Assembly (NCBI RefSeq): GCF_003054175.1
Contig: NZ_QBKN01000021.1
Span: forward strand, 1 to 64,000
Length of the DNA: 64,000 bases
Source of the DNA: Allosediminivita pacifica
Lineage (GTDB): Bacteria; Pseudomonadota; Alphaproteobacteria; Rhodobacterales; Rhodobacteraceae
Reading direction: 5' to 3'
Under the pieces are notes generated by a model that made no database searches, was not told where the DNA came from, and saw only the letters and a list, made by a program, of their open reading frames with translations. Positions within the stretch are counted from its first letter, which is position 1, and each line of letters starts with the position of its first letter. A program made the position numbers and the translations under genes. This document shows positions 1 to 64,000 of the stretch, one piece after another.

Positions 1-22
1 CCGTGAACTTCGATGCCTTCAT
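1..22 (-). CDS. IS3-family transposase OrfA, first seven codons only (partial)
   Basis: The minus strand from 22 reads ATG followed by codons for KASKFT and then leaves the window. MKASKFT is the usual beginning of the helix-turn-helix OrfA of one group of IS3 elements. OrfA normally binds the terminal repeats and makes the OrfAB transposase by frameshift with OrfB. Purine-rich sequence (GGGAGAGGAGCGG) lies 5 to 18 bases upstream as a ribosome-binding region. Only seven residues are visible, so the call rests on that motif and the adjoining terminal-repeat-like sequence. Confidence 0.5.
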
Positions 23-91
23 GCGTTTCCGCTCCTCTCCCAGCCAGGAAAGATTAGCCGAAAACTCCAGCTTCAAACGGTCCAGTTTTCA
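1..91 (-). mobile_element. Terminal part of an IS3-family insertion sequence
   Basis: Read on the minus strand, the window edge carries the first codons of an IS3-type OrfA preceded by a 69-base leader that ends near position 91 in TGAAAACTGGACCG. That leader looks like an IS3-type terminal inverted repeat, since these elements begin with TG. The rest of the element lies to the left of the window. The outer boundary (91, or a few bases beyond) is inferred from the TG start; no target duplication can be checked because the other end is missing. Confidence 0.55.
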
Positions 92-189
92 GGGGGCAGA
101 GCAGCCAGCCGAAGCTCCCCTGCCCCACCCTTGCCCTGCCTGTCCCGGCCCGAGGGCACTAGGAACTGCGCGACGTTTCCCCGGCGCCC

Positions 190-1098
190 TCAGCGGCCCC
201 GCGAGGATCGCGCGAGTTCCCGTGCGAGATCGACGAAGACCTTGAAGGCCGCCGGCGGATTGCGTCGACTGGGATAATATAGGCAAAGCGGCGCCAGCGG
301 TGGCGTCCAGCCGTCGAGAACACGCACCAGGCGCCCCGTCTCGATATCGTCCCGCACGTCCGACTCCATGAAGAACCCGATACCCAGACCATCGAGCACG
401 GCAATGCGCGCGAGACTGGCCTCGTCCAGCGTGATCGGCCCCTCGACATCGACCTGCACCGGCTGCCCCTCGGATTCGAATTGCCAGCGAAAGAGCGCGC
501 CGTTCGGCAGGCGCGTGCGGATGCAGGCATGCGCCATGAGGTCGGAGGGCACCTTCGGCGGTTCCCGCCCCTCGAAGTAAGCGGGTGTCGCGACCACCGC
601 GTGACGCCGCGCAGGCCCGAGCGGGATGGCGATCATGTCGCTCGGCACGAGGTCTTGGCTGCGCACCCCGAAATCGAACCGCTCCGCCACGATGTCCACG
701 AGGTTGCCTTCGGTCACGAGATCGATCTGCACCCCCGGAAACCTCCGCAGGTATTCGAGGACGAACGGCGCCAGGATCTCCCGGCCCGCCGTGGCGAAGG
801 TGTTGATCCGCAGAATGCCCCTGGGCGTCTCCTGTTGCGACCGGACCGTATCGATCGCGCCGCGAATGTCCTTGAGCGCCGGGCTTACCTGATCGACGAA
901 ACGTTGCCCGGCGGCGGTCAGCGACACGCTGCGGGTCGTGCGATTGAAGAGCCGCACGCCGAGCTGCTCCTCAAGCTTCGAGACCGCGCTGCTGAGCGCG
1001 CTCGTGGACATTCCCACATCCAGCGCCGCGGCCCGGAAAGATCCCCTCCGGGCGATCGCCAGGACCGCGTCGAAATCGGCCAGCTTGTAGGTCGCCAT
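190..1098 (-). CDS. LysR-family transcriptional regulator
   Basis: A 302-residue protein of normal LysR length. An N-terminal winged helix-turn-helix occupies roughly residues 5-64 ([19 protein letters not shown] then the [12 protein letters not shown] segment), followed by a LysR substrate-binding domain from about 92 onward. The fold and the LFNRTTR motif resemble the CrgA-like subgroup, whose members often control a neighbouring oxidoreductase. It is transcribed away from the SnoaL-like/SDR pair at 1259-2364, the usual arrangement for a LysR regulator and its target, so those genes are its likely targets. The inducer is unknown. The 3' side faces the IS3-family edge at the window start. 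Confidence 0.88.
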
Positions 1099-1127
1099 TA
1101 TCCCGAGAACCCAAACTCCACGTCCAG

Positions 1128-1142
1128 ATTAGTCCCGCTTAT
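1128..1142. promoter_or_regulatory. Candidate LysR-type operator between divergent genes
   Basis: The 160-base gap between the LysR gene and the SnoaL-like gene contains ATTAG-N5-CTTAT, an imperfect dyad that also fits the T-N11-A pattern of LysR operators. It lies 30 bases upstream of the regulator start. A match this short can arise by chance. Confidence 0.3.
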
Positions 1143-1258
1143 CCGCATTGTGTCAAAGCCTTAAATTCGTGCTCAGGGCGCCGGTCCCAATGCGACCCGG
1201 AGGGCAAGCCGCGAGATCGGTAGCCACCACTGATGCCTATCCAGAAAGGAGACCCACC

Positions 1259-1588
1259 ATGAGTATCGAACTTCCCGACGTGATCGCCGCCTATTTCTCG
1301 GCCGACAAGAAAGGCAACGCACAGGCGATATCCGAATGCTTCACCGAGGACGCCACCGTCGTCGACGAAGGCAACACCTACACGGGCCGCGACGCGATCC
1401 GACGATGGATGGCGAACGCTTCCACGCAATACACCTACACGGTCGAGCCGTTCGACATCGCCGAGGACGGCCAGCGCACGATCGTCACCAGCCATCTCGT
1501 CGGCAACTTCCCCGGGAGCCCGGTCGACCTGCGCTATTTTTTCGTTCTCCGCGGCGACCAGATCGCCGAACTGGAGATCGTGCCATGA
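1259..1588 (+). CDS. SnoaL/NTF2-like domain protein
   Basis: A 109-residue protein with the short alpha+beta cone fold expected of SnoaL/NTF2-like proteins: an N-terminal helix ([13 protein letters not shown]), the [12 protein letters not shown] strand/turn, a GRDAIRRWM helix and C-terminal beta strands. Such proteins may be isomerases, hydrolases or non-catalytic ligand binders, so no substrate can be assigned. The start at 1259 is chosen because AAGGAG lies just upstream; longer in-frame starts lack one. Its stop overlaps the start of the SDR gene by four bases (ATGA), so the two are probably co-translated and act on the same substrate or pathway. Confidence 0.8.
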
Positions 1589-2364
1589 GCCCCTTCCTGA
1601 CCCTTGAGGGGAAACGGGCCCTCGTCACCTCCGGCACACGCGGTGCCGGAGGAGCGACCGTGTCCCTGTTCAAGGAGCTTGGCGCCGACGTCCTGGCGAC
1701 CGCGCGGACAAGGCCGCCGGAGATGCCGGAAAACCGGTTCGTGGCGGCAGACCTGACCCGGGCCGAGGGCTGCGCCGAGGTGGCCGAGGCCGTGCGCGAG
1801 AGGCTGGGTGGCGTGGACATCATCGTCCACATGCTCGGCGGTTCCTCGGCGCCCGCCGGCGGCTACAGGGCGCTTGGCGAGGAGGAATGGCAGAGCGAGC
1901 TCAACCTGAACCTGATGCCGGCGGTCCGCCTCGACCGTGCGCTCGTTCCCGATATGGAGGCACGGGGCAGCGGCGTCGTGATCCACGTCACGTCCATCCA
2001 GCGCGAGCTTCCTCTGCCAGAGGCGACGACCGCCTATGCCGCCGCCAAGGCGGCCCTTTCAACCTACAGCAAGAGCCTGTCAAAGCAGGTCTCGCCAAAG
2101 GGTGTGCGGGTCGTCCGTGTCTCTCCGGGCTGGATCGAGACGGAGTCCTCGGTCGAACTGGCCGAACGCCTCGCGGCGGAGCACGGGGTCGACGTGGAAG
2201 CGGGCAAGCACATGATCATGGAGTCGCTCGGCGGGGTGCCGATCGGGCGCCCATCCAAGCCGCTGGAGATCGCGAACCTCGTCGCCTTCCTCGCCTCCGA
2301 CCGCGCGGGTACCATCACCGGCACCGAATACGTGATCGATGGCGGCACCGTGCCGACAGTGTGA
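1585..2364 (+). CDS. Short-chain dehydrogenase/reductase (SDR)
   Basis: A 259-residue classical SDR. The N-terminal Rossmann nucleotide-binding motif appears as TSGTRGAG (family TGxxxGxG, with Ser in the second position). The catalytic Ser lies in HVTSIQ and the Tyr/Lys pair in YAAAK; the C-terminus ends IDGGTVPTV. It should oxidise or reduce an alcohol/carbonyl with NAD(P)(H) in the cytoplasm. It is translationally coupled to the SnoaL-like gene by an ATGA overlap and lies opposite a divergent LysR regulator. The substrate cannot be deduced. About 250 bases follow with no gene before the next LysR gene. Confidence 0.9.
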
Positions 2365-2616
2365 GGCATCCTATCATTCACCCATTCCTGAACAGGAGAC
2401 GACTTGTTCGAAGCAGTTCCTTGCGAACGAACTTCTGGCCTGGCCCTCGGATCCGCACGGGTGCTGGACTGGCCACCGGCCACGGCATCCACAATGCTTT
2501 CTTGCTGGGCTTGGCCAATCATCTCGAAGATTGAACTGGCCGAAAGAATGACGGGATCGATAGGGTGCCATAACGAACAAACCGTCTGGGCATGCTGAAC
2601 GCACACCGGAGTCCGA

Positions 2617-3546
2617 ATGAATCTCAAATCCCTTCAGCTTTTTCGCCAGATCGTCCTGACGGGATCACTGGCGGAAGCCTCGCGACGGTTGAACGTCTCC
2701 AACTCCGCTGCGAGCCGACTGTTGTCGCTACTTGAAACCGAACTCGATATCACGCTCTTCAGCCGGGAGAAGCGGCAGCTGATCCTTACCGATGATGGGG
2801 ACACCTTCTACCGTCGGCTGGTCCAGACCCTGGATGGGCTGGACGAGATCCCGAGGCTTGCGAGTGACATTCGCAACCGTTCGCATCGCCGGCTGTCGCT
2901 TGTGACCGCGGCGCCGATCGCCCGCACGCTCGTGTCGCCTGCGCTCTCTCGGATGGAAGCCGGAGGGCGATCGATGCAATGTTCGCTCAACGTCGAGACG
3001 CGGTTCGACATCGAAAGCAAGGTTGCTGCGCGGGGCTACAACCTCGGAATTATCTCTTTGCCGGTGGAAAACGCGATCCTCGACGTGGACGTGGAGCCGA
3101 TCCTCGAGGCCCGGAACGAAGTGCTGATGCCGCGCGATCACCGGCTTGCGAGGAAGGACAGCATCACGGTCGAGGATATCGCCGGCGAACGTTTCGTAGC
3201 GCTACGGCCAGGGCAACGCTGGCGCGACCGGCTGGATCAGGTCATGGGGCTCGCTGGTCACGAAGCGGATGTCGCGGTCGAGACGAGCTCAAGCATCGTG
3301 GCGCTGCAGCTCGTGCGGGATCGGCTGGGCATCACGCTGACCGACCGGGCGTCGGTCGATCTGCAGCACGACGATGAGGCGGTCTTGCGGCCGCTCGCAG
3401 ACACGCGCCCCGTGACGTATGCGGCCATCCATGCACCGGGGCCGCGCGCACCGCTCGCCACCGCATTCCTCGACGCGGTGAGCGAGGTCATTGAGGCACG
3501 TCGGGCAGCAGATCCGGCCGCAGCAGCGATGCTCGAACTGATCTGA
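2617..3546 (+). CDS. LysR-family transcriptional regulator
   Basis: A 309-residue regulator. The N-terminal winged helix (about residues 1-60, LKSLQLFRQIVLTGSLAEA) and a periplasmic-binding-protein-like effector domain from about 90 are both intact. The style resembles regulators of amino-acid or opine catabolism, but that is only a resemblance. The start at 2617 has GGAG upstream (CCGGAGTCCGA). Its stop is four bases from the stop of the convergent lyase gene at 3551. It is therefore the nearest regulator to the lyase/peptide-transporter operon and the best candidate to control it, although it does not share the operon promoter region near 10.2 kb. Confidence 0.88.
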   Translation: MNLKSLQLFRQIVLTGSLAEASRRLNVSNSAASRLLSLLETELDITLFSREKRQLILTDDGDTFYRRLVQTLDGLDEIPRLASDIRNRSHRRLSLVTAAPIARTLVSPALSRMEAGGRSMQCSLNVETRFDIESKVAARGYNLGIISLPVENAILDVDVEPILEARNEVLMPRDHRLARKDSITVEDIAGERFVALRPGQRWRDRLDQVMGLAGHEADVAVETSSSIVALQLVRDRLGITLTDRASVDLQHDDEAVLRPLADTRPVTYAAIHAPGPRAPLATAFLDAVSEVIEARRAADPAAAAMLELI

Positions 3547-3550
3547 GTGC

Positions 3551-4888
3551 TCAGCCGCGTAGCGCCGCGGCGCGCTTCTCGGCAACATCCGCCAGCCGGT
3601 GCGCGATTCCCGCGCTCTGTCCGGTATAGCCGGCAGGATCGAGCAACGTGCGCACCTCCGCCGCGCCGAGGGCGCGGACCTCGGGAACGGTCAGAAGCGT
3701 CGTCTCGAGCTCTGCCCCGCTTTCCGCGACATATTCGACCGCGTGATGCACCAGATCGTGCGCGCGCGAGCGTCCCGTGACCGGCGCAAGCGCCATCATC
3801 AGACGCTCGGTCGCGACCAGACCACCCGACCGCGTCAGGTTCTCCCGCATCCGGACCGGATGTGTCTCGAGACGGTCGAGGAAACGCGCGAGATCGCGTG
3901 CGACGGTCCAACCGAGCGGGAGCGCCGTGTCGAGCACCGAGGACAGCAGATGATTGGCGGCAGCGTCGCCCTCGTGGCTGGGCAATCCAGCCTCGAGGGC
4001 GGGCGCGGTCTGAGCCCTGAGGCGGGCGCACTCGGCCTGCAGACGCACGACGTGCTTGGGGTTTACCTTGTGCGGCATGGTCGAACTGCCGACAACACCG
4101 ACCTCGAGCCTTTCGCTAAGCTCACCGATTTCCTCGGTCATCAGAACATAGGCCTCGCGGGCGATACGTTCGGTCGTCATACCGAACATGCCGAGCTGCA
4201 TCACGAGCTCGATGAAGAGGTCGTTCACCGTGCGCCCGGGGACAAGGAGCTCACCAAGGTCCAGCTCGTTCGCCAGCGCCGCCATCAGCGCCGGCCCGTC
4301 CTCTCCGTAGCCATGAAATGCGCCCACGGCGCCGCCGAACGGCAGCCGGAAGGTGCGCGCCCCGGCGTCGTCGAGGCGGTCGACCGCGCGCGAAAGTTCA
4401 TCGATCCAGCCGGCGACCTTGAAGCCGAAGGTGATGGGCACGGCGTGCCGACGGTTGGTTCGACCTGCCATCGGTGTCTCGGCATGTTCGCGCGCCAGAT
4501 CGGCAAGCCGACCGAATGCTTGCGCAAGTGCATCGTCGATACCTGCCCGCGCACGCCTGATCAGCAGCAACCGTCCGGTTTGCATCACGTTCTGCGTCGT
4601 AGCGCCCCAGTGCACGTATCGACCGGCCTCGCCGGCGTCTTCCGCAAGGCAGCGGGTCAGCGACAGGATCGGGGCCATCGTAAGCGCGATGGAGGCCCGC
4701 AGGCGGTCCTCGCCAATGGCTTCGATGCGGGCATGGCGGGCAATCTCCTCCGCCGCCCAAGCAGGGATCATGCCAATCTCCGCCTGCGCCCGGGCCAGAG
4801 CCGCTTCGACATCAAGCCATGCCTGCCATAGCGTGCGGTCTGAAAAGAGCGTCTCGGGGGTAATGTCCTGCAGGTGTTGGTCCTTCAT
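3551..4888 (-). CDS. Adenylosuccinate lyase/fumarase-superfamily lyase (PcaB-like)
   Basis: A 445-residue member of the fumarase/aspartase superfamily. The signature loop reads GSSTMPHKVNP, and the substrate-binding segment reads HWGATTQNVMQTG. Length and motifs are closest to 3-carboxy-cis,cis-muconate cycloisomerase (PcaB) and adenylosuccinate-lyase-like proteins. The family cleaves C-N or C-O bonds by beta-elimination releasing fumarate, or does the related cycloisomerisation. No other protocatechuate-pathway genes are nearby. The start overlaps the stop of the upstream double ATPase gene by four bases, so it is the last gene of a peptide-type ABC transporter operon. A role in splitting an imported succinylated compound is inferred from this context. 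Confidence 0.82.
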   Translation of the reverse strand: MKDQHLQDITPETLFSDRTLWQAWLDVEAALARAQAEIGMIPAWAAEEIARHARIEAIGEDRLRASIALTMAPILSLTRCLAEDAGEAGRYVHWGATTQNVMQTGRLLLIRRARAGIDDALAQAFGRLADLAREHAETPMAGRTNRRHAVPITFGFKVAGWIDELSRAVDRLDDAGARTFRLPFGGAVGAFHGYGEDGPALMAALANELDLGELLVPGRTVNDLFIELVMQLGMFGMTTERIAREAYVLMTEEIGELSERLEVGVVGSSTMPHKVNPKHVVRLQAECARLRAQTAPALEAGLPSHEGDAAANHLLSSVLDTALPLGWTVARDLARFLDRLETHPVRMRENLTRSGGLVATERLMMALAPVTGRSRAHDLVHHAVEYVAESGAELETTLLTVPEVRALGAAEVRTLLDPAGYTGQSAGIAHRLADVAEKRAAALRG

Positions 4889-6711
4889 ACCGCCAAATCC
4901 CTGGTCTGGGCGTCGTCACGCTCGAACCGAGGTGCCGCCGCCAATAGGCGCTTTGTGTAGTCTGTTGCGGGATTGGTCAGCACCTCGTCCGCAGGACCGG
5001 CCTCGATTAGCCGTCCGTTCAGCATGACCGCCACGCGGGTCGCGACCTGGTGGACCACCGCCATATCGTGGGTGATGAGTAGGCAGGTCAGGCCGAGATC
5101 GCGCTGCAACTGGACGAGAAGGTTGAGGATCTGCGCCTGAACGCTGACGTCGAGCGCCGAGGTGGGCTCGTCGCAGACCAGCATCCGGGGATCAGTCACC
5201 AGCGCGCGGGCGATGGCAACGCGCTGGCGCTGACCACCAGAGAGCTGCGAGGGATACGAGTGCAGTAGCCGATCCGGCAGGCGAACAAGCTCCATCATCT
5301 CGCACGCCTTCCGGCGGCGGGATCGGGCATCACCCTCGCCGCGAAGCGCAAGCGGACGGGCAATGATCTCAGCCAGCGTGCGGCGGGGGTTCAGCGAGGA
5401 ATAGGGGTCCTGAAAGATCGGCTGAACGCGGCCCGCGCGATCCATCGGCGCCATGTCAGAAACGCGCGTACCATCGAGGAGGATCTCCCCGGTCGTTGGT
5501 GCATCAAGGCCGAGCAGCATGCGCGCGAGCGTCGACTTGCCCGACCCGCTTTCACCTACGAGGGCGAGGATCTCACCACGTTTTACGTCGAGGTTCACGT
5601 CGTCGACGGCACGGATCTCGTGCGGTGGACCGAACGGGCCCTTACGACTTCGGAAGACGCGCGTCACGCCCTTCGCCTCGAGCGCGATCTCCTCAACGTC
5701 CGCGCGTGCGCGCTCGATCGCTTCGGGCGCATGTTGCGTCGCACGAAGCTCCGCAGCGGCGAGCACGCAGCGACGCCAGTGATTGGAATCCCCCCTGACC
5801 GGCGGAACGCTTTCCTGGCACTCGGGGCGGGCCTGCGGACACCGGGGCCCGAAAACACAGGCCTCCGGCCGCGCATAGAGCGACGGCACCGTGCCCGGGA
5901 TCGCCTCCAGCTTTCGCGCAGGCCCGTCAGTCCGCGGGATCGCCCCGAGAAGCGCGCGCGTGTAGGGATGCCTCGGCATATGCAGCACTCGAGCAGCATC
6001 GCCGGCCTCGACGACTTCGCCGCCATACATGACAGCGACGCGGTCGACGTTGCGGGCAACCACGGCAAGATCGTGGGTGATGAGGATCATGCCCATCCCC
6101 ATCTCGCGACGCAGGTCCTCGAGCAGTTCCATGATCTGGGCCTGGACGGTCACATCAAGCGCCGTCGTCGGCTCGTCGGCGATCAGCAGGTCCGGCTCCA
6201 TCATGAGCGCCATCGCGATCATCACGCGCTGGCGCTGGCCGCCCGAAAGCTGGTGGGGATATTGCGCCATCCGCGCCTCAGGTTCGGGAATGCCGACCCG
6301 GTCCAGTAGCTCGATCGCGCGTCGGCGGGCAGCAGAGGCCGTTAGCTTGCCGCCGCGGACGCTCGCCTCCGTCAGCTGCCGCCCGATCCGGTAGACCGGG
6401 TTGAGCGAGGTCATCGGCTCCTGGAAGATCATGCCGAGCTTCGGGCCGAGGTAGTCGCCTGCGAAGGTCGCGTCGTCCAAGCCGCCTAGGTCCACATCGT
6501 CGAAGCGAATTGCACCCGCCCCCATCCGTGCGCGCCGCGGCAAGAGCCGCATCAGCGCAAGCGCGGACATCGACTTGCCCGAGCCGCTTTCCCCGACGAT
6601 GCCGAGACTCTCGCCCCGATCGAGGCTGAGCGAGACGTCCCGGACCGCATGAAGGGGGCCGGCGGGCAGGTCGAGTGTCACCGAGAGATTGTCGATCTCG
6701 AGCATGGGCAT
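4885..6711 (-). CDS. Dpp/Opp-type ABC transporter, fused double ATP-binding protein
   Basis: A 608-residue protein with two complete ABC ATPase domains in tandem, equivalent to a DppD-DppF (GsiA-like) fusion. Each half has a Walker A GESGSGKS, an LSGGQRQRV signature, and a Walker B of the DEPTTALDV or DEPTSALDV type. After the first half comes the oligopeptide-transporter C-terminal Cys cluster ([15 protein letters not shown]). It powers import through the two permeases encoded just upstream. The start is ATG at 6711 (a second ATG lies at 6705), one base after the permease stop. The stop overlaps the lyase start. Confidence 0.93.
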
Positions 6712-6712
6712 A

Positions 6713-7672
6713 TCAGTTCCTCCCGTCGGGCGAGGTCACGTCGCGCAGGCCGTCACCGAGAAGGTTGGCGCCGATCACGAGCGCGAAGAGGCAGAGGCCG
6801 GGCAGCACCACCAGCCAGGGGCGGTAGAACATCGACTGCTTCCCCTCGGCGATCATCAGGCCCCAGGACGGCATCGGGGGCTGTATGCCCACACCGAGGA
6901 AGGACAGGCTCGATTCCGCGAGGATCGCAATGCCGAGTTCGAAGGTGAAGATCACGATGATCGAACTCACGAGGTTGGGCAGGATTTCGTGCCGGATGAC
7001 CTGCCCCGGCGTCGAGCCCGCGGCCTGCGCGGCGGCGACGAAATCGAGGCTCCGGATGCGCTGCGTCGCGGCTCGGGTCACTACGAGGTAGTAGGTCCAA
7101 TGCAACACGCCGACGATGCAGATCACGACCCATACGGACGGGCCGATGATGAAGACGAGCGCCATGGCGAGCAGGAGACCCGGCAACGCGAGCTGCGCGG
7201 TTAGAAGGAAGCTCACCGCATGATCGATCCAGCCGCCAAAATAGCCGGCGGTGACGCCGAGGGTAACGCCGATCAGCATGCCGATGCTGGCGGCCCCGAG
7301 GCCGATCATCAGCGAGATGCGGGCGCCGTAGATAAGCCGGCTGAGATAGTCGCGGCCGTTCTGGTCGGTGCCCAGCAGGTATTCGGCGTTGCCGCCCTCG
7401 GACCAGACAGGCGGCAGCATCCGTGCGCTGAGCGACTGGGCGAAGGGATCGTGCGGCGCGAGAAGCGGAGCGAAGATCGCGGTCAATATCAGCAACAAGA
7501 TGATCGTGCTGCCGATGAGTAACCCGCCGTGCCCGTATGCCCGGGTCAGGGCGAGGCGGCGCGGCGTCGGAGGCAGCGCCTCGCGCCTATCGTCGGTAGC
7601 GGCGACGGCGCTGCGCGCGGCATGGGGCTGCGTCGGGTCGGTCTGTGCGGGGTCTGCGTCAGTCATGGTCAT
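6713..7672 (-). CDS. Dpp/Opp-type ABC transporter permease (DppC-like)
   Basis: A 319-residue inner-membrane permease. The N-terminal cytoplasmic tail is about 45 residues and Ala/Pro-rich. It is followed by a first transmembrane helix (STIILLLILTAIFAPLLAP), the LLGTDQNGRDYLSRLIYGAR motif typical of DppC/OppC, and five further helices with the EAA-type cytoplasmic loop (AAQAAGSTPGQVIRHEILPN). ATG at 7672 is chosen because it overlaps the stop of the DppB-like gene (ATGA) and the downstream sequence matches the family; longer frames upstream are not permease-like. It pairs with the 7669-8586 permease. Confidence 0.93.
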   Translation of the reverse strand: MTMTDADPAQTDPTQPHAARSAVAATDDRREALPPTPRRLALTRAYGHGGLLIGSTIILLLILTAIFAPLLAPHDPFAQSLSARMLPPVWSEGGNAEYLLGTDQNGRDYLSRLIYGARISLMIGLGAASIGMLIGVTLGVTAGYFGGWIDHAVSFLLTAQLALPGLLLAMALVFIIGPSVWVVICIVGVLHWTYYLVVTRAATQRIRSLDFVAAAQAAGSTPGQVIRHEILPNLVSSIIVIFTFELGIAILAESSLSFLGVGIQPPMPSWGLMIAEGKQSMFYRPWLVVLPGLCLFALVIGANLLGDGLRDVTSPDGRN

Positions 7673-8586
7673 CCGATGCGGATCCTCGGGTCCAGCGCTG
7701 CGTTCATGATGTCGGCCAGGAGGTTCATGGCCACGAAGACGAGGGCGAAGACGAAGATCAGCATCTGCACCGTCGGAATGTCCGAGCCGAGAATCGACTC
7801 GAGCGCGAGGCGTCCCAGCCCGTTGATCGCGAAGATGCTCTCGGTGATGACGGAGCCGCCGAACTTCTGCCCGAGTTGCACGGCCAGAACCGACACGACC
7901 GGCAGGATGGCATTGCGCATCGCGTGTCGGGTCAGCAGCGGCATGCCGCGAAAGCCCTTGGAGCGGGCGGTACGGATGTAATCGCTGTCCATCACCTCGA
8001 TGAGCCCGGTGCGGGTGAGACGCATGACGGCGGGAACCGAGCTTGCCCCGAGAACGAACGCGGGCAGAACGAAGTGCAGCCACGTGTCGTCGCCCGAGAC
8101 GGGGAAGATCGGGACCGTCACCGCGAAGAGAATGATCATGATGAGGCCGAGCCAGAAGTTCGGCACCGCCTGCGCCGACACCGCGACGCCGAGCGCGAAA
8201 CGGTCGGCCCATGAATTGGGCTTGAGCGCAGCCAACGCGCCGAGCGGTATCGAGATCAGGATGGTCACCGACAGGGCCGAGAGTGCCAGTGCAATGGTCG
8301 TCGGCGCGCGAGAGGCGACGAGTTCGGCAACCGGCTTGTTCCAGTAGTAGCTTTCGCCGAAATCGCCGGTTAGTACGCCGCCGAGCCAGTCGAAATAGCG
8401 AGAGGCGAGCGGCCGGTCGAGGCCATGTGTCTCGCGGATCTGCGCCAGCATTTCTGGCGTCGCGTCTTCCCCGGCGATGGCGTAGGCTGGGTCGGTGGCA
8501 ACGTTCAGCAGAAAGAACGTCGCCAGCGACACCGTGAACGCCACCGCAAGCGCCAGCGCGCCGCGTTGCAGGATGTATCTGAACAT
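7669..8586 (-). CDS. Dpp/Opp-type ABC transporter permease (DppB-like)
   Basis: A 305-residue permease with the DppB/OppB layout: a transmembrane helix near residues 9-30, a periplasmic loop with the ETHGLDRPLASRYFDWL segment and GDFGESY, then five helices with the EAA loop (RTARSKGFRGMPLLTRHAMR). It forms the membrane channel with the DppC-like subunit. A strong purine-rich ribosome-binding site (GGGAGGAG) precedes the start. It is separated from the binding-protein gene by 56 bases containing a strong hairpin, and overlaps the next permease by four bases. Confidence 0.93.
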   Translation of the reverse strand: MFRYILQRGALALAVAFTVSLATFFLLNVATDPAYAIAGEDATPEMLAQIRETHGLDRPLASRYFDWLGGVLTGDFGESYYWNKPVAELVASRAPTTIALALSALSVTILISIPLGALAALKPNSWADRFALGVAVSAQAVPNFWLGLIMIILFAVTVPIFPVSGDDTWLHFVLPAFVLGASSVPAVMRLTRTGLIEVMDSDYIRTARSKGFRGMPLLTRHAMRNAILPVVSVLAVQLGQKFGGSVITESIFAINGLGRLALESILGSDIPTVQMLIFVFALVFVAMNLLADIMNAALDPRIRIG

Positions 8587-8608
8587 GAGGTCTCCTCCCC
8601 TCGGACGT

Positions 8609-8630
8609 CCCGCGCCGGGGCCGGCGCGGG
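8609..8630 (-). promoter_or_regulatory. Intercistronic hairpin between binding-protein and permease genes
   Basis: CCCGCGCCGG-GG-CCGGCGCGGG is a perfect GC-only dyad (10-base arms) in the gap after the binding-protein gene. There is no following T run, so it is more likely an mRNA-stabilising or partial-termination element than a full terminator. Such hairpins are common after binding-protein genes, which need more product than their permeases. Confidence 0.5.
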
Positions 8631-8642
8631 AGCCGTCCTACT

Positions 8643-10172
8643 TCACTTCCACGACGACTCGTCGAGGCGCGGCAGCCCGTCAGGGCTGAGCGGGAAATCG
8701 AGTTCGGGGTTCACAAGGTAGTTCTGCGAATACGAGAACAGTGGCGCCCAATACGCCTGCTCGGCGATGGTCGTGAGCGCTTCTTCGTAGAGCCTCTTGC
8801 GTTCTTCCGGATCGGCGGTCTTTTCGGCGGCGAGCACGGTTTCCGTCAGTTCGCCATCCCCGGAGAGGTTGCGGTCGCTCTCGGAGGAGAAATGCACGCG
8901 CGCGATGGCGGCGGTGTCGGCAGTACCGCCGGAACCCCAGGTTCCGAAATAGGCCGGGATCTCCTGCTGCGCGCGCGCCTGGTTCAGCGAGGCGAGCTTG
9001 ACGTAGCGCAGGTTCACATCGATGCCGACCGCCTCGAGATCGGCGGCAATGGCCTCGGCCGCCGGCTTGTCGCGGTAGGCCCAGAGATCCATCCGGAAAC
9101 CGTCACCGTAGCCAGCCTCATCAAGCAGGGCTCTAGCCTTCTCGGGATCGTAGGGATACGCCGGGATGTCCTCGGTGCAACCGAACTGCGCTGGATGGCA
9201 GGGCGTGTGGATCGGCTCGGACGAGCCGCCGATCAGGAACTTCGACATCTCCTCGCGGTTAAGCGCGTGATTCACAGCCTGCCGCACCTTCACGTTGGTC
9301 AGCGGGCCTTCCTCGTCGGTGTAACCTGCGGCATCGAGCACGAGAAAACCGACGCGAAGATCCGGCCCGGAGAGGTGCGTCGCCTGCGGCGTATTGCCGA
9401 GCGACTCCGCGACATCGAGCGGCACCTTGAACATCCAGTCGACGCCACCGGACATGAGCTCGGCCTGCTGCGTGCCGATGTCGGGCAGGTTCCGCACGAC
9501 CACGTTTTCGATGGCGGGACGTTCGCCCCAGTAGTCCTCGAAGCGCTCCAGCACGACCTCCTGTCCCGGCTCGAACGCTACGACCTTGTAGGGGCCTGCG
9601 CCGATCAGGTCGGACGCCATCGCACTCTCGTCGATGCTGCCGTCATCAGCCTCGTAAGCGCCCTCGGGACGCAATTTCACCCGCTGCGCCATGTCGCGAA
9701 GCACAAGCGGGTAGACCGACTTGAGGTGAAACCGCAGCGACAGATCTCCCGTCACCTCGACATTGTCGAGCCAGCGCTCGATCGTGCCCTTGGCCTGGGC
9801 TTCGCTCTCCTCCGAGACGATCCAGTTGTAGGTGTAGGCCACGTCCGCCGCTGTGAGTTCCGATCCGTCATGAAACGTCACGCCCTCGCGCAGGGTGACG
9901 TCGAGCGTGGTGTCGTCGACCCAATTCCAGTCGGTGGCGACGGCCGCACCGAATTCCTGTGTTTCGGGGTCGAGCTCGAATAGAGTGGCGTCGGTCAGCT
10001 CCGCCATGATGATGTATTCGCGCTTGGTCGTATAGTTGTAGTCGAGGTTCAGGATTTCCTCGGCAAGTGCGACGCGCAAGGTGTCGTCCTGCCTTCCCGC
10101 CTCTGCAGCGTCTGGCAAGGCACCGGATAAAGCGGTGCACAGGGCGGTTAGGGCAACGGTAGTTCTCAGCAT
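8643..10172 (-). CDS. ABC transporter substrate-binding protein, family 5 (peptide/nickel type)
   Basis: A 509-residue periplasmic binding protein of SBP family 5, of normal length. A Sec signal peptide lies at the N-terminus (LRTTVALTALCTALSGAL, cleavage probably near residue 25). Family landmarks follow: TLREGVTFHDGSELTAADV near residue 100 and VRQAVNHALNREEM in the second half. Solutes of this family include di- and oligopeptides, opines, glutathione and metal chelates; the exact ligand cannot be read from sequence. It is the first gene of the five-gene minus-strand operon ending with the lyase. GGGAGGAG lies just upstream of ATG 10172, and the promoter must lie in 10173-10260. Confidence 0.93.
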   Translation of the reverse strand: MLRTTVALTALCTALSGALPDAAEAGRQDDTLRVALAEEILNLDYNYTTKREYIIMAELTDATLFELDPETQEFGAAVATDWNWVDDTTLDVTLREGVTFHDGSELTAADVAYTYNWIVSEESEAQAKGTIERWLDNVEVTGDLSLRFHLKSVYPLVLRDMAQRVKLRPEGAYEADDGSIDESAMASDLIGAGPYKVVAFEPGQEVVLERFEDYWGERPAIENVVVRNLPDIGTQQAELMSGGVDWMFKVPLDVAESLGNTPQATHLSGPDLRVGFLVLDAAGYTDEEGPLTNVKVRQAVNHALNREEMSKFLIGGSSEPIHTPCHPAQFGCTEDIPAYPYDPEKARALLDEAGYGDGFRMDLWAYRDKPAAEAIAADLEAVGIDVNLRYVKLASLNQARAQQEIPAYFGTWGSGGTADTAAIARVHFSSESDRNLSGDGELTETVLAAEKTADPEERKRLYEEALTTIAEQAYWAPLFSYSQNYLVNPELDFPLSPDGLPRLDESSWK

Positions 10173-10525
10173 ATCACTCCTCCCAGAGCTGATGATGCCG
10201 AGACCCTACGGCGGCGCAGGAGATGTATAAACTGCAATGATTGGATAAATAGTTGCAAAAATTCGAACTATAGACCGCTCTCTTGCGGCCTCAGCCGCGA
10301 CAGTTGCCGAACTTTCCGGAAGCTTCGCGCCTCTGAAAGCGATGGGATACAAGAGAATTTCACGTGCGTCTGCAGCGCGTTCACGGGGCGGCGCGCCGCC
10401 GAGAGCCGTGCCGCGTCGGAAAGGGCAATGGTGGCCTCTGCCAGTTGTTCGGGCGTGTTCCTGAGCGACGTGCGCTTCGCCTTGCGAGGCAGAAGGCTGC
10501 GGCCGCGCCGGATCGAGGCGAAGCG

Positions 10526-10693
10526 CTAGCGCACGCCGGCGGTGACGGTCGCCGGGCCTTGGCCCGCCGCAAGCACCAGTCGCACCCGCCGCTGGCGCGC
10601 CGCATCGGCCTTCACCGCGTTCAGCAGCAGGCCGGCGACCGTATCGGCGCCCGGTTCGACCAGGTTCTTCCTGCTGACCGCCGTGCCCGCCAT
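10526..10693 (-). CDS. Possible small ORF of unknown function
   Basis: A 55-codon frame starting at ATG 10693 with GGGAGG five bases upstream. The product is basic and Ala/Val-rich, begins MAGTAVSRKNLVEPGAD and has no signal peptide, membrane helix or known motif. It sits alone in a 765-base gap. It may be a genuine small protein, or the tail of a decayed gene preserved by chance. The ribosome-binding site is the only positive evidence. Confidence 0.25.
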   Translation of the reverse strand: MAGTAVSRKNLVEPGADTVAGLLLNAVKADAARQRRVRLVLAAGQGPATVTAGVR

Positions 10694-10769
10694 CGCGACC
10701 TCCCTAGGAGGGATGCCGGCGGTGGCCGTCACCGACGGCGGCCCTCAATGCGCGATCCGGATACAAGAG

Positions 10770-10789
10770 GGGCGCCCACGAGGGCGCCC
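10770..10789. repeat. GC-rich perfect dyad (hairpin)
   Basis: GGGCGCCC-ACGA-GGGCGCCC forms an 8-base stem with a four-base loop. No T run follows on either strand, so a terminator role is weakly supported. Confidence 0.35.
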
Positions 10790-10937
10790 TGCATGTTGTT
10801 GAAGCCAATGTTGGCCGGGTTTTCGAGGCGTCTGGCCACATACCTGATGCGGCTCGAGGCCCTGCGAATTGCTCAGGAACCTGGCTTCGCGGGATCTTTG
10901 CCCCGGTTTCGAGGCAGCCTTGCCCCGATCTACACGC

Positions 10938-11249
10938 TCAGTGCGTCCAGGTCGTCCGGCGGTCGTGGGCAAAGTTCTCGGCGTAGCCGCGGGCCCGCAC
11001 GTTCGGGCGGCGGACCTTGGGGTCGAAGACCTGCGCGTCGATACCGTGCTCGCGCGCGTATTCCAGCGCCTCTTCCTTGGTGTCGAAGCGCAGCTTCACC
11101 TGGGCCTGCGTGTCGTCGGAGGAGGTCCAGCCCATCAGCGGATCCACCTCGCGCGGGCTCTCGGACACGTAGTCGAGGACCCAGTGCTTCGTGCGCCCCT
11201 GCCCCGAGGACATGGCGGTCTTGGCTGGCCGGTAGATGCGTGCGCGCAT
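10938..11249 (-). CDS. NADH dehydrogenase (complex I) accessory subunit, NDUFS4/AQDQ-like
   Basis: A 103-residue protein with the ETC complex I subunit conserved region of mitochondrial NDUFS4 (18 kDa AQDQ): an N-terminal [14 protein letters not shown] segment, [17 protein letters not shown], and a C-terminal [17 protein letters not shown] motif. Alphaproteobacterial complex I (known in Paracoccus) carries this accessory protein on the peripheral arm. The ATG at 11249 is preferred over an in-frame GTG at 11255 because AGGAGG lies five bases before it and overlaps the GTG. No nuo genes are in the window, so it is encoded apart from the main complex I operon or that operon lies elsewhere. Confidence 0.9.
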
Positions 11250-11670
11250 GGTCACCTCCTGATCGATCCCCTGCTATATCGGGCATCAGGCGCTCGCGGG
11301 CAAGCCTTTGAACCGATTGAATTGTCGCAGAAGGCGGGAACCGCAAGCGGCGGTCGGTCGGCTGGATCCCGAGGGGAGCGAGGGGTGGGTGTGTCCGGAG
11401 CGCCATCCGGCCAAACGCCTGCTTGCGGGCAAAAACTACCCGGCGCGTCGCAGGCCCCGCAACCGGCAAATCCGGTCAGTGCCGGCGGCAGCACTTCGCC
11501 TTGCGATGAACGACGCAGCGTAAGCGACTGAGTGCCTTTCGGAAAAGAGGCAGACCGCGACACTTTGCACCGTCAGATCAAAGCAACAGATCGACGAGCG
11601 CCCCCACTTCAGTTGCCGGCCAAACGGGCATGTGTCAGGGCAACCGGACACTTCACGAAGCCGGCGACTG
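11250..11670. other. Intergenic region, no gene recognised
   Basis: About 420 bases upstream of the NDUFS4-like gene and downstream of the hypothetical gene at 11671-12144. Frames here are short and compositionally unlike the flanking genes. I looked for a tRNA-like T-loop and acceptor stem and found none. It presumably contains the promoter of the NDUFS4-like gene near 11260-11320. Confidence 0.55.
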
Positions 11671-12144
11671 TCACGCCTGCAGCCAGGTCACAAGCGCCCC
11701 GGCGTCGGCCGAGACACGGATCCGCGCTTCGTCTTCCAGACCATAGCCGCTCGCCGAGAGCTGGAACATCCGCATCATGCCGTAGCCGGTATCGCTGCTG
11801 ACCAGGTAGCCGCGCCGCACCCCGCTGCGCTCGGGAAACTCGGAGAAGATGAAGGCATAGCCGCGGAAACGCACCACCGGCGTGTGGTCGAAATCATGGT
11901 GCCGCAGGTCCCACAGCGTCGGGCGCCGTGCGCCCAGCCGCGGGTCCGAAATCAGGTGACGCGTCGCCGCCGAAAGGCTCTCTCGGTCGACCACGCCCTC
12001 CGCGATTCCGTAGCTGAACTCGAGGCCGTTCTGCGATCTTGCGAGGCAGATCTCGATCCGCCCGCCGGGCCCGGCCGCAAAGGTGCGTTCGGTTCCGGGA
12101 ACCGCCTCCCAAGGGTCACCGACCTGCAATTCCTCTCCCGGCAT
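11671..12144 (-). CDS. Hypothetical protein
   Basis: A 157-residue soluble protein not assigned to a named family. It has no signal peptide or membrane helix, and it contains charged turns and beta-rich segments (LRHHDFDHTPVVRFRGY, GYLVSSDTGYGMMRMF). Codon use and composition match the neighbours, and GAGGGAG precedes ATG 12144, so the gene is believed real. It lies divergent from uvrB with about 190 bases between the starts. Function unknown. Confidence 0.7.
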   Translation of the reverse strand: MPGEELQVGDPWEAVPGTERTFAAGPGGRIEICLARSQNGLEFSYGIAEGVVDRESLSAATRHLISDPRLGARRPTLWDLRHHDFDHTPVVRFRGYAFIFSEFPERSGVRRGYLVSSDTGYGMMRMFQLSASGYGLEDEARIRVSADAGALVTWLQA

Positions 12145-12333
12145 AAGCCGCTCCCTCGTCGTTCTGAAATGTCACCACAGAATGACCGACAAATCAAATC
12201 CGGCCCGCGCAGCGCGCCTTCCACGCGGCCGCGGGATGAAACATAAATGGCCTCAAGATGTCCCAGGGGACGCCGAGCCCTTGATCCCCGCGCGCCGCGC
12301 TTCAATCTAGGGGACAGGAACAAGGAATCCCCG

Positions 12334-14529
12334 ATGCCCTACGCCCACTCCGACAAGTCCGAGCCCATCCTGCACGCCGCCGCGCCCGACGTGGCGACGC
12401 GCGAAAAGCTCGAGGGCGGCAAGCGCTTTGTCATGCACACGGAATACGCCCCGGCGGGCGACCAGCCGACAGCCATCGCGGAACTGTCACAGGGGGTCAT
12501 GGAGGGCGAGCACAATCAGGTCCTGCTCGGCGCCACCGGCACGGGCAAGACCTTCACCATGGCCAAGGTGATCGAGGAAACCCAGCGTCCCGCCATCATC
12601 CTGGCCCCCAACAAGACGCTGGCAGCGCAGCTATACGGCGAGTTCAAGCACTTCTTCCCCGACAATGCGGTCGAGTACTTCGTCTCCTACTACGACTACT
12701 ACCAGCCCGAGGCCTACGTGCCGCGCAGCGACACCTTCATCGAGAAGGAAAGCCAGATCAACGAGCAGATCGACCGCATGCGCCACTCGGCCACCCGCGC
12801 CCTGCTCGAACGCGACGACGTCATCATCGTGGCCTCGGTCTCGTGCATCTACGGCATCGGCTCGGTCGAGACCTACGGCGCCATGACCCAGGACCTGCAC
12901 GTAGGCTCTGAATACGACCAGCGGCAGGTCATGGCCGATCTCGTCGCTCAGCAGTACCGCCGCAACGACGCCGCGTTCCAGCGCGGCAGCTTCCGGGTGC
13001 GCGGCGACACCCTGGAAATCTGGCCCGCCCACCTCGAGGATCGCGCATGGCGCCTGTCCTTCTTCGGCGAGGAGCTGGAAGGCATCACCGAGTTCGATCC
13101 CCTGACGGGCGAGAAGACCAGCAACTTCGACCGCATCCGCGTCTACGCGAACTCGCACTACGTGACGCCCAAGCCGACGATGCAGCAGGCCGTCATCCAG
13201 ATAAAGAAGGAGCTGCGCCAGCGGCTTGACCAGCTCGTGGGCGAGGGCAAGCTGCTCGAAGCGCAGCGGCTCGAGCAGCGCACCAATTTCGACATCGAGA
13301 TGCTCGAGGCCACCGGCGTCTGCAACGGGATCGAGAACTACTCGCGCTATCTCACGGGCCGGGCGCCGGGCGAGCCGCCCCCGACGCTCTTCGAGTTCAT
13401 CCCAGACAACGCCATCGTCTTTGCGGACGAATCCCACGTCTCGGTTCCGCAGATCGGGGGCATGTACCGGGGCGACTACCGGCGCAAGTTCACGCTGGCC
13501 GAACACGGCTTCCGCCTGCCGTCCTGCATGGATAACCGCCCGCTGAAGTTCGAGGAATGGGACGCCATGCGCCCCCAGTCGGTCTTCGTCAGCGCCACGC
13601 CCGCCAACTGGGAACTGGATCAGTCGGGCGGCGTCTTCACCGAACAGGTCATCCGCCCGACCGGCCTGCTCGACCCGCAGGTCGAAATCCGGCCCGTCGA
13701 GATGCAGGTCGACGACCTGCTGGACGAGATCCGCCGGGTCTCCCAGGCGGGCTTCCGCACGCTTGCCACCGTGCTGACCAAGCGCATGGCCGAAGACCTG
13801 ACCGAATACCTGCACGAACAGGGCATCCGCGTGCGCTACATGCACAGCGACATCGACACCATCGAGCGGATCGAGATCCTGCGCGACCTCCGGCTCGGCG
13901 CCTTCGACGTGCTGGTGGGCATCAACCTTCTGCGCGAGGGGCTCGATATCCCCGAATGCGGGCTCGTCGCCATCCTCGACGCCGACAAGGAAGGTTTCCT
14001 GCGCTCCGAGACCTCGCTGATCCAGACCATCGGCCGCGCCGCGCGCAACTCCGAGGGACGTGTGATCATGTACGCCGACCGGATGACCGGCAGCATGGAG
14101 CGCGCCATCGGCGAAACCAACCGCCGCCGGGAAAAGCAGATCGCCTACAACGAGGAACACGGCATCACGCCCGCCACGATCAAGAAGAACGTCGAGGACA
14201 TCCTCGCCGGGCTCTACCAGGGCGACGTGGACATGAACCGCGTGACGGCCAAGATCGACGACAAGCACGCCGGCGCCAACCTGCAGACCATGCTCGACGG
14301 GCTGCGTACCGACATGCGCAAGGCGGCCGAGAACCTTGAGTTCGAGGAAGCCGCCCGCCTGCGCGACGAGATCAAGCGCCTCGAGGCCGTGGACCTCGCC
14401 GTCGCCGACGACCCCCTCGCCCGCCAGCAGGCGGTCGAGAAGGCCTCGGCCGAGGCCACGAAGTCGAAGGGTCGGAGCACCTCCGGCAAGCCGGGCCAGC
14501 GCGGCGGCAATGTGAAACGCAAAAGGTAG
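12334..14529 (+). CDS. uvrB: Excinuclease ABC subunit B
   Basis: A 731-residue UvrB, the helicase-like damage-verification subunit of nucleotide excision repair; it loads on DNA with UvrA and recruits UvrC. Visible parts: Walker A GATGTGKT near residue 70, the beta-hairpin region ([13 protein letters not shown]) that inserts between the DNA strands, the DESH Walker B, helicase motifs V/VI ([18 protein letters not shown]), and the C-terminal UVR/UvrC-interaction helix ([15 protein letters not shown]). ATG 12334 is used because the N-terminus then matches the alphaproteobacterial form; upstream extensions are not UvrB-like. No LexA-type GTTC/GAAC repeat was seen upstream. The stop codon lies inside a REP palindrome. 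Confidence 0.97.
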
Positions 14530-14553
14530 GGTGCGTGCGAGCACGCACCCTAC
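14526..14553. repeat. REP-like palindrome on the uvrB stop codon
   Basis: GTAGGGTGCGTGC-GA-GCACGCACCCTAC has perfect 13-base arms around a two-base centre. It contains the uvrB stop codon (14527-14529) and the last bases of the convergent RAYT gene. A second copy with centre TC (opposite orientation) lies at 15076-15103. It may also serve as a bidirectional RNA hairpin ending both transcripts. Confidence 0.85.
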
Positions 14554-15035
14554 GGCCTGGCATGGGGGGTCGCGTCCGTCGACCGATGGATCGACGAATA
14601 GGGCCATGCCTCCGGGCACGTGACGAACCCGTGTTTCACCGGGCTATGCCAGCAATACTGGACGTGCGCCGCGTAATCCTCCGCGTTTCGGATATGGTGC
14701 TCCCAATAGCGCCGCTGCCAGATTCCGCGCTCCATCCGGGCCACATGGCTCGCACGCAGCGGCCCCTTCGGCAATCCGCGCGAAAATCGCGACTTGATCA
14801 ACCGCCAGCGCGTCGGGAAATCGCGATCCCCCTCGGGCAGGGTCCAGACGCAGTGCATGTGGTCCGGCAGAACCACCCAGGCGTCGACGGCGAAGGGGCG
14901 CTCGCGCCGCGTGGCAACGACGGCCCCACGCAAGCGGTCGATCTCACGCACCAGCAGATCCGACCCACGCTCGGCCAGTGTCACGGTAAAGAAGATGGTC
15001 GCGCCAGGCGCCCGCGGTCGGATGTAATTCGGCAT
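14550..15035 (-). CDS. REP-associated tyrosine transposase (RAYT, IS200/IS605-like Y1 family)
   Basis: A 161-residue single-domain Y1 transposase. The HUH motif appears as HMH in WVVLPDHMHCVW, and the C-terminal tyrosine-bearing helix region reads RRYWEHHIRNAEDYAAHV. It begins PNYIRPRAPGATIFFTV, as RAYT proteins do. RAYTs bind and nick single-stranded REP hairpins and are thought to have spread REP elements; unlike true insertion sequences they are usually single-copy. The gene lies between two oppositely oriented REP-like palindromes, the expected REP-RAYT-REP (REPtron) layout. It is convergent with uvrB, with the palindrome between them. All key residues appear intact. Confidence 0.9.
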   Translation of the reverse strand: MPNYIRPRAPGATIFFTVTLAERGSDLLVREIDRLRGAVVATRRERPFAVDAWVVLPDHMHCVWTLPEGDRDFPTRWRLIKSRFSRGLPKGPLRASHVARMERGIWQRRYWEHHIRNAEDYAAHVQYCWHSPVKHGFVTCPEAWPYSSIHRSTDATPHARP

Positions 15036-15075
15036 CCCCCAAGAGGGTCCGAAACAACGTTAAGACCACCCTCAC

Positions 15076-15103
15076 GTAGGGTGCGTGCTCGCACGCACCC
15101 CAT
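15076..15103. repeat. REP-like palindrome upstream of the RAYT gene
   Basis: GGGTGCGTGC-TC-GCACGCACCC has perfect 10-base arms, with weaker outward extension (T-A and G-T pairs after one mismatch). It matches the palindrome at 14526-14553 except for its inverted centre (TC for GA) and one altered right-arm base. It lies about 40 bases before the RAYT start on the minus strand. Confidence 0.85.
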
Positions 15104-15112
15104 AAAACAAAC

Positions 15113-15143
15113 ACAAAAAAACGCGGCCCCTGCAGGGACCGCG
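15113..15143 (-). terminator. Rho-independent terminator of the cold-shock gene
   Basis: On the minus strand a GC-rich hairpin (CGCGGTCCC-TGCA-GGGGCCGCG, one internal mismatch) is followed by eight consecutive T residues. It lies about 30 bases after the csp stop codon. Confidence 0.85.
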
Positions 15144-15174
15144 TCGCATCTCTCCGGAAAACCGGAAGAAGGCT

Positions 15175-15381
15175 TCAGAGCAGCTCGAGGTTCGTCGCGC
15201 TCTCACGGCCGTCACGACCGGATTCCAGATCGTAGGACACTTTCTGGTTGTCGGCGAGGCCGGTGAGGCCCGAACGCTCAACGGCGGAGATGTGCACGAA
15301 CACGTCTTTGCCGCCCGTCTCGGGTGCGATGAAGCCGAAGCCTTTGGTGGTGTTGAACCATTTCACAGTGCCGGTGGCCAT
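15175..15381 (-). CDS. Cold-shock domain protein (CspA family)
   Basis: A 68-residue single cold-shock domain with both RNA-binding motifs, KGFGFI (RNP1) and VFVHI (RNP2), within an OB fold starting MATGTVKWFN. Such proteins bind single-stranded RNA/DNA and melt mRNA structure during cold shock or stationary phase. Normal family length. The frame continues upstream of ATG 15381, but that extension is not conserved in character, so this start is used. It is monocistronic with its own terminator and a leader of unknown length upstream (15382-15648 holds no gene). Confidence 0.95.
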   Translation of the reverse strand: MATGTVKWFNTTKGFGFIAPETGGKDVFVHISAVERSGLTGLADNQKVSYDLESGRDGRESATNLELL

Positions 15382-15648
15382 GTGTGTTTTCCTTTTGTCG
15401 GTACCGCTCGCGGAACTGCAGCGGCTCGGCATAGCGCGTCCTGGATCGAATGACTGCGTGCCGGTGAAGGAAAACAGGGTCGATAGAAAGTCTAAGCCCC
15501 TCCCAAGTGACAGGTTTGCAGCCATCTGGCAAGGGGAACCTCGCGACGCTCAGCCTGCCCGCGCGGGACAATCCTGACAGGCGGTTAACGCGAGCAGCCA
15601 AGCCCTTGGAATCGTTCGATCCGAAAAATGTCCCGGCCCGGGACACCC

Positions 15649-16041
15649 TCAGCCCGCGCCCTGATAGACCTCGAGAAAGGCCGGACGCCCGCCGTAGCCC
15701 CAGACCCTCACGAGGATATAGGCCGACCCGTACTGCCGCATCTGGGCCTCGATCTGCGGGTTTCCCCCGCCCGCCGCATAAAGCTGCGGAATCGCCTGCC
15801 GCGCGCCTGTCGAGGTAAAGAGAGGGTCCCACCCGTCCTCCGGATGCGCCCTTCCGAAGCGGTGGAAATTCGCCCGGTCCTGCTGGAGAAAGGCATCGAG
15901 CGATCCCAGCCGCGCGCCGCTCGAATTGAAAAGATCCGGCCCCGCGATCAGGGTGTAATACTCGGCCAGCAACTGCTGTGCCCGCGCGCCCGAAGCGCCC
16001 GCCAGCACAAGACCGGCCGTCAGAATCAGGATTCGAAACAT
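15649..16041 (-). CDS. Exported hypothetical protein
   Basis: A 130-residue protein with a clear Sec signal peptide (FRILILTAGLVLAGASGARA, cut before QQLL). The mature part is rich in Gly, Tyr and Gln and has no known domain (for example AEYYTLIAGPDLFNSSG and VRVWGYGGRPAFLEVYQ). ATG 16041 is chosen over a start six codons upstream because GGGAGG lies just before it and the signal peptide then begins properly. Probably periplasmic; function unknown. Confidence 0.7.
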   Translation of the reverse strand: MFRILILTAGLVLAGASGARAQQLLAEYYTLIAGPDLFNSSGARLGSLDAFLQQDRANFHRFGRAHPEDGWDPLFTSTGARQAIPQLYAAGGGNPQIEAQMRQYGSAYILVRVWGYGGRPAFLEVYQGAG

Positions 16042-16123
16042 ATTTGCCTCCCGGCACAATGGAATGCCGGAAAGCTACCCTGCCCCGCGGAAGTCACAAA
16101 GTCCGGAATCCCGCCTTCGGGCC

Positions 16124-16399
16124 TCAGGTGCCCGCTTCGACCATCCGGGCGATCTCGGTCGCCCATTTCCCGACGATGGGCAGGAACTCCACCTGCGCCA
16201 GAAGCCACAGCATGACCGACAGCAGCACCGTGGCGCCGATGACCGTCCCGAGGCCCATGGCCACCCCGCGGATGAAGTAGAAGTACATCATCCGGTACCA
16301 CCGGGTGTGCGCCCGGAAATAGTTGTGGGACCGGATCCGCCCGAGCTCCATCCGGAGTTCGTGAACCTCGGTTCTCAGAATTTCTGTTTCGGTCGGCAT
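16124..16399 (-). CDS. DUF5665-type small membrane protein
   Basis: A 91-residue protein: an N-terminal coiled-coil-like helix (TEILRTEVHELRMELGRI), an amphipathic linker (RWYRMMYFYFIRG), and then two predicted transmembrane helices covering GVAMGLGTVIGATVLLSVML and the following hydrophobic stretch. This layout matches DUF5665. Role unknown. Start ATG 16399 is the residue where family similarity begins. The upstream DUF427 gene ends 43 bases away on the same strand, so they may be co-transcribed. Confidence 0.75.
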   Translation of the reverse strand: MPTETEILRTEVHELRMELGRIRSHNYFRAHTRWYRMMYFYFIRGVAMGLGTVIGATVLLSVMLWLLAQVEFLPIVGKWATEIARMVEAGT

Positions 16400-16442
16400 G
16401 AACGTCCCGTTGGTCTGCGCCTGCGTGGCGCGCCGGGCCGTC

Positions 16443-16913
16443 CTACCATGTTTGCGGGCCGGGTGCGCCCTCGATCCGCCCACGAAGATTCGGTGTGACC
16501 CAACCGCCATACCGCCCGCCGGGCTGCGGCAAGGCCGCCGCCCCGCCGACGCGGCAGCTTTCCATCGACAGCGCCGACAGCGCGATATGCCCGCGCAGGG
16601 ACTTGTAGCGCCCGCGTGCTTCCGGGTGATCCCAGGCCGCGCATTCCGCGGTCACGCCCGCGGCTCTCAGTGTCCAGTAGTAGGCCTGCGCGCACCAGGC
16701 GCAGATCCCCTCGCCCGGCAGCGCCAGCAGGTCCGCCCGCAGATCCTCGAGCGGCAGGTAGTAGGTCGGCGCCTGCCCCCGCTTGAGCACGCGGAGCCCC
16801 CAGACCGTCCGCAGGATATCCACGCCGCCCAGCCGGACCACGATCTCGTCGGGCACAGGCTCGATCAGGGGCGTGATGGGATAGCTTTCGACATTTTCAG
16901 GTGTCAGTGGCAT
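16443..16913 (-). CDS. DUF427 domain protein
   Basis: A 156-residue cytoplasmic protein with a DUF427 domain (PITPLIEPVPDEIVVRLGG, then YYLPLEDLRADLLAL). Members are small beta-barrel-like proteins of unknown activity. It has a Cys/Trp-rich middle (GEGICAWCAQAYYWTL) and a C-terminal tail reading WVTPNLRGRIEGAPG that is longer than the minimal domain. It may share a transcript with the DUF5665-type gene downstream. Confidence 0.75.
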   Translation of the reverse strand: MPLTPENVESYPITPLIEPVPDEIVVRLGGVDILRTVWGLRVLKRGQAPTYYLPLEDLRADLLALPGEGICAWCAQAYYWTLRAAGVTAECAAWDHPEARGRYKSLRGHIALSALSMESCRVGGAAALPQPGGRYGGWVTPNLRGRIEGAPGPQTW

Positions 16914-16946
16914 GAATCCGAAGGTAGCGCCAAGCGCAACACCTTC

Positions 16947-17495
16947 TCAATGAAGACCGCCCGATCCGTGCTTGAGGATCACCGGAACGATGAGTTCTTC
17001 CTCATCTTCGAGGTGCCTGCTCAGAAGTGCGTCGAAATCGAGCAGCTCCTCGCGGAAGGCCCCTACCTCCACCTGGCCCCGCAACACGCCGTTCGCCCCG
17101 GTCGTGAAACGCTCCAGCAGCCCGTCCATAGCGTGGTGGTCCTTGTCGAGGATGGAAAAGCCCCGCTCCAGCGACCGCTCCATCCCCGAAAGCACGGGGA
17201 AATAGTGCATGTCCTCGATCTGGTGATGGCCGTGAAGCTGCTGCACGAGCATGCCGCCAAAGCGCGACAGCCGCGCCTTCTGGGCCTCGACATCCATCTT
17301 GCCGTCCATGACCGCCTCGGAATCCTCGTTCAGCGCCGTGGTCAGCTTGCGGAACATCAGGTGCCGGTCGAGCCAGAATTCCACCAGCCCCGAGAAGTTG
17401 GCATGCGCCTCCCACTCGTCGCGCGGATAGCTTTCCAGCAACGCGCGCAGCGCGTCCGGCAATCCCGCGCGTGACCTCAGATCCAGCTCGTCCAT
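16947..17495 (-). CDS. Hemerythrin HHE-domain protein
   Basis: A 182-residue four-helix-bundle protein with the His/Glu pattern of hemerythrin-like HHE domains: HANFSGLVEFWLDRH, LHGHHQIEDMHYFP, LDKDHHAMDGLLERF and LSRHLEDEEELIVP. These residues can hold a di-iron centre that binds oxygen, NO or iron. Start at ATG 17495 rather than an upstream ATG at 17555, because a GAAAGG sequence precedes it and the domain begins there. Likely cytoplasmic. It is divergent from the winged-helix regulator across about 300 bases. Confidence 0.85.
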   Translation of the reverse strand: MDELDLRSRAGLPDALRALLESYPRDEWEAHANFSGLVEFWLDRHLMFRKLTTALNEDSEAVMDGKMDVEAQKARLSRFGGMLVQQLHGHHQIEDMHYFPVLSGMERSLERGFSILDKDHHAMDGLLERFTTGANGVLRGQVEVGAFREELLDFDALLSRHLEDEEELIVPVILKHGSGGLH

Positions 17496-17799
17496 ACCTG
17501 CGCCTTTCTCATCAGGGAGTTCACCGAATGATGGCATCCGGTACGCCGCGGTCAAATCACGGCGCCTGTGCCTTTCCGCACGCCCATCGGTTGTGCAAAT
17601 CGGTCAAAAGCGATGCATTCCGCCCTTCCTCGTTCAAACTCCGGCCATAATTTCCTGCTATCCATCCTCACCGGCCGCAGAAAGGGCCTCAGACGGTCCC
17701 CTCCCCACAGAACGTTCCGGACGGATCAGCCCAATTGCCATGTGTGTGGCCCCTGTCGGGTCACCGGCGGGCCCCAACCAAAACGGTGAGGATCTGAAG

Positions 17800-18492
17800 T
17801 TGCGTTACCTGATCGCGGAAACCACCTGGGAAACGATGTCTCTTGCTGTCGCGCTTGCCAACAACGGCACGCTGCTGACTCGGACCGACCGGCCCGAGGA
17901 CATCCCACATTATCTCGAATGCGGCGCGCACGACCTGATCGTGCTCGATTCAGCAGCCCTGGCCACCCAGGTCCGGCTTTCGGCGCTTTCGGTTCTCGCC
18001 CGCCGTACCCCGATCTGCGTGCTCGCACGCAAGGCAACCTCCGCGCAGGTCGCGAAGTGGCTCGACAACGGGGCCGCCATGGTCATCGACGCAGCCACCG
18101 ACCCCGAGGAAGTGGTCGCGCGCCTGCACGCCGTGGCCCGCCGGGCACGCGGCATCTCGCACGGCGAGATAGACTACGGCCCGCTGCGCATCCGCCTGAA
18201 GGAACGGCGCGCCCAGATCGGTGCCGCGACCCTCTCGCTCTCGCCCAAGCTCTACGAGATCCTCGAATACCTCGCGCTGCGCCCGGGCACGCTCGTCACC
18301 CGCGACGCCCTGCTGAGCCACATCTACGGGCTGGAGGATGAACCCGCCCCCCGAGTCTTCGACGTCTACATGTGCAATCTCCGCGCCCACCTCGGCCTGG
18401 CCGAGGGCGCCGTCGCCATCGAAACCGTCCGCGGCTCGGGCTACCGCTTCGCGGTCTCGGCCGACGCCATTCCGCAGCGCATCGCCGCCTGA
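17800..18492 (+). CDS. OmpR/PhoB-type winged-helix regulator with degenerate receiver domain
   Basis: A 230-residue two-domain protein. The C-terminal OmpR/PhoB winged helix is clear from about residue 130 (LSLSPKLYEILEYLALRPG, then VFDVYMCNLRAHL and VRGSGYRF). The N-terminal 110 residues look like a receiver domain (RYLIAETTWETMSLAVAL, then DLIVLDSAALATQ). The expected acidic pair after strand 1 is replaced by ET, and the conserved Lys near the C-terminal end is not obvious. It may act without phosphorylation. TTG 17800 is chosen because GGTGAGGATCTGAAG lies directly before it and the domain starts there; an upstream ATG (17740) would add a non-domain tail. A terminator follows at 18528. Confidence 0.8.
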   Translation: MRYLIAETTWETMSLAVALANNGTLLTRTDRPEDIPHYLECGAHDLIVLDSAALATQVRLSALSVLARRTPICVLARKATSAQVAKWLDNGAAMVIDAATDPEEVVARLHAVARRARGISHGEIDYGPLRIRLKERRAQIGAATLSLSPKLYEILEYLALRPGTLVTRDALLSHIYGLEDEPAPRVFDVYMCNLRAHLGLAEGAVAIETVRGSGYRFAVSADAIPQRIAA

Positions 18493-18527
18493 TCGCTCGC
18501 GCGACACCCGGTGTCGCCCATGCACCA

Positions 18528-18561
18528 GCGCCCCGCGGCTTCGCCCGCCGGGGCGCCTTTT
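18528..18561 (+). terminator. Rho-independent terminator after the winged-helix regulator
   Basis: GCGCCCCG and CGGGGCGC form an 8-base stem around a 13-base loop, followed by CTTTT. It lies 36 bases past the stop codon. Confidence 0.75.
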
Positions 18562-18670
18562 CGTTGACATGACGCCCTAAGCTGGCAGAAATGCCCGAAA
18601 AAATCGCAAGACGGGCGCTGCGGCCATGATCCCATGCACGTCGCCCCGCGGACGAGCAGGAACAGGCCCC

Positions 18671-19378
18671 ATGACACGACCCAGCAGCATCGACGACAGC
18701 CTGCGCGAGACCATCATCGCGCAACCCGACATCATCCTTGACGACAAGGACGTGATGCAGGCGCTGATCGACACCAACGAACGGAACATGGGCGGCAACA
18801 TCGTCGACCTGCGCGGCGTCGCCATGGAGCGGCTCGAAGAACGGCTCGACCGGCTCGAGGACACGCACCGTAGCGTCATCGCCGCCGCCTACGAGAACCT
18901 TGCCGGCACCAACCAGATCCACCGCGCCATCCTGCGGATGCTCGACCCGGTCGCGTTCGAGCCCTTCCTGCGCGATCTCGGAGGCGACGTCGCCCAGATC
19001 CTGCGCGTCGACGTGATCCGCCTCGTGCTCGAATCGACCCAGAGCGAGGACGACCCCGCCGTCAGCCGTCTGGGCGAGGTCCTCTCGGTCGCCGATCCCG
19101 GCTTCACCGACGCCTACATCTCCGCCGGCCGCGAAGCCCCGGTCCGCCCGGTGACCCTGCGCCAGGTCGACCAGGGCGATCCCGCCCTCTATGGCGACAA
19201 GGCCCCCTGGATCCGCTCCGAGGCCTGCCTCAAGCTCGACTTCGGCCCGGGCCGCCTGACCGGCCTGCTTCTCATGGGCTCCGAGGACGGCAACATGTTC
19301 ACGCCGCAGCAGGGCACCGACCTGCTGACCTTCTTCGGCGGGGTCTTTGAGCGGACCATGCGCCGCTGGCTGGGATGA
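18671..19378 (+). CDS. DUF484 family protein
   Basis: A 235-residue cytoplasmic protein of the DUF484 (YigA-like) family: an N-terminal helical segment (LRETIIAQPDIILDDKDVMQ), a heptad-like helix (RLEERLDRLEDTHRSVI), then a GAF-like alpha/beta part ending TPQQGTDLLTFFGGVFERTM. It is nearly always found next to xerC, as here, where its stop overlaps the xerC start by four bases. Biochemical role unknown. Start ATG 18671 rather than an in-frame ATG 45 bases earlier because the family N-terminus begins here. Confidence 0.85.
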   Translation: MTRPSSIDDSLRETIIAQPDIILDDKDVMQALIDTNERNMGGNIVDLRGVAMERLEERLDRLEDTHRSVIAAAYENLAGTNQIHRAILRMLDPVAFEPFLRDLGGDVAQILRVDVIRLVLESTQSEDDPAVSRLGEVLSVADPGFTDAYISAGREAPVRPVTLRQVDQGDPALYGDKAPWIRSEACLKLDFGPGRLTGLLLMGSEDGNMFTPQQGTDLLTFFGGVFERTMRRWLG

Positions 19379-20301
19379 CAGCCGCAATCTCCCCCGCCGC
19401 GCTTGCCGCGCTCGACGACTGGCTGGCCGGTCAGAGCGCCCTGCGCGGCGCGGCGAAGAACACGCTCACCGCCTACCGCACCGACCTGCTCGACTTCATC
19501 GCCTTCATGACCCACCACAAGGGCGAGCCGCAGGGCCTTGCGCCGCTCGCCCGCGTGACCACCTCGGACATGCGCGCCTGGATGGCCCACCTGCGGCGCG
19601 ACGACGTCGGCTCCCGCTCTGTCGCCCGCAAGCTCTCCGCCGTGCGCGGCTTCTACCGCTGGCTGGCCGACCGCGAGGGGTTCGAACCCACCGCAGTCCT
19701 CTCGGCCCGCGCGCCCAAGTTCCAGAAGAAGCTGCCCCGCCCACTGACCAAGGACGCCGCGCGCGCGATGATCGACAGCGTCGAGGTGCAGGCAAAGGAC
19801 AGCTGGATCGGCGCCCGCGACGCCGCCGTCGTGACCCTTCTCTACGGCTGCGGCCTGCGGATTTCCGAAGCGCTCGGCCTCACCGGCCGCGATCTGCCGC
19901 TGGGCGAGGCGCTGCGCATCACCGGCAAGGGCGGCAAGGAACGCATCGTCCCCGTCATTCCCGCCGCGCGCAAGGCGGTCGAGGTCTACCTGCAGCTTTG
20001 CCCCTACGAGATGACGCACGACGACGCGCTCTTCCGCGGTCAGCGCGGCGGGCCGCTCAATGCCCGGCTCATCCGCAAGGTCACCGAAAAGGCCCGCCTG
20101 CAGCTTGGTCTGCCCGCCACGGCCACGCCCCACGCCATGCGCCACAGCTTCGCCACGCACCTGCTGTCCGCCGGCGGCGACCTGCGCGCCATCCAGGAAC
20201 TGCTCGGCCACGCCTCGCTTTCGACGACGCAGGCCTACACCTCGGTCGACGAGGTCCAGCTCATGAAGGTCTACGAGGCCGCACATCCCAAGGCGCGCTG
20301 A
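19375..20301 (+). CDS. xerC: Tyrosine recombinase XerC
   Basis: A 308-residue tyrosine site-specific recombinase that resolves chromosome dimers at dif together with XerD. An N-terminal SAM-like DNA-binding domain occupies about residues 10-95. The catalytic set is present: Arg in YGCGLRISEALGL, Lys in TGKGGKERIVP, the H-x-x-R of PHAMRHSFATHLL, His in LLGHASLSTTQ, and the nucleophile Tyr in AYTSVDEVQLM. XerC rather than XerD is inferred from the overlap with the upstream DUF484 gene, the classical xerC context. The protein is full length, so this is a housekeeping recombinase and not an integrase of a mobile element. Confidence 0.92.
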   Translation: MTAAISPAALAALDDWLAGQSALRGAAKNTLTAYRTDLLDFIAFMTHHKGEPQGLAPLARVTTSDMRAWMAHLRRDDVGSRSVARKLSAVRGFYRWLADREGFEPTAVLSARAPKFQKKLPRPLTKDAARAMIDSVEVQAKDSWIGARDAAVVTLLYGCGLRISEALGLTGRDLPLGEALRITGKGGKERIVPVIPAARKAVEVYLQLCPYEMTHDDALFRGQRGGPLNARLIRKVTEKARLQLGLPATATPHAMRHSFATHLLSAGGDLRAIQELLGHASLSTTQAYTSVDEVQLMKVYEAAHPKAR

Positions 20302-20365
20302 GCTTGCCAGCCGGCGCCGCTGGCCCTATCCCCGGGACAAAGTTGCAAGTTCGGGAGTTCTCGTC

Positions 20366-20968
20366 ATGAAACTGCTCAAGGCCGGCCCCTCGCCCTTCGT
20401 CCGCAAGGTGCTCGTGACGCTGCACGAAACCGGGCTCATGGATCAGGTGGAAATGGTGCAGGTCACCGCCTCGCCGCTCGATCCCGACAGCAAGCTGACC
20501 AGCGCCAACCCGGTCGGCAAGGTGCCCGCGCTGGTCCGCGACGAGGGCCCGACGCTCTACGACAGCCGCGTCATCTGCCGCTATCTCGATCACGTCGCCG
20601 GGACAAAGCTCTACCCGCAGGCCCGAATCTGGGACACGCTGACGCTCGAGGCGACCGCGGACGGCATCCTCGAGGCGGCGGTTCTGATGGTCTACGAAGG
20701 CCGCTTCCGGCCGGAAAACCTGCGCTACGACCCGTGGATCGAAGGCCAGTGGGCCAAGGTCACACGCGCACTTGCCGCGCTGGAAGGCCGCTGGATGAGC
20801 CACCTCAACGGGCCGCTCGATGCCGGTCAGATCGCCTGCGCCTGCGCGCTGGGATATCTCGACTTCCGCCACGCCGACCGCCCCTGGCGGGCGGCGCATC
20901 CCGCCCTTGCGGAGTGGGAAGCCGGGTTCAAGGCGCGGGACTCGATGATCGCCACGCGCCCCGAGTGA
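20366..20968 (+). CDS. Glutathione S-transferase family protein
   Basis: A 200-residue GST. The thioredoxin-like N-terminal domain starts MKLLKAGPSPFVRKVLV with the cis-Pro glutathione-binding part NPVGKVPALV and DSRVICRYL, followed by a helical C-terminal domain from about residue 85. It should conjugate or reduce small electrophiles using glutathione; the substrate is unknown. It follows xerC by 64 bases on the same strand and is convergent with the outer-membrane protein gene four bases later. Confidence 0.88.
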   Translation: MKLLKAGPSPFVRKVLVTLHETGLMDQVEMVQVTASPLDPDSKLTSANPVGKVPALVRDEGPTLYDSRVICRYLDHVAGTKLYPQARIWDTLTLEATADGILEAAVLMVYEGRFRPENLRYDPWIEGQWAKVTRALAALEGRWMSHLNGPLDAGQIACACALGYLDFRHADRPWRAAHPALAEWEAGFKARDSMIATRPE

Positions 20969-20972
20969 CGCC

Positions 20973-21629
20973 TCAGAAGCGCATCGCGATACCGACGTTC
21001 AGCGCGTTGGTCTTGATGTCCACGTCCATCGACCCATCGTTGTCGAAATCGACATCGTTGCTCGTGTAGGTGAACTGGTACTCCCCGAAGACGGCGAAGC
21101 GGTCGTTGATCGGATAGCTCAGGCCGGCGGTCAGACGCGCGGCCGGGCCGGTCAGCTGATACCCGAAGGTGTCGGAATCACCCGCCGGATACTCCGCGTC
21201 CACGTGCGGGACCGAGATCCCCAGACCGCCGCCCACGTAGGGCGTCGCCCCGCCCCAAAGCTCGGGCCAGCGGCGCATGACGTTGGCAGTCAGGATGTTC
21301 AAACCGTCGGTGAACTCGAGCCGGTCAAAGCCCAGATCCTCGCGGTCGTCCTTGTCCGCGTAGACTTTGTTATGGCTGAACTCGATGCCATAGCCGATAG
21401 TCTCGGACCGCCACCAGGTGCCGCGCACGCCGTAGTAGGGCGGCATCTCGAAGGACTTGCCCTCCCAGCCGAAAAGCTCGTCGTAGCTACCGCCGCCGCC
21501 GGGCAGATCGCCGTCGACACGGCTGTGCGGCGCGGTCTGGTAGCCGGTGTAGAACGACAACTCCATTTCCGCTGCCGCAGCACCGGCCGTCGCGGCAACC
21601 ATGGCCGCACTGATCAACAAGGTCTTCAT
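20973..21629 (-). CDS. Outer-membrane beta-barrel protein (possible lipid A oxidase-like)
   Basis: A 218-residue protein with a Sec signal peptide ([20 protein letters not shown]) and a mature part made of alternating polar/aromatic strands ending in Phe ([11 protein letters not shown]), as outer-membrane barrels do. The N-terminal mature segment [14 protein letters not shown] resembles proteins annotated as lipid A oxidase (LpxQ) or Omp25-like porins in rhodobacters. The enzymatic assignment is tentative. It is divergent from petA. Confidence 0.72.
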
Positions 21630-21839
21630 GTCCGATGTCCCCCGGGGAATTCAGCGGCAAATAAGCATTGCAATGCAGGTGTTTCAACCGCGACACTTCC
21701 GCGCTTCCGTCGGCAAGGCGGGTTTGCGTTCTGGACTGGTCAACCGCCTCCCGTTAAATAGCCGTCCGAACGCCGCCGTCCACGCGGCCACCACCCTTTT
21801 TGCGGCCAAACCACCGGCCCGAAGCGAAGGAGTAGATTC

Positions 21840-22418
21840 GTGTCGCATGCAGAAGACCACGAAGGCACCCGGAGGGACTTCCTCTACTACGCCACGGCAG
21901 GGGCCGGCGCCGTCGTTGCGGGCGCTGCCATCTGGCCGCTGGCCAACCAGATGAACCCCTCCGCCGACGTGCGGGCGATGTCGACCATCCGGGTCGATGT
22001 CTCGGGCGTCAGCGAAGGCAGCCAGCTCACCGTGCAGTTCCTCGGCAAGCCGGTCTTCATCCGCCGCCGCACCGAGTCCGAGATCGAGGCGGCCCGCTCC
22101 GTCGACCTCGGCGACCTCGTCGACCCGATCGCGCGGAACGCCAACATCCAGGGCGACGTCCCCGCCACCGACGAGAACCGCGCCCTCGACGAAACAGGCG
22201 AATGGCTCGTCCAGATGGGCGTCTGCACCCACCTTGGCTGCGTGCCGATCGGCAACGCCGGCGACTTCCAGGCCGAAGACGGCGTGGGTGGCTGGTTCTG
22301 CCCCTGCCACGGTTCGCACTACGACACCGCAGGCCGCATCCGTCGCGGTCCCGCCCCCGAGAACCTGCCGATCCCGGCTGCCGAATTCGTGGACGAATCC
22401 ACGATCCTGCTCGGATAA
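21840..22418 (+). CDS. petA: Ubiquinol-cytochrome c reductase iron-sulfur (Rieske) subunit
   Basis: A 192-residue Rieske protein of the cytochrome bc1 complex. The N-terminal Tat-type anchor [19 protein letters not shown] holds it in the inner membrane. The 2Fe-2S ligands lie in CTHLGCVP and CPCHGSHY. It carries electrons from quinol to cytochrome c1 in respiration (and in photosynthesis where present). Start is GTG 21840, with AAGGAG seven bases upstream; an in-frame ATG only three codons further has no better site. First gene of petABC, with petB starting 12 bases after its stop. Confidence 0.97.
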
Positions 22419-22430
22419 GGAGACGCGCCC

Positions 22431-23777
22431 ATGTCCGGAATTCCGCACGATCATTACGAACCGTCGACGGGGGGCGAGAAGTGGCTGCACAAGCGGCTGC
22501 CGATCGTCGGCCTGCTCTACGACACCATCATGATCCCCACGCCCAAGAACCTGAACTGGATGTGGATCTGGGGCATCGTCCTGACCTTCTGCCTCGCGCT
22601 GCAGATCGTCACCGGCATCGTGCTGGTGATGCACTACACGCCGCATGTCGACATGGCCTTCGCCAGCGTCGAGCACATCATGCGCAACGTGAACGGCGGG
22701 CACATGCTCCGCTACCTGCACGCCAACGGCGCCTCGCTCTTCTTCGTGGCGGTCTACGCGCACATCTTCCGTGGCCTCTACTACGGCTCCTACAAGGCCC
22801 CGCGCGAGGTCACCTGGATCATCGGCATGCTGATCTACCTCGCCATGATGGCCACCGCCTTCATGGGCTACGTGCTGCCCTGGGGCCAGATGTCCTTCTG
22901 GGGCGCCACCGTGATCACAGGCCTCTTCGGCGCGATCCCCTTCATCGGTGAATCGATCCAGACCTGGCTGCTGGGCGGGCCCGCCGTGGACAACGCCACG
23001 CTGAACCGCTTCTTCTCGCTGCACTACCTCCTGCCCTTCGTCATTGCCGGGCTCGTGATCGTGCACATCTGGGCCTTCCACACCACCGGCAACAACAACC
23101 CCACCGGGGTCGAGGTGCGCCGCACCTCCAAGGCCGATGCCGCGAAGGACACCGTGCCCTTCTGGCCCTACTACGTGATCAAGGATCTCTTCGCCCTCGC
23201 GGTGATCATGATCATCTTCTTCGCGATCGTGGGCTTCATGCCGAACTACCTCGGCCACCCCGACAACTACATCGAGGCGAACCCCCTCTCGACGCCCGCG
23301 CACATCGTTCCGGAATGGTACTTCCTGCCCTTCTACGCGATCCTGCGCGCCTTCGACTCCGAGGTTTGGGTCGTCCAGATCGCCAGCTTCGTGACCGGCG
23401 GCATCGTCGACGCCAAGTTCTTCGGCGTGCTCGCCATGTTCGGCGCCATCGCCGTGCTGGCGCTGACGCCCTGGCTCGACACCTCCTCGGTGCGCTCGGG
23501 GCGCTACCGCCCCTCCTTCAAGTGGTGGTTCTGGCTCCTGGTCGTCGACTTCTTCGTCCTGATGTGGGGCGGCGCGATGCCGGCCGAAGGCATCTACCCC
23601 TACATCTCGCTGATGGGGGCGGCCTACTGGTTCGCCTACTTCCTGATCATCCTGCCGCTGCTCGGCGTGATCGAGAAACCGCTGCCCCAGCCCGCGACCA
23701 TCGACGACGACTTCAAGGCCCACGCCGCCAAGACCGGCGGGACCAAGACCGTCGCAGATCCGACGCCGGCCGAGTAA
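22431..23777 (+). CDS. petB: Cytochrome b of the bc1 complex
   Basis: A 448-residue full-length (unsplit) cytochrome b with eight transmembrane helices, which holds the two b hemes and the Qo and Qi quinone sites. Landmarks include the heme-ligand helices (for example [20 protein letters not shown]), the [20 protein letters not shown] helix around Qo, and the conserved PEWY motif ([17 protein letters not shown]). Full length, as typical for Rhodobacter and Paracoccus. It lies between petA and petC in the fbc operon. Confidence 0.97.
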
Positions 23778-23796
23778 GAGAAAGGACACTTTCGAA

Positions 23797-24588
23797 ATGT
23801 TCAGGAAACTCGCCCTCTCGGCCGCAGCGGCCCTCGCTCTGACCACCGGCGGCGCCTATGCCGCCGGCGAAGGCGGCCACACCGAGGACTTCAGCTTCTC
23901 CTTCGAGGGGCCCTTCGGCACCTACGACCAGGCGCAGCTGCAGCGCGGCCTTCAGGTCTACACCGAGGTCTGCTCCGCATGCCACGGCCTCAAGTTCGTG
24001 CCCCTGCGCACGCTCTCGGCCGAGAACGGCCCCGGCATGCCCGAGGATCAGGTCCGCGCCTACGCGGCCCAGAACTACGAGGTCTTCGACCAGGAAGAGG
24101 ATGATTACCGCGCGGCCCTGCCGACGGACCACTTCCCGGCCAACGACACGGTCGGTGCTCCGGACCTGTCGCTCATGGCGAAGGCCCGCGCCGGCTTCCA
24201 CGGCCCCTACGGTCTCGGGCTCAACCAACTGTTCAACGGCATCGGCGGGCCCGAGCACATCGCCTCGATCCTGACCGGCTACACCGGCGAACAGCGCACG
24301 CAGGCAGGTACCACGCTGTACGAAAACCACGCCTTCGACGGTGGTTGGATCAGCATGGCGCCCCCGCTCTACGGCGATGACGTGACCTATGCCGACGGCA
24401 CCGAGGCCACGATCGAGCAGGAGTCCAAGGACGTGGCCGCCTTCCTCATGTGGACCGCCGAGCCCAAGATGATGGCCCGCAAGCAGGCCGGTTTCGCCGG
24501 CGTGCTCTTCCTGACCGTGCTGTCGGTGCTGCTCTACCTCACCAACAAGCGCATCTGGAAGCCGATCAAGTACGGCAAGAAGGACTGA
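23797..24588 (+). CDS. petC: Cytochrome c1 of the bc1 complex
   Basis: A 263-residue cytochrome c1. A signal peptide ([19 protein letters not shown]) is followed by the CSACHG heme c attachment motif near residue 65, the sixth ligand Met expected in the WISMAPPLY region, and a C-terminal membrane anchor ([18 protein letters not shown]) followed by a basic tail. It passes electrons from the Rieske centre to soluble or membrane cytochrome c. Last gene of petABC; a strong terminator follows. Confidence 0.97.
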
Positions 24589-24610
24589 TCCGGTCCCTCC
24601 CCGAATGCAG

Positions 24611-24639
24611 AAAGCCCCGCCAACCGGCGGGGCTTTTTC
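24611..24639. terminator. Terminator between petC and thiQ
   Basis: AGCCCCGCC-AACC-GGCGGGGCT followed by four more T residues ends the petABC transcript. The hairpin ends right at the convergent thiQ stop and has an A-rich left flank, so it could also work for the minus strand. Confidence 0.88.
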
Positions 24640-25335
24640 TTATCCCAGATAGGCTTTCAGCGCCGGTGGCGGATCGGCGAACAGCGCCCCGGTCTCCACC
24701 GGCGGCGCTGCCCGGCCCTCGGCCACCAGCACGCAGTGCCCCGCAAAGACCCGCGCATCCTGCGGCTCGTGCGACACCATCAGCACCAGCGCGCCAAGGC
24801 TCTCGGCCACCTCGCCCACCAGCGTCAGCATCTCGGCCTTGAGCGCCGGACCCAGCGCCGCGAAGGGCTCGTCCAGCAACATCACGGGCCGGTCCTGCAA
24901 CAGCACCCGCGCCAGCGCCGCCCGCGCCTGCTGACCGCCCGAAAGCTGCCCGGGCCGCCGGTCTTCCATGCCCTGCAGCCCGACCCGCGCCAGCGCGCGC
25001 TCCAGCGCGCGGCGCTGCGCCGCGTCCAGCCGCCCGCCATCGGGGCGCAGCGCCAGCGACAGGTTGCGCGCCACGCTCAGGTGGGGAAACAGGTTGCCGT
25101 CCTGGAACAGCATCGACACGGGCCGGTCCTGCGGCGCAAGCGCGGTCAGGTCCCGCCCCTCCCAGCGCACCCGGCCCGCCTGCGGCGCGTAGAACCCCGC
25201 GATCACGTCGAGCAGCGTGGACTTCCCTGCCCCCGACGGGCCGATCACGGCCACGCGCGCGCCCGCCGCCAGCGACAGGTCCGCCTCCAGCGTGAACTCC
25301 CCCTGCACGACGCGCACACCCTCAAGCACCAGCAT
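24640..25335 (-). CDS. thiQ: Thiamine ABC transporter ATP-binding protein
   Basis: A 231-residue ABC ATPase: Walker A GPSGAGKSTLL, signature LSGGQQARAALARVLL, Walker B VMLLDEPFAAL. It energises thiamine (and thiamine phosphate) import with ThiB and ThiP. Identity as ThiQ rests on the thiBPQ gene order and the TPP riboswitch upstream of thiB. Its start overlaps the thiP stop by 14 bases. Confidence 0.92.
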   Translation of the reverse strand: MLVLEGVRVVQGEFTLEADLSLAAGARVAVIGPSGAGKSTLLDVIAGFYAPQAGRVRWEGRDLTALAPQDRPVSMLFQDGNLFPHLSVARNLSLALRPDGGRLDAAQRRALERALARVGLQGMEDRRPGQLSGGQQARAALARVLLQDRPVMLLDEPFAALGPALKAEMLTLVGEVAESLGALVLMVSHEPQDARVFAGHCVLVAEGRAAPPVETGALFADPPPALKAYLG

Positions 25336-26839
25336 CCGCGCGCCCTCCCCTGTCGAATATCCAGAACAGCCCGAGGCTCAGCGCCAGCAGCAGCAGGGCC
25401 GCCCCCGCCGCCGCCTCCATCTGGTAGCTGCCCATGAGGCGATAGACCTGCAACGGCAGCGTTGCCCGGTCGGGATCGGCAAAAAGCGCGATCACGCCGA
25501 GATCCCCCATCGACAGCGCCGCCGTCAGCCCGGCGGCAAACCCCAGCGGCCGCCGCAGCCGCGGCAGCAAGACCAGCTGCAGCCAGGCCAGCCCCGTCAG
25601 CCCCAAAGTCGCGCTCAGCCGCGCATAGTCCCGCCGCACCGCCTCGGCCTCGGGCCGCAGGATGCGCAGCGCGAAGGGCAGCGCCATCAGCGCGTTCACC
25701 ACGCCGGTCACCGGCAACGCCATGGAAAACGGGTTCACGAAGGGCCGCAGGATCAGGAACAGCCCCGTGCCCAGCACCAGTGGCGACAGCGCGATGGCTG
25801 CTAGGGCGAACAGCTCGCCCCGCTTCGTCGCCAGCGGCAGCGCCCAAGCCAGGCATAGCGCCGTCGATCCCAGCGCCACCACCAGCGAATGGCCCGCCGC
25901 CTCCCATGTGCCCGCGCCCATCAGCGCCAGCCCCGGCAACCCCCGCGCCACCACCATGCCCAGCGGCGTCAGCAGGAACAGCGCCGCCGCCGTGATCGCC
26001 ACGCCATCGACCACGCGCGCCCCAAACGACCGCCCGTCCCAGCGCGGCACCACCCGGTCCAGCCCCGTGCCGAAGCCCTGCCCGCCGGACAGCCGCAACG
26101 CCACCAGCCCCGCCGCCAAGGCCACGGCAAGCTGGATCAGCGACAATAGCGCTGCCCGGCCAAGGTCGAACTCGAACCGCACCGACTGGTAGATCGCCAG
26201 CTCCACCGTCGTCGCCCGCGGCCCGCCGCCCAGCGTCAGCGCCACGGCAAAGGACGTGAGGCAAATCGTGAAGATCACCGCGAAGGCCCCCGGCGCGATC
26301 CGCCGCACCAGCGGCCAGTCCAGCGTCCGGATCACCGCCCAAGGCGACAGCCCAAGCGAGGCCGCCAGCCGGTAGCGCTCCGCCGGGATGGCGAGCCACC
26401 CCTGCAACAACAGCCGCGTCGCCAGCGGCAGGTTGAAGAAGACATGCGCCAGCACCACCCCGTGCAGCCCGTAAATGTCGATCCGCGGCCCGCCCAGCAC
26501 CGCCAAGGCCCGGCTCACCACACCGTTCTGGCCGAATACCGCGATCAGCCCCAGCACCGCCACGATCACCGGCAGGATGAAGGGCGCGCCCAGCAGCGCG
26601 ATCAGCGCCCCCCGCCCGGCAAAGCGCCGCCGCGCCAGCGCGCGCGCCACCGGCACCGCCAGCGCCACGCTGAACCCCGCCGACAGCAGCGCCTGCCACA
26701 CCGTGAAGCGCAGCGCCGCCCATTCCGGCGCGCCCAGCGTGCCCAGCCCCCCGGCGCGCAGCAGGACCGCCGCCAGCGGCCCCGCCGTCAGCGCGGCAAG
26801 AAGAAGCGCAGCCCCTAGCGCGACAGCCCTTGCCGCCAT
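25322..26839 (-). CDS. thiP: Thiamine ABC transporter permease
   Basis: A 505-residue permease with two fused six-helix halves, as ThiP and FbpB proteins have. It begins with a hydrophobic Ala/Leu-rich helix ([20 protein letters not shown]). Each half has an EAA-type loop (for example ERYRLAASLGLSPWAVIRTL). The start overlaps the thiB stop by 25 bases, indicating translational coupling. Composition is strongly GC-rich, and the opposite frames are shadows. Confidence 0.92.
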   Translation of the reverse strand: MAARAVALGAALLLAALTAGPLAAVLLRAGGLGTLGAPEWAALRFTVWQALLSAGFSVALAVPVARALARRRFAGRGALIALLGAPFILPVIVAVLGLIAVFGQNGVVSRALAVLGGPRIDIYGLHGVVLAHVFFNLPLATRLLLQGWLAIPAERYRLAASLGLSPWAVIRTLDWPLVRRIAPGAFAVIFTICLTSFAVALTLGGGPRATTVELAIYQSVRFEFDLGRAALLSLIQLAVALAAGLVALRLSGGQGFGTGLDRVVPRWDGRSFGARVVDGVAITAAALFLLTPLGMVVARGLPGLALMGAGTWEAAGHSLVVALGSTALCLAWALPLATKRGELFALAAIALSPLVLGTGLFLILRPFVNPFSMALPVTGVVNALMALPFALRILRPEAEAVRRDYARLSATLGLTGLAWLQLVLLPRLRRPLGFAAGLTAALSMGDLGVIALFADPDRATLPLQVYRLMGSYQMEAAAGAALLLLALSLGLFWIFDRGGRADAGA

Positions 26840-27795
26840 GCCTCGATCGCCTCCTCCCGCAGCGCCGCCGCCTCGTCCTCATCGTAGAACAGGACCTTTT
26901 CGGGCAGCTCCAGCTGCTGGAACCCCTCGGGCCACTGGTCCCTGGGCAGCGCAGCCGGGATCGACCAGTTGCCCGTGGCGATCATCGACTGGAACTCCTC
27001 GCCCAGGATGAAGTCCATGAACCGGTCCGCCAGCTCCGGCTGGTCGGTCGAGGCCACCTTGGCCGCCAGCTCCACCATGAAATAATGCCCCTCGGGGAAG
27101 ATCGCCGCCTTCTTGGTCTCATCCCCCTCGGCGATGATGTGGTAGGCGGGCGAGGTGGTGTAGCTCATCACCATGTCGGCCTCGCCGTCGGTGAACAGCC
27201 CGTAGCTCTCGGACCAGGCCTTGGTCACCGTCAGCACCTTCGGCGCGAGCTTGTCCCAGGCCGCCTCGGCCCCATCGCCGTAGATCGCCTGCACCCAAAG
27301 CACCATCGCCAGCCCCGAGATCGAGCTGCGCGGGTCCTGGATCACCAGCCGCAGGTCGTCCGGCGCCTCCAGCAGCGCGTCGAAGCTCTCGGGCGGGGTC
27401 TCCAGCCGCGTCTCGTCGTAGACAAAGGCCGTGTGCCCGTAGTTGAACGGCAGAAAGACCTCGTCCTCCCACGCGATCGGCAGCGTCAGCGCCGACAGGT
27501 CCACACCGTGCGGCGCGAACAGCCCGCTCTCGCGCGCCCGCTTTGTCACGTCGGTGTTCAGCCCGATCACCGCATCGGCCTCGGTCCGCTCGCCCTCCAG
27601 CAGGATCCGCGGCAGCAGGTCGCCCGGCTTGAACTGCAGATCGCAGCCGCAGTCGGCCTCGAACAGCTCCTCGATCTTCGGGCCGGGGCCCCATTCGGAC
27701 ACGAAGTAGTCCGGGGCATAGACGGTCAGGACAGGGGTCTGGGCCATCGCGCTGGTGGCCGTCAGAAGTCCCGCTGCAAATGTGAGGTTGCGCAT
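26815..27795 (-). CDS. thiB: Thiamine ABC transporter substrate-binding protein
   Basis: A 326-residue periplasmic binding protein. The signal peptide [19 protein letters not shown] is cleaved after Ala-Met-Ala, and the mature protein starts [19 protein letters not shown], a ThiB/FbpA-like type 2 fold that captures thiamine. ATG 27795 is chosen because GGAG lies six bases upstream and the signal peptide starts here; longer in-frame starts would run into the riboswitch leader. First gene of thiBPQ. Confidence 0.93.
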
Positions 27796-27857
27796 CTCGC
27801 ACTCCATATCTGCGGCGAGGGGCAGGATCAGGAGCCACGTTTGCATCACGCGTCCGC

Positions 27858-27958
27858 ACCTTCCCTCCGCCGGTGTTAACCGGTTCAGGTTCAACGGGTT
27901 CGCTGATCGCATCTCAGCCTGCCGCCCATGTCGGGCGGTGCGGCACCCCGAGGTGGCG
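27858..27958 (-). promoter_or_regulatory. TPP riboswitch (THI element) controlling thiBPQ
   Basis: On the minus strand the leader contains the conserved THI-box pieces in order: CTCGGGGTGCC, then GGCTGAGATG, then ACCCGTTGAACCTGA, then CGGTTAACACCGGCG and AGGGAA. This is the thiamine-pyrophosphate-sensing aptamer. It ends about 60 bases before thiB, so it probably hides the ribosome-binding site or ends transcription early when TPP is plentiful. Confidence 0.95.
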
Positions 27959-28051
27959 CCGACGCTAGGGGCCACGCCCCGGCGTTTCAAGCGAATTCGC
28001 TTGAGCGGTGCGCCCCCCTGCCCTAACAGGGCGCGCAAAGGAGCCAAGCCC

Positions 28052-29164
28052 ATGAGCCTCAACAGTTTCGGCCACCTCTTCCGCGTCACCACCTGGGGGG
28101 AAAGCCACGGTCCCGCGCTCGGCGCGACCGTCGACGGCTGCCCGCCGAACGTGCCCGTGGACGAGGAGGCGCTGCAGCTCTGGCTCGACCGGCGCAAGCC
28201 GGGGCAGAACAAATACACCACCCAGCGGCGCGAAGCCGACGCGGTGCGCATCCTGTCTGGTGTCTTCGAGGGGCGCACCACCGGCACGCCGGTGCAGCTC
28301 ATGATCGAGAACACCGACCAGCGCTCCAAGGACTACTCGGAAATCGCCGAGAAATTCCGCCCCGGCCACGCCGACATCACCTACTGGCAGAAGTACGGCA
28401 TCCGCGACTATCGGGGCGGCGGCCGCTCCTCGGCGCGCGAAACCGCGGCGCGGGTGGCCGCGGGCGGTCTTGCCCGCGCGGCGCTGTCACAGCTTGCGCC
28501 GGGCCTCGCCGTACAGGGCAGCATGGTGCAGATGGGCCCCCGCGCGATCGACCGCGACAACTTCGATTCCGACCAGATCGGCCAGAACCCCTTCTGGTGT
28601 CCCGATGCCACGGCGGCGGCGGACTGGGCGGATTACCTCGACCAGCTGCGCAAGTCCGGGGACAGCGTCGGCGCGGTGATCGAGGTGCGCGCCTCGGGCG
28701 TGCCCGCAGGCCTCGGCGCGCCGATCTACGGCAAGCTCGACACCGATCTGGCCGCGGCGATGATGTCGATCAACGCGGTCAAGGGCGTCGAGATCGGCGA
28801 AGGCATGGCCGCCGCCGCGCTGCGTGGCTCCGAGAACGCGGACGAGATCACGATGGGCCCGGACGGGCACCCCGAATACAGCTCCAACCACGCGGGCGGC
28901 ATTCTCGGCGGGATCTCGACGGGGCAGGAAATCGTCCTGCGCTTCGCGGTCAAGCCGACCTCCTCGATCCTGACCTCGCGCCGCACGATCACCAAGGCGG
29001 GCGAAGAGACCGAGATCGTCACCAAGGGCCGTCACGACCCCTGCGTCGGCATCCGGGCGGTTCCGGTGGGCGAGGCGATGATGGCCTGCGTCCTGCTCGA
29101 TCACCTGCTGCTGCACCGCGGCCAGGTGGGCGACACCGGCGGTCGGATCGGCCCCGCCGACTGA
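28052..29164 (+). CDS. aroC: Chorismate synthase
   Basis: A 370-residue chorismate synthase that makes chorismate from EPSP with reduced FMN, the last step of the shikimate pathway. Signature regions are intact: [18 protein letters not shown] at the N-terminus, the central [20 protein letters not shown] and the C-terminal [17 protein letters not shown]. Start ATG 28052 with AAAGGAG upstream. It is divergent from thiB, with the TPP riboswitch of that operon ending about 90 bases before aroC. About 250 bases with no recognised gene follow. Confidence 0.96.
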
Positions 29165-29417
29165 GCGCGCACCCCCCTCCACGCCCGCCGCGGACAAACC
29201 GGAGGATGCGTCCGCAGCCCGGGCAAGGTGAACATTCCCCTCGGACAAGATCGTGGGGAAGCTTATTTCCCTCCGCTCTTGGCCAGGGAGGCGGTCGAGA
29301 CCGCATTTGCCAGGGCGTTCCGCCCGCTCACCAGCGTAGCTCGATCCCGCCATTTGTTTCCGCAGCTGCTCTGCCCGCGTCACGGCTCGCTCCCGTAGCT
29401 GGAAGCCGGGCCATGCC

Positions 29418-31376
29418 TCAGAACTCCGTCCAGATCCCCGCCTGGTTGCCGCCGGCTGCTTGGGCCGGCGCGCTGCGCTTGGCCGGGGCCGGGGCCGGGG
29501 AAGAGGGCTCCGGCGGCTCGAAGCTGGCCAGATCCGCCTTGACCGGCCGCGCTGCGACTTCATCCACGATCGAGGGATCGTAGCCCGACGACGGCATTGG
29601 ATCGTTGGCAGGTGCCGCAGTCACGTCCGAGGACCCCGCGTGCCCTACCCCCTCGAACTGTGCCAGCAGTTCAGCCAAGCGTTCGGCCTCGGCACTGAGC
29701 TGGCTGCTCGAGGTGCTGGTCTCGCTCACCATGGCCGCGTTCTGCTGGGTCACCTTGTCGAGTTCGGCAACCCCCACATTGATTTCCTTGATGCCCGCCG
29801 CCTGTTCCTTGGCCGAGCTGGCGATGTTCGCCACGAGGTCCGACACCTCGGTCACGCTCTGGACGATCTGGGTCAGCGTGGCGCCGGTCTCGGAGACCAG
29901 CATTTCGCCATCCTTCACCTGCTGCGAACTGTTGGAAACCAGCGTCTTGATCTCGCGCGCGGATTCCGAGGCACGTTGCGCCAGCGAGCGAACCTCCGAG
30001 GCGACCACCGAGAAGCCCTTGCCGCTTTCGCCGGCGCGCGCCGCCTCGACACCCGCGTTGAGCGCCAGGAGGTTGGTCTGGAAGGCGATGTCGTCGATTA
30101 CCGAGATGATCTGGGTGATCTGCTCCGAGCTCTGCGCTATGGAGCCCATGGCCGCCAGAGCCCGCTCCATGACCTTGCCGCCCTCCTCGGCCTTGCGACG
30201 TCCCTCGACGACGCGCCGGTCGGCGTGGTCGGCGCGTTCCGCGGCCGAATGCACACTGGAGGACAGTTCCTCCAGCGCCGCGGCGGATTCCTCGAGCGTC
30301 GCGGCCTGAACCTCGGCCCTTCGGGACATGTCGTCGGACATCGACGACAGATCCTTGGAGCTGCGTTCCACGATTCCCGCGCTGTCGCGCATGGTGGCGA
30401 CGAGTTCGCCGAGATCCTCGGCCAGCTTGTTGTAGTCCTCGCAGAGCCGGATGTAGGTCGCGCCCATGTCCTGCCATTTGCCGGTGTCGATCCGCCGGTT
30501 CAGCTTGCCCTGCGAGAGCACCTGCATCGCTTCGCCCAACTCGTCGAAGAGCTTCGACCGGCGCTCGTTCATGTGGCGCTCGGTTTCCGCCGCCTCGTCG
30601 GCAGCGCGCAGTTTGCCGCGCAGCGCGTCGAGGTTGGTTGCGATGTCGCCGATCTCGTCCTTGCGGTGCGTGCCCTTGATCTGCGTGTCGTAATCGCTGT
30701 CGGCGATCCGCTCGACCGCGCTGGCCGCCTCGCGCACCGGGCTCGACAGCAGCTTGCCGAAAACCAGCGCCATGATCAGGGCCACGGTGACCACGATCCC
30801 GTTGGCGACGAGCAGCATGACGGGGCCCTGCCTGGCGGTCGCCTCGGCCTGTTCCGCGATGGCATCGACCTCGGCGAGCATGTCGTCCTGGAAGGCGTTC
30901 ACGCCTTCGCGCAATTCCGCCATGAGCGGGACAATCTGGTTGTAGGCAAAGACCTTGCGCTCGAAAAGGGGCAGCGTGGCAAGCTGATCGGTGCGGGCCT
31001 GAAGCTCCTCGACCAGCGGCAGGAAGCCCAGAAGCGCCTCGGCCAGTTGCGGCTTGCTCGAATCGGCCTCGCGCGTGTCACTGAAGACGTCAGGTGCGCT
31101 GGACAGGTCGCGGTAGTTTTCCTCCAGGTTCCCGCGCAGCCCCTCGATCCTCTCGTCGTCACCCAGCACGAAACCGTAGAGATCGCCGATCCCCTGCTCC
31201 ACGTCCTCCTTGATGAAGTTCAGAAGGTCGTTCTGCTCAAAGGCGTCGTGGGTCCGGCTGAGACTGTGGCTCAACGAGCTGGTGACCGTCCAGGCAATCG
31301 CCGACACCACGAGCAGGGTCGCGATGAAGGCCGAAGCCAGGAAAAGGATCTGAGTTCGAATCGAAAACCTGCTCAT
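29418..31376 (-). CDS. Methyl-accepting chemotaxis protein
   Basis: A 652-residue transmembrane chemoreceptor. Order: TM1 (about 10-32), a helical periplasmic sensor of about 150 residues, TM2 (around [18 protein letters not shown]), a HAMP domain with [16 protein letters not shown], then a long signalling domain with the hairpin tip ([20 protein letters not shown]). The C-terminus ends WTEF, which fits the tethering motif (xWxxF) used to bind CheR/CheB. No che or flagellar genes are in the window, so it is an orphan receptor. Ligand unknown. It sits next to a DMT transporter gene upstream. Confidence 0.93.
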
Positions 31377-31482
31377 GTCGGTCCGTCCAATTGCCTTGCG
31401 CAGCGCGCGTCAGGCGCAATGGATACGGACAAGGCGTTAATGTCGCCTTGTCGCGAACAGCGTTTTCCGACTGGCAGAACTG

Positions 31483-32352
31483 CTACTTCCGGTCGAAACG
31501 GGCCAGTTGCACGGCGAGGATGCCGCCCGCGATCACGGCCACGCCCAGGATATCGCGCGCGCCCAGCGCCTCGCCCAGAACCAGCGCGGCGATGGCCACG
31601 CCCAGGAAGGGATTGAGGAAATGGAAGGTCGCCGCGCGCACAGCGCCGATGCGGTTGACCAGCCAGAACCAGGCGACGGTCGCCAGAAGCCCCGGCACCA
31701 GCGTGGTGTAGAGGAAGGCCAGCACCAATTCACCCGACCAGTCGATCACGAAACGCTCGAAGCCCAGCGACACCGGCAGCAGCACCGCGCTGCCCACCAG
31801 CATCTGCAGGCCCACCACCATCAGGAACTTTCCGCCCGAGATCGCGCCCCGCACCGAGAGCGTCGCCGCGGTCAGCGCCAGCACGCCGCCCATGCAGAGC
31901 GCGATGCCCGGCCCCATCCCGGCGCCGCCAAGCCGGGCGCCCATGATGATCGCGACGCCGGCAAAGCCCGCCACGAGCCCCGCGAGGCCCAGCGGGCGGA
32001 TCTTCTCGCCCAGCATCAGCCAGCTTGCCAGGGCCACCATCAAGGGCATGGTTGAGGCGATGATCGCCGCGAGCGAGGCCTCGATCGTCTGCATCGCGAC
32101 GAAATTGAGCCCAAGGTAAAGCGCGTTCTGACAGACCCCGAAGATCACGGTGGCGCGCCATTGCGCCCGCGTCAGCCGCCAGCTCTGGCCCATGAGCCGC
32201 GCCAGTGCCACCGCGATCAGCCCTGAAAGCAGGAACCGCAGGCCGAGTGCCAGCAACGGCGGAGCGGCCGCCACGATGATACGGGCCGAGGTGAAGGCCG
32301 AGGACCACATCGCCGCAAAGGCCAGTCCCATGAACAGAGCGCGCAGATCCAT
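31483..32352 (-). CDS. EamA-family (DMT) transporter
   Basis: A 289-residue membrane protein with ten predicted helices arranged as two EamA repeats (first repeat ending with SWLMLGEKIRPLGLAG, second with VLGEALGARDILGVAVIAGG). Members export or import amino acids, nucleotides or other metabolites; the substrate is unknown. It is divergent from the YbjN-like gene. Confidence 0.88.
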   Translation of the reverse strand: MDLRALFMGLAFAAMWSSAFTSARIIVAAAPPLLALGLRFLLSGLIAVALARLMGQSWRLTRAQWRATVIFGVCQNALYLGLNFVAMQTIEASLAAIIASTMPLMVALASWLMLGEKIRPLGLAGLVAGFAGVAIIMGARLGGAGMGPGIALCMGGVLALTAATLSVRGAISGGKFLMVVGLQMLVGSAVLLPVSLGFERFVIDWSGELVLAFLYTTLVPGLLATVAWFWLVNRIGAVRAATFHFLNPFLGVAIAALVLGEALGARDILGVAVIAGGILAVQLARFDRK

Positions 32353-32488
32353 GCCGTCTGTCTACGTGTGCGGGAGCGGAGCGGAAAGGGCAGATCCCCG
32401 CCCAGCCTCGCGCGCCGCGAGACAGCCGGATTGCCCCCTCGAACCACGCTCGCTATAGGCCCGCGACGACATTTTTTCCGGAGATATC

Positions 32489-32950
32489 ATGCGCCTGCTA
32501 CCCCTTGCCCTCGCCGCCACCCTCGCGCCGCTCGCCGTTTCGGCCCAATCTCTCGTCGACGCCGGCGACCCCGACCGCCTGGTCGAGCTTCTGCACGAGG
32601 GGGGCTACGTGGCCGAGCGCACCATCGACGGCGTGGGCGATCCGATGATCGACGTGACGCTGCCCGGTACCAGCTTCGAGGTCTATTTCTACGACTGCAC
32701 CGACGGGAGCGATTGTCTGACCCTGCAGTTCAGCTCTGGCTACGACCTGCCCGACGGCATGTCGCTGGAGCGCGTCAACGAGTGGAACCGCGACAAGCGC
32801 TACGCCACGGTCCACCTCGACGAAGAGGACGACCCCTTCCTGCAGATGGACCTCAACATCGACTACGGCGTGACCGAGGAGAACTTCAGCGACAACGTCA
32901 CCCTCTACGTCCGTCTGCTCGAGGACTTCGAGGACGAGATCGACTGGTAA
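32489..32950 (+). CDS. Exported YbjN domain protein
   Basis: A 153-residue protein with a Sec signal peptide (RLLPLALAATLAPLAVSAQ) followed by a YbjN-like fold, recognisable by the LVELLHEGGY helix, the FYDCTDGSDCLTLQFSSGY stretch and ERVNEWNRDKRYATVHLD. Cytoplasmic YbjN proteins bind T3SS-type effectors or act as chaperones; an exported version is different and its role is unknown. Two close Cys residues could form a disulfide in the periplasm. A bidirectional terminator separates it from ccrM. Confidence 0.8.
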   Translation: MRLLPLALAATLAPLAVSAQSLVDAGDPDRLVELLHEGGYVAERTIDGVGDPMIDVTLPGTSFEVYFYDCTDGSDCLTLQFSSGYDLPDGMSLERVNEWNRDKRYATVHLDEEDDPFLQMDLNIDYGVTEENFSDNVTLYVRLLEDFEDEIDW

Positions 32951-32954
32951 GACC

Positions 32955-32984
32955 AAAAAAGCCCCGCCTGCACGCAGACGGGGC
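32955..32984. terminator. Bidirectional terminator between the YbjN-like gene and ccrM
   Basis: GCCCCGCCTGC-AC-GCAGACGGGGC forms a strong stem with one bulged base. On the minus strand it is followed by six T residues, so it ends ccrM transcription well. Confidence 0.82.
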
Positions 32985-33051
32985 CAGTCGGGTCCCGTCG
33001 GGAAAACCCCGGGACCTCGGCGGTAACCTGTTACCTGTTGTCAGAAAATTT

Positions 33052-34252
<1,201 letters not shown>

Positions 34253-34254
<2 letters not shown>

Positions 34255-34882
34255 AAGGACTTACAGAATTCTCTTGGCACAATATCTTGTGTACCGGAGC
34301 GAAGGACCGTCTATGGTGTGGGGTCACACCAAGATCTCGGAGGGCATTAATGTGACACCTCGTGGGATAGCCCATGTTGGTCTCCCAGCCGTATCCCGGG
34401 CACTCCTCCGCCAGCCGCGCCATGAGAGCGTCGCGGTGCGTCTTGGCGATGATCGAGGCCGCCGCGATGGAAAAGGACACGCCATCGCCGCCCACCACCG
34501 CCGTGCCCGAGCAGGGCATCGGATCGAACAGGTTGCGCCCGTCGATCAGCAGACGGTCGGGATCGCAGGGCAGCGCCTCGACCGCGCGGCGCATGGCCAG
34601 CAGGCTCGCCTGCAGGATGTTGATCCGGTCGATCTCCTCGACGCTGGCCATTCCGATGCCGATCTCCGCGCAGGCGCGCAGCTCCTCGGTCAGCACCACG
34701 CGCCGCTTCGCCGTCAGCTTCTTTGAGTCGTCCAGCCCCTCGGGCCAGCAGGCGGGGTCCAGTACCACCGCCGCCGCCACCACGGGGCCCGCCAGCGGGC
34801 CCCGCCCGACCTCGTCGACCCCGGCCACGCATTGCGCGCCCTCGGCCCAGAGGCCGCGTTCCAGATCCAGTCCGATTGCCAT
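34253..34882 (-). CDS. rnhB: Ribonuclease HII
   Basis: A 209-residue RNase HII that cuts the RNA strand of RNA/DNA hybrids and single ribonucleotides in DNA. The [20 protein letters not shown] catalytic region near the N-terminus holds the DE(x)GRG acidic motif, and further acidic residues follow in LLIDGRNL. Family length is normal. Its stop overlaps one of the GANTC sites before ccrM, so the two genes are adjacent but probably have separate promoters. Confidence 0.94.
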
Positions 34883-34932
34883 GACCCCCTCAAAGCGCAG
34901 CCGGCCATGGCACGCAAGAGGTCACATCGCGC

Positions 34933-36063
34933 TCAGGAGGGCACGAAGAACCGCGGCTTGAAAAGCTGCAGCGCGATGGCCCCCACGCCGGTCAGCGCAA
35001 GCAGCAGCAGCAGGATCCAGCCCAGCACCGGGATCAATCCCAGCAGCCCCACCGCCAGCGCACCCACTGCCGCCGACAGCGCCCGATCGGCCAGGTCATG
35101 GGGCTCGTGCCGCCCCGCCCGGCGCAACAGCCCCACGCCCAGCGCATAGGCGCCGACAAGATAGCCCGCGATGCCCGACAGCACCGAGATCAGAATCGCC
35201 GCCGGCAGCAGCAACAGCCCGATCAGCGTCAGCGACACGAGGATGCCGCCACCCACCAGCACCGACTGGGCCAGGAACCCGGCCAGCACCGCGCGGCCGG
35301 GCTGCGCCAGCACCGTCCTGCGCAGGCGTGCCATGGTCTCGGGCATCAGCGCCGCGGCGATCGCGCTCGCCACGGTCACAAGCAGCACGCCCATCAGGAA
35401 CGACCCCACCATGCCGCCAAGGCTGACCGGGGCGTAGTCGCCGAAATCGCCGAAATCGTCGTCCCAGTCGTCGGCCTCGCGCCGCTCGATCCGGTCCTCG
35501 GGCACGACCGTCTCGGGTACCACCAGTGTGCCCGGCTCCTCTTCGTAGAGGATCAGATTGCCCTGCACGCTCGCCGAGGGGCCGAAACTCACCTCGCGCG
35601 CGGTCAGAACCGCGTCGCCCCCGACCATGCCGTCCCAGTCCACGAACTCGCCCGCGATGACAGCCGTACCCGTAACGGGCGCCCCCAGGGCGATTTCCGA
35701 TCCGAAAAGCCGCAGGTCGCCGCCCACCTCGCCGGCGACGCTGACCTCCTGCCCCGCCAGCGTCGCATCGCCGGCGACCGCACCGCGCAGATCGACCGTC
35801 TGCCCCATCGCGTAGAGATCGCTGCCGATCCCGCCCTCCAGCGTGAGCCAGCGACCCGCCACGTGCGCGCTGCCGGTGACATCGCCGGTGACGCTCACCC
35901 GCTCCCCGGCAAGGAAAAGATCATCCCGCCCGGCCGCGTCCACCTCCTGCACCCGCGCGGCACGGTAGAGATCCGTGCCCACCGCGAACTCCGCAGTATC
36001 CCCCTCCTGGGCCTGCACCGCGCCTGCGGCGAGAACCAGGGCAACCCAAAGACCGCGCCACAT
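34933..36063 (-). CDS. Exported polymer-forming (bactofilin-like) membrane protein
   Basis: A 376-residue protein in three parts. A signal peptide (MWRGLWVALVLAAGAVQAQ) is followed by a long beta-helical segment of regular short repeats (for example GSDLYAMGQTVDLRGAVAGD), the pattern of polymer-forming/bactofilin-like domains. An acidic linker (DDWDDDFGDFGDY) leads to four to five C-terminal transmembrane helices. The layout matches a family of uncharacterised polymer-forming membrane proteins. It faces the periplasm and may build a surface or envelope scaffold; function unknown. Confidence 0.75.
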   Translation of the reverse strand: MWRGLWVALVLAAGAVQAQEGDTAEFAVGTDLYRAARVQEVDAAGRDDLFLAGERVSVTGDVTGSAHVAGRWLTLEGGIGSDLYAMGQTVDLRGAVAGDATLAGQEVSVAGEVGGDLRLFGSEIALGAPVTGTAVIAGEFVDWDGMVGGDAVLTAREVSFGPSASVQGNLILYEEEPGTLVVPETVVPEDRIERREADDWDDDFGDFGDYAPVSLGGMVGSFLMGVLLVTVASAIAAALMPETMARLRRTVLAQPGRAVLAGFLAQSVLVGGGILVSLTLIGLLLLPAAILISVLSGIAGYLVGAYALGVGLLRRAGRHEPHDLADRALSAAVGALAVGLLGLIPVLGWILLLLLALTGVGAIALQLFKPRFFVPS

Positions 36064-36131
36064 GGCGATTCCCCCTGTGCTCCGACGCGGCGGAGTGTAC
36101 AGCCACCGAGGCTCGCGCGAATTGCCCTATG

Positions 36132-36425
36132 TCAAATCGCCCAATAGGCGAGCGCGATCACCGCCTCTTCCGGCCCCAGCCCGCTGCGAAGCGCCAGCGC
36201 ATCCAGCGCCCGGCGCTCCTCGGGGGCGAGTTGCAGCAAGATCGGCCGGGCAGTCCCGCGCCCGCGCCCGGCAAGCTGATCGGGCGCCTCGCGCAGGGCG
36301 GCCACCACCGCCCCGCGCAGCAGAAAGGCCAGCGGCCGATGATCGGCACTGCGCGCGACCAGCCCGCGGCGCAGGTCCTCGGGCAGCCGGATCGTCAGGG
36401 CTTTGCGGGCATCTCGGCGGCTCAT
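36132..36425 (-). CDS. Small ribbon-helix-helix-like protein of unknown function
   Basis: A 97-residue basic protein beginning MSRRDARKALTIRLPEDLRR, similar to the beta-strand/helix start of ribbon-helix-helix DNA-binding proteins. A second half (ILLQLAPEERRALDALALRS) looks like a repeated helix-turn. The start at 36425 drops an upstream extension that lacks this pattern. It is not paired with an obvious toxin gene. DNA-binding is an inference. Confidence 0.55.
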   Translation of the reverse strand: MSRRDARKALTIRLPEDLRRGLVARSADHRPLAFLLRGAVVAALREAPDQLAGRGRGTARPILLQLAPEERRALDALALRSGLGPEEAVIALAYWAI

Positions 36426-36533
36426 GAGGCAGATCCCGGTCTTTTGCGGCCCCGGCGTCATGTCAGGACCCTGCCGGGCTTGCAACGGCGCCCCGGGGCC
36501 TTAGAAGCGCCGGACGCAACCGGAGGCCCCCTG

Positions 36534-36971
36534 ATGACCCATGACCTGATCTTCGTCTACGGCACGCTGCTGACCAGCGCCGAGCACGACATGGGCCACC
36601 GCCTGCGCGACGGCGCCTCGCTCGTCGGGCGCGGCTCGATCCCGGCGCGGCTCTACATCATCGACGATCCCGACATGCCCGGCCAGAACCGCTACCCCGG
36701 CGCCCTGCCCTCGCCGCTGCCCGCCGACCGCGTGCACGGCGAGCTCTACCGCATGCACAGTCCCGCCGACCTGCTGCCCGCCTTCGACGCCTACGAGGCC
36801 TGCTCCCCCGACTGGGACGAGCCGCACGAATTCATGCGCCGCACCGTCGAGGTTTCCCTCGAGGACGGCGCTCTCGTGACGGCCCTGTGCTACCTCTACA
36901 GCTGGGACGTCTCCACGGCCACGCACGTCGCCTCCGGTCGGTTCACCGACGTCGCGCCCCAGGTGCGCTGA
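36534..36971 (+). CDS. Gamma-glutamylcyclotransferase (AIG2-like) family protein
   Basis: A 145-residue protein with the GGCT/AIG2 beta-barrel fold: YGTLL substrate-loop motif at residues 9-13, RLYIIDDPDMPG, the YPGALPS turn, and the acidic residues around FDAYEACSPD where the catalytic Glu is expected. Members release 5-oxoproline from gamma-glutamyl amines or peptides. GGAGG precedes ATG 36534. Its gene is divergent from the small ribbon-helix-helix-like gene and is followed by hairpins before the glutaredoxin-MauE gene. Confidence 0.8.
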   Translation: MTHDLIFVYGTLLTSAEHDMGHRLRDGASLVGRGSIPARLYIIDDPDMPGQNRYPGALPSPLPADRVHGELYRMHSPADLLPAFDAYEACSPDWDEPHEFMRRTVEVSLEDGALVTALCYLYSWDVSTATHVASGRFTDVAPQVR

Positions 36972-36977
36972 AGGACG

Positions 36978-36996
36978 TCCCCGGGCCGTCCGGGGA
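36978..36996 (+). repeat. Hairpin after the gamma-glutamylcyclotransferase-like gene
   Basis: TCCCCGG-GCCGT-CCGGGGA forms a 7-base stem seven bases after the stop codon. There is no T run, so it may slow decay or only partly terminate. Confidence 0.4.
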
Positions 36997-36998
36997 AC

Positions 36999-37034
36999 CT
37001 TCCAGCGCTGGAAGCGTGTTCCCTCCCTGAACAC
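36999..37034. promoter_or_regulatory. Two dyads upstream of the glutaredoxin-MauE gene, possible operator
   Basis: CTTCCAGCGCTGGAAG (16 bases, perfect palindrome, 36999-37014) is followed at once by GTGTTC-N7-GAACAC (37016-37034). They lie 20 to 55 bases before ATG 37056. The palindromic symmetry fits a dimeric regulator; the regulator is unknown. Confidence 0.4.
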
Positions 37035-37055
37035 CGATCGTTCCGGAGGTCCGAC

Positions 37056-37814
37056 ATGCCGCTCGACGACACCAAGAAGACCGCCACTCTCTACAGGATG
37101 GTCATGCCCGACCATCTCTGCCCCTTCGGTCTCAAGACCAAGGCCCTGCTCGAACGCGAAGGCTACGAGGTCGACGACCACTGGCTCGAGACCAAGGACG
37201 AAAAGGACGGCTTCATGGAGAAGCACGGGGTGAAGACCACCCCGCAGGTCTGGATCGCCGACGACCGCATCGGCGGCTACGAAGAGGTGCGCGCCCATTT
37301 CGGCAAGCGGGTGAAGGGCGGCGACGAAACCACCTACCAGCCGGTGCTCGCGATCTTTGCCGTGGGCGCCCTGATGGCGCTGGCGGTCAGCTGGGCAGCC
37401 TTCGGAACGGTTTTCACGATCCGCACGATCGAATGGTTCCTCGCGATCTCGATGACGCTTCTCGGGCTGCAAAAACTGCAGGACGTCGAGAGCTTCTCGA
37501 CCATGTTCCTCAACTACGACCTGCTTGCGCAGCGCTGGGTCCGATACGGCAAAATCTACCCCTTCGCCGAGACGCTGGCCGGCGTGCTGATGATCGCGGG
37601 CGCGCTTGTCTGGATCTCGGCGCCGATCGCGCTCTTCATCGGCACGGTGGGCGCAATCTCGGTCTTCAAGGCCGTCTACATCGACAAGCGAGAGCTGAAA
37701 TGCGCCTGCGTCGGCGGCGGCAGCAACGTGCCGCTCGGCTTCATCTCGCTGACCGAGAACCTGATGATGATCCTCATGGGCCTCTGGATGCCGGCAAAGG
37801 CCCTGCTGATGTAG
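37056..37814 (+). CDS. Glutaredoxin-MauE (DoxX-like) fusion membrane protein
   Basis: A 252-residue two-domain protein. Residues 10-85 form a glutaredoxin-like domain with one Cys in the motif position (PDHLCPFGLKTKALL) and a TTPQVWIADDRIGGYEEV cis-Pro region. From about 95 onward come four transmembrane helices of the MauE/DoxX-like type, with a conserved CACVGG motif in the last loop (ELKCACVGGGSNVPLG) before the final helix (LTENLMMILMGLW). MauE proteins take part in disulfide or thiol transfer across the membrane, for example in methylamine dehydrogenase maturation. GGAGG lies before ATG. It heads a plus-strand run with a cupredoxin and a DUF411 protein. Confidence 0.85.
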   Translation: MPLDDTKKTATLYRMVMPDHLCPFGLKTKALLEREGYEVDDHWLETKDEKDGFMEKHGVKTTPQVWIADDRIGGYEEVRAHFGKRVKGGDETTYQPVLAIFAVGALMALAVSWAAFGTVFTIRTIEWFLAISMTLLGLQKLQDVESFSTMFLNYDLLAQRWVRYGKIYPFAETLAGVLMIAGALVWISAPIALFIGTVGAISVFKAVYIDKRELKCACVGGGSNVPLGFISLTENLMMILMGLWMPAKALLM

Positions 37815-37895
37815 GCGGTTCGGCACCGAAACGTGACTTCGCCGCCCGTCGCAACACTTGCAGAGGGGCGCTCGGGCCGCATAGCGTCCGGCGCC

Positions 37896-38264
37896 ATGAG
37901 AGCTGCGCTTCTCCCGATCCTGCGCGCCATCTGCGTGGCGCTGCTGCTGCCCCTGTCTGCCGGGGCTCAGCCGTCCCATCACGGAGGCGCGCAGCATCCT
38001 TGCGTGGCCTCCGTCACCGCAGAGCTTGAGCCGATCACGGCCAACGCGGGCTCTCGCATGGACGCATCGCAACCATGTGACACCCGGCAGGATCCCGGGC
38101 ATGCCGGATGGCATTGCCCCGTCGCCGGTTGCGCCGCGATCCATACCTCGGCCCCGGAATCCTCTGCCCCGCAAGGATCGGTGGACGCCGTGTTCCCCGC
38201 GCCCTTCCCCGATGCGCTCCTGCCCCGGCGGGCCGAGGAACGGCATCGCCCTCCGGACGCGTGA
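37896..38264 (+). CDS. Small exported Cys/His-containing protein
   Basis: A 122-residue protein with a signal peptide (MRAALLPILRAICVALLLP, cut near SAGAQ). The mature part has Cys and His placed as possible metal ligands: PSHHGGAQHPC, QPCDTRQ and WHCPVAGCAAIH, and a Pro/Arg-rich end (RRAEERHRPPDA). Similar short, poorly conserved proteins sit upstream of copper-handling genes in other proteobacteria. No domain is recognised. It lies between the glutaredoxin-MauE gene and the cupredoxin gene. Its ribosome-binding site is weak, so the exact start is less certain. Confidence 0.5.
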   Translation: MRAALLPILRAICVALLLPLSAGAQPSHHGGAQHPCVASVTAELEPITANAGSRMDASQPCDTRQDPGHAGWHCPVAGCAAIHTSAPESSAPQGSVDAVFPAPFPDALLPRRAEERHRPPDA

Positions 38265-38347
38265 GGTCCGCGCAAGCTGCGCCGAACCTCACCCAGAATG
38301 CCGCGCGGGTCAGTGCCCCGCGCAAGGCAAACCCATCCGGAGACATC

Positions 38348-38827
38348 ATGAAACTCTTCACCCTATCCACGGCCCTGATCCTCGCCGCCGGCGCCGCCCT
38401 CGCGGCCGGCTCCGATGATCACAGCCATGCCTCCCCCCATGCCGAAATGCCGGCCGGCCAGCCGGGTGACCCGGCGCAGGTCGACCGGACGATCCACATC
38501 CGCATGATCGAAACCGATGGCGGCATGGCCTACGAGCCCTCCTCGCTCGACATCGAAACCGGCGAGACGGTTCGCCTCGACGTCGTGAACGACGGCGCCC
38601 TCGACCACGAGCTCGTCCTCGGTACGGAAGGCAGCAACCGCGCGCATATGGCCGAAATGGCGGACATGCCCGACATGGCCCATGACGACCCCAACGCGCT
38701 GCGGCTCGCCCCGGGCGAAACCGGCCAGATCGTCTGGACCTTCGACACCGAGGGCACATTCCAGTTCGCCTGCCTGATCCCGGGCCACATGGAGGCCGGC
38801 ATGCACGGCCCCGTTCACGTCCACTGA
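38348..38827 (+). CDS. Cupredoxin-domain copper protein
   Basis: A 159-residue periplasmic protein with a signal peptide (MKLFTLSTALILAAGAALAA), then a His-rich tether (SDDHSHASPHAEMP), then a plastocyanin-like cupredoxin fold. The type 1 copper ligands are visible: His in GALDHELVL, then Cys, His and Met in FACLIPGHMEAGMHG. A Met/His-rich insert (MAEMADMPDMAHDD) may bind extra Cu(I). It probably carries or stores copper in the periplasm. In a run with a DUF411 protein, as in many copper-resistance loci. Confidence 0.9.
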   Translation: MKLFTLSTALILAAGAALAAGSDDHSHASPHAEMPAGQPGDPAQVDRTIHIRMIETDGGMAYEPSSLDIETGETVRLDVVNDGALDHELVLGTEGSNRAHMAEMADMPDMAHDDPNALRLAPGETGQIVWTFDTEGTFQFACLIPGHMEAGMHGPVHVH

Positions 38828-38893
38828 ATTTTGCGGTGCCACCGCGCCGAGGGCCATTTGCCCCGGCGCGGCAGGCACGAGGAGACACACACG

Positions 38894-39373
38894 ATGAAAC
38901 AAGCCCACATGACCCGCCGCGCGATGCTCGCCGGCACCGCCGCCCTTGGCCTCACCGCATTCCTGCCCCTGCGCGGACGGGCCGCGGCGCCCGCCATCCA
39001 CGTCCTCAAGGATCCCAACTGCGGCTGCTGCTCGGCTTGGGTCGAAATCCTCGAACGGGACGGCTTCGACGTCACGGTCGAGCTCTCGCGCGGCGCCGCG
39101 CTCAGCCGCTACAAGATCGACAACGGAATCCCGGTGCAGATGGCCTCCTGCCACACGGCCCGGATCGACGGCTACATGATCGAAGGCCACGTGCCCGTCG
39201 CCGACATCCGCCGCCTGCTGAACGACCGCCCCGATGCCGTGGGTCTCGCCGTGCCCGGCATGCCCTACGGCTCGCCCGGGATGGGGCCGGAAACCCGGCG
39301 TGAGGCCTACGAGGTCCACCTCATCCTGCAAGACGGCAGCACCGAAGTCTTCACCAGCTACGACGCGGCCTGA
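38894..39373 (+). CDS. DUF411 domain protein (putative periplasmic metal-binding protein)
   Basis: A 159-residue exported protein: a twin-arginine-like leader (MTRRAMLAGTAALGLTAF), then a DUF411 domain with the CGCC motif in KDPNCGCCSAWVEILERDG, SCHTARIDGYMIEGHVP, and GLAVPGMPYGSPGM. DUF411 proteins are repeatedly found with cupredoxins and copper oxidases and are presumed to bind or move copper in the periplasm. It follows the cupredoxin gene by 66 bases. Two GC-rich hairpins follow downstream. Confidence 0.9.
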   Translation: MKQAHMTRRAMLAGTAALGLTAFLPLRGRAAAPAIHVLKDPNCGCCSAWVEILERDGFDVTVELSRGAALSRYKIDNGIPVQMASCHTARIDGYMIEGHVPVADIRRLLNDRPDAVGLAVPGMPYGSPGMGPETRREAYEVHLILQDGSTEVFTSYDAA

Positions 39374-39740
39374 AAGGCACCCCGTCGGGGCGGACGCGCC
39401 CCGACGTTCGCCATCGGCCCCCGAAACGAATAGGCCCCGACCAAGCGGGGCCTAGCGATCCTTGACGGAGCGGCCCAAGGGCGGCTCCTGCGCTCGTCCA
39501 ACTCGACATCGGTCGACCTCCCCACGCGATCACGGCAACCCCGCCTGCGCGCGAGACGGTCGGATAGCTCTCCGCCCGTTCACATGGGGATTTTCCTTGC
39601 GCTGCCTAGGCTTGCCCTCGTTCAATACCGCGAAGCCAACCACAAGGCTCCGGTCGCCTCGCCGGCTGCCTCTCAGGTCGCCGTCTTCCCTTGCAGGCAT
39701 GTCCCCCGAGCCCGGAAGTGCGCGGGGCAGGAGGCGCGCG
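39374..39740. other. Intergenic region with two hairpins, no gene
   Basis: About 370 bases after the DUF411 gene. Two dyads are present: CGTCGGGGCG-GACG-CGCCCCGACG (39383-39406) and TAGGCCCCG-ACCAAG-CGGGGCCTA (39431-39454). The first is followed by TT only, so these are weak or partial terminators. The remaining stretch has no recognisable gene, and it leads to the ribosome-binding site of the small membrane protein. Confidence 0.6.
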
Positions 39741-39989
39741 ATGAACCACACCTTCATCTTCATCTTCATCTTGATGTATCTTCTGACCGGTGCAACTTCG
39801 GTGGACCCACTGGAGGAGTTCCGGCACCGTCCGGCCCGGCTCGCGATCCAGCGGATATTCGTCGCGGTGATTGCGTGGTTGCCGATCAAGCTCATCAGGG
39901 CACGCGAGGATCGCAGAGCCGTCGGAGACCTGGGCAAGTATCTGCTCGGCTACGGTGTGCTCGTGGCCATCCCCTACCTCTTCTACTGA
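39741..39989 (+). CDS. Small membrane protein of unknown function
   Basis: An 82-residue protein with an N-terminal hydrophobic helix (MNHTFIFIFILMYLLTGA), a basic middle segment (EEFRHRPARLAIQRIF), a second helix and a C-terminal hydrophobic end (YLLGYGVLVAIPYLFY). An AGGAGG site lies nine bases before ATG 39741, making the start convincing. No family is recognised. It lies between the copper-like run and groEL (convergent with groEL). Confidence 0.6.
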   Translation: MNHTFIFIFILMYLLTGATSVDPLEEFRHRPARLAIQRIFVAVIAWLPIKLIRAREDRRAVGDLGKYLLGYGVLVAIPYLFY

Positions 39990-40099
39990 GCATAGGACCG
40001 TTGCGCCCGGGGGTACGGCGCACGGCACGGGACACCGGTCAAAGGCGCCATCGCCGCCGCCACCTCATGTCCGGGGACGGATCGGCCTTCCCCGAACGC

Positions 40100-40128
40100 A
40101 AAAAGGCCCCGCTTGCGCGGGGCCTTTC
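40100..40128 (-). terminator. Rho-independent terminator of groESL
   Basis: AAGGCCCCGC and GCGGGGCCTT form a strong stem. On the minus strand it is followed by T residues (CTTTTTG). It lies about 30 bases after the groEL stop. Confidence 0.88.
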
Positions 40129-40155
40129 CGTATCTCCGGCAGGATCTGCCGATGA

Positions 40156-41849
<1,694 letters not shown>

Positions 41850-41866
41850 CAGGATCACAGGGCCGC

Positions 41867-42178
41867 TCAGGCGGCCTTGGCTTCGGCGGCATCCGCGATG
41901 ATGCCGAGGATGTCCGATTCCTTCATGATCAGCAGGTCTTCACCGTCGATCTGGACCTCGGTGCCCGACCACTTGCCGAACAGGACCTTGTCGCCCTCTT
42001 TCACGGCCATGGCGATCAGTTCGCCGTTGTCCTTGCGGGCGCCTTCACCGCAGGCGACCACGAGGCCTTCGGCAGGCTTTTCCTTGGCGCTGTCGGGAAT
42101 GATCAGACCACCCTTGGTCTTGTCATCGCTTTCCACACGGCGGACGAGCACGCGGTCATGAAGCGGTTTGAATGCCAT
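41867..42178 (-). CDS. groES: Co-chaperonin GroES (10 kDa)
   Basis: A 103-residue GroES, the lid of the GroEL cage. It begins [20 protein letters not shown]; the mobile-loop region [14 protein letters not shown] that contacts GroEL is present. Normal length. First gene of the groESL operon. Confidence 0.97.
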
Positions 42179-42233
42179 CTTCGAGTCTCTCCTAGCTCAA
42201 AGTTTCTCCCTACCCCCCGCCGAGCGGGAGGCG

Positions 42234-42260
42234 TTATCACTCCGTCGAGGCGAGTGCTAA
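42234..42260 (-). promoter_or_regulatory. CIRCE operator (HrcA binding site)
   Basis: TTATCACTC-N9-GAGTGCTAA on the plus strand matches the CIRCE inverted repeat (TTAGCACTC-N9-GAGTGCTAA) with one substitution in one arm. It lies 56 bases before groES, at the expected transcription start, so the HrcA repressor would block groESL until heat shock. The hrcA gene is not in the window. Confidence 0.92.
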
Positions 42261-42267
42261 CAGGCCG

Positions 42268-42296
42268 GATTTAGGCAGGTGATGCGGCGCTGTCAA
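42268..42296 (-). promoter_or_regulatory. Sigma-70-type promoter of groESL
   Basis: On the minus strand, TTGACA (42291-42296) and TAAATC (42268-42273) are separated by 17 bases. The -10 box lies eight bases before the CIRCE operator, so the operator covers the start site. TTGACA and the spacer length match the consensus exactly. Confidence 0.8.
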
Positions 42297-42466
42297 CACG
42301 GCCTCGTGAAAATTTCATCCGGGCCGGAACCCGGCTGGCCGGCGCCGCACTGCAGCGCCTTCCGTGGCCTTTCTGCGCAAGATGTCGTGGTCCGACCTCA
42401 CGCTCGCAACCCCTTGACCGGGAAACATATTCCCTTGACAAGAACACACCCCGAACAGGAGCGCGC

Positions 42467-43459
42467 ATGATCCGGACCCTGCTTGCCTGCCTTGCCCTCG
42501 CCGGCCTTGCCACGATGGCGCAGGCCGCCTGCGAGGGTCGCGACCTGCGTTCCACGCTCACCGCCACCGAACGGCAGACGCTCGCCGTCGCGGTCGCGGC
42601 CACGCCCTACCCGGCGGGAAACCGCTGGCGCGCCACCCGCGGCGGTGACGTGATCGAGATCCTTGGCACCGTGCATCTCGACGACCCGCGCCTGGCCGGA
42701 CCCGCCGCGCGGCTGCGCCCGCTGGTCCGCGACGCGGGCCTTGTCCTGCTCGAGATGACGGAAACCGAGCGCGCGGATCTCATGCGCGCCATGCAGTCCG
42801 ACCCCACACTGCTGGTGCTCGACGACACCACTCTGCCCGAGCTCATGGAAGAGGACGACTGGCAGCGCCTGTCCGACGCCGCCCGCGCCCGCGGCCTGCC
42901 ACCCTTCATGGTCGCGCGCTTCCGGCCGTGGTACGTGGCGATGCTGCTGTCCTTCCCGCCCTGCCTGAAAGCCGAGCTCGCCGAACAGAACGGCTTCGAC
43001 GCGCAGATCGAGTCCATGGCCCGCGAGGCCGGCACGCCCCTGCGCGCGCTCGAGCCCTACGACACCGCCTTCCGCGCCTTCGACCGCGTGCCGCGCGCGG
43101 CGCAGCTCGACATGATGCTGACCTCGCTGACCGATGCCGGCACCTCCGAGGACCAGCTCGCCACGCTGCTGGCCGCCTACTTCGACGAGGACCACGCCGC
43201 CGGCTGGATCGTGAACGAGATCCTCGCGCCCCGCACCGGCGTGCTCGAGGGCGAGGCCGCCGAGGCCGCCTTCGCCACCCTGACCGAGGCCCTGCTCGAC
43301 GCCCGCAACCGCGCCTGGATCCCCCGCATCGAAGAGGCCGCCGCCGCAACCGACGCCCCCGTCCTCGCCGCCTTCGGCGCCGCCCACCTGCACGGCGAGG
43401 CGGGCGTTCTGAATCTGCTGGACGAGGCCGGCTGGACGCTGGAACGGCAGAGGTTCTGA
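42467..43459 (+). CDS. TraB/GumN family protein
   Basis: A 330-residue protein with a signal peptide (MIRTLLACLALAGLATMAQA), then a TraB/GumN-type domain: the conserved EILGTVHLDDPRL strand-loop near residue 64, then LVLLEMTETERADL, and a C-terminal AAFGAAHLHGEAGVL where a second His motif lies. The paired histidine motifs suggest a metal-dependent hydrolase; some relatives were shown to be metalloproteases, but this one is untested. Probably periplasmic or membrane-tethered. It is convergent with the M3 peptidase gene, with three GC-rich repeats in between. Confidence 0.85.
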   Translation: MIRTLLACLALAGLATMAQAACEGRDLRSTLTATERQTLAVAVAATPYPAGNRWRATRGGDVIEILGTVHLDDPRLAGPAARLRPLVRDAGLVLLEMTETERADLMRAMQSDPTLLVLDDTTLPELMEEDDWQRLSDAARARGLPPFMVARFRPWYVAMLLSFPPCLKAELAEQNGFDAQIESMAREAGTPLRALEPYDTAFRAFDRVPRAAQLDMMLTSLTDAGTSEDQLATLLAAYFDEDHAAGWIVNEILAPRTGVLEGEAAEAAFATLTEALLDARNRAWIPRIEEAAAATDAPVLAAFGAAHLHGEAGVLNLLDEAGWTLERQRF

Positions 43460-43486
43460 GCCCCAACCGCAAGACGCGCAACATAT

Positions 43487-43522
43487 CCCCTCCCCCTGCC
43501 CGAGGCAGGGTCAGGGAGGGGG
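43487..43522. repeat. GC-rich palindromic repeat, copy 1
   Basis: CCCCTCCCCCTGCCCGAGGC followed by AGGGTCAGGGAGGGGG is an imperfect inverted repeat that can fold into a stem. It is preceded by GCGCAACATAT, closely repeated before copy 3. First of three related elements in a 200-base gap. Confidence 0.75.
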
Positions 43523-43564
43523 TCACCTTTACAGAGACCGACACCCGCCACCTGCCCAACAGGT

Positions 43565-43601
43565 CCCCTCTCCCCTCGGGGGAGAGGGTTAGGGTGAGGG
43601 G
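43565..43601. repeat. GC-rich palindromic repeat, copy 2
   Basis: CCCCTCTCCCCTCGGGGGAG followed by AGGGTTAGGGTGAGGGG forms a stem. It belongs to the same family but is a divergent version without the GCGCAACA lead-in. Confidence 0.7.
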
Positions 43602-43645
43602 CGGAGGCAGATCGGCGAGAAGCCCTGACGATCAGCGCAACACAT

Positions 43646-43681
43646 CCCCTCCCCCGGCCAGGGGGAGGGCTAGGGAGGGGG
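43646..43681. repeat. GC-rich palindromic repeat, copy 3
   Basis: CCCCTCCCCCGGCCAGGGGG followed by AGGGCTAGGGAGGGGG, preceded by GCGCAACACAT, resembles copy 1 in the same orientation. The three copies lie between convergent genes and could act as terminators. Confidence 0.75.
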
Positions 43682-43699
43682 TAGACCCCGGGACACCTC

Positions 43700-45721
43700 T
43701 CAGGCGGCCAATCCGCGCCCCTTCAGAAGCGCCTCCACCCCGGGCATCTTCCCGCGGAATTTCAGGTAAAGATCCTCCGCCTCCTCGGAGCCGCCGCGCG
43801 ACAGGATGAAGCCCTCCAGCTTCTTCGCGACCTCCGGATCGAAGGCCCCGCCCGCCTCCTCGAAAGCGGCAAAGGCGTCGGCATCCATCACCTCGGACCA
43901 CATGTAGCTGTAGTAGCCCGAGCTGTAGCCGTCCCCGGCAAAGACGTGGGCGAAATGCGGCGTCGCGTGCCGCATGGCGATCGCCCGCGGCATGCCGATC
44001 CCCTCGAGGATCTCGGCCTGCTTCTGCATCGGATCGGCCGGGGCAGTCCCTGAGTGGAACTCCAGATCCACCAGCGCCGAGGCCACGTATTCCACCGTCT
44101 GGAAGCCCATGTCGAAGGTCGCCGCAGCCAGAACCTTGTTCAGCAGCGCCTCGGGCATCGCCTCGCCGGTCTCGGCGTGGGTGGCGAACTCCGCCAGCAC
44201 CTCCGGCACCTCCAGCCAGTGCTCGTAAAGCTGGCTCGGCAGCTCCACGAAGTCCCGCGCCACGCTGGTCCCCGCGACCGACCCGAACTCCACGTCCGAC
44301 AGAAGCTGGTGCAGCGCGTGCCCGAACTCGTGGAACAACGTCCGCGCGTCATCGTAGCTCAGCAGCGCCGGTTTCCCGGCCGACGGCTTGGCAAAGTTGC
44401 AGACGTTCACGACAATCGGCGTGCGCGGCTCGGGCCGCTTCGCCTGCATCCGGAAAGCCGAACACCAGGCCCCCGACCGCTTCGACGACCGCGCGAAGTA
44501 GTCCCCGATGAAGACGCCCAGGTGCTCGCCGTTCCGCGTCACCTCCCAGGCGCGGCAATCGGGGTGATAGAGCGGCACGTCCAACTCCCGCGCCTCGATC
44601 CCGAACAGCCGGTTGGCGCAGGCAAAGGCGGCCTCGATCATCCGGTCGAGCTGCAGGTAGGGCTTCAGCTCGGATTCATCGAGGTCATGCAGCCTCTGCC
44701 GCCGCTTCTCGGCGTAGTAGCGCCAGTCCCAGGGCTCCAGCGGCCCCGCGATCCCGTCGGCGCGCAGCATCTCCTCCATCTCGGCGGCATCCGCCTCGGC
44801 CTGCGCCCTCGCCGGCCCCCAGACCGCCATCAGAAGGTCGCGCACCCTGTCAGGCGTGCCCGCCATCTCGGGTTCGAGCTTGTAATGCGCGAAATCGGGG
44901 TAGCCGAGCAGGTTGGCCCGCGTCTCTCGCAGCTTCAGGATCTCGGCGGCGATACCCCGGTTGTCCGTCTCGCCGCCGTTGGCGCCACGGCTCGTCCAGG
45001 CGCGCCAGGCCTTTTCGCGCAGGTCGCGCCGGGGCGAGAACTGCAGGAAGGGCACGATCAGCGACCGCGACAGGGTGATGACCGGCGCTTCCTCGCCCGC
45101 CGCTTCACCGGCGGCGCGCGCGTTGTCCACGGCGAACTGCGGCAGGCCTTCGAGGTCGGCCTCCGCCAGCACCATGGACCAGCCGCTTTCGTCCTTGAGC
45201 AGGTTCTGCGTGAACTCGGTCCCGAGCACGGCGAGGCGCGACTTAACCTCCTTCATCCGTTCCGCATCGTCGCCCTCGAGCGCCGCACCGGCACGGACAA
45301 AGCCGCGATGCGTGAGATACAGCAGCCGCTGCTCCGCCTCGCTCAGGTCAAGATCCGCGCGCGCATTCCAGACCGCCTGCACACGCTCATACAAGGCCTT
45401 GTTGGCATAGATGGCCGAGCTGTGCGCGGCGAGCTTGGGCGAGAACTCCCGCTGCAGCGCCTGCCGCGCGTCGTTGCTGTCGCTGCCCGCGAGGTTGAAG
45501 AAGACGCCCAGCACGCGGTCAAGCTGCCTGCCCGCGCCTTCCAGCGCCAGGATGGTGTTCTCGAAGGTCGGCGGCTCGGGGTTGTCCGCGATCGCCGCGA
45601 TCTCGGCCTCATGCGCGGTCAGCGCCTCCTCGAAGGCGGGCGCGAAATCGGCGTCGGAGAACTCGGCGAAGGGCGGCAGCTCGAATTCCGTGGTCCAGTC
45701 TGCCAGAAGCGGGTTGGTCAT
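43700..45721 (-). CDS. M3-family zinc metallopeptidase (oligopeptidase/Dcp type)
   Basis: A 673-residue M3 peptidase (thimet oligopeptidase/OpdA/Dcp). The zinc-binding HExxH appears as LFHEFGHALHQLL in the C-terminal half, with the third ligand expected in the following helix. It cleaves short peptides in the cytoplasm. ATG 45721 starts the expected N-terminus (MTNPLLADWTTEFELPPFAE). OpdA and Dcp cannot be firmly separated here. It is the last of four minus-strand genes (coaBC, dut, moeB). Confidence 0.92.
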   Translation of the reverse strand: MTNPLLADWTTEFELPPFAEFSDADFAPAFEEALTAHEAEIAAIADNPEPPTFENTILALEGAGRQLDRVLGVFFNLAGSDSNDARQALQREFSPKLAAHSSAIYANKALYERVQAVWNARADLDLSEAEQRLLYLTHRGFVRAGAALEGDDAERMKEVKSRLAVLGTEFTQNLLKDESGWSMVLAEADLEGLPQFAVDNARAAGEAAGEEAPVITLSRSLIVPFLQFSPRRDLREKAWRAWTSRGANGGETDNRGIAAEILKLRETRANLLGYPDFAHYKLEPEMAGTPDRVRDLLMAVWGPARAQAEADAAEMEEMLRADGIAGPLEPWDWRYYAEKRRQRLHDLDESELKPYLQLDRMIEAAFACANRLFGIEARELDVPLYHPDCRAWEVTRNGEHLGVFIGDYFARSSKRSGAWCSAFRMQAKRPEPRTPIVVNVCNFAKPSAGKPALLSYDDARTLFHEFGHALHQLLSDVEFGSVAGTSVARDFVELPSQLYEHWLEVPEVLAEFATHAETGEAMPEALLNKVLAAATFDMGFQTVEYVASALVDLEFHSGTAPADPMQKQAEILEGIGMPRAIAMRHATPHFAHVFAGDGYSSGYYSYMWSEVMDADAFAAFEEAGGAFDPEVAKKLEGFILSRGGSEEAEDLYLKFRGKMPGVEALLKGRGLAA

Positions 45722-45783
45722 GCGGCTCTCCTTGATGCGTTGCACCAAAGCTATGTCCGCGACCCCGCCGCCGCAACGGGTCG

Positions 45784-46830
45784 TCAGACCCCGCCGCAGA
45801 CCGGACAGCCCTCGCGCCGCGTCAGGGTGATCTTGCGGGTCTCGCCCCAGAGCGCGTCATGGATCAACATCTCGCCCCGCAGCGGCTGGCCCGCCCCGGC
45901 GATGACCTTCACCGCTTCAGCCGCCATCATCGCGCCCACGATCCCCGGAAGCGGCCCCAGCACGCCCGCCTCGGCACAGCTGGGTGCCAGCCCGGCGGCG
46001 GGCGCCTGCGGAAAGAGGCAGGCATAACAGGGCGCCCCATGGGCCGGGTCGAAGACCGAAAGCTGCCCTTCCCACTGGCTCAGCGCGCCCGAGACCAGCG
46101 GTATTCCCCTCGCAACGGCGGCACGGTTCACCAGATACCGCGTCTCGAAATTGTCGGTCCCGTCGAGCACGAGGTCATAGTCTGCCAGCAGATCGCCCGC
46201 GATCTCCGCGGTCAGCTTCCGCTTGTAGGGCTTCACCGTCACATGCGGGTTGAGCGCCAGCATGGCCTTCTGCGCCGAAAACACCTTGGGCATGTCGATG
46301 TCGGCATCGCGGTGGATCACCTGCCGCTGCAGGTTCGTCACGCTCACCACGTCGTCGTCGATCACCCCGATGGTGCCCACGCCCGCCCCGGCCAGGTACA
46401 GCAGCGCGGGCGAGCCGAGGCCCCCGGCCCCCACCACCAGCACGCGCGCCTTCTTGAGCCGCGTCTGCCCGGGCCCGCCCAACTCGCGCAGCACGATGTG
46501 GCGGGCATAGCGATCCAGCTCTCCCTCGTCGTAGGTCTCGCTACTCTGAACCGGCGCACGTTCAGCCTCCACCGCCTCGGCCCGCCCCTTCACGCGCCGC
46601 AGCACCCAGGCGTAGCCGACCCCGAGCGCCACGAAGCCGCCAAGGACCAGCCAAAGCGCCGCGCTGTCCCCCGTGGCGACCCGCAGCGGGTGCCCTTCCG
46701 GCAGCACGAGATGCACCATCAACACGCCCACGTAGAGCAACCCGATCATGTAGCCCCGCGCCACGCGCGGTGCGCCCATCAACCGGCCGATCCCCCAGAG
46801 CGCCGCAGCCAGCGCCAGCACGAGCAGCAT
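45784..46830 (-). CDS. moeB: MoeB/ThiF-type adenylyltransferase with N-terminal membrane helices
   Basis: A 348-residue protein. The N-terminal 80 residues contain two or three hydrophobic helices (LLVLALAAALWGIGRLMG and VARGYMIGLLYVGVLMVHLV). Then comes an E1-like ThiF/MoeB domain: ELDRYARHIVLRELGGPGQ, the nucleotide-binding VVGAGGLGSPALLYLAGAG, the DGTDNFETRYLVN motif, and zinc-binding Cys pairs (PCYACLF and CPVCGG). MoeB adenylates the C-terminus of MoaD for molybdopterin synthesis. Start ATG 46830 lies one base after the dut stop. Whether the true job is MoeB or another sulfur-carrier system is not settled, since no moa genes are near. Confidence 0.88.
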   Translation of the reverse strand: MLLVLALAAALWGIGRLMGAPRVARGYMIGLLYVGVLMVHLVLPEGHPLRVATGDSAALWLVLGGFVALGVGYAWVLRRVKGRAEAVEAERAPVQSSETYDEGELDRYARHIVLRELGGPGQTRLKKARVLVVGAGGLGSPALLYLAGAGVGTIGVIDDDVVSVTNLQRQVIHRDADIDMPKVFSAQKAMLALNPHVTVKPYKRKLTAEIAGDLLADYDLVLDGTDNFETRYLVNRAAVARGIPLVSGALSQWEGQLSVFDPAHGAPCYACLFPQAPAAGLAPSCAEAGVLGPLPGIVGAMMAAEAVKVIAGAGQPLRGEMLIHDALWGETRKITLTRREGCPVCGGV

Positions 46831-46831
46831 G

Positions 46832-47290
46832 TCAGACCCCCGTCGAGCCGAACCCGCCCACGCCCCGCGCGGTGGCTCCAAGGTCCGGTGCCAACCGGAA
46901 ACTGGCCCGAATGACCGGCGCGACAACCATCTGCGCGATCCTGTCGCCGTGCGACACCGTGAACACCTCCTGCCCGGCGTTCATCACGATCACGCCCAAA
47001 GGCCCGCGATAATCCGCGTCGATGGTGGCGGGGCTGTTGGGCAGCGTGATCCCGTGCTTCAGCGCCAGCCCGGATCGCGGGCGCAGCTGCACCTCGTAGC
47101 CCTCGGGGATCGCCAGCCGCAGCCCCGTGGGCACCAGTGCCCGTTCGCCGGGTGCCAGCGTCACGGAACGCCGGTCGGGAAAACTCGCCCGCAGGTCTGC
47201 CCCGGCCGCCCCCCCGGTCTCGTAACTCGGCAGCCCCAGCGTCTCATCGGCACCCTCGTCGAAGCTGAACAGCACCGTCACGTCACTCAT
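46832..47290 (-). CDS. dut: Deoxyuridine 5'-triphosphate nucleotidohydrolase
   Basis: A 152-residue trimeric dUTPase. The five motifs are visible: [19 protein letters not shown], a middle [21 protein letters not shown], and the C-terminal [10 protein letters not shown]. It removes dUTP and provides dUMP for thymidylate. ATG 47290 is preferred to an upstream ATG (47305) because GAGGAAG lies at proper spacing and the length matches the E. coli enzyme. It is preceded by coaBC and followed by moeB. Confidence 0.96.
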
Positions 47291-47372
47291 CTCGATCTTC
47301 CTCATAAGTTCGACCCGCGCCTGAAGGCGGACCCGGAAGCGGGGTGGGTGGGTGGGCGCCCCGGGGCCGCCT

Positions 47373-48572
47373 TCAGGCGCGGCCCAACGCCGCCGCGATC
47401 CGGTCGGCCAGCCGGCGCGCCACCTCCACCTTGCCCGCGCGCGGCCATTCTTCCTGCCCGTCGCCGGAAATCAGCGTCACCGCGTTTTCGGTCCCGCCCA
47501 TGATCCCCGTGGCGGGCGACACGTCATTGGCCACGATCCAGTCGCAGCGCTTCCGCGCCCGCTTGGCGGTGGCATGGGCAATCACGTCGTCCGTCTCGGC
47601 GGCAAAACCCACCAAAAGCGTGGGCCGCCCCGCGCCCATCTGCGAGACTTCCGCCAGGATGTCCGGGTTCTCGGAGAAACGCAGCGCGGGCGCCCCGTCG
47701 GGCCCCTTCTTGATCTTCGACGCGCTCGCGCCCTCCACGTGCCAGTCCGCCACGGCGGCGGCAAAGACCCCGGCATCGGCGGGCAGCGCCGCCTTCACCG
47801 CATCGCGCATCTCGCGCGCCGTCTCGACCTCAATCACCTCGACGCCCGTCGGCCGCGGCGTCTCGGCCGGGCCGGTGACAAAGACCACCTCGGCGCCCAG
47901 ATCCCGCAGCGCCGCCGCGATCGCGCTGCCCTGCGCGCCCGACGACCGATTGGCGATGTAGCGCACCGGATCAATCGGCTCGTGCGTCGGCCCAGAGGTC
48001 ACCACGACCCGCCGCCCGCTCAGCGGCCCCGACGACAGCGCCGCCTCCACCGCCGCGACAATCTCGAAAGGCTCGCTCATGCGCCCGGGCCCGTATTCGC
48101 CGCAGGCCATGTCGCCCTCGTTCGGGCCGACCACGCGCACGCCGTCGCCCTGCAGCAGCGCAAGGTTGCGCCGCGTCGCGGGGTTCTCCCACATGCGCAC
48201 GTTCATGGCCGGCGCGATCATCACCGGCGTGTCCGTGGCCATCAACAGGGTCGAGGGCAGGTCGTCGGCCTGCCCGTTCGCCATCTTCGCCATGAGGTTC
48301 GCGGTCACCGGCGCCACCAGCACCAGGTCCGCCACGCGCGACAGCTGGATGTGCCCCATCTCGGATTCGTCGGTGAGATCGAAAAGCTCGGTATAGACCT
48401 TCTCTCCGGCCAGCGACGCCACCGTCAGCGGCGTCACGAACTCTCCCGCCGCCGCGGTCATCACGGGCGTCACCGCCGCACCGTCCTTGCGCAGCAACCG
48501 GATCAGTTCCGGCACCTTGTAGGCGGCGATTCCCCCGCCGATGATGAGAAGAATGCGCTTCCCCGTGAGCAT
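47373..48572 (-). CDS. coaBC: Bifunctional phosphopantothenoylcysteine decarboxylase/phosphopantothenate-cysteine ligase
   Basis: A 399-residue CoaBC that makes 4'-phosphopantetheine from phosphopantothenate and cysteine in coenzyme A synthesis. The CoaC half (1-180) has GGGIAAYK, the [12 protein letters not shown] motif of the decarboxylase, and the FMN-binding part. The CoaB half has [19 protein letters not shown] and the KIKKG motif. Start ATG 48572 with a second in-frame GTG one codon earlier. First gene of the coaBC-dut-moeB-M3 peptidase string, with an 82-base gap to dut. Confidence 0.95.
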
Positions 48573-48683
48573 CACTTGCCGTCCCGATCCCGTGATCCGC
48601 CTACGACCTTAACAAGCCGTTAGCAGGCGCACCCTATCCTTTGAGGCTCGGAAAAGGAAAGCACCCGGGGTCGCACAGCCGCC

Positions 48684-49175
48684 ATGCAATTCGTCGACGA
48701 GGCCAGCACCAGCGCCGCCTGGGCCATGATCGGCCCGGTCATCGCCGCGCGCCAGGCCGCCGCGGCAGAGCGCGATGTCGAGACCCAGCAGGAACAGGCA
48801 AAGCAGCAGGTCGTGACCGAACTCAAGGCCCGCGACCGCGAGGTGCGCACCCACGAACAGGCGCATGCCGCGGTGGGGCGCCCCTTCACCGGCCAGCCGA
48901 GCTACACCTACCAGGCCGGCCCCGACGGCGGGCGCTATGCCGTGGGCGGCGAGGTGCCCATCGACGCCAGCCCGATCGAGGGCGATCCCGCCGCCACCAT
49001 CGCCAAGATGGAAATCGTCAAGGCTGCCGCCCTCGCCCCGGCGGAACCCTCCTCCGCCGACCGCAAGATCGCGGCCCTGGCCGATGCCAACCGCGCAAGG
49101 GCGCAGGCCGATCTCGCCGCCGAACGCGCCGCCGAAAGGCACGGCGACAGCAACGCCGTCGACCTGCGCTTCTAG
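48684..49175 (+). CDS. Putative metalloprotease CJM1_0395/SprA family
   Basis: A 163-residue protein recognised by the compact motif VRTHEQAHAAVGR, in which the HEQAH (HExxH) can bind zinc, followed by YTYQAGPDGGRYAVGGEVPI. This is the signature of the small SprA-like putative metalloprotease family. The flanks are Ala/Glu-rich coiled-coil-like helices (QEQAKQQVVTELKARDREV, ANRARAQADLAAERAAER). The substrate is not known. No signal peptide is seen. Convergent with the chaN-like gene, with four bases between stops. Confidence 0.8.
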   Translation: MQFVDEASTSAAWAMIGPVIAARQAAAAERDVETQQEQAKQQVVTELKARDREVRTHEQAHAAVGRPFTGQPSYTYQAGPDGGRYAVGGEVPIDASPIEGDPAATIAKMEIVKAAALAPAEPSSADRKIAALADANRARAQADLAAERAAERHGDSNAVDLRF

Positions 49176-49179
49176 GGGA

Positions 49180-49968
49180 TCAGCCCTCTTCCGTGGCGAA
49201 AGCCGCGCAGGGGTCCTCGCGCTCCACCGGGTCGGTGATCTCGACCGCGTCGAACCCACCCTCGGGCGCCCCCGTGGGCGTCTCACCCTGCCCCAGCGAG
49301 TGCACCGTCACCTCCGGCGCGACACGGGCCAGCGCCGCCGGCGCGCCCCAGTCCTTGCGGGCATGACCGTTGCCGGTGATGACCACCACCGGCCCGCCGG
49401 TGTCCTCGAGTGCCTGCAACGCGGCCTGCGCCAGCCGCGCGTCGCGCAGCCGCTGCACCTCGACCATCATCGGCAGCATCTCGACCGGCAGAGCGTCGCA
49501 ATGCGCCGCCATCTGCATCTCTTCCCGACTGGCCTGCTGATCTTCGGGCAGCGGCTCGGTCAGACCGTAGCGGGCCGCTTCCTCGCCAAAGACACCCTCG
49601 GCCCCGGCCTCCATCGCCCGCCGCGCCAGATCCCGCGGCACCGCGGCCCCGTAAACCGAGGCCTCTGGCGCCGCCGCGAAGATCGGATGATACATCGCGA
49701 AGTCCGGCCAGCCGCTGTCGCTCCACACCAGTGCCGCGCCAAGCGCATCGGCGTCCCCGACAAGCGCGGGTGTCACCTTTTCAGCCTGCTCGGGCGTCAG
49801 CATCTCGAAGACAAGCGCCACTGGCGCCACCTCGCGGACGATTTCGGCCTGACGGGCGTGATGGTGGGGATTGTCGTGCTGCTCTCCAAGGAACAGCACA
49901 TCGGCCTCACCAAAAGCGGCCGACGCAATGGCCGGCCACAGGGTAAGCAGGAAGATAAGGCGCCTCAT
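49180..49968 (-). CDS. ChaN-type haem-binding lipoprotein-like protein (PF04187)
   Basis: A 262-residue exported protein with an N-terminal hydrophobic signal (RRLIFLLTLWPAIASA) and the ChaN domain: FLGEQHDNPHHH near the start (the His/Glu region expected to hold haem or metal), then LVFEMLTPEQAE and GNGHARKDWGAP. No lipobox Cys is present, so it is secreted rather than lipid-anchored. ChaN-like proteins take part in iron/haem uptake in Campylobacter. Its start overlaps the rpoH stop by four bases. Confidence 0.88.
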   Translation of the reverse strand: MRRLIFLLTLWPAIASAAFGEADVLFLGEQHDNPHHHARQAEIVREVAPVALVFEMLTPEQAEKVTPALVGDADALGAALVWSDSGWPDFAMYHPIFAAAPEASVYGAAVPRDLARRAMEAGAEGVFGEEAARYGLTEPLPEDQQASREEMQMAAHCDALPVEMLPMMVEVQRLRDARLAQAALQALEDTGGPVVVITGNGHARKDWGAPAALARVAPEVTVHSLGQGETPTGAPEGGFDAVEITDPVEREDPCAAFATEEG

Positions 49969-50843
49969 GCGAGGAAGTGTCGCACCTCGCCGCTCTGGTT
50001 TTCAAGCGACTTGCGCATCTTCGTGAAGGCCGCCGCCTCGAGCTGCCGGACACGCTCCTTGGACAGGCCCAGCTCCGTGCCGAGCGACTCCAGCGTCCGC
50101 CCGTCCTCGCGTAGCTTTCGCTCGCGCACGATGAACCGCTCGCGTTCGTTCAGCGCGCCCATCGCCGACACCAGCCAATCACGTAGCTGCTGCGTGTCAT
50201 GGCTGTTCTCGACGATCTGGGCGGCCTGATCGCCCTCGTCTTCCAGCGCCTCGATCCACTCGCGACCCTCGTCCTCGGTCGATTGGGTCGCGTTCAGCGA
50301 ATAATCGGAGCCCGAAAGCCGGCCTTCCATCATCTCCACGTCCGTGAGCGGAACGCCGATCTCGGTGGCGATCATCTGGCGCAGCTGGTGCTTGTCGAGG
50401 CTCTCACCAGTCGAGGCCGCCTCGCGTTCCAGCCGGGCCTGAACGCGGCGCATGTTGAAAAACAGTGACTTCTGATTGCTCGTAGACCCGGTCCGCACCA
50501 TCGACCAGTTGCGCATCACGTAATCCTGGATGCTCGCCTTGATCCACCAGACAGCGTAGGTCGAAAACCGCACGCCCCTGTCGGGGTCGAACTTGTCGGC
50601 GGCCTTCATCAGGCCAAGCCCGGCCTCCTGGATAAGATCGTTCATCGGCGCGCCGTAGCGCTTGAACTTGGCGGCCATCGAAATGGCCAGCCGCATGTAG
50701 GCGGTGATCAGCCTGTGAAGCGCCTGTTCATCGCGCTCGTCGCGCCAGGCGTATGCCAGCTTCAGTTCGGTTTCAGCGTCCAGCAGTTCAGCCTTCATGG
50801 CGCGGCGGGACAGGGTTTGGTCATTGAATGCGTCGAGTGCCAT
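49965..50843 (-). CDS. rpoH: RNA polymerase sigma-32 factor (RpoH2 type)
   Basis: A 292-residue sigma factor of the RpoH family. Region 2 has NDLIQEAGLGLMKAADKFDP and the DNA-binding YAVWWIKASIQDYVMRNWS; an RpoH-box-like segment reads QKSLFFNMRR; the region 4 helix-turn-helix reads TLESLGTELGLSKERVRQLE. In rhodobacters the RpoH paralogue of this type (RpoH2) is made in response to singlet oxygen and other oxidants through RpoE. A candidate RpoE-type promoter is seen upstream (50897-50925). The stop overlaps the ChaN-type gene start by four bases. Confidence 0.95.
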   Translation of the reverse strand: MALDAFNDQTLSRRAMKAELLDAETELKLAYAWRDERDEQALHRLITAYMRLAISMAAKFKRYGAPMNDLIQEAGLGLMKAADKFDPDRGVRFSTYAVWWIKASIQDYVMRNWSMVRTGSTSNQKSLFFNMRRVQARLEREAASTGESLDKHQLRQMIATEIGVPLTDVEMMEGRLSGSDYSLNATQSTEDEGREWIEALEDEGDQAAQIVENSHDTQQLRDWLVSAMGALNERERFIVRERKLREDGRTLESLGTELGLSKERVRQLEAAAFTKMRKSLENQSGEVRHFLA

Positions 50844-50896
50844 GGTCGCTCCCCAGGTCGGCCGCGGTGCGGCAATCTCTGTTGGCCTTCACCTAG

Positions 50897-50925
50897 TCTT
50901 ACGGGCCAAGAACGTTTCTGGATGA
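50897..50925 (-). promoter_or_regulatory. Candidate RpoE (ECF)-type promoter of rpoH
   Basis: On the minus strand, TCATCC (50920-50925) and TAAGA (50897-50901) are separated by 18 bases. This is close to the rhodobacterial RpoE pattern as I remember it (TGATCC, 18 bases, TAAGA), with one mismatch in the -35 element. It lies about 54 bases before the rpoH start. The spacing and sense are consistent with RpoE-ChrR control. Confidence 0.5.
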
Positions 50926-51078
50926 CTGCAGGTTGCAAAAAAGTTTCCGGGCGATGCGAGCATCCGCAATGTCGGTTCACGATCCGTTAACAGTCGCCTC
51001 ACATCTCGAAATTTCCCATATCCATCGGCACCAACTAATCTGGGACGGCGTAACCTGCGCAGACGGAAGGAAATCAGG

Positions 51079-51957
51079 ATGACCGGCACGCTCATCATCG
51101 GCGATTACGCCCATTCAAGCTGGTCGCTGCGCGGCTGGCTGCTCTTCGAGAAATTCGGCCTGTCCCCCGAAATCAGACTACTGGACTTCAAGGAAAGCAG
51201 CGTCGCCGCCCAACTTCAGAAGGTCCGCCCGGCCCGCACCGTCCCGACCTGGATCGCGCCCGAGGGCACGGTGGTTTGGGACAGCCTCGCCATCGCCGAG
51301 GAACTGGCCGCCCGTCACCCCGAGGCCGGCCTCTGGCCCGATGCCCCCGGCCTGCGCGCCACCGCACGCAGCCTCGCCGCCGAAATGCACTCCGGATTCA
51401 CCGCCCTGCGCCAGGCCTGCCCCATGAACCTGCGCGCCGCCTACCAGGGCTTTACTCCCTCGGAGGCCGTCATCGCAGATCTCGTGCGCATCGCCGACCT
51501 CTGGTCCTTCGCGCTCGAGGCATCGGGCGGCCCCTGGCTCTGCGGAGAATACTCCGCCGCCGACGCCTTCTTCGCACCGGTCGCCACGCGCGTTGCGACA
51601 TTCGACCTGCCCCTGCCCACGCCGGCCTATGACTACGTCGCCGCCCACCTGACCGACCCGGCCTTACGCCGATGGCGCGCCATGGGGCTGGTCCGGGGCC
51701 AGCACCTGCCATGGTACCACTTCGACCTGCCCGAACGCCCCTGGCCCGGTCCGACACCGCGCCCGGCCCGCCCCGTGGAGGAGGGCACGCCCGAGAACGA
51801 CGCCTGCCCCTACTCCGGCAAGTCCCCCACCTATCTCATGGAATGCGAGAGCCGCATCTTCGGCTTCTGCAACCCCACATGTCGGGACAAGACCGTGGCC
51901 GACCCCGATGCCTGGCCGCAGGTGGCGGGCTGGCTCGACAGCGACCGCGCCGCCTGA
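51079..51957 (+). CDS. Glutathione S-transferase with a C-terminal Cys-rich zinc-ribbon-like module
   Basis: A 292-residue protein. Residues 1-75 form a GST N-terminal thioredoxin domain (IIGDYAHSSWSLRGWLL, with RTVPTWIAPEG at the cis-Pro), and 85-205 a helical GST C-terminal domain. After a Pro-rich linker (PERPWPGPTPRPARPVEE), the last 45 residues contain four Cys in the order ACPYSG, MEC, GFC and PTC, ending DKTVADPDAWPQVAGWL. These can hold a metal such as zinc. The gene is divergent from rpoH. Function of the tail unknown. Confidence 0.82.
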   Translation: MTGTLIIGDYAHSSWSLRGWLLFEKFGLSPEIRLLDFKESSVAAQLQKVRPARTVPTWIAPEGTVVWDSLAIAEELAARHPEAGLWPDAPGLRATARSLAAEMHSGFTALRQACPMNLRAAYQGFTPSEAVIADLVRIADLWSFALEASGGPWLCGEYSAADAFFAPVATRVATFDLPLPTPAYDYVAAHLTDPALRRWRAMGLVRGQHLPWYHFDLPERPWPGPTPRPARPVEEGTPENDACPYSGKSPTYLMECESRIFGFCNPTCRDKTVADPDAWPQVAGWLDSDRAA

Positions 51958-52029
51958 TCCCACCCGCGTTAACCAACTTCTAACCATGTCTCCCCCACCC
52001 TGCCCATCGGGCTCAGGGAAAGGGGTGGC

Positions 52030-53544
52030 ATGGTCTCACACGCCTACACGGTCGCGTTCGAGGGGGTCGAGGCCCGCACGGTCGAGGTGCAATGCGCGCT
52101 CTCGCCCGGCACGCCCGCCTTTTCCATCGTGGGCTTGCCCGACAAGGCCGTGTCCGAGGCGCGCGATCGCGTCCGCGCCGCCCTCACCGCGCTCTCCATC
52201 GCACTGCCCTCCAAGCGCATCACGGTAAACCTCTCGCCCGCCGACATGCCCAAGGAGGGCTCGCACTTCGACCTGCCCATCGCCATGGCCCTGCTGGCCG
52301 CGCTCGAAATCCTGCCGCACGAGGTCGTCGCCCAGACCGTTTCCCTGGGCGAACTCTCCCTCGACGGCTCGCTCGTACCCGTGATCGGCGCCCTGCCCGC
52401 CGCCATGACCGCCGCCGCCGAGGGCAAGGTGCTGGTCTGCCCCCGCGCCTCCGGCGCCGAGGCCGCCTGGGTCGAGGCCTGCCCCGTCATCGGCGCGGGC
52501 GATCTCATGGAGGCGGTGCGCCATTTCACCGGTCAGGCGGTGATCGAACCGGCCCGCCCCGGCGAGGTGCACGAGGATCCCTCGGGCCGCGACCTGCGCG
52601 ATGTGAAGGGGCAGGAACGAGCCAAGCGCGCCCTTGAAATAGCCGCCGCCGGGCGCCACCACCTGCTTATGCTGGGCTCGCCGGGCTCGGGCAAGTCGAT
52701 GCTCGCCGCCCGCATGCCCGGCCTGCTGCCGCCGCTCACCCCGTCCGAAGCGCTGGAAACCTCGATGATCCACTCGCTCGCCGGACTGCTGGACGAGGGC
52801 GGCATCTCGCGCACGCGCCCCTTCCGCGAACCGCACCATACGGCCTCCATGCCCGCCATCGTCGGCGGCGGCCGCTCCGCCCGGCCAGGCGAGATCAGCC
52901 TCGCCCACAACGGCGTGCTCTTCCTTGACGAACTGCCCGAATTTCCCCGCGCCGTGCTGGAAACCCTGCGCCAGCCCATCGAAAGCGGCACGGTCATGGT
53001 GGCCCGCGCCAATGCCCACGTCAGCTACCCCTGCCGTTTCCTGCTGGTGGCCGCCGCAAATCCCTGCCGCTGCGGCCACCTCATGGACGCCTCCCGCGCC
53101 TGCAACCGAGCCCCCAATTGCGGTGCCGATTACATGGGCCGCATCTCGGGCCCTCTCATGGACCGCTTCGACCTGCGCCTCGAGGTGCCGCCCGTCGCCT
53201 TCACCGATCTCGACCTGCCCCCGGCCGCCGAAGGATCGGCCGAGGTCGCCGCCCGCGTGGCCCTGGCCCGCGACCGGCAAAGCGCGCGCTTCCGCAACGC
53301 GCCGACCTGCCGCACCAACGCAGATGCCGAAGGCCGCTTGCTCGAAGAGATCGCGACGCCCGAAGCCGCCGGGAAAGAATTGCTGGCCAAGGCCGCCGAC
53401 CGCTTCGGCCTCACGGCGCGGGGCTATCACCGGGTGCTGCGCGTGGCCCGCACGCTCGCCGACCTCGAAGGTGTCGACACCGTGCGCCGCGCCGACGTGG
53501 CCGAGGCGCTCAGCTACCGCCTGGTTTCGCTGGAACCGGCCTGA
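52030..53544 (+). CDS. comM: ComM/YifB-family Mg-chelatase-like AAA+ ATPase
   Basis: A 504-residue protein. An N-terminal Lon-protease-like domain is followed by an AAA+ ATPase (Walker A GSPGSGKSMLAARMPGLL, Walker B HNGVLFLDELPEF) and the C-terminal YifB/ComM region. ComM promotes branch migration during natural transformation, and YifB homologues are common. No competence genes are near. The last 35 bases overlap the convergent alpha/beta hydrolase gene. Confidence 0.93.
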   Translation: MVSHAYTVAFEGVEARTVEVQCALSPGTPAFSIVGLPDKAVSEARDRVRAALTALSIALPSKRITVNLSPADMPKEGSHFDLPIAMALLAALEILPHEVVAQTVSLGELSLDGSLVPVIGALPAAMTAAAEGKVLVCPRASGAEAAWVEACPVIGAGDLMEAVRHFTGQAVIEPARPGEVHEDPSGRDLRDVKGQERAKRALEIAAAGRHHLLMLGSPGSGKSMLAARMPGLLPPLTPSEALETSMIHSLAGLLDEGGISRTRPFREPHHTASMPAIVGGGRSARPGEISLAHNGVLFLDELPEFPRAVLETLRQPIESGTVMVARANAHVSYPCRFLLVAAANPCRCGHLMDASRACNRAPNCGADYMGRISGPLMDRFDLRLEVPPVAFTDLDLPPAAEGSAEVAARVALARDRQSARFRNAPTCRTNADAEGRLLEEIATPEAAGKELLAKAADRFGLTARGYHRVLRVARTLADLEGVDTVRRADVAEALSYRLVSLEPA

Positions 53545-54424
53545 GGCATTCCCGCACGAAGACAGCCGCGCGGCGCAGGGTCTGCCGCGCCTCGGGAAAC
53601 CAGCCCAGGAAATAAGGCCATACGTGCGGCGCCACCGGGTGCACCATGCGCCGGACTTCACTGCCTGCCTGCTCCAGCCGGTCCGCCAGTCGCGCCGCAT
53701 CATCGCGCAGGATCTCGGTTTGCGACCAGGCGATGAAGACCGGCGGCGGGGTGGGGAAATCCGCCCAAAGCGGCGAGGCGCGGGGATCGGCGGGATCGGC
53801 CTCGCCCAGCCAGATCTCCGCCAGCTCCCCGATGCGCCCCACCGGCAGCAGCGCATCGGCCTCAGCGTTCTCGGTCAGGGACGCGCCGCTCAGCGTGAGA
53901 TCTGTCCAGGGCGAGAAAAGCACCGCGCCCGCAGGCGGTGTGCCCCGCTGGCAAAGCCACGCGAGCAACCCGGCGGCAAGCCCGCCGCCCGCGGAATCCC
54001 CGCCGATCACCACGTCTTCGGGCCGGTAGCCCTCGGCCATCAGCCGCTCCCAGGCGGCGCGCGCATCCTCGACCGCCGCCGGAAACCGCGCCTCCTGTGC
54101 AAGCCGGTAGTCCGGCGCGCAGACCTCGACCCCGGCCAGCCGCGACAGGCGCCCCAGCATGGCACGGTGCGTGCGCGGGCTGCCCGCCACGTAGCCGCCG
54201 CCGTGAAACCAAAGGATAACGCGCCGCGGCGCGCAGGGCCCCTGAGAGAACCAGTGCATCCCTCCGGGCCGCACGACATGGCGCAGGAAGGGCGGCGGCC
54301 GAAACAGAAATCGGGCGCCGCGCTCCATGTCGCGCGCCGCCACCTCAGGCGTCGGGGTTCGTGCCAGTCGGGGCCGCGCCGTGTGGCGCAGCAGCATGTT
54401 GAAGAAATGGAGCCGCCGGCTCAT
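53510..54424 (-). CDS. Alpha/beta hydrolase (HSL/esterase-like)
   Basis: A 304-residue alpha/beta hydrolase of the hormone-sensitive-lipase family: the oxyanion-hole motif HGGGYVAGS, the nucleophile elbow GDSAGGGL, and a catalytic His near [13 protein letters not shown]. The acid is expected in between. It should be an esterase or lipase for short acyl chains; substrate unknown. The start overlaps the gshB stop by four bases, and the 3' end overlaps the comM 3' end by 35 bases. Confidence 0.88.
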
Positions 54425-55356
54425 CCCGTGCGGGCTTCCACCGCCTCCCAGATGCGGGCGGCGACGTTGATCCCGTCGAAGCGCTCGAGTTCCTGGATGC
54501 CGGTGGGCGAGGTCACGTTGATCTCGGTCAGGTAGTCCCCGATCACGTCGATGCCAACCAGAACCTGCCCCTTCTCCTTCAGCAGCGGCCCGATCGCCTC
54601 ACAGATCTCGTGATCGCGCGGGGTCAGGTCCACCTTCTCGGGCCGACCGCCCACGTGCATGTTCGACCGCACCTCGCCCTTCGCGGGCACGCGGTTGATC
54701 GCGCCGACCGCCTCGCCGTCGACAAGGATGATGCGCTTGTCGCCCTTGCTCACCGCCGGCAGGTATTTCTGCACGATCAGCGGTTCGCGCGAAAACCCGG
54801 TGAACATCTCGTAGAGCGAACTCAGGTTGCCGTCGCCCACGCCCAGCCGGAACACCCCGGCCCCGCCGTTGCCGTAGAGCGGCTTGACGATCATGTCGCC
54901 ATGGCGCTCGCGGAAGGCGCGCAGCGTGGCAAGGTCCCGCGCGATGGCCGTGGGCGGCGTCAGGTCCGGAAAATCCAGCACCAGCAGCTTCTCGGGGTAA
55001 TTCCGCACCCAGAAGGGGTCGTTGACCACAAGCGTGCCCGGCGCCAGCCGGTCAAGAAGATGCGTCGTGGTGATATAATGCATGTCGAAGGGCGGATCCT
55101 GGCGCAGCCAGACCACGTCGAAATCCGCAAGGTCGGCGTGTTCCCAGTCGCCAAGCGTGACGTGATCGCCCTTCACCCGGCGCAGCTCCATCTTGCGCAG
55201 CCGCGCGGTGATGCGACCCTCCTCGTAGGCGAGGTGGTCGGGCGGGTAGTAGTAGATCTCGTGGCCCCGCGCCTGCGCCTCCTCGGCGAGGCGATAGGTG
55301 GTGTCGGCGTCGATATCGACGGACTCGATCGGGTCCATCTGAAAGGCGATCTTCAT
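54421..55356 (-). CDS. gshB: Glutathione synthetase
   Basis: A 311-residue ATP-grasp glutathione synthetase that joins gamma-glutamylcysteine and glycine. It starts [21 protein letters not shown]-grasp residues are visible in [18 protein letters not shown] and the metal-binding end [20 protein letters not shown] 55356 is used since the conserved N-terminus begins there. It follows yraN by 60 bases and couples to the alpha/beta hydrolase. Confidence 0.96.
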
Positions 55357-55416
55357 CGCGGGCCTCCCGGTTGCGCGCCATCTACATGGCCCAGCCACCG
55401 GGGAGGTTCAATCCCG

Positions 55417-55809
55417 TCACATCCAGGCGAAGGCATTCTCGCGCAGCTCGACCGAGCCGTGGGCATCGACCAGGGCAAGATCGACGCGGAAATCGGTGAG
55501 CGACCCGCGCGGCCCGGCAAAGGCGTATTCCTCCGCGGCGGCAAAGATGCGCCCGACCTGCCGCGTCGTGATGCGAGCAGCCGCGGCTGCGAAACTGCGG
55601 CTTTTCTTCACCTCGACAAAGATCAACGCCCCGTCCTTTTCCGCAATCAGGTCGATTTCGCCCGCCCGGCCCCGCCAGCGCCGCCGCAGGACGGTGCAGC
55701 CCTGCCGCTCGTATTCGGCAGCCACGCCATCCTCGGCGGCGCAGCCTGCATGGTAACTGGTCAGCCCACGAAGCTGGCGGCCTGCATCCGGCATCACGTC
55801 AAACGGCAT
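55417..55809 (-). CDS. yraN: UPF0102/YraN-family endonuclease-like protein
   Basis: A 130-residue YraN protein with the endonuclease-like core: GCAAEDGVAAEYERQGC, then RAGEIDLIAEKDGALIFVEV with the PD-(D/E)xK-type acidic residues and Lys (VEVKKSRSF). It is a conserved partner of the rsmI-lppC-gshB locus with a proposed role in DNA or RNA processing. Between rsmI (upstream) and gshB (downstream), same strand. Confidence 0.92.
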   Translation of the reverse strand: MPFDVMPDAGRQLRGLTSYHAGCAAEDGVAAEYERQGCTVLRRRWRGRAGEIDLIAEKDGALIFVEVKKSRSFAAAAARITTRQVGRIFAAAEEYAFAGPRGSLTDFRVDLALVDAHGSVELRENAFAWM

Positions 55810-55928
55810 CCATCCCTCCTCATCCGCAGGCCCGCGTGAGCCCAGTCAAGTCCACCAGAGCCCGGCGGATCCACACGCGCCCTTCAATTCCAGACACGAC
55901 CGCCCCGAAAGCGCCCCAGGACCGAACC

Positions 55929-56795
55929 CTAGTCCTCCGCCTCCGAAGCAAGCCGCATGGCAAGCTGGTAGACCTCGCGCTTCGGCCGCCCGAGATCGCG
56001 TGACACGCTGGCGGCGGCATCCCTCACGGACATGTCCTCCAGCGCAAGTTTCACCGCCTGTTCTACATCCGTTTCACTAATATTCCCCGAATCCCCCTTC
56101 CCGATCAGCAGCACCATCTCGCCCTTCAGGGTTCGCTCCGTGGCGGCCTCGGCCAGTTCGTCCAGCGTCCCGGTCAGCACCTCCTCGAACTTCTTGGTCA
56201 GCTCCCGGCAGAGCGCACCGGGTCTCTCGCCGCCCATCACCTCGGCAGCATCGCGCAGCGCCGCCGCCACACGTTTGGGGGATTCGTAGAGCACAAGCGT
56301 CGCCGGCACGCCCGCCAGTTCGCCCAGCGCCTTGCGCCGCGCGCCCTTGGCATTGGGCAGGAAGCCCGCAAAAAGGAACCGGTCCGTGGGCAGCCCCGCC
56401 ACGGTCAGCGCCGTCAGCACCGCCGAGGCGCCGGGCGCGCTGGTCACCGGGTAGCCGGCCTCGCGCGCCGCGCGCACCAGATCGAACCCCGGGTCCGACA
56501 CCAGCGGCGTGCCCGCCTCCGAGGCATAGACCACCGACTGCCCCGCCTCGAGCGCCGCCAGAAGCCGCGGCCGCGCCCGGTCACCGTTGTGCTCGTGGTA
56601 GGCCACCACCTGCCGCTCGCCCAGCGGCACACCGTGAATCTCCATGAGCTTGCGCAGGCTGCGCGTGTCCTCCGCGGCCAGCACATCGGCCCCCCGCAGC
56701 AGGTCCAGCGCCCTCAGCGTGATGTCCCGGGCGTTGCCGATCGGCACCGCGACAAGGTGCAGCCCCCGCGGAACCTGCGCGTTTTCACCGATCAT
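55929..56795 (-). CDS. rsmI: 16S rRNA (cytidine-2'-O)-methyltransferase RsmI
   Basis: A 288-residue RsmI that methylates the 2'-O of C1402 in 16S rRNA. The SAM-binding tetrapyrrole-methylase fold is shown by LVAVPIGNARDITLRALDLL, AAEDTRSLRKL, and the ASEAGTPLVSDPG motif. ATG 56795 lies one codon after an in-frame GTG; AAGGG precedes it. Divergent from the lppC-type gene, the usual arrangement. Next downstream gene is yraN. Confidence 0.95.
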   Translation of the reverse strand: MIGENAQVPRGLHLVAVPIGNARDITLRALDLLRGADVLAAEDTRSLRKLMEIHGVPLGERQVVAYHEHNGDRARPRLLAALEAGQSVVYASEAGTPLVSDPGFDLVRAAREAGYPVTSAPGASAVLTALTVAGLPTDRFLFAGFLPNAKGARRKALGELAGVPATLVLYESPKRVAAALRDAAEVMGGERPGALCRELTKKFEEVLTGTLDELAEAATERTLKGEMVLLIGKGDSGNISETDVEQAVKLALEDMSVRDAAASVSRDLGRPKREVYQLAMRLASEAED

Positions 56796-56882
56796 CACTG
56801 GACCCTTCTCTGTGCTCGTCTATGCTCTCCCGGCATCTCCGGCCCCTCCGGGTGCCTGCAAGACGAGGGAGTTCTACTCACC

Positions 56883-58067
56883 ATGTTCGCCGCTACCGCC
56901 CCCTTCCGCAAGGCAGCCGCCCGCGCCATGGCACTTCTTGCCATGGTCTGGCTCGCCGCCTGCGACGCGACCCTGCCCGCCGGGCTCGGAACTGGCCCGC
57001 TGGGCAACGACGGCCCCGGCATCCGCCCGGGTGAAACCGTCCAGGTCGCCCTGCTCGTGCCCCAGTCGGACCCGCAGGCCGGGCCCGTCGCCCAGTCGCT
57101 CGAGAACGCGGCACGCATGGCCCTGGCCGAAACCGGCGCCGACATCGAGCTGGTCGTCTACGACACAGCCGGCCAGCCCGCCCAGGCCGCCGCCCGCGCC
57201 CGCGAAGCGGTGGATGCCGGCGCCAAGATCGTCCTCGGCCCGCTACGCAGCGAGACCTCGAATGCCGTCGCCCGCGCCGTGCCCGAAGTCAATGTCCTGA
57301 GCTTCTCGAACACCACTTCGATCGCCGGCGGCAACCTCTTCGTGCTGGGCCGGACCTTCGACAACATCGCCCAGCGCCTCGTGGACTACGGTGTCTCGAA
57401 CGGCGTGCGCAACATCGCCGTACTGCACACCGCGGACGTGCCCGGCCAGGTCGGCCGCAACGCGATCCAGACCGCCGCCGTCCGCGGCGGCGCCCAAGTC
57501 GTCGCCTCCGAGGGTTACGAGCTCAACACCCAGAGCCTGACCGCCGCGCTCGACCGGATCGCTCCCGTCGTCGAAAGCGGCAACGCCGACGGGCTCTTCC
57601 TCACCGACGGCTGGGAAGCAGGCCTCGCGCAGGTCTTCCAGATGGCGCCCGAGAATGGCATCTCGCCTGACTCGGTGCAGTACATGGGCCTCACCCGCTG
57701 GGACGTGCGCCCTGACGGCTTCAACCTGCCCGGCATCGAGGGGGGCCTCTTCACCATGCCCTCGCGCAGCCAGCAGACCGCCTTCGAGAACCGCTACCGC
57801 GAGCGCTACGGCAGCGCGCCCGGGCCGCTCGCCGGCCTCGGCTACGACGGCATCAGCGCCGTGGCGACACTGCTGCAGGACCAGCGCCGTACCTCGCTCT
57901 CCGGCAGCGCCCTGACCCGCTCCGCCGGCTTCAACGGTACCGGCGGCCGCTTCCGCCTCATGGCGGACGGCACCAACCAGCGCGCGCTGGCCGTGGCGAC
58001 CATCCGCAACCGACAGGTGACCATCCTTGACCCTGCCCCAACCGGCTTCGGTGGCGCCGGCTTCTGA
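56883..58067 (+). CDS. LppC-type lipoprotein (penicillin-binding protein activator-like)
   Basis: A 394-residue lipoprotein with a signal ending in the lipobox LAAC (MALLAMVWLAACDATLP), then a periplasmic-binding type 1 fold (QVALLVPQSDPQAGPVAQSL, LVVYDTAGQPAQAAARA). It belongs to the LppC/LpoA group, where gammaproteobacterial LpoA activates PBP1A. Its alphaproteobacterial role is less studied. ATG 56883 is used as the start because the lipobox then falls at about residue 22. Its 3' end overlaps the glnD start by 41 bases. Confidence 0.88.
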   Translation: MFAATAPFRKAAARAMALLAMVWLAACDATLPAGLGTGPLGNDGPGIRPGETVQVALLVPQSDPQAGPVAQSLENAARMALAETGADIELVVYDTAGQPAQAAARAREAVDAGAKIVLGPLRSETSNAVARAVPEVNVLSFSNTTSIAGGNLFVLGRTFDNIAQRLVDYGVSNGVRNIAVLHTADVPGQVGRNAIQTAAVRGGAQVVASEGYELNTQSLTAALDRIAPVVESGNADGLFLTDGWEAGLAQVFQMAPENGISPDSVQYMGLTRWDVRPDGFNLPGIEGGLFTMPSRSQQTAFENRYRERYGSAPGPLAGLGYDGISAVATLLQDQRRTSLSGSALTRSAGFNGTGGRFRLMADGTNQRALAVATIRNRQVTILDPAPTGFGGAGF

Positions 58068-60831
58068 GCCGGCGGCCCCCGCCGCTCCGCCGGAGGACCT
58101 GATCCTCCCGGCGGAGCAGATCCTCGACATCACCGCCCTGCACGGGCGCATCGACGACGAAATCGACGGCCTGCGCGAGGAACACGCCGTGCGCAGTGCC
58201 GTCGTTGCCGCGTTGAAGGACGCCCGCAACAGCGGGCGCGAAACCATCGCGCAGGCGCTCTCCGAGCGCCCCTTCGACGCGCCCGGCGCCTGCCATGCCT
58301 ACTGCTGGCTCACCGACCGGATCGTGGAGACGGTCTTCGACGTGGCTCGCCACCGCCTGCATCCCAAGCCCAATCCCACCGAATCCGAACGCCTCGCGAT
58401 CTTCGCCGTGGGCGGCTACGGTCGGGGCGAGATGGCGCCGCATTCCGACGTCGACCTGTTGTTCCTGACGCCCTACAAGATTACCCCCTGGGCCGAGAGT
58501 GTCATCGAATCGATGCTCTACATCCTGTGGGACCTCAAGCTTAAGGTCGGCCATGCCTCGCGCACCGTGAAGGACTGCCTCCGCCTCGGCGCCAAGGACT
58601 TCACCATCCGCACAGCCATGCTCGAGAACCGCTTCCTCAGCGGCGACGGACGGCTGGCGGAGGAACTCGACACCGCCCTCTGGGACGAGCTTTTCAAGGG
58701 CTCCGAAAAGGCCTTCATCACCGCCAAGCTCGACGAACGCGACGCCCGCCACGAAAAGCAGGGCCAGCGCTACATGGTCGAACCCAACGTGAAAGAGGGC
58801 AAGGGCGGCCTGCGCGACCTGCAGTCCCTCTTCTGGATCACCAAGTACATCCACCACACCGACGACACCTCGGAGCTCGTCCGCCTCGGCATTTTCCGCC
58901 CCGAGGAATACGAGACCTTCGTGCAGGCCGAACGCTTCCTCTGGGCCGTTCGCTGTCACCTGCACCTGGCCGCCGGCCGCGCGGTGGAACAGCTCACCTT
59001 CGACATGCAGGTCGAGGTGGCCGAACGCATGGGCTACGCCGACAAGGGCGGGCGTCGCGCGGTCGAGTGGTTCATGCAGGACTACTTCCGCCACGCCACC
59101 GCCGTGGGTGACCTGACCCGCATCTTCCTCACCTCGCTCGAGGCGGAACACCGCAAGGACGCACCACTGCTGCTTCGGATGCTCAAGCGCGCGCCCAAGG
59201 TGAAGGACGGCTACGCCACCGTGAACAACCGGCTCGCGGTCGCGGACGAGGACTGCTTCCTGTCGGACCCGCTGAACCTGCTGCGCATCTTCGAAGAGGC
59301 GCTGCGCACCGGGCTGCTGATCCATTCCGACGCCATGCGTCTGGTCAAGGCCAACCTCTGGCGCATCGATGAGGACATGCGCCGCAACCCCGAGGCCCGC
59401 AAGCTCTTTCTCGACCTGCTGCTCAAGCATGGCAATCCCGAACGCGCCCTGCGGCGGATGAACGAACTCGGCGTGCTCTCGGCCTTCATCCCCGAATTCG
59501 CGCCGATCGTAGCGATGATGCAGTTCAACATGTACCACCACTACACGGTGGACGAGCACACCATTCAGTGCCTCTGGCACCTGTCCGAGATCGAGAACGG
59601 CCACCTGGTCGAGGAACTGCCCGTCGCCTCCACGATCCTCAAGGAGGGCGTGAACCGCAAGGTGCTCTACGTCGCCATGCTGCTGCACGACATCGGCAAG
59701 GGCCGGGACGAGGATCACTCCATCGTCGGCGCGCGCATCGCCCGCAAGGTCTGCCCGCGTCTGGGCCTCAACAAGACCGAATGCGCCACCGTGGAATGGC
59801 TCGTGCGCTACCACCTGCTTATGTCCGACATGGCCCAGAAGCGCGACATCGCCGACCCGCGCACCGTGCGCGACTTCGCCAAGGCGGTGCAAACCCGCGA
59901 ACGGCTCGACCTGCTCTGCGTGCTCACCGTCTGCGACATCCGCGGCGTGGGTCCCGGCGTCTGGAACAACTGGAAGGCCGCGCTGCTGCGCGCGCTCTAC
60001 CGGCAGACCCGCCGCGGGCTCGAGGAAGGGCTCGAGGCGCTCAACCGCGAACGCCGCGGCACCGAGGCCAAGCTCGCCCTGCGCGAACGCCTCTCGGACT
60101 GGGATGGCAAGACCGTCCGCACCGAGACCCAGCGCCACTACGAACCCTACTGGCAGGGGCTGCACGTCACCGCGCATGTCGTCTTCGCGCACCTTCTGCG
60201 CGACATCGAACCCGACGAGATCAAGATCGACATCCACCCCGACGAGGACCGCGATGCCACCCGCGCCTGCTTCGTCCTGCAGGATCACCCGGGCATCTTC
60301 TCGCGGCTCGCGGGCGCCCTGGCGCTGGCCGGGGCCAACGTCGTCGATGCGCGCACCTTCACCACCAAGGACGGCTACGCCACCGCCGCCTTCTGGCTGC
60401 AGGATTCCGACGGCTCGCCCTACGACAGCGCCCGCATCCCGCGCCTGCGCGAAACCATCCGCAAGACCCTGCTGGGCGAGGTGGTGGCCGCCGAGGCCAT
60501 CGCGCCGAAGGAAAAGCTCAAGAAGCGTGAACGCGCCTTCCGCGTACCGACCTCGATCACCTTCGACAACGAGGGGTCCGAGATCTTCACGATCATCGAG
60601 GTCGATACCCGCGACCGTCCGGGCCTGCTCTACGACCTGACGCGCACGCTGGCGGGCCTGAACATCTCTATCTCGCTCGCGGTGGTGGCCACCTATGGCG
60701 AAAAGGCGGTCGACACCTTCTACGTGAAGGACATGTTCGGCCTGAAGCTCCACTCCGAGGTCAAGCGCCAGCTCGTGGAGCGCAAGCTGCGCCAGGCCGT
60801 CGACGAGGGCAGCGAACGCGCCCGCGCATAG
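58027..60831 (+). CDS. glnD: Bifunctional uridylyltransferase/uridylyl-removing enzyme GlnD
   Basis: A protein of up to 934 residues that senses glutamine and modifies PII proteins. Domain order: a nucleotidyltransferase with GGYGRGEMAPHSDVDLLFL near residue 128, a helical linker, an HD domain (AMLLHDIGKGRDEDHSIVGA) for deuridylylation, and two ACT domains at the C-terminus (for example DHPGIFSRLAGALALAGANV and TRDRPGLLYDLTRTLAGLN) for glutamine sensing. No ATG lies near the start; TTG 58027 is within the lppC-type gene, GTG 58051 is an alternative. The overlap suggests translational coupling. Confidence 0.95.
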   Translation: MTLPQPASVAPASEPAAPAAPPEDLILPAEQILDITALHGRIDDEIDGLREEHAVRSAVVAALKDARNSGRETIAQALSERPFDAPGACHAYCWLTDRIVETVFDVARHRLHPKPNPTESERLAIFAVGGYGRGEMAPHSDVDLLFLTPYKITPWAESVIESMLYILWDLKLKVGHASRTVKDCLRLGAKDFTIRTAMLENRFLSGDGRLAEELDTALWDELFKGSEKAFITAKLDERDARHEKQGQRYMVEPNVKEGKGGLRDLQSLFWITKYIHHTDDTSELVRLGIFRPEEYETFVQAERFLWAVRCHLHLAAGRAVEQLTFDMQVEVAERMGYADKGGRRAVEWFMQDYFRHATAVGDLTRIFLTSLEAEHRKDAPLLLRMLKRAPKVKDGYATVNNRLAVADEDCFLSDPLNLLRIFEEALRTGLLIHSDAMRLVKANLWRIDEDMRRNPEARKLFLDLLLKHGNPERALRRMNELGVLSAFIPEFAPIVAMMQFNMYHHYTVDEHTIQCLWHLSEIENGHLVEELPVASTILKEGVNRKVLYVAMLLHDIGKGRDEDHSIVGARIARKVCPRLGLNKTECATVEWLVRYHLLMSDMAQKRDIADPRTVRDFAKAVQTRERLDLLCVLTVCDIRGVGPGVWNNWKAALLRALYRQTRRGLEEGLEALNRERRGTEAKLALRERLSDWDGKTVRTETQRHYEPYWQGLHVTAHVVFAHLLRDIEPDEIKIDIHPDEDRDATRACFVLQDHPGIFSRLAGALALAGANVVDARTFTTKDGYATAAFWLQDSDGSPYDSARIPRLRETIRKTLLGEVVAAEAIAPKEKLKKRERAFRVPTSITFDNEGSEIFTIIEVDTRDRPGLLYDLTRTLAGLNISISLAVVATYGEKAVDTFYVKDMFGLKLHSEVKRQLVERKLRQAVDEGSERARA

Positions 60832-60856
60832 GCAGTGCTCCAAGCGGGATCGAGGC

Positions 60857-61288
60857 CTATGCCCCGGTCCCGCTGCGATCGGACTTGGCAAACTGGATCA
60901 GGTCCCAGCGGTTTCCCCATGGGTCGCTCCAGACCACCACACGCCCGTAGGGCTCGTCGCGCGGCTCAGTCTCGAAATGCACGCCCCGCTGTTTCATGCG
61001 GGCGAAATCCGCCTCGAAATCCTCGGTCTCCAGAAACAGCCAGACGCGGCCGCCCCCCTGCGCGCCGATGGCCGCCCGCTGTCGGCCCCCCACCGCGCGC
61101 GCAAGCAGGATCTCGCTTTCGCCGTCCGGCGGCGCGATGCGCACCCAGCGCTTTCCTCCGCCAAGATCCGTGTCCTCGCGACACTCGAAACCGATGCCCA
61201 GGAAAAACGCCAGCGCCTCGTCGTAGTCCGGGACCAGCAGGGAAAAGAGGGCAAGGCGGCGCGGCACGGCGACATCCGGGAAAGTCAT
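60857..61288 (-). CDS. VOC/glyoxalase-family protein
   Basis: A 143-residue protein with two VOC beta-alpha-beta-beta-beta modules: FSLLVPDYDEALAFFLGIGF followed by the GRVWLFLETEDFEADFARM module and PYGRVVVWSDPWGNRWDLIQ. The Glu/His ligand positions cannot be fully assigned, so the reaction (glyoxalase, antibiotic resistance, dioxygenase-like) is not known. Start ATG 61288, divergent from murJ. Convergent with glnD. Confidence 0.88.
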   Translation of the reverse strand: MTFPDVAVPRRLALFSLLVPDYDEALAFFLGIGFECREDTDLGGGKRWVRIAPPDGESEILLARAVGGRQRAAIGAQGGGRVWLFLETEDFEADFARMKQRGVHFETEPRDEPYGRVVVWSDPWGNRWDLIQFAKSDRSGTGA

Positions 61289-61442
61289 GGATCGGAGCCC
61301 AAAGCTACCACGCCACGCCCTTGTCGCAAACGGCGGCGGCCGGTCCGTTCTGCGCCAACCGCGCACTTCACGCGCCCCCTTCCTCACCTTCCCGCGATCC
61401 TCTACTCCTGCGCCGAAACGCAGCGCCAGGAGCCCGCATCTC

Positions 61443-62990
61443 ATGAAACCCATCCGCCTGATCTCGGGCATCATGACCGTCGGGTTCTGGACGCTGGCCT
61501 CGCGCGTGCTTGGGCTGGTGCGCGACGTGGTCATCGCCGCCCTCGTGGGGCCCGGCCCGCTGATGGACGCCTTCGTCGCGGCCTTTCGCCTGCCCAACAT
61601 GTTCCGCCGCTTCTTCGCCGAGGGCGCCTTCAACGCGGCCTTTGTCCCGATGTTCTCCAAGAAGTTCGAGGCCGAGGACGACCCCATGGGCTTTGCCCGC
61701 GATGCCATGGGCGGGCTGCTGTTTGTGCTGCTGATCCTCAGCGCGCTGGCGCTGATCTTCATGCCCGCGCTGGTCTGGGCCACGGCAGGCGGTTTCATCG
61801 GCGACGAACGTTTTGATCTGACCGTGGCCTTCGGGCGCATCGCCTTCCCCTACATCCTCTTCATCTCGCTCGCCGCACTCCTCTCGGGCGCGCTGAACGC
61901 CGTGGGCCACTTCGCCGCTGCGGCTGCCGCGCCCGTGCTGTTGAACGTGATCGTGGTAACCGCCATGGCTCTCGGCACCACCTTCGGCGCGCCGGTCATC
62001 ACCTGGCTGATCTGGGCGATCCCCGTGGCCGGCGTGGCGCAGCTTGCGCTTGTCTGGGTGGCCGCCGGTCGCGCCGGGCTGAACATCCGCCCCGGCCGCC
62101 CGCGCCTCACCCCCGACATGCGCCGCCTCGTGGCGGTCGCCGTGCCGGCCGCGCTGGCGGGGGGCGTCATGCAGGTCAACCTGCTCGTGGGCCAGCAGGT
62201 CGCCAGCCACTTCGACAAGGCGGTGGGCTGGCTCTACGCCGCGGACCGGCTCTACCAGCTCCCCCTGGGCGTCGTGGGCATCGCCGTCGGCATCGTGCTG
62301 CTTCCGGACCTGTCGCGCAGGCTCAAGGCCGGCGACACCGCGGGCGGCCGCCACGCCTTTTCCCGCGCGGGCGAGATCAGCCTCGCCCTCACCATCCCTT
62401 CGGCGGTCGCGCTCATGGTGATCCCGCTGCCGCTGGTCTCGGTGCTCTTCCAGCGCGGCGCCACCGGCGCCTCGGATGCCTCGGCCATCGCGCTCGCCGT
62501 CGCGATCTACGGCCTCGGCCTGCCCGCCTTCGTGCTCCAGAAGGTGCTGCAGCCGCTCTTCTTCGCGCGCGAGGACACCCGCAGCCCCTTCCGCTACGCG
62601 GTCTGGTCCATGGTGGTGAACGCCGCCATCGCAATCGGCCTTGCCCCCGTCATCGGCTGGATCGCACCCGCCATCGCCACCACCGCAGCCGGCTGGATCA
62701 TGGTGCTGCTGCTCGCCCGCGGGGGCCGGGCCATGGGCGAGGTCGCCCGCTTCGACGACCGTTTCCGCGCGCGCATCGGGCGCATCTGCGCCGCTTCGGT
62801 TGTCATGGGACTGGCGCTTTGGGGCCTCGAACTCCTGCTCGCGCCCTGGCTTTCCGCCGACTACTGGCGCTACCTTGCCCTCCTTGTCCTGATCTTGGCC
62901 GGCATGGCCATCTACGGCCTCGCCGGCCAAGTCCTCGGTGCCTTTAAAATATCCGAATTCCGTGGAGCCTTCCGTCGATCCGCGCGTTAG
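61443..62990 (+). CDS. murJ: Lipid II flippase MurJ (MviN)
   Basis: A 515-residue membrane protein of the MurJ/MviN family with about 14 transmembrane helices. N-terminal landmarks are SRVLGLVRDVVIAALVGPGP, DAFVAAFRLPNMFRRFFAEG and AFNAAFVPMF; the central charged helix contact region includes MRRLVAVAVPAALAGGVMQV. It moves lipid II across the inner membrane for peptidoglycan synthesis. ATG 61443 is used because the conserved N-terminus (MKPIRLISGIMTVGFWTLA) begins there. Confidence 0.96.
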   Translation: MKPIRLISGIMTVGFWTLASRVLGLVRDVVIAALVGPGPLMDAFVAAFRLPNMFRRFFAEGAFNAAFVPMFSKKFEAEDDPMGFARDAMGGLLFVLLILSALALIFMPALVWATAGGFIGDERFDLTVAFGRIAFPYILFISLAALLSGALNAVGHFAAAAAAPVLLNVIVVTAMALGTTFGAPVITWLIWAIPVAGVAQLALVWVAAGRAGLNIRPGRPRLTPDMRRLVAVAVPAALAGGVMQVNLLVGQQVASHFDKAVGWLYAADRLYQLPLGVVGIAVGIVLLPDLSRRLKAGDTAGGRHAFSRAGEISLALTIPSAVALMVIPLPLVSVLFQRGATGASDASAIALAVAIYGLGLPAFVLQKVLQPLFFAREDTRSPFRYAVWSMVVNAAIAIGLAPVIGWIAPAIATTAAGWIMVLLLARGGRAMGEVARFDDRFRARIGRICAASVVMGLALWGLELLLAPWLSADYWRYLALLVLILAGMAIYGLAGQVLGAFKISEFRGAFRRSAR

Positions 62991-63013
62991 ATAAAAGACA
63001 TGGAGCGCGCATA

Positions 63014-64000
63014 TTGACCCTCACACCGCTGATCACCGCCGAAGAGGGGTTCCCCGCCCTCGAGCGTCTTGCAGCCTCGGCCACGACCGAGCTGCTGCTG
63101 GCCTTCCGGGTCATCGACCCGGATACCAAGCTGCGCGCCCCGGAACTTCGCGAGCAGGGGCTCGACGACTGGTCGGATCTCATCGCGATGTTGGGCGAAC
63201 GCGGGGTGAGGCTGCGCCTGCTCATTTCCGACTTCGACCCGCTCTTCACCGGCGACCTGCACCGCCAGGCATGGGCCTCTGCCACCCGCTTTGCTGAAAA
63301 GACCCCCGGCGACGTTCAGGTGCTCTGCGCGCCCCACGGCCAGAAGGCCGGCAAGCTCTGGCACCTCGCCATGGCTCCGCGCCTCATGCGCGCGCTGAAA
63401 CGGCTCCGACAAGAAGATCGCTCCAAGCTGACCCCCGTGCAGGAGGAAGCGATCAACAGCAAACCGGTGCTGCGCCCCGTCACCCTGCACCACAAGTTCA
63501 TCATCGCCGACCGCACCGCCTGCGTCGTCGGCGGGCTCGACATCAACGAACGCCGCTACGACACCAACGAACACGACCAGTCGCCCGAGGAAACATGGCA
63601 CGACGTGGCCACGCAGGTGGACGATCCCGGCTATTCCGAAGCCCTCACCGGTCACTTCGCCACCTGCTGGAACGCCGCCATCACCTGCGGCGCCGCCTCG
63701 CTCGCCAACCGGGCCGACACCTGGGGCGAGGACATGCCGGTGCGCAAGCGGTCGGGCAACCTGCGCCTGCTGCAGACCTACGCCACGCCCTGCAGCGGGG
63801 CAGCCCGGCTGGGCCCCATGCCGCGCGCCTCGGACCACGCCGAGGAACTGCCCCGCCTCTTCAGCGAGGCACAGCGCTACATCTACATCGAGACGCAGTT
63901 CCTGCGCCACGCACCCCTCGCAGATACACTGTGCGAACTCGGTCGTGCCCGCCCAGATCTGCAGCTCATGATCCTGCTGCCCATGGCCCCCGAGCGGGTG
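63014..64000 (+). CDS. Phospholipase D-like protein (3' end outside window)
   Basis: A frame of 329 codons that runs off the window edge. The first half contains one HKD motif (HHKFIIADRTACVVGGLDIN) preceded by a PLD-like fold starting LTPLITAEEGFPALERLAAS. A second HKD is expected beyond the edge; the sequence here ends with LMILLPMAPERV. Such proteins cleave phosphodiesters in lipids or nucleic acids. No ATG fits; TTG 63014 has GGAG at 63002-63005, and an upstream ATG at 63000 is in another frame and stops after five codons. Same strand as murJ, 23 bases after its stop. Confidence 0.8.
   Translation, partial: MTLTPLITAEEGFPALERLAASATTELLLAFRVIDPDTKLRAPELREQGLDDWSDLIAMLGERGVRLRLLISDFDPLFTGDLHRQAWASATRFAEKTPGDVQVLCAPHGQKAGKLWHLAMAPRLMRALKRLRQEDRSKLTPVQEEAINSKPVLRPVTLHHKFIIADRTACVVGGLDINERRYDTNEHDQSPEETWHDVATQVDDPGYSEALTGHFATCWNAAITCGAASLANRADTWGEDMPVRKRSGNLRLLQTYATPCSGAARLGPMPRASDHAEELPRLFSEAQRYIYIETQFLRHAPLADTLCELGRARPDLQLMILLPMAPERV

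Follow-up and report, generated by a model that had tools for sequence, protein, structure and literature searches.

A probable REPtron at the 3′ end of uvrB in Allosediminivita pacifica, with related RAYT loci in Rhodobacteraceae

The 64,000-nucleotide stretch of Allosediminivita pacifica DNA analysed here (contig NZ_QBKN01000021.1, positions 1 to 64,000; hereafter the window) carries beside uvrB a module that, judged from its sequence, is very probably a REPtron: one RAYT gene lying between two inverted, GTAG-tagged REPs, accompanied by a few non-autonomous REP pairs elsewhere in the genome. An initial annotation had read this segment as a REP–RAYT–REP module inserted at the uvrB stop codon, with one hairpin possibly ending two convergent transcripts. 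That reading is partly supported; the module itself is borne out by the identity of the RAYT, by the inverted REPs and by the other REP pairs in the genome.

The RAYT gene and its flanking palindromes

The uvrB gene occupies 12334–14529 on the plus strand (start 12334 was chosen by us; the longest ORF runs from 12247) and is convergent with the RAYT (TnpA-REP) gene at 14550–15035 on the minus strand, a complete ORF of 161 residues identified from the ORF list, an NCBIfam search and an alignment with the E. coli TnpA-REP structure 4ER8. The protein matched the curated NCBIfam equivalog model NF047646 (REP_Tyr_transpos) with 177 bits against a cut-off of 80 (E 1.9e-52), which places it among the RAYTs, and it aligned with 4ER8 over residues 3–152 at E 1.1e-42. 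It carries both features of a Y1 transposase, namely an HUH motif (HMH at residues 59–61) and a tyrosine, Tyr127, which pairs in the alignment with Tyr115 of 4ER8, a residue that we take to be the catalytic tyrosine. On this evidence the gene is an intact RAYT of the E. coli TnpA-REP type, and protein and NCBIfam searches found one such gene in the genome. A Pfam search of the same protein returned zero families, even at E up to 10; an annotation based on Pfam alone would overlook this gene. Located 5′ of the RAYT is a cold-shock protein (csp) gene at 15175–15381 on the minus strand, and between the two, 3′ of the cold-shock gene, stands a terminator-like hairpin with a T tail (15120–15145, minus strand).

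Two palindromes enclose the RAYT. The left one, at 14526–14553 and without strand, is a double-tagged REP of 28 nt, GTAG-GGTGCGTGC-GA-GCACGCACC-CTAC, whose arms (14526–14538 and 14541–14553) form a perfect 13-bp palindrome around a 2-nt centre. The other, at 15076–15100 on the plus strand, is single-tagged, lies upstream of the RAYT with its tag on the RAYT side, starts 64 nt ahead of the RAYT start as counted by script, and is an inverted copy of the left REP: segments 14529–14554 and 15075–15100 are 100% complementary over 26 nt and lie 520 nt apart. The tags of both REPs face inward, toward the RAYT. A GT(A/G)G tag directly 5′ of the palindrome, which defines GTAG REPs, is therefore present, although one of the six units found in the genome has GTAA instead. 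The opposite centres (GA versus TC) described in the initial annotation were confirmed from the sequence and by a repeat search, as was the enclosed complete RAYT with its HMH motif; the GTAG tag, the inward tag orientation at both ends and the REP pairs at rpoA–rplQ and upstream of serA were absent from it.

Folded as single-stranded DNA, the two copies on both strands gave −13.7, −13.7, −11.2 and −11.3 kcal/mol, with z values from −4.9 to −6.6, and in each of the four folds 0 of 200 shuffles was as stable. In the fold of the left REP, GTAG pairs with CTAC, and because its tag is paired in this way the left REP may be a poor substrate for the RAYT. Double-tagged perfect palindromes (GTAG...CTAC) also stand near other RAYTs (L008 2481–2510, L036 2108–2136 and L019 1955–1982), where, by sequence, the GTAG tag would likewise pair within the hairpin.

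The left palindrome holds the uvrB stop and the 3′ end of the RAYT gene, as had been proposed: the uvrB stop TAG lies at 14527–14529 and the RAYT stop at 14552–14550 on the minus strand. Both stops fall inside the palindrome because the tag GTAG itself contains TAG.

REP units in the genome and RAYTs in relatives

Pattern searches covered the 4.85-Mb, 98-contig genome, with the reversed pattern as control. The palindrome core given in the initial annotation (at most 3 mismatches) occurred at 6 places versus 0 for the reversed control, and the tagged form gave 5 and 5 matches versus 0 and 0. Five REP units were recognised by pattern and a sixth by reading, a tally that more diverged units could escape; the six form three tail-to-tail pairs, and in the RAYT pair the gene lies between the halves. 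A second pair lies directly after the rpoA stop (C9:20075–20136) in the arrangement hairpin-CTAC-caaact-GTAG-hairpin, with 6 nt between the tags. The third consists of a unit at C20:95288–95315 and a neighbour read in L122, with 22 nt between them; it lies upstream of serA (D-3-phosphoglycerate dehydrogenase, by Pfam), its first unit carries the tag GTAA, and Pfam, searched at 0.001, gave nothing for the ORF tried on the far side. The rpoA–rplQ and serA pairs each have the form of a REPIN or TT dimer, that is, two inverted REPs at short distance. Two further matches were rejected as REPs, namely C14:22367, a palindrome without a tag, and C8:129450, where 3 mismatches break the stem at the match position itself.

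The whole-genome count that the initial annotation had proposed, with the warning that a palindrome lacking other copies would argue against a REP family, thus returned a palindrome that recurs away from the RAYT locus at low copy. Six units do not amount to a high copy number, which is usual for GTAG REPs but is no requirement; a table in the available part of PMC2817692 gives 1/10/16 copies for one REP of one genome.

For comparison across genomes, the sample comprised 121, namely the window's own, 72 others of its family and 48 of its class. A RAYT was found at E 1e-20 in 26 of these, the window's included, all 26 within the family; the NCBIfam model matched in 36 of the 121 at E 0.001, of which 27 were over the cut-off. 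We gathered 110 RAYT loci, including the best 80 of 116 from one search; loci were kept regardless of genome or kinship, and two of them, L043 and L044, coincide in the tree. This quick tree, limited to loci whose match spans 125 residues or more, holds 109 of the 110, and 22 of its 105 inner branches are starred. It contains a 28-row clade of mainly gammaproteobacterial, mostly non-Rhodobacteraceae RAYTs; the other clade has 81 rows, and these plus the single locus that the tree omits are the 82 loci referred to below.

With the best 80 of 116 included, a GTAG-tagged hairpin lay within 250 nt of the RAYT at 78 of the 110 gathered loci and at 65 of those 82. Tagged hairpins on both sides were seen at only 22 of the 110, so inverted flanks are not universal, and the nearest upstream tagged hairpin points either way (21 and 16 cases among the 110). 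Under a strict rule, the RAYT ends on the TAG within a GTAG tag that a hairpin follows directly at 37 of the 82 loci (best 80 of 116 included; one of them, L072, is on a contig that ends before the RAYT stop) and at 0 of the 28 loci inside the 28-row clade. Under a looser stem rule the same holds for 42 of 109 closed loci, again with the best 80 of 116 included, and GTAG stands at 58 of the 109 stops; as background, among the 2300 GTAG sites that these loci contain (REPs counted) 344 have such a hairpin after them, as do 78 of 3300 positions taken at random. According to PMC3733652, it is common for the ends of GTAG REPs to contribute the TAG stop of a neighbouring gene, and REPs may sit immediately downstream of the rayt stop (PMC2817692).

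The stem-label test used 77 of the 109 rows, those with a tagged palindrome within 250 nt. Stem class required 32 changes on the RAYT tree, against a shuffle mean of 51.6 and a minimum of 46; when GGTGCGT was set against all other stems in the larger clade (64 rows, 10 of them GGTGCGT), 2 changes were required against a mean of 9.4 and a minimum of 6. These values support, for the sequences compared, a stem type of the tagged palindrome that follows the RAYT tree, and they run counter to the possibility, raised in the initial annotation as one that would tell against a REP family, that the palindromes are unrelated to RAYT phylogeny. At the level of genomes, at least 8 matches of the tagged palindrome (both strands) were present in all 4 sampled genomes that have a GGTGCGT-type RAYT (G000, G018, G023 and G062) versus 2 of 117 others (Fisher p 1.8e-6).

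There are exceptions. Genome G020 has 10 matches of the tagged palindrome though its two RAYTs have other stems, and G034, a 99% complete genome, has 17 GGTGCGTG REP matches (both strands) while protein and family searches found no RAYT in it, which makes its REPs orphans. Both cases tell against a simple rule linking stem and RAYT. Within the tree, L040 has a GGTGCGC stem though it is as near by path to the window's RAYT as L039, and a GGTGCGT stem also occurs in L096, which branches far away from that RAYT; SH-aLRT values of 81 and 89 in the quick tree give moderate support to the clade in which the window's RAYT falls. A plasmid search with the module returned 10 records at 60–80% identity, none covering 80% of the query; the five matches listed have 15–49% query cover and are annotated as transposase or rayT.

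The uvrB and rpoA–rplQ sites

The claim of an insertion at the uvrB stop was taken up through the comparison of relatives' uvrB 3′ ends that the initial annotation had suggested. Among 59 uvrB loci found, 30 were read, including the window's, and 0 of the 29 others has a REP directly at the uvrB stop. An insertion defined to the base is less secure: uvrB ends in GTAG in 6 of the 29 relatives compared, and its TAG may for this reason be native to uvrB. Shortening of uvrB by the insertion was considered and rejected, since the protein ends in GGNVKRKR and many relatives are alike at the DNA level, others differing.

Several relatives have REPs or RAYTs further from uvrB. L129 (in G020) has two REPs of its own GGTGCGCT type 73–138 nt past the uvrB stop, and tagged hairpins stand 254–875 nt past it in L133, L141, L142, L152 and L153; a RAYT lies about 1 kb downstream of uvrB in L133 and L142, and at 550 nt in a third genome (L024). 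The RAYTs L015, L024 and L030, from three other genera, are found 550–1030 nt past the uvrB match and antisense to uvrB. In the tree these three RAYTs group elsewhere, in a starred part, with L024 on a long branch; RAYTs have therefore probably settled near uvrB on at least two occasions.

Loci were chain-linked into neighbourhoods when they had at least 2 ORF clusters in common, csp clusters not counting; the ORFs used include some that are antisense or spurious. The 110 gathered loci (best 80 of 116 included) fell into groups of 36, 15, 13, 9, 4 and 4, four pairs and 21 singles; the 13-locus group is of the other clade, and one 4-locus group lies near uvrB. In the first neighbourhood thyX is convergent, 0.9 kb away (L067), and thrS is upstream (L075), one locus having been read for each. 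The second, from one locus read (L041), has a convergent gene for a two-domain ABC ATPase, presumably an ABC-F protein. In the third, from one locus read (L038), rpiB is upstream and lepA convergent, with another ORF between. Among the gathered loci (best 80 of 116 included), the rows nearest by path to the window's RAYT are L037, L039 and L040, all of the third neighbourhood; L038, from that neighbourhood too, belongs to the same clade as the window's RAYT, as do L041 and L042 from the second. Because its nearest RAYT kin sit in another neighbourhood, with rpiB and lepA in the one locus read, the module, or the RAYT with its REPs, has probably changed place.

In 34 of the 110 gathered loci (best 80 of 116 included; 36 matches, all on the upstream side) the RAYT has a csp gene upstream, an odd adjacency that occurs in at least three neighbourhoods and in both orientations (for example L008, L041 and L063). 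The 36-locus neighbourhood contributes 22 of these loci and the 15-locus neighbourhood 9. A special RAYT–csp bond was rejected, since 31 of the 34 fall in these two shared neighbourhoods and mostly reflect common descent; 16 family genomes sampled had 1–3 csp genes each at E 1e-15.

The rpoA–rplQ spacer was surveyed in 33 genomes, 30 ranked by similarity and 3 chosen by us. A tail-to-tail pair with two GTAG tags was present in 4 of the 33, with GGTGCGTG stems in G000 and G018, GGTGCGCT stems in G020 and GGTGGG stems in G005, which has no RAYT; in all three RAYT-bearing genomes with a pair, its stem is that of a RAYT of the same genome, and for G018 the pair was also read directly. The pairs (L003 1499–1555; L161, L168 and L187) stand directly or a few bases past the rpoA stop. 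In ten others of the 33, including G023 with its GGTGCGTG-type RAYT, a RAYT is present and the spacer lacks this kind of pair; G044 has a pair with altered tags and with stems unlike those of its RAYT, and in the GGTGCGTG REP-rich G034 the spacer lacks a REP pair.

A tentative and rather doubtful extension is that, in this family, REP hairpins keep their places at gene 3′ ends while their stems are overwritten with the type of the RAYT present in the genome; a useful 3′ hairpin would then be kept while its sequence follows the transposase, and the RAYT stop inside its own REP would tie the gene end to the recognised element. The case is thin because only 3 of 13 RAYT-bearing genomes among the 33 have such a pair, and the pattern could come from new insertion at a favoured site as well as from rewriting of an old REP.

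Mechanism, alternatives and known systems

By analogy with experiments on other REPtrons, the RAYT protein would bind the GTAG-tagged hairpin in single-stranded DNA and cut at nearby dinucleotides such as CT, and it would thereby copy or move REPs in trans. The module would have reached the 3′ side of uvrB in the lineage of the window, where it may have been tolerated because the uvrB reading frame stayed intact, its TAG stop being either supplied or kept.

The palindromes could instead be ordinary terminators or mRNA 3′ stabilisers common to uvrB and the RAYT, with the REP likeness secondary, an account that we regard as improbable. As the RAYT is transcribed, CTTTTGCGTT comes after the left hairpin, which scored as terminator-like, and in several relatives another GC-rich hairpin stands, by eye, after rpoA where the window's genome has its REP pair. 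In the uvrB direction, however, the T-rich tail is absent, and a two-way intrinsic terminator would have one on both sides; moreover, the 2 terminator-like sites found in the stretch compare with 1.6 expected from shuffles, the other site being the one that ends the csp gene. The earlier proposal that one hairpin ends two transcripts is consequently weak, with a terminator-like site on the RAYT side alone, at chance frequency. A terminator needs neither a perfect 26-nt inverted copy across the RAYT nor a GTAG tag, and the same tag recurs with other stems beside other RAYTs. The left REP may act as an RNA 3′ hairpin.

An ordinary IS200/IS605-type insertion sequence moving as a unit would share the HUH and tyrosine transposase with hairpins at its ends, and it would suit a module whose site is unlike that of its nearest RAYT relatives. 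Such an element should occur as several copies of the whole unit, whereas this genome has one RAYT; most relatives' RAYTs lie in a few shared neighbourhoods, as expected of mostly vertical descent, and the REP_Tyr_transpos match is far above its cut-off, which together make this account very unlikely. Chance palindromes beside an unrelated gene have a negligible claim. Half-sites alone, with at most 2 mismatches, turn up readily in the window (5 versus 2.5 expected, no excess), but the reversed control of the full element gave 0 matches in the genome and 1 across all 121 genomes, which refutes chance for the full element, and the tagged palindromes within 250 nt at 65 of the 82 RAYT loci add to this. 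The REPtron reading is thus the one that we retain.

One RAYT and three REP pairs form a system small enough for every copy found to be tested, and at rpoA–rplQ the turnover of REPs can be compared between genomes at a single site. Bertels and co-workers reportedly published a paper on domesticated bacterial transposases in 2017. REPtrons and TAG stops supplied by GTAG tags are already known, and a search of the open-access literature found no account of RAYT/REP systems in Rhodobacteraceae; the present comparison places REPtrons in this family, with a clear link between stem and transposase and a few shared neighbourhoods. The available portion of PMC6006769 states that Alphaproteobacteria have none or few such genes per genome, and that of PMC2817692 that homologs were not found in major lineages beyond gammaproteobacteria, yet it names one betaproteobacterium. 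Neither Rhodobacter nor Roseo appears as a word in the main text of PMC3733652.

Among known systems, the E. coli REPtron (4ER8) is alike in its homologous protein, its HMH motif and tyrosine, and the GTAG-tagged REPs around the gene. According to the portions of the sources at hand, E. coli REPs need a stem bulge for activity (PMC8266576) and exist in many copies (PMC2817692), whereas the window's REP has a perfect stem with a 2-nt centre and its genome has 6 units found. Closer in form, as far as the available text extends, are the GTAG REPs of Di Nocera et al. 2013 (PMC3733652), which share the GTAG tag, short stem, short loop and tail-to-tail dimers, and which resemble the present units in lying at gene 3′ ends, in supplying TAG stops through their tags and in flanks that may overlap the transposase 3′ end. 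The Haemophilus and Thioalkalivibrio REPs of Nunvar et al. 2010 (PMC2817692), as described in the part available, likewise combine GTAG with a perfect GGTGGG- or GTCGG-type stem and a short loop, and in many cases they lie near or immediately downstream of the rayt stop, as the left REP does here.

Follow-up and report, generated by a model that had tools for sequence, protein, structure and literature searches.

A putative CutF-like leader ahead of cupredoxin and DUF411 genes, beside a glutaredoxin-MauE gene, in Allosediminivita pacifica

The window analyzed here, a 64-kb stretch of contig C21 from the 4.85-Mb draft genome of Allosediminivita pacifica, carries a run of four genes on its forward (+) strand between positions 37056 and 39373. 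All four open reading frames lie where a first-pass annotation had placed them, and they encode the domains it had described: a 252-aa fusion of a monothiol glutaredoxin domain (CPFG, Cys22) and a MauE membrane domain that carries the motif C216-A-C218 (37056–37814; Grx-MauE), a 122-aa protein with a putative signal peptide (37896–38264), a 159-aa cupredoxin (38348–38827), and a 159-aa DUF411 protein (38894–39373). The same annotation had remarked on the lack of a multicopper oxidase and a copper ATPase. Neither was found within the 64-kb window, but both are present elsewhere in the genome, where they adjoin another DUF411 gene on contig C26. The order there (copper-type ATPase, a leader with CX3C that ends in PPKLSL, oxidase, DUF411) identifies this arrangement as the putative canonical cutFOG-like operon of the organism itself.

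The cupredoxin matches the Pfam family Copper-bind (E = 1.6e-10) and combines a His-rich N-terminal stretch with a Met/His-rich insert at residues 97–116. Its copper-site residues (H87, C142, H147, and M152) are invariant among the cupredoxins of loci in which the last three genes of the run recur together (hereafter, the trio). NCBIfam CopI models match at 6.7e-31 and 1.5e-22, with scores of 107.4 and 80.2 bits that fall below the equivalog cut-offs of 280 and 200, and we therefore call the protein CopI-like rather than file it as CopI. It nevertheless has the features of the Rubrivivax gelatinosus protein, of which a peptide with the internal His/Met-rich segment has been studied (PMC13308877): a His-Cys-His-Met site, a His-rich N-terminus, and an internal segment, RAHMAEMADMPDMAHDD, identical at 10 of 17 positions to KAHAQEMRAMPDMQHAD of CopI. 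Its location behind a CutF-like leader, discussed below, sets it apart from CopI.

The DUF411 protein (Pfam E = 1.1e-27; 95.9 bits against a cut-off of 27) carries the CxCC motif as CGCC at residues 43–46 and has a twin-arginine-like N-terminus (TRRAML). It matches over its full length (E = 9.8e-32) the Pseudomonas aeruginosa DUF411 structure 6wis, which is CopG (PMC8456105; PDB 6wis/6wje), with CGCC conserved and nothing notable that differs. Since Rhodobacter capsulatus CutG is homologous to CopG (PMC8456105), we refer to this predicted protein as CopG/CutG-like.

Grx-MauE scores above the Pfam cut-off for MauE (E = 2.2e-12, 47.8 bits) and for Glutaredoxin (E = 5e-6, 27.1 against 22.9 bits), although its active site is the monothiol CPFG and not the dithiol CPYC. 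In an alignment of 59 sequences, Cys22, Cys216, and Cys218 are conserved in at least 95%, the glutaredoxin site reads CPYG or CPFG with no second cysteine, and Cys216 and Cys218 sit within ELKCACVGGxSNVPLG; the same three cysteines are invariant (24/24) in a second alignment. The glutaredoxin domain lacks a signal peptide and should thus lie on the cytoplasmic side; CopI and CopG, by contrast, are exported proteins. Hydropathy and charge weakly suggest that the glutaredoxin domain and the CxC loop are both cytoplasmic. An AlphaFold2 model built with six sequences had a mean pLDDT of 61.9 and was poor in the membrane part.

Relatives of these genes show how far the run holds together. In Roseivivax sp. 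GX 12232, all four genes recur in the window's order and with near-identical spacing (84, 32, 74, and 75% identity) amid other flanking genes and in another chromosomal setting, which argues that the set is more than chance. Histidinibacterium has a rearranged set, in which Grx-MauE follows the trio closely in convergent orientation; in other genomes, the modules mostly occur apart. Among 84,980 named genomes searched with the trio cupredoxins, leader-cupredoxin-DUF411 sets were found in Roseivivax sp. GX 12232, Histidinibacterium aquaticum (with a partial DUF411 match), Citreimonas salinaria (two copies, one with its DUF411 gene cut after the signal sequence), Pseudoroseicyclus tamaricis, and two Rhodovulum species, and most of these loci are without Grx-MauE. 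More distant cupredoxin relatives in the Rhodobacteraceae mostly follow an oxidase, and Alcaligenaceae loci hold an oxidase, cupredoxin, cytochrome c, and DUF411. From the side of Grx-MauE, only 2 of 58 loci have a cupredoxin within 8 kb and only 2 of 58 a DUF411 gene. The four genes are therefore two modules, a trio operon (37896–39373) and Grx-MauE (37056–37814), and not the single unit that the first-pass annotation had envisaged. Infrequent co-occurrence in relatives was the condition that the first-pass annotation itself had set for its refutation, and as a general case one conserved four-gene unit was rejected.

Grx-MauE is found in 54 of the 198 sampled genera of the family, 49 of them with a near full-length protein. 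We compared 58 Grx-MauE loci, with as much as 8 kb of flanking DNA on either side, with 40 control loci drawn from these genomes, and counted as copper genes those for multicopper oxidase, copper ATPase, CopZ, CopC, CopD, DUF305, CsoR-like proteins, cupredoxin, and DUF411. Copper genes lay near 35 of the 58 Grx-MauE loci and near 0 of the 40 controls (Fisher p = 3e-11), a contrast that partly reflects plasmids, since the controls came from large contigs and may favor chromosomes. The commonest neighbors were DUF305 (25 loci, directly upstream) and oxidases (21), with CueR-type MerR regulators (20), copper ATPases (14), and CopZ (11) also frequent. No copper neighbor was detected at 23 of the 58 loci, the closest relatives among them, including the closest one in the family (L034) and a Palleronia relative (77%). 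Genomes with a near full-length Grx-MauE more often encode DUF411 (28/49) than those without (40/149; odds ratio 3.6, p = 2e-4). The gene also matches 299 plasmid records, of which 157 are conjugative. Arrangements include CopA-type P-type ATPase-cueR-DUF305-Grx-MauE on a Phaeobacter inhibens plasmid, DUF305-Grx-MauE-CopA oxidase-CopB in Alteromonas macleodii, MerR-Grx-MauE-copper-binding protein (CusF)-RND pump in Sphingomonas, and ATPase-cupredoxin-MerR-flavodoxin-Grx-MauE-RND in the cyanobacterium Gloeocapsa. The annotated neighborhoods contained no mau genes. Grx-MauE is thus a predicted membrane protein that recurs in copper islands, and its company, together with the CopI-like and CopG-like proteins, supports the earlier assignment of the window's run to a putative copper locus.

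The first-pass annotation had further supposed that Grx-MauE keeps Cys ligands reduced. Developed fully, this reading makes the run one four-gene unit in which Grx-MauE relays reducing power, in a DsbD/CcdA-like manner, to periplasmic cysteines of the small protein and the DUF411 protein. The conserved order in Roseivivax and the adjacency in Histidinibacterium are in its favor, as are the naming of the MauE family as redox-associated and the presence in some Grx-MauE islands of DsbD-like and DsbA genes (DsbA near 10 of the 58 loci). We consider it unlikely, however, given the usual separation of the modules, a conserved promoter-like element for each of them, and a glutaredoxin domain with a single cysteine and no signal peptide, which should lie across the membrane from its supposed exported partners. 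A sibling protein points the same way: at locus L091, in the same family, a heavy-metal-binding HMA domain replaces the glutaredoxin, and the MauE domain that it precedes or follows in the fusion has KCACLG (36% identity over 109 residues). This exchange favors metal handling over thiol reduction or disulfide traffic. L091 is the family's only HMA-MauE gene, and no further copper gene lies near it; in a copper locus on a Bernardetia plasmid, HMA and MauE are encoded by separate, adjacent genes, with DUF305, an oxidase, and a copper-binding protein encoded alongside.

Each of the two modules has a promoter-like element of its own. In front of the leader gene lies TTGCAG-N17-CATAGCGT (37858–37887, + strand), and comparison of eight leaders placed a TTGC-N19..21-TAG motif within about 40 nt of the start in 8/8, against 13 of 8000 random 60-mers, which would give the trio its own transcription start. 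This motif emerged from comparing loci; a sigma-70 consensus scan of the DNA found no promoter. Upstream of Grx-MauE is the CueR/HmrR-box-like dyad ACCTTCCAGCGCTGGAAGCGT (36997–37017, + strand), which contains the perfect palindrome TTCCAGCGCTGGAA at 37000–37013 and scores 11/14 against the CueR-type dyad consensus, with a half-site spacing one base short. Scores of at least 11 were obtained for 8 of the 58 Grx-MauE upstream regions (the window and seven others) against 4 of 400 random 223-mers. In Roseivivax, matched changes on both arms preserve the palindrome as ATCCAGCGCTGGAT. Given the shortened spacing, a CueR/HmrR-type protein can be named only as a candidate regulator of Grx-MauE.

The small protein encoded at 37896–38264 has no Pfam or NCBIfam match, and no Pfam family, DUF2946 included, appeared at E ≤ 1. 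A plasmid search with this protein alone gave no match, and a search across the family gave weak matches that were mostly chance; the exception was G018, where a weak match precedes cupredoxin and DUF411 genes and the gene order exposed the homologue. The protein has 5 Cys and 7 His; its pattern of conservation indicates that it is most likely a CutF-like regulatory leader rather than a structural copper binder. Overall identity among leaders is only about 32%, whereas the neighboring proteins reach 62–84%, and six aligned leaders keep only the N-terminal hydrophobic stretch, a CX4C motif (C74 and C79 in the window), and a C-terminal RAxxxxRPP. Exactly 38 residues separate the second cysteine from RPP in all six, and 2–4 residues (2 in the window) follow RPP before the stop; the two Rhodovulum leaders share the pattern C....C.{37,39}RPP. 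An N-terminal Arg and the hydrophobic stretch MRAALLPILRAICVALLLPLSAGA, a putative Sec signal peptide, are present in all leaders. CutF-like proteins have been delimited as shorter than 150 aa, with PP in the last 15 residues and a downstream gene on the same strand within 1000 nt (PMC9973294); the window's leader has 122 aa, ends in RPPDA, and is followed after an 83-nt gap by the cupredoxin gene. Its CX4C, found in all leaders, is a variant type allowed in the CutF-like list of the same study, though the absence of the strict CXXXC of CutF means that it is not a CutF orthologue.

Folding of the window's RNA suggests how such a leader could control the next gene. The sequence CUCCGGA (38251–38257, + strand), within the leader's Pro-Pro-Asp codons, is predicted to pair as an anti-Shine-Dalgarno with UCCGGAG (38336–38342, + strand) in the Shine-Dalgarno (SD) region of the cupredoxin gene, enclosing two hairpins. 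The minimum free energy fold of 38240–38372 has a z-score of -3.13 (1 of 200 shuffles was as stable), and the probability that the SD pairs with the leader 3' end is 1.00, a result given by 0 of 300 shuffles. Perfect helices of 7–9 bp that join the 3' end of the leader to the SD of the cupredoxin gene occur at 7 of 8 loci from six genera (shuffle p = 0.001–0.016 each), three of the seven coming from two closely similar genera or species and so not being independent. Four different helix sequences are represented (CUCCGGA/UCCGGAG, GUCCUCC/GGAGGAC, CUCCUGAA/UUCAGGAG with its relatives, and GUCCUGAAC/GUUCAGGAC); the helix thus differs between lineages yet stays paired, both sides changing together. 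The anti-SD occupies the arrest-motif codons in the window and Roseivivax, and the last codons and stop in other loci, as in Pseudoroseicyclus, where UCUCCUGA, ending in the leader stop codon, pairs with UCAGGAGA. Histidinibacterium has no SD helix longer than 4 bp (shuffle p = 0.82), a competing local hairpin in Roseivivax cuts the SD pairing probability to 0.34, and the leader on contig C26 matches the start of its own oxidase gene over 6 bp (p = 0.12).

In R. capsulatus, CutF depends on a stem-loop that shields the SD as well as on its signal peptide, its Cys motif, and its Pro-rich C-terminus (PMC9973294, PMC8456105), and an SD-shielding structure of the kind used to recognize CutF-like genes (PMC9973294) is predicted for the window. 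By its features, the leader resembles this recently described type of inbuilt switch that senses copper. The trio as a whole resembles the Rhodobacter cutF-cutO-cutG operon, sharing with it a short, here putatively exported, Cys-containing leader with C-terminal PP, a second gene whose SD is shielded by RNA, a third gene of DUF411/CopG type, and a promoter, putative here, just upstream (PMC8456105, PMC9973294). It differs in that a CopI-like cupredoxin takes the place of the oxidase, that the leader has CX4C at a fixed spacing of 38 residues from RPP, that the anti-SD falls in the leader's arrest-motif or stop codons, and that the gap to the second gene is 83 nt rather than about 40. Cupredoxins are not listed among CutF-like neighbors as these are summarized in PMC9973294.

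A second leader of known function bears on the direction of control. Bordetella pertussis CruR (bp2923) is a DUF2946 leader that heads a copper operon and acts through Rho termination, copper lowering bfrG (PMC9426467), and its Cys pair lies 45 residues from RAPP much as that of the trio leader lies a fixed 38 from RPP. Our leader has CX4C and RPP where CruR/DUF2946 (PF11162) has CXXC and RAPP. If it worked in the same direction, copper would relieve an arrest and lower expression of the downstream genes. We regard this as improbable: CruR controls termination ahead of a copper-uptake gene, whereas the gene under control here encodes a protein for copper binding/detoxification, and folding of the RNA indicates SD sequestration as in cutF-cutO, where pausing switches expression on. 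A further alternative, that the small protein is simply secreted to bind copper and that the base pairing in the RNA is a coincidence, seems very unlikely, since its putative signal peptide, its several Cys and His residues, and the CopL-like or chaperone roles once proposed for CutF are outweighed by the drift of all but the signal peptide and the two spaced motifs, by the covarying helix at 7 of 8 loci, and by the rapid degradation of secreted CutF in R. capsulatus (PMC9973294).

Our data thus make it probable that the run comprises two adjacent copper modules: a cutF-copI-copG operon with a copper-sensing leader, and Grx-MauE with its own CueR-like dyad. This proposal builds on the leader's features and 38-residue spacing, the covarying pairing, the shared promoter motif, the protein families, and the gene neighborhoods; from these we infer copper binding, pausing, and the direction of control. 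The ribosome would translate the leader while the chain is exported. Without copper, the leader would be completed and released, the RNA would refold, and 38251–38257 would cover the SD at 38336–38342, so that CopI synthesis stays low. When copper is present, metal would bind outside the membrane to the CX4C of the growing chain, slowing chain movement and pausing the ribosome at the C-terminal RPP codons. As these codons themselves form the anti-SD, the paused ribosome would mask it and free the cupredoxin start site. CopI, along with CopG (by coupling or from a polycistronic message), might then bind and oxidize or buffer periplasmic copper. Much less certain is the role of Grx-MauE, for which we infer that, on the cytoplasmic side of the membrane, Cu(I) or Cu(I)-glutathione passes from glutaredoxin Cys22 to the CxC of MauE.

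CutF-like leaders, CopI, and CopG are already known. Consistent with the first-pass annotation, which knew of no such system, the exact four-gene combination was not found in the literature searched, nor was a description of Grx-MauE or of a CutF-CopI-CopG arrangement; the open-access literature searched yielded no paper connecting MauE or Grx-MauE with copper. If the proposed switch operates, sensing of copper by a nascent exported protein would serve a cupredoxin gene as well as the oxidase gene (CutO) for which it is known. The identity of arrest-motif codons and anti-SD in the window and Roseivivax would also give the switch a simple physical reading.

Grx-MauE shares a MauE domain with the methylamine-utilization MauE and the MauE/DoxX membrane proteins, but differs in its fused monothiol glutaredoxin, its CxC motif, and its copper instead of mau neighbors. 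It may also resemble MerT/MerP-type metal carriers, in which a soluble thiol/metal domain likewise stands beside a small membrane protein. We suggest, tentatively and with more doubt than confidence, that Grx-MauE and HMA-MauE form an undescribed copper-island class of membrane proteins, whose cytoplasmic domain carries Cu(I) or thiols, can be exchanged, and feeds a membrane CxC, and that in the leader, where arrest codons and anti-SD coincide, pausing and start release are one event. Grx-MauE, which occurs in roughly one in four of the family's sampled genera and travels on conjugative plasmids, is widespread and appears to be a recurrent part of copper-resistance islands. Its genes are usually annotated only as 'glutaredoxin'.

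Across the family, DUF305 was more strongly partnered with the Grx-MauE gene (a monothiol glutaredoxin domain fused to a MauE membrane domain) than were the cupredoxin or DUF411: a gene encoding a DUF305 membrane protein lay immediately 5' of Grx-MauE in 25 of the 58 family-wide loci (e.g., loci L035 and L097, the latter at 7046-7984). In genome G153, which contained five Grx-MauE matches, the copies on contigs C18 and C9 (L058 and L093) were disrupted by in-frame stops or frameshifts, suggesting decay of surplus copies.

Grx-MauE was also present on five IMG/VR contigs classed as viral (L222-L226), accompanied by DUF305 and a CDF gene on L222 and L226 and by a MerR gene on L223-L225. These contigs look like plasmid or chromosomal pieces, not phage.

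The Allosediminivita pacifica genome that contains the window also carries a canonical copper locus on contig C26 (L095, 7574-17009), in which a CutF-like leader, a multicopper oxidase, and a DUF411 gene occur together with genes for a P-type ATPase with a metal-binding N-terminus, a cation diffusion facilitator, a CcdA-like protein, a TlpA-like thioredoxin, and a MerR regulator.

Within the trio (CutF-like leader, cupredoxin, and DUF411 gene), a very stable predicted hairpin (window 38825-38905; z -4.63) separates the cupredoxin gene from the DUF411 gene and might serve in RNA stability or processing. The trio DUF411 gene of Citreimonas salinaria (L190, ~1425-1344, minus strand) is truncated past its twin-arginine signal and immediately followed by an APC-type permease gene. 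In other genera of the family (L211, L212, and L217), additional ORFs resembling the leader, each carrying CX3C and ending in a PPPR-type sequence, were found upstream of cupredoxins that have oxidases behind them.
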